This document shows positions 1 through 6,552 of a stretch of 6,552 nt of DNA, piece by piece. The stretch is from the NCBI GenBank assembly GCA_023512255.1, contig JAILZY010000139.1, positions 1 through 6,552 on the forward strand, written 5' to 3'. The DNA comes from a bacterium (GTDB lineage: Bacteria > SZUA-182 > DTGQ01). The notes beneath the pieces are model-generated. The model searched no databases. It was not told the origin of the DNA and worked only from the letters and a program-made list of their open reading frames with translations. Both the position numbers and the translations under genes were made by a program. The stretch's first letter is position 1; each line of letters starts with the position of its first letter.

Positions 1-105
1 TGACATCCTTAGAAAGTTACCTCTAATAGCAAATCCAGTAAAATCAAGGCCTTGGAGAAAAAGTGCAAAAGCATAGATTTTAAAAAATTAATCTAAAAAT
101 TAGTA

Positions 106-128
106 AGTTATTTAAACATTAAATAACT
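106..128. promoter_or_regulatory. Perfect palindrome, possible operator
   Basis: The arms AGTTATTTAA (106-115) and TTAAATAACT (119-128) are perfect reverse complements over 10 bp, separated by ACA. The site lies about 12 bases upstream of a TATAAA hexamer. That symmetry and placement suit a binding site for a dimeric regulator, but it could equally be a chance AT-rich hairpin. The structure is seen directly; the regulatory role is inferred. Confidence 0.4.
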
Positions 129-139
129 GCTAAAATTGG

Positions 140-145
140 TATAAA
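140..145 (+). promoter_or_regulatory. Possible -10 element
   Basis: TATAAA resembles a sigma-70-type -10 hexamer in an AT-rich context, but no good -35 (TTGACA-like) sequence sits 16-18 bases upstream. The hexamer is also the centre of a weak AAAATT/AATTTT inverted repeat (132-149). If it is used, the transcript would carry a leader of about 340 nucleotides containing the downstream hairpins. This is a weak call based on composition. Confidence 0.15.
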
Positions 146-288
146 TTTTGCATAGCAAATTTTTAACAATAGCTCAAATCCCAGCAGGAGCGATGCCTCG
201 AATTATTTACTTGCCATTTCTGACGACCAAAAGCAGCGCACAAAAAGTAAAATCTTAGCTCTTCACAGAATCCAACACCTTAGCGGCG

Positions 289-333
289 AGGTCACATAAG
301 GCAGGTTGACTGCTTATCTCACCTTTGTTTTTT
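289..333 (+). terminator. Candidate Rho-independent terminator or attenuator hairpin
   Basis: The strand folds as AGGT (289-292) with ACCT (321-324), a 3x3 internal loop, then ATAAG-G-CAG (296-304) with CTGCTTAT (310-317): eight pairs with one bulged G and a five-base loop, GTTGA. It is followed by TTTGTTTTTT (324-333), the U-rich tract expected of an intrinsic terminator on the + strand. It may end transcription of a gene left of the window or act as an attenuator in the leader of the gene starting at 489. AGGT 289-292 can alternatively pair with ACCT at 277-280, which would compete with the outer stem. Confidence 0.45.
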
Positions 334-384
334 CATCTGCTGGACCAAATAATCCTTGGTTATTTAAGCCAAAACGGGCAGATG
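334..384 (+). other. Second leader inverted repeat (7-bp stem with structured interior)
   Basis: CATCTGC (334-340) and GCAGATG (378-384) are perfect complements around a 37-base interior. The interior offers mutually exclusive small stems: ACCAA (344-348) with TTGGT (356-360), or TTGG (356-359) with CCAA (369-372). It begins immediately after the U-tract of the preceding hairpin and has no U-tract of its own. It could be a structured 5' UTR element, but I do not recognise it as any known RNA family. Confidence 0.3.
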
Positions 385-385
385 T

Positions 386-410
386 TTAGTAAGGTTAGTA
401 AGTTAGTAAG
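386..410 (+). repeat. Three TTAGTAAG direct repeats
   Basis: TTAGTAAG occurs at 386-393, 395-402 and 403-410, the last two directly adjacent, with a further isolated copy at 100-107. The close spacing about 80 bases before the start codon is compatible with a small iteron-like binding site or simple slippage. Function is unknown. Confidence 0.5.
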
Positions 411-474
411 ATTTCAGCTTTTTGGATGCCTGGCAGGGCAGAATGACCCAAAAGAGCAAAGGCCTTATTGAGAG

Positions 475-482
475 AAGGGTGG
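475..482 (+). promoter_or_regulatory. Shine-Dalgarno-like site for the ATG at 489
   Basis: AAGGGTGG lies 6 bases before ATG 489, with its AAGGG core about 9 bases upstream, an acceptable placement. An in-frame TAA at 483-485 blocks any upstream extension of the frame, so 489 is the earliest possible start. Confidence 0.5.
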
Positions 483-488
483 TAAAAA

Positions 489-617
489 ATGAACAGGTTA
501 GAAAATTTTATTAGCTTAGTAAAATTGAGAACAGCTTTAATAGTAAGTTATGGAGTAATCTGGACGATAATAGGTTGTTTTTCAGTCTGGGGCATTTCCC
601 CTCGGCAAGCTTTAGCT
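489..617 (+). other. N-terminal export signal: signal peptidase I site or lipobox
   Basis: Residues 1-14 carry K12 and R14, followed by a hydrophobic run (15-30). Two cleavage readings are possible. I27-I28-G29-C30 satisfies the lipoprotein box pattern [LVI][ASTVI][GAS]C, which would make a lipidated protein. ALA at 41-43, after a proline, offers a signal peptidase I site. The second leaves a rather long c-region. The sequence alone does not decide between them. Confidence 0.7.
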
Positions 618-3600
618 ACAGCCATTACTGATACCAACCAGACTGAAAGTTATGCCTCGACTGATGATGGCTCTTCCTCCCCCCTTCCCTCCAGCGAGCT
701 TGATGCACAAGGCAATCTCTTGCCTGATTCTGTTGCCTCCTTTAGCATAATCAAGGCAGATAATGATAGCCTTAGTGATCCTAATCAGCCCCCTCCACCT
801 AATCAGACTTATAATCAGACTCAATCATCCACGCCTACTCAGAATCTCTTTCTGGCCGAAGGGCCGGATGCCGGTATTCCTCAGCCACCTGCGCCTACTC
901 AGGATCGGTCAATCACCTCTAGTCAGACTCAGTCCCCTGCGACTACGGCTAATAAGTCACTTCCTGCCTCTGTTCCCCCTTCCCCTGGAGCGGCTGAAAA
1001 TTCTGATTGCCCTGACCAGAATCCACCTATTTATCCCCCCTATTCTAGCCTCATCGCTAGCCTTATCGGGCAGTCATTCCCTATAGTTAAAGCCGCAGTC
1101 AGCTTTTTTTACCTCTCTGATCTAACCACGCCTTTTTATACCACCCAAGCTGATGAAAGCGGTTATTTTAGCCTAGCTCTTAATTCTTCTCCTCCTGAGG
1201 CTGATAAAGATAAAGATGCTGATCAAGATAAAGCTGATCAAGATAAAAAAGATAAAGATGATGAATATATCCTCATAGCTGTCAGCGGCGGGCAGGTGGT
1301 AGATGCGGATAATAACGGCCTTCTAGACAGCCGGCCAACCCCCAACACCGGCTCTTTTCACGCCTTGGTCAGTCTTTCTCAGCTCACCAGCGGCCGTCTG
1401 CTCAGGGTCTCTGTCCTGACAGATATTGTTTGGCGTTATACCCGACATATACTTAATCAGACAGACAAAAGAGGCCTTGCGATCCGGCTTGAGGAGATAG
1501 CCAAAATTCTTCTCAAGGAAGACAAAGGTGATTTCGATGGCGATGGAGTGGTCAAGGCCGCGGATTTTTTGGCCTTTGATCCTACCAACAGCCATCATTG
1601 GGCTGGGCTTAATTTTGACTACCAGCGTCTTTTTACTGAGGATGAAAATGGGAAGTCAATTATCAACTGCTACTATCAGAATAATGAGCAAGAGCTGTTA
1701 GAGCTTCTGGACAAGGCTTTTGGTGCTCTGCTTACCCTTTATCCAACCCTGGGGGACAAAAATCCAGTGGTCAAGATAGAGGTTGCGCCTTTTGGCCGTG
1801 GTCGGGTGTTTGAGGCGAGCGGCAGGCTTCATTTTGATTCTGAAGGTGATCCCAATCAAAATCTTGTTGCTGCCTTTTTTGACAAAAACCCCGGCCGTAA
1901 GGTAGTGCTGACGGCCGAGCCGATAGCTGAAACCAAGATTTTAGGCTGGGAGGGCTGCGATGCGGTCTCGGCTGATCTAACCCAATGTGAATGTCAGCTG
2001 GATCAAGACCATACAGTCAGGGTGTCTTTTGGCTATAAGGAAACTAAGATAGTGCCCAACTTCATTGATTTAAGCGAGGCTGAGGTAATCAGGGATAACT
2101 ACACCCTGCTGGTAACAATCGATCCTGCCGACAGCGAGCTTCAGCAGAAGATGGCTGCCCTGACAGCCGGCTGGTATGTTGTTGGCTCCACGGGATATGG
2201 TTTTTTACTCAAGGTAGTATCAGTCGACAAAATCAGCGATCTGGTCTATAGGCTTGAAACCAAGGAAGCCACCTTGGATGAAGTTGTCCTTCAAGGCACC
2301 GGCACCTTCAGCTGGAAGATGACCCATAAAGACCTAGCTTTGCCAACCGCCACGCCGGTGAGATTAAAAGCTGGCCCAAACTCTCCTCCAGTTTGGCTTC
2401 TTCCCTCCCAGGACCCTAATGACAAGGTCTTTACCCTGGTCCTCGGTGATCAGCCGCCTGATCCTCAGCGCCAGCGAACCTACTCGCTAACGGCAGGAAC
2501 CGGAGAGGTAGAAGTTAGGTTAGAGGTGGAAGGACCACAGGAGATAGATATAGTGGTAGACGGATCTTTAAGTTTAGAACTTCAACTTGATGTTGGGATG
2601 TCTTTTTCTTTTTTCAAGGGGCTTGAAAGCTTTCGTTTTATTCCTAAAGTAATAGCTAAACAGAATCTGAGTGCTAGTCTCCAAGCAAAATTAGAGCTAT
2701 TTGAAAAGGAGAAGAGGCTAAAATTTAAAAGTAAGAAAATAACACTTGCCAGATTACCATTTAGCTCAATCAAATTTTTTATTGGGCCAGTGCCAGTTTT
2801 TATTACTCCTCAAATAGAAGTCCTTGTTGGGGTTGATGGTACGTTAACGGCTAATATTAAAGCAGAGATAGAATTTGAAGAGTCGGTAGAGGCTGGCATA
2901 TCGTATAATAAAAATCTTAATCCAGCACTGACAAAAATAATGAATGTCCCCCCTGTAGATTTTAAACCATCCTTGCCGCACGTCGAAGGAGGTTTTGAAT
3001 TAAAATTCTATCTTGAACCTGAAGGAGAGCTTCTTATATATGGGGTAGCAGGGCCAGCTATTCCTCTTACTTTTTTTCTTGCCCTTGAGGGTACAGTACC
3101 ACCATCAGGCTGTGTCGAGGTCGATTGTAAGCTCGGCATAGAGAGTGAATTTAAATTATTAGAGTTGAATAGAAAGTTTGGCAAGTATTTGGGAGAAATA
3201 GACATAGAAATCCCGCTCACGATTAGGCTGGAATGGGAGCTGGGCGAATGGGAATTTTGCGACCATGCGCCTGGTGCGCCTCCACCGTCTGAAAAGCTGC
3301 CGCACCTTGAAGTTAGAGGCTCAAATGTGTCCAAGATCATTGAGTATAATTACAAGGGAACGATCAGTCAGACATACCAGCTGATCAATAGAGGTAATAA
3401 GCCGCTGGACTGGTCAATTAGTTATTCCCCGGATGGTATCTTTTCTGTATCACCCCAAAATGGGCGGCTGGAAGGTGGAGAGAGTGTTACGGTAACCGCC
3501 TCGGTGAGGGGCGCTGATCTTGAAATTGGCAAGTATAAAAACACGATAACCTTTAAGAATAGATCTGTCAGCGAATCTTTCAGCCGTTTTTTTGAAATCA

Positions 3601-5408
3601 CTGTCAATCCGCCGCAGATCCCTCTGCCGACCCTGCGCGCTGCCAAAATCTTGGCCACCAAGGTAATCTTGAACTGGATCGTCAACAACACAGAGAATAT
3701 AGATGGCTATTGGCTTTTAAAATCGACCGACCCTAATCCTCAGATAGAGGATAAAGATTGGGATTTGGCTGCAGAAGTTCCTGATAAGAACCAATTTTCC
3801 TACAAAATCAGTAAGCTTTCTCCGGACACCGTCTACTATTTTATGATTATTGCTTATAATAAGCAGGGATTTGAATCTGAGCCGCCGCCAAATCTTTCCT
3901 CGCCCCCAAATTTTCTCAAGACAACAACCAGCTGTTATATTCAGGCTGGCGAAGAGACGATTCAGGAGGCAATAGATACTGTAGCCGAGGGGAAGACGCT
4001 GTTTGTAACGCCTGGGGTTTATTATGAGAATATTGATTTTAAGGGTAAGTCACTTACCCTAAAGAGCACAGATCCGACTAATGCTGAGGTGGTGGCTTCA
4101 ACTATTATTGACGGCGGCCAAAAAGGGAGGGTAGTTACTATTTCTATTGGTAAAGATAAAACCGCTGTCCTATCTGGCTTCACCATTCGAAATGGTAAAG
4201 CCACCGGCAACGGCGGCGGGATTTTGTGCTCTGGCAATATCACCATCAGCCACTGCACCATCAGTGGAAATTCAGCTAGCCACGACGGCGGCGGGATTGA
4301 CTGCGGTGGTGATAGGCCGGCCACCATTACCATCAGCAACTGCACCATCAGCGGAAATTCAGCCCGCTCCGGCGGCGGGATTTGGTGCAATTGTTATAAA
4401 CGTACCACCATCAGCAACTGCACCATCAGCGGAAATTCAGCTTCATGGGGCGGTGGTATCTGTCAATTTTACTATACCAATATTACCAACTGTATTCTCT
4501 GGGCCAATTCAAATGATCAAATTTATAATTATGGCCACCTCTCCATCACCTACTCTAATATCCAAGGTGGATGGGATGGTGAGGGCAACATCAATGCTGA
4601 TCCGCTGTTTGCCGATCCTGAACATGGAGACTATCACCTTAGGCCTGGCTCAGCCTGCATCAATGCCGGCCACCCAAGGATGCACGATTCAGATGGCTCC
4701 CGCATTGATATGGGTGCCTTTGGAGGAGGTGGGGAGAATTATCCACTGATGATAACATATATTGTTGCGGCTGACGGCAGCGGCAATTTTTCTAAGATTC
4801 AAGAGGCTATAGATTCAAGTATATCAGGCGACACAATCATAGTAAAAGCTGGCCTCTATCAGGAGAACCTGGCAATAATAGGAAAGGAAATATCCTTAAT
4901 CAGCCAAGACGGCCCAGAGCAGACCATTATTGACGGCAGTAAGAAAGAAAGAGTTATTTGTTGCATTGGAAGGATAAGATTGAAGGCTTCACTATTCGAA
5001 ATGGTGAAGCCGACGGCGGCGGGATTTGGTGCTCTGGCAATACCACCATCAGCCACTGCATCATCAGTGGAAATTCAGCCACTATTGGCCACTACGGCTG
5101 GGGCGGCGGGATTTGGTGCTCTGGCAATACCACCATCAGCAACTGCACCATCAGTGGAAATTCAGCCCGCGGCGACGGCGGCGGGATTTACTCCGAGTCT
5201 GATAGCCAGACCACCATCAGCCACTGCACTATCAGTGGAAATTCAGGCGTCGGGATTGGGTGTTCTGATACTACCATCAGCAACTGCATCATCAGCGGAA
5301 ATTCAGCTAGCGGCTCCGGCGGCGGGATTCGGTGTTCTGATACTACCATCAGCAACTGCATCATCAGTGGAAATTCAGGCGATTTCGGCGGCATCAGCGG
5401 AGCTTTAG
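489..5408 (+). CDS. Giant exported multidomain surface protein, N-terminal 1494 residues genuine, frameshifted near 4970
   Basis: The gene is probably a cell-surface or secreted adhesin-like protein; no enzyme active site was recognised. Residues 1-43 form an export signal (basic KLR, hydrophobic 15-30). Residues 44-180 are Pro/Ser/Thr/Gln-rich linker. About 185-300 is a transthyretin-like domain with an Asp/Lys insert at 238-259. Residues 348-359 are an EF-hand/dockerin-like loop (D348, D350, D352, D359). About 425-515 resembles InlB B-repeats (VVLTAEP, GWEGC). About 515-935 is a beta-rich module with GPVPVFITP (766-774) and YGVAGP (851-856). About 938-1040 is BACON-like, 1047-1145 fibronectin type III, and 1149-1420 beta-helix cassette 1. 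Cassette 2 starts at 1423. Residues 1495-1639 are out-of-frame translation of beta-helix DNA and are not genuine. ATG 489 is fixed by a TAA just upstream. Confidence 0.85.
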   Translation: MNRLENFISLVKLRTALIVSYGVIWTIIGCFSVWGISPRQALATAITDTNQTESYASTDDGSSSPLPSSELDAQGNLLPDSVASFSIIKADNDSLSDPNQPPPPNQTYNQTQSSTPTQNLFLAEGPDAGIPQPPAPTQDRSITSSQTQSPATTANKSLPASVPPSPGAAENSDCPDQNPPIYPPYSSLIASLIGQSFPIVKAAVSFFYLSDLTTPFYTTQADESGYFSLALNSSPPEADKDKDADQDKADQDKKDKDDEYILIAVSGGQVVDADNNGLLDSRPTPNTGSFHALVSLSQLTSGRLLRVSVLTDIVWRYTRHILNQTDKRGLAIRLEEIAKILLKEDKGDFDGDGVVKAADFLAFDPTNSHHWAGLNFDYQRLFTEDENGKSIINCYYQNNEQELLELLDKAFGALLTLYPTLGDKNPVVKIEVAPFGRGRVFEASGRLHFDSEGDPNQNLVAAFFDKNPGRKVVLTAEPIAETKILGWEGCDAVSADLTQCECQLDQDHTVRVSFGYKETKIVPNFIDLSEAEVIRDNYTLLVTIDPADSELQQKMAALTAGWYVVGSTGYGFLLKVVSVDKISDLVYRLETKEATLDEVVLQGTGTFSWKMTHKDLALPTATPVRLKAGPNSPPVWLLPSQDPNDKVFTLVLGDQPPDPQRQRTYSLTAGTGEVEVRLEVEGPQEIDIVVDGSLSLELQLDVGMSFSFFKGLESFRFIPKVIAKQNLSASLQAKLELFEKEKRLKFKSKKITLARLPFSSIKFFIGPVPVFITPQIEVLVGVDGTLTANIKAEIEFEESVEAGISYNKNLNPALTKIMNVPPVDFKPSLPHVEGGFELKFYLEPEGELLIYGVAGPAIPLTFFLALEGTVPPSGCVEVDCKLGIESEFKLLELNRKFGKYLGEIDIEIPLTIRLEWELGEWEFCDHAPGAPPPSEKLPHLEVRGSNVSKIIEYNYKGTISQTYQLINRGNKPLDWSISYSPDGIFSVSPQNGRLEGGESVTVTASVRGADLEIGKYKNTITFKNRSVSESFSRFFEITVNPPQIPLPTLRAAKILATKVILNWIVNNTENIDGYWLLKSTDPNPQIEDKDWDLAAEVPDKNQFSYKISKLSPDTVYYFMIIAYNKQGFESEPPPNLSSPPNFLKTTTSCYIQAGEETIQEAIDTVAEGKTLFVTPGVYYENIDFKGKSLTLKSTDPTNAEVVASTIIDGGQKGRVVTISIGKDKTAVLSGFTIRNGKATGNGGGILCSGNITISHCTISGNSASHDGGGIDCGGDRPATITISNCTISGNSARSGGGIWCNCYKRTTISNCTISGNSASWGGGICQFYYTNITNCILWANSNDQIYNYGHLSITYSNIQGGWDGEGNINADPLFADPEHGDYHLRPGSACINAGHPRMHDSDGSRIDMGAFGGGGENYPLMITYIVAADGSGNFSKIQEAIDSSISGDTIIVKAGLYQENLAIIGKEISLISQDGPEQTIIDGSKKERVICCIGRIRLKASLFEMVKPTAAGFGALAIPPSATASSVEIQPLLATTAGAAGFGALAIPPSATAPSVEIQPAATAAGFTPSLIARPPSATALSVEIQASGLGVLILPSATASSAEIQLAAPAAGFGVLILPSATASSVEIQAISAASAEL
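1200..1265 (+). repeat. Asp/Lys-rich low-complexity insertion with a 15-bp tandem repeat
   Basis: Residues 238-259 are almost entirely D, K, Q and A. The DNA contains gctgatcaagataaa twice in exact tandem (1218-1232 and 1233-1247), flanked by further gataaa units. It falls between a GYFSLAL strand and a YILIAVSGG strand, so it looks like an expanded loop within the transthyretin-like domain. Slippage expansion is the likely origin. Confidence 0.8.
3933..4740 (+). repeat. Beta-helix cassette 1 (four rungs plus cap)
   Basis: The cassette opens with YIQAGEETIQEAID and PGVYYENI, typical of the first coils of right-handed beta-helices. Rungs follow at 4245, 4332, 4410 and 4482 (position of the ATC/ATT codon in T-I-S/T-N/H-C), spaced 87, 78 and 72 bases. 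Rungs read ISNCTISGNSA with GGGI(L/D/W)C between them. The last is replaced by TNCILWANS, then a cap with NINADPLF and DYHLRPGSACINAG. The ISGNSA/GGGI alternation resembles chlamydial Pmp repeats (FxxN and GGAI) and NCBI 'choice-of-anchor Q' proteins. Confidence 0.85.
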
Positions 5409-5909
5409 TCAGCTGTGGCGGCGGAATTTTCTGTGATGGCAATACCACCATCAGCAACTGCACCATTAGCGGAAATTCAGCCGATTTCGGCGGCGGGATT
5501 TACTGCGGTTATAAGAGCCAAATAACCATCAGCAACTGCACCATCAGCGAAAATTCAGCTAGCGGCTCCGGCGGCGGGATTTACTGCAGCCAGTATAGCC
5601 CTACCACCATCAGCAACTGTATTCTTTGGGCTAACTCAAAAGATCAAATTTATTATATTTATATTGATAATTATTACTTTTATTCCTACCTCTCCATCAC
5701 CTACTCTGATATCCAAGGTGGATGGAGTGGTGAGGGCAACATCAATGCTGATCCACTGTTTGTCGATTCTGAACATGGAGACTATCACCTTCGGCCCGGC
5801 TCGCCCTGTATCAATGCCGGCCGCAGCGGTCAAGACATTCCAACTTATGACCTTGAAGGAAAACTAAGGGACAGCCAACCAGATATAGGAGCCTTTGAAT
5901 TTGGACAAA
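4755..5909 (+). repeat. Beta-helix cassette 2 (eight rungs plus cap), interrupted by the frame break
   Basis: The cassette opens with TYIVAADGSGNFSKIQEAID in the first frame, crosses the break at 4970/4971, and continues in the -1 frame. Rungs sit at 5048, 5135, 5216, 5276, 5348, 5450, 5528 and 5609, spaced 87, 81, 60, 72, 102, 78 and 81 bases, always a multiple of three. The cap (5618-5822) is closely similar at DNA level to that of cassette 1 (4491-4670), apart from a 24-base Tyr-coding AT-rich insertion. The cassette is therefore an internal duplication with an expanded rung number. Confidence 0.85.
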
Positions 5910-6552
5910 GCTTACCTAGCCTGACCAGCCTCTCGATCTCAGGGCCTGATATGGTCAATGAAAATTCAAGCGCCAGCTACACCGCCACCGCTACCTACTC
6001 GGATGGATCAACCAAGGATGTAACTGCACAAGCTGTCTGGAGTGTCTCGCCCTCAACCTATGCCGCTGTAGCCGCAGGCAAGCTGACAACTAAGGAGGTG
6101 CCGTCCAGCCAGACCATCACCATAACGGCCAGCTACACTGATTTGTGCGGTGGGACTAGACAAGCCACCAAGAATATTACCATTGTGGATGTGCCCACCC
6201 TGACCAGCCTCTCGATCTCAGGGCCTGATAGGGTCAATGAGAAATCGACTGTTAATTACACTGCTACCGCCACCTACTCTGACGGGACGAGCAAGGAGGT
6301 AACAAATCAAGCTGTCTGGAGTGTCTCGCCCTCAACCTATGCCGCTTTAGCCGCAGGCAAGCTGACTATCCGCGAGGTGCCGTCCAGCCAGACCATCACC
6401 ATAACGGCTAGCTACAGCGAGGGCGGGGTAAGCAAACAAGCCACCAAGAGTGTTACCATTGTGGATGTGCCGGCTACCCTGACCAGCCTCTCGATCTCAG
6501 GGCCTGATAGGGTCAATGAGAAATCGACTGTTAATTACACTGCTACCGCCAC
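4970..6552 (+). CDS. Continuation of the giant surface protein in the -1 frame (beta-helix rungs, then Ig-like repeats), 3' end off window
   Basis: This frame is open from just after TAA 4940-4942 to the window end, with no stop and no well-placed ATG, so it is the rest of the gene at 489 rather than a separate gene. From 4970 it reads KDKIEGFTIRNGEADGGGI, colinear with KDK..GFTIRNGKA..GGGI in cassette 1. It then gives eight rungs of the TTISNCTISGNSA type, with GGGI(W/Y/F/R)C between most of them. A cap follows (NINADPLF, then GDYHLRPGSPCINAG), and from 5921 tandem Ig-like domains beginning LTSLSISGPD. It adds about 527 residues, giving a composite of at least about 2,020. The family is known for extracellular, carbohydrate- or surface-associated roles; adhesion here is inference. 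The C-terminal anchor or secretion signal is not in the window. Confidence 0.85.
5921..6552 (+). repeat. Tandem 279-bp repeats encoding bacterial Ig-like (Big-type) domains
   Basis: Copies start at the CTG codon of LTSLSISGPD at 5921, 6200 and 6479, giving two complete 279-bp (93-residue) units and a third cut by the window edge. Each reads SLSISGPD, then VNE, YTATATYSDG, AVWSVSPSTYAA, AGKLT, EVPSSQTITITASY and a KxxTIVDVP linker. The 74 bases of copy 3 that are visible match the start of copy 2 without a difference, while copies 1 and 2 differ at many sites. This is the bacterial Ig-like fold common in adhesin stalks; the series probably continues to the right. Confidence 0.85.

What the first reader, a model, noticed from the sequence alone, without database searches (positions are those of the whole stretch)
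4955..5000. Single-base frame break in the middle of a giant beta-helix gene, pinned to one missing A
Before 4970 the frame starting at 489 reads sensible beta-helix sequence; after it, only the -1 frame does (GFTIRNGEADGGGI, then TTISHCIISGNSA). Adding one A at GGA|AGG (4968-4973) gives IGKDK, matching IGKDK at the equivalent place in cassette 1. The 438 bases from there to the stop at 5406-5408 encode 145 spurious residues. No canonical X-XXY-YYZ slippery heptamer is visible at the site, so a mutation or a sequencing/assembly error in a short A-run is more likely than programmed frameshifting. If real, the protein would lose most of cassette 2 and all Ig-like domains, or be switched off and on by the indel.
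Basis: partly seen in the sequence, partly recalled or inferred. Interest (0 to 1): 0.6.

Follow-up and report, generated by a model that had tools for sequence, protein, structure and literature searches.

The report
Recently broken giant beta-helix surface gene
A very long gene for a repeat-rich cell-surface protein is knocked out of frame once, near its middle, in a single draft genome; the break is really in the sequence and looks like an ordinary recent small deletion (or an assembly error), not a programmed switch.

Summary
Confirmed: the ORF starting at 489 reads homologous beta-helix sequence to about 4967. From about 4970 only the -1 frame does, and it stays open to the contig end (6550). 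Profile scans place the break at about 4955-4982. "Pinned to one missing A" is too precise. In the nearest relatives of this cassette, including an unbroken paralogue in the same genome, the segment is 57 nt; here it is 47. A loss of about 10 nt (13 by the broader profile) fits as well as or better than 1 nt, by 2.5-4.5 bits, so the size is undecided.

The 145-residue tail is a by-product of repeat composition: the same off-frame is open for 204 codons in intact cassette 1. There is no slippery heptamer, no exceptional RNA fold and no hypervariable tract beyond AAGA x3. The break is not in an exact repeat or homopolymer. It is the only long-tail frame break in 368 kb of this assembly, although such a scan would catch only about 39% of frameshifts. 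The downstream frame is intact and probably continues on contig C97 (Ig-like repeats, Lcl_C, cohesin, dockerin). So the break is recent or artefactual. I favour a real small deletion (about 0.6) over assembly error (about 0.3). Ordinary biology, low interest.

The parts
489..4967 (+). Part of the giant gene read in frame 0: N-terminal hydrophobic segment, Pro/Gln-rich linker, unassigned region, fn3 domain (1048-1131 aa), beta-helix cassette 1 and the first ~70 aa of cassette 2
3936..4740 (+). Beta-helix cassette 1 (unbroken): NosD-like start, GGGI..TISNCTISGNSA rungs, choice-of-anchor-Q-like end
4135..4746 (+). Off-frame (+1) open run of 204 codons inside intact cassette 1; control showing that the tail at 4968-5405 is a by-product of repeat composition
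4755..5920 (+). Beta-helix cassette 2, read in frame 0 to ~4967 and in frame 2 after it
4941..4952 (+). AAGA x3 tetranucleotide run, 3-40 nt upstream of the likely break zone; too short to be a convincing contingency locus, and a break placed here scores about 5-9 bits below the best placement
4955..4982 (+). Zone holding the frame break (small deletion, net loss = 1 mod 3; size undetermined)
4968..5408 (+). Spurious frame-0 tail and its TAG stop (5406-5408)
4970..6550 (+). Continuation of the gene in frame 2: beta-helix rungs, anchor-Q end, then 93-aa Ig-like repeats running off the contig end

Best explanation
The window holds the 5' and middle part of a giant secreted or surface beta-helix / Ig-like repeat gene in which a recent small deletion (net loss of 1 mod 3, plausibly about 10 nt) around 4955-4982 has knocked cassette 2 and everything after it out of frame. 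In the sequenced lineage, translation would end at 5406-5408 after about 145 junk residues, giving a truncated protein without its C-terminal repeats. Shown: the frame switch, its approximate place, in-frame homologues and an intact downstream frame. Inferred: that the deletion is in the organism rather than the assembly, that it is recent, and that the protein is inactivated.
For: The frame switch is independently recovered by a coding-hexamer model and by homology. The same-genome paralogue on C38 (946 aa), G001:C14 (935 aa) and G002:C241 (1189 aa) carry the same cassette in one open frame. The 57-nt family spacing against 47 nt here fits one ~10-nt deletion; best placements score 110.8 vs 106.3 bits for 10 vs 1 nt with the cassette-2 profile, and 108.1 vs 105.6 for 13 vs 1 nt with the broad profile. 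A ~10-nt loss is not a typical base-calling error. There is no homopolymer of 6 or more at the site, and no 20-mer repeated within the window overlaps it (nearest starts at 5015). No other break with a long tail or without a start codon was seen in 368 kb of the assembly (sensitivity ~0.39).
Against: One draft genome, no reads and no second strain, so a consensus or assembly error is not excluded. The 1-nt alternative is only a few bits worse, and a 16-residue spacing does occur in one paralogue (C84). The intact frame after the break (527 aa, then perhaps 967 aa on C97) shows no sign of decay, which an error would also explain.
Confidence: 0.6

Rival explanations
1. Sequencing, consensus or assembly error in a draft genome; the organism's gene is in one frame.
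For: The downstream frame is perfectly kept for 527 codons to the contig end. The contig is short (6552 b) and ends inside a repeat, so coverage and assembly are stressed here. Same-cassette homologues are unbroken.
Against: The site is not in a homopolymer or an exact repeat. The family spacing suggests more than one base missing. The sampled 368 kb shows no other detectable break.
Confidence: 0.31
2. Reversible on/off switching (phase variation) by a repeat tract near the break, as in chlamydial pmpG genes.
For: Surface beta-helix gene with pmp-like repeats. An AAGA x3 tetranucleotide run lies at 4941-4952. pmpG genes are known to switch through poly-G tracts (PMC6740158).
Against: The run is only 3 units and there is no homopolymer of 6 or more near. 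A break placed in the run scores about 5-9 bits below the best placement. The pmpG hotspots reported are mostly 8-24 nt poly-G/C tracts within 5 nt of the break.
Confidence: 0.04
3. Programmed -1 ribosomal frameshifting or recoding joins the two frames.
For: Both frames are open around the junction and the downstream frame is preserved.
Against: No slippery heptamer or X-XXZ motif in frame. RNA fold of 4961-5080 z = -1.30, 23 of 200 shuffles fold as well. No homologue was seen to use two frames at this place.
Confidence: 0.02
4. Two genes: a second protein starts at TTG 4958 or 4961 behind a weak GAAAGAG purine run.
For: Frame-2 TTG codons at 4958 and 4961, with a purine-rich stretch just upstream.
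Against: The start would lie inside a beta-helix rung, with no signal peptide for an evidently exported repeat protein, and homologues are single ORFs.
Confidence: 0.03

Closest known systems
Right-handed parallel beta-helix / choice-of-anchor-Q proteins (Pfam PF13229 Beta_helix, NCBIfam NF041518, TIGR03804)
   Same: Both sides of the break match: Beta_helix 94.8 bits (cut-off 25.9), para_beta_helix 40.5 (19.45), choice_anch_Q 34.1 (25) after the break; NosD/POMP-like repeats before it
   Different: Interrupted by a frame break; combined with an fn3 domain and long C-terminal Ig-like repeats
Same-genome paralogue on contig C38 (L084:5594-8434)
   Same: Same two-cassette beta-helix arrangement, 48% identical over query residues 1156-1489
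   Different: One uninterrupted frame of 946 aa; cassette-2 spacing 57 nt instead of 47; shorter protein
Phase-variable chlamydial polymorphic membrane proteins (pmpG)
   Same: Repeat-rich surface beta-helix genes that are often frameshifted (PMC6740158); Chlam_PMP repeat matched
   Different: No long poly-G/C tract here; no autotransporter domain found; no evidence of switching

Membership tests
Right-handed parallel beta-helix surface protein | Significant match to beta-helix repeat profiles over their cut-offs | tested here: met
   PF13229 E 5.5e-27, TIGR03804 E 1.6e-10 in the frame-2 part; Chlam_PMP repeat over cut-off in the frame-0 part
Frameshifted gene / pseudogene | Two frames each homologous to consecutive parts of the same protein family, in one frame in relatives | tested here: met
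Frameshifted gene / pseudogene | Break present in independent reads or strains | not testable with these tools
   No reads; no second copy of this gene found in 97 relatives, nor by DNA in 60
Programmed ribosomal frameshift gene | Slippery sequence in frame plus stimulatory structure, conserved in homologues | tested here: not met
   Sequence at 4941-4985 read codon by codon; fold z -1.30; homologues in one frame
Phase-variable contingency gene | Hypervariable simple repeat or homopolymer at the break | tested here: not met
   Only AAGA x3 at 4941-4952, no homopolymer of 6 or more within 1 kb; break best placed downstream of it
Phase-variable contingency gene | Length variation within the population | not testable with these tools
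   no reads

The most novel reading that the evidence does not exclude
The break is one state of a reversible or population-variable switch (indels in a non-homopolymeric site or the AAGA run) that toggles display of the C-terminal Ig-like / dockerin half of a giant beta-helix surface protein in a little-known bacterial lineage.
Probability: 0.05. Interest if true: 0.5.

Novelty: new member of a known kind. Interest (0 to 1): 0.15.

Why it matters
Mostly as a caution. The ORF as a gene caller would report it ends in about 145 meaningless residues that look repetitive and protein-like only because the repeat is free of stops off frame; domain counts, secretion and localisation calls for this gene from the draft are therefore wrong. 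If real, it is one more case of giant repeat surface genes being inactivated in this lineage; a sister genome shows a second broken beta-helix gene.

Tried and rejected
Searches failed on a wrong frame. The Rfam scan of the window found nothing above gathering thresholds. A 17-base pattern from the site in viral contigs gave six exact matches that were not followed up. DNA search of 60 related genomes found no second copy of the locus, and protein search of 97 found no relative of the N-terminal part beyond short partial matches. Plasmid collection: only distant beta-helix proteins at about 28-40% identity. Considered and rejected: programmed frameshifting, separate downstream gene, copy loss in the AAGA run, misassembly through an exact repeat at the site. 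The link C168 to C97 cannot be proven: no exact end overlap, but both ends lie in the same 279-nt repeat, which was found nowhere else in the genome at DNA level.

Full report
Observation. The window is the whole of contig C168 (6552 b) of a 3.83-Mb, 172-contig draft genome. The ORF 489-5408 (1639 aa) reads a giant secreted-type protein; frame 2 has a stop at 4940-4942 and is then open to the contig end. Searching peptides from both sides separately against other beta-helix loci of this and related genomes shows that frame 0 up to 4967 and frame 2 from 4970 match consecutive parts of the same cassette. In the paralogue on C38 they are consecutive in one uninterrupted 946-aa ORF. A hexamer coding model trained on other contigs switches frame at 4944-4967 without being told.

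Where and how big. I scored versions of the cassette with the frame change at every codon and 0-6 unknown residues (X) at the join, against a broad cassette profile (51 sequences) and against the closest cassette-2 relatives. Placements at about 4955-4982 are good; outside this zone the score drops. With the close profile, 4 unknown residues (10 nt lost) score best (110.8 bits, against 106.3 for the best 1-nt version). With the broad profile 5 (13 nt) is best (108.1), and 1 nt (105.6) equals 10 nt (105.5). The reason is spacing: 19 residues (57 nt) separate IIDG from GF[TS][IL] in C38, G001:C14 and both G002:C241 copies, and usually 20 in first cassettes, against 47 nt here. One paralogue (C84) has 16 residues, so a 1-nt loss on a shorter ancestor is possible. 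'One missing A' is therefore one candidate among several and not the favoured one.

The tail. In ordinary genes of this genome a one-base loss leaves a median of 43 nt before a stop, and only 0.15% of simulated losses leave 438 nt or more. Here the long tail follows from composition: the intact cassette 1 has the same off-frame open over 4135-4746, encoding the same kind of SATAPSVEIQ repeats. It is no sign of coding.

Programmed or not. The codons in the break zone (AAG AAA GAA AGA GTT ATT TGT TGC ATT GGA AGG ATA AGA TTG AAG) hold no X-XXY-YYZ or X-XXZ site. The downstream 120 nt fold at z -1.30, with 23 of 200 shuffles folding as well. No homologue was seen to change frame here. There is an AAGA x3 run at 4941-4952 but no homopolymer of six or more near, and placing the break in the run costs about 5-9 bits. 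Frame-2 TTG codons at 4958 and 4961 behind a purine run could start a second protein in principle, but it would begin inside a beta-helix rung without a signal peptide. For comparison, phase-variable chlamydial pmpG genes break mostly within 5 nt of homopolymeric tracts, most of them long poly-G or poly-C (PMC6740158).

Mutation or error. For error: one draft genome, no reads, a short contig ending in a repeat, and an intact frame afterwards. For a real deletion: the site is in no homopolymer; no 20-mer repeated within the window overlaps it (the nearest begins at 5015); the family spacing points to more than a single base; and in 367,645 b of this assembly the window site is the only frame switch whose first frame runs on for more than 100 nt, the 49 other switches having a start codon close by, as at ordinary gene junctions. 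Simulation shows these two criteria would catch about 39% of single frameshifts, so the assembly is not riddled with breaks, but a handful could be missed. I weigh this as about 0.6 real, 0.3 artefact. No reads were available and this is the main uncertainty.

What is lost. The kept part has an fn3 domain, a weak Ig-like match and cassette 1; the lost part has most of cassette 2 and 93-aa Ig-like repeats. The only other DNA copies of that repeat in the genome are on C97, which begins at base 1 inside the repeat, in an open frame of 967 aa that continues with two Lcl_C domains, a cohesin domain and a dockerin type I domain, then stops. C97 is probably the 3' end of the same gene, making it about 3,000 aa or more. 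This link is inferred, since the ends do not overlap.

Known or new. It is an ordinary broken member of a widespread kind of giant repeat surface gene. Nothing found requires a new mechanism.

Noticed in passing
L083 (G000:C97) 1-2904: Probable 3' end of the window's gene: Ig-like repeats, two Lcl_C domains, cohesin and dockerin type I domain at the C-terminus; cohesin and dockerin in one chain is of some interest. The genome has 19 dockerin type I matches.
   Followed up: partly
L114 (G003:C578), minus strand, about 330-345: A second beta-helix gene, in a genome of the same family, is frame-broken between ...SGAPIIT and YSNIKDGYED..., with no start codon near in the new frame: such genes are broken elsewhere in the family, or mis-assembled.
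   Followed up: partly
window 4135-4746 and 4968-5405: The beta-helix repeat DNA (GGCGGCGGGATT...ACCATCAGCAACTGCACCATCAGTGGAAATTCAGC) is free of stops for hundreds of bases in a second frame, giving long spurious ORFs that would mislead gene callers.
   Followed up: yes
window 1200-1260: Short in-frame repeat encoding a D/K-rich linker (ADKDKDADQDKADQDKKDKDD), with several tandem periods; a site where length could vary.
   Followed up: no
G000 genome-wide: Many beta-helix loci in this genome and 6-51 matches in each of 8 genomes of its class: a lineage rich in giant repeat surface proteins.
   Followed up: no
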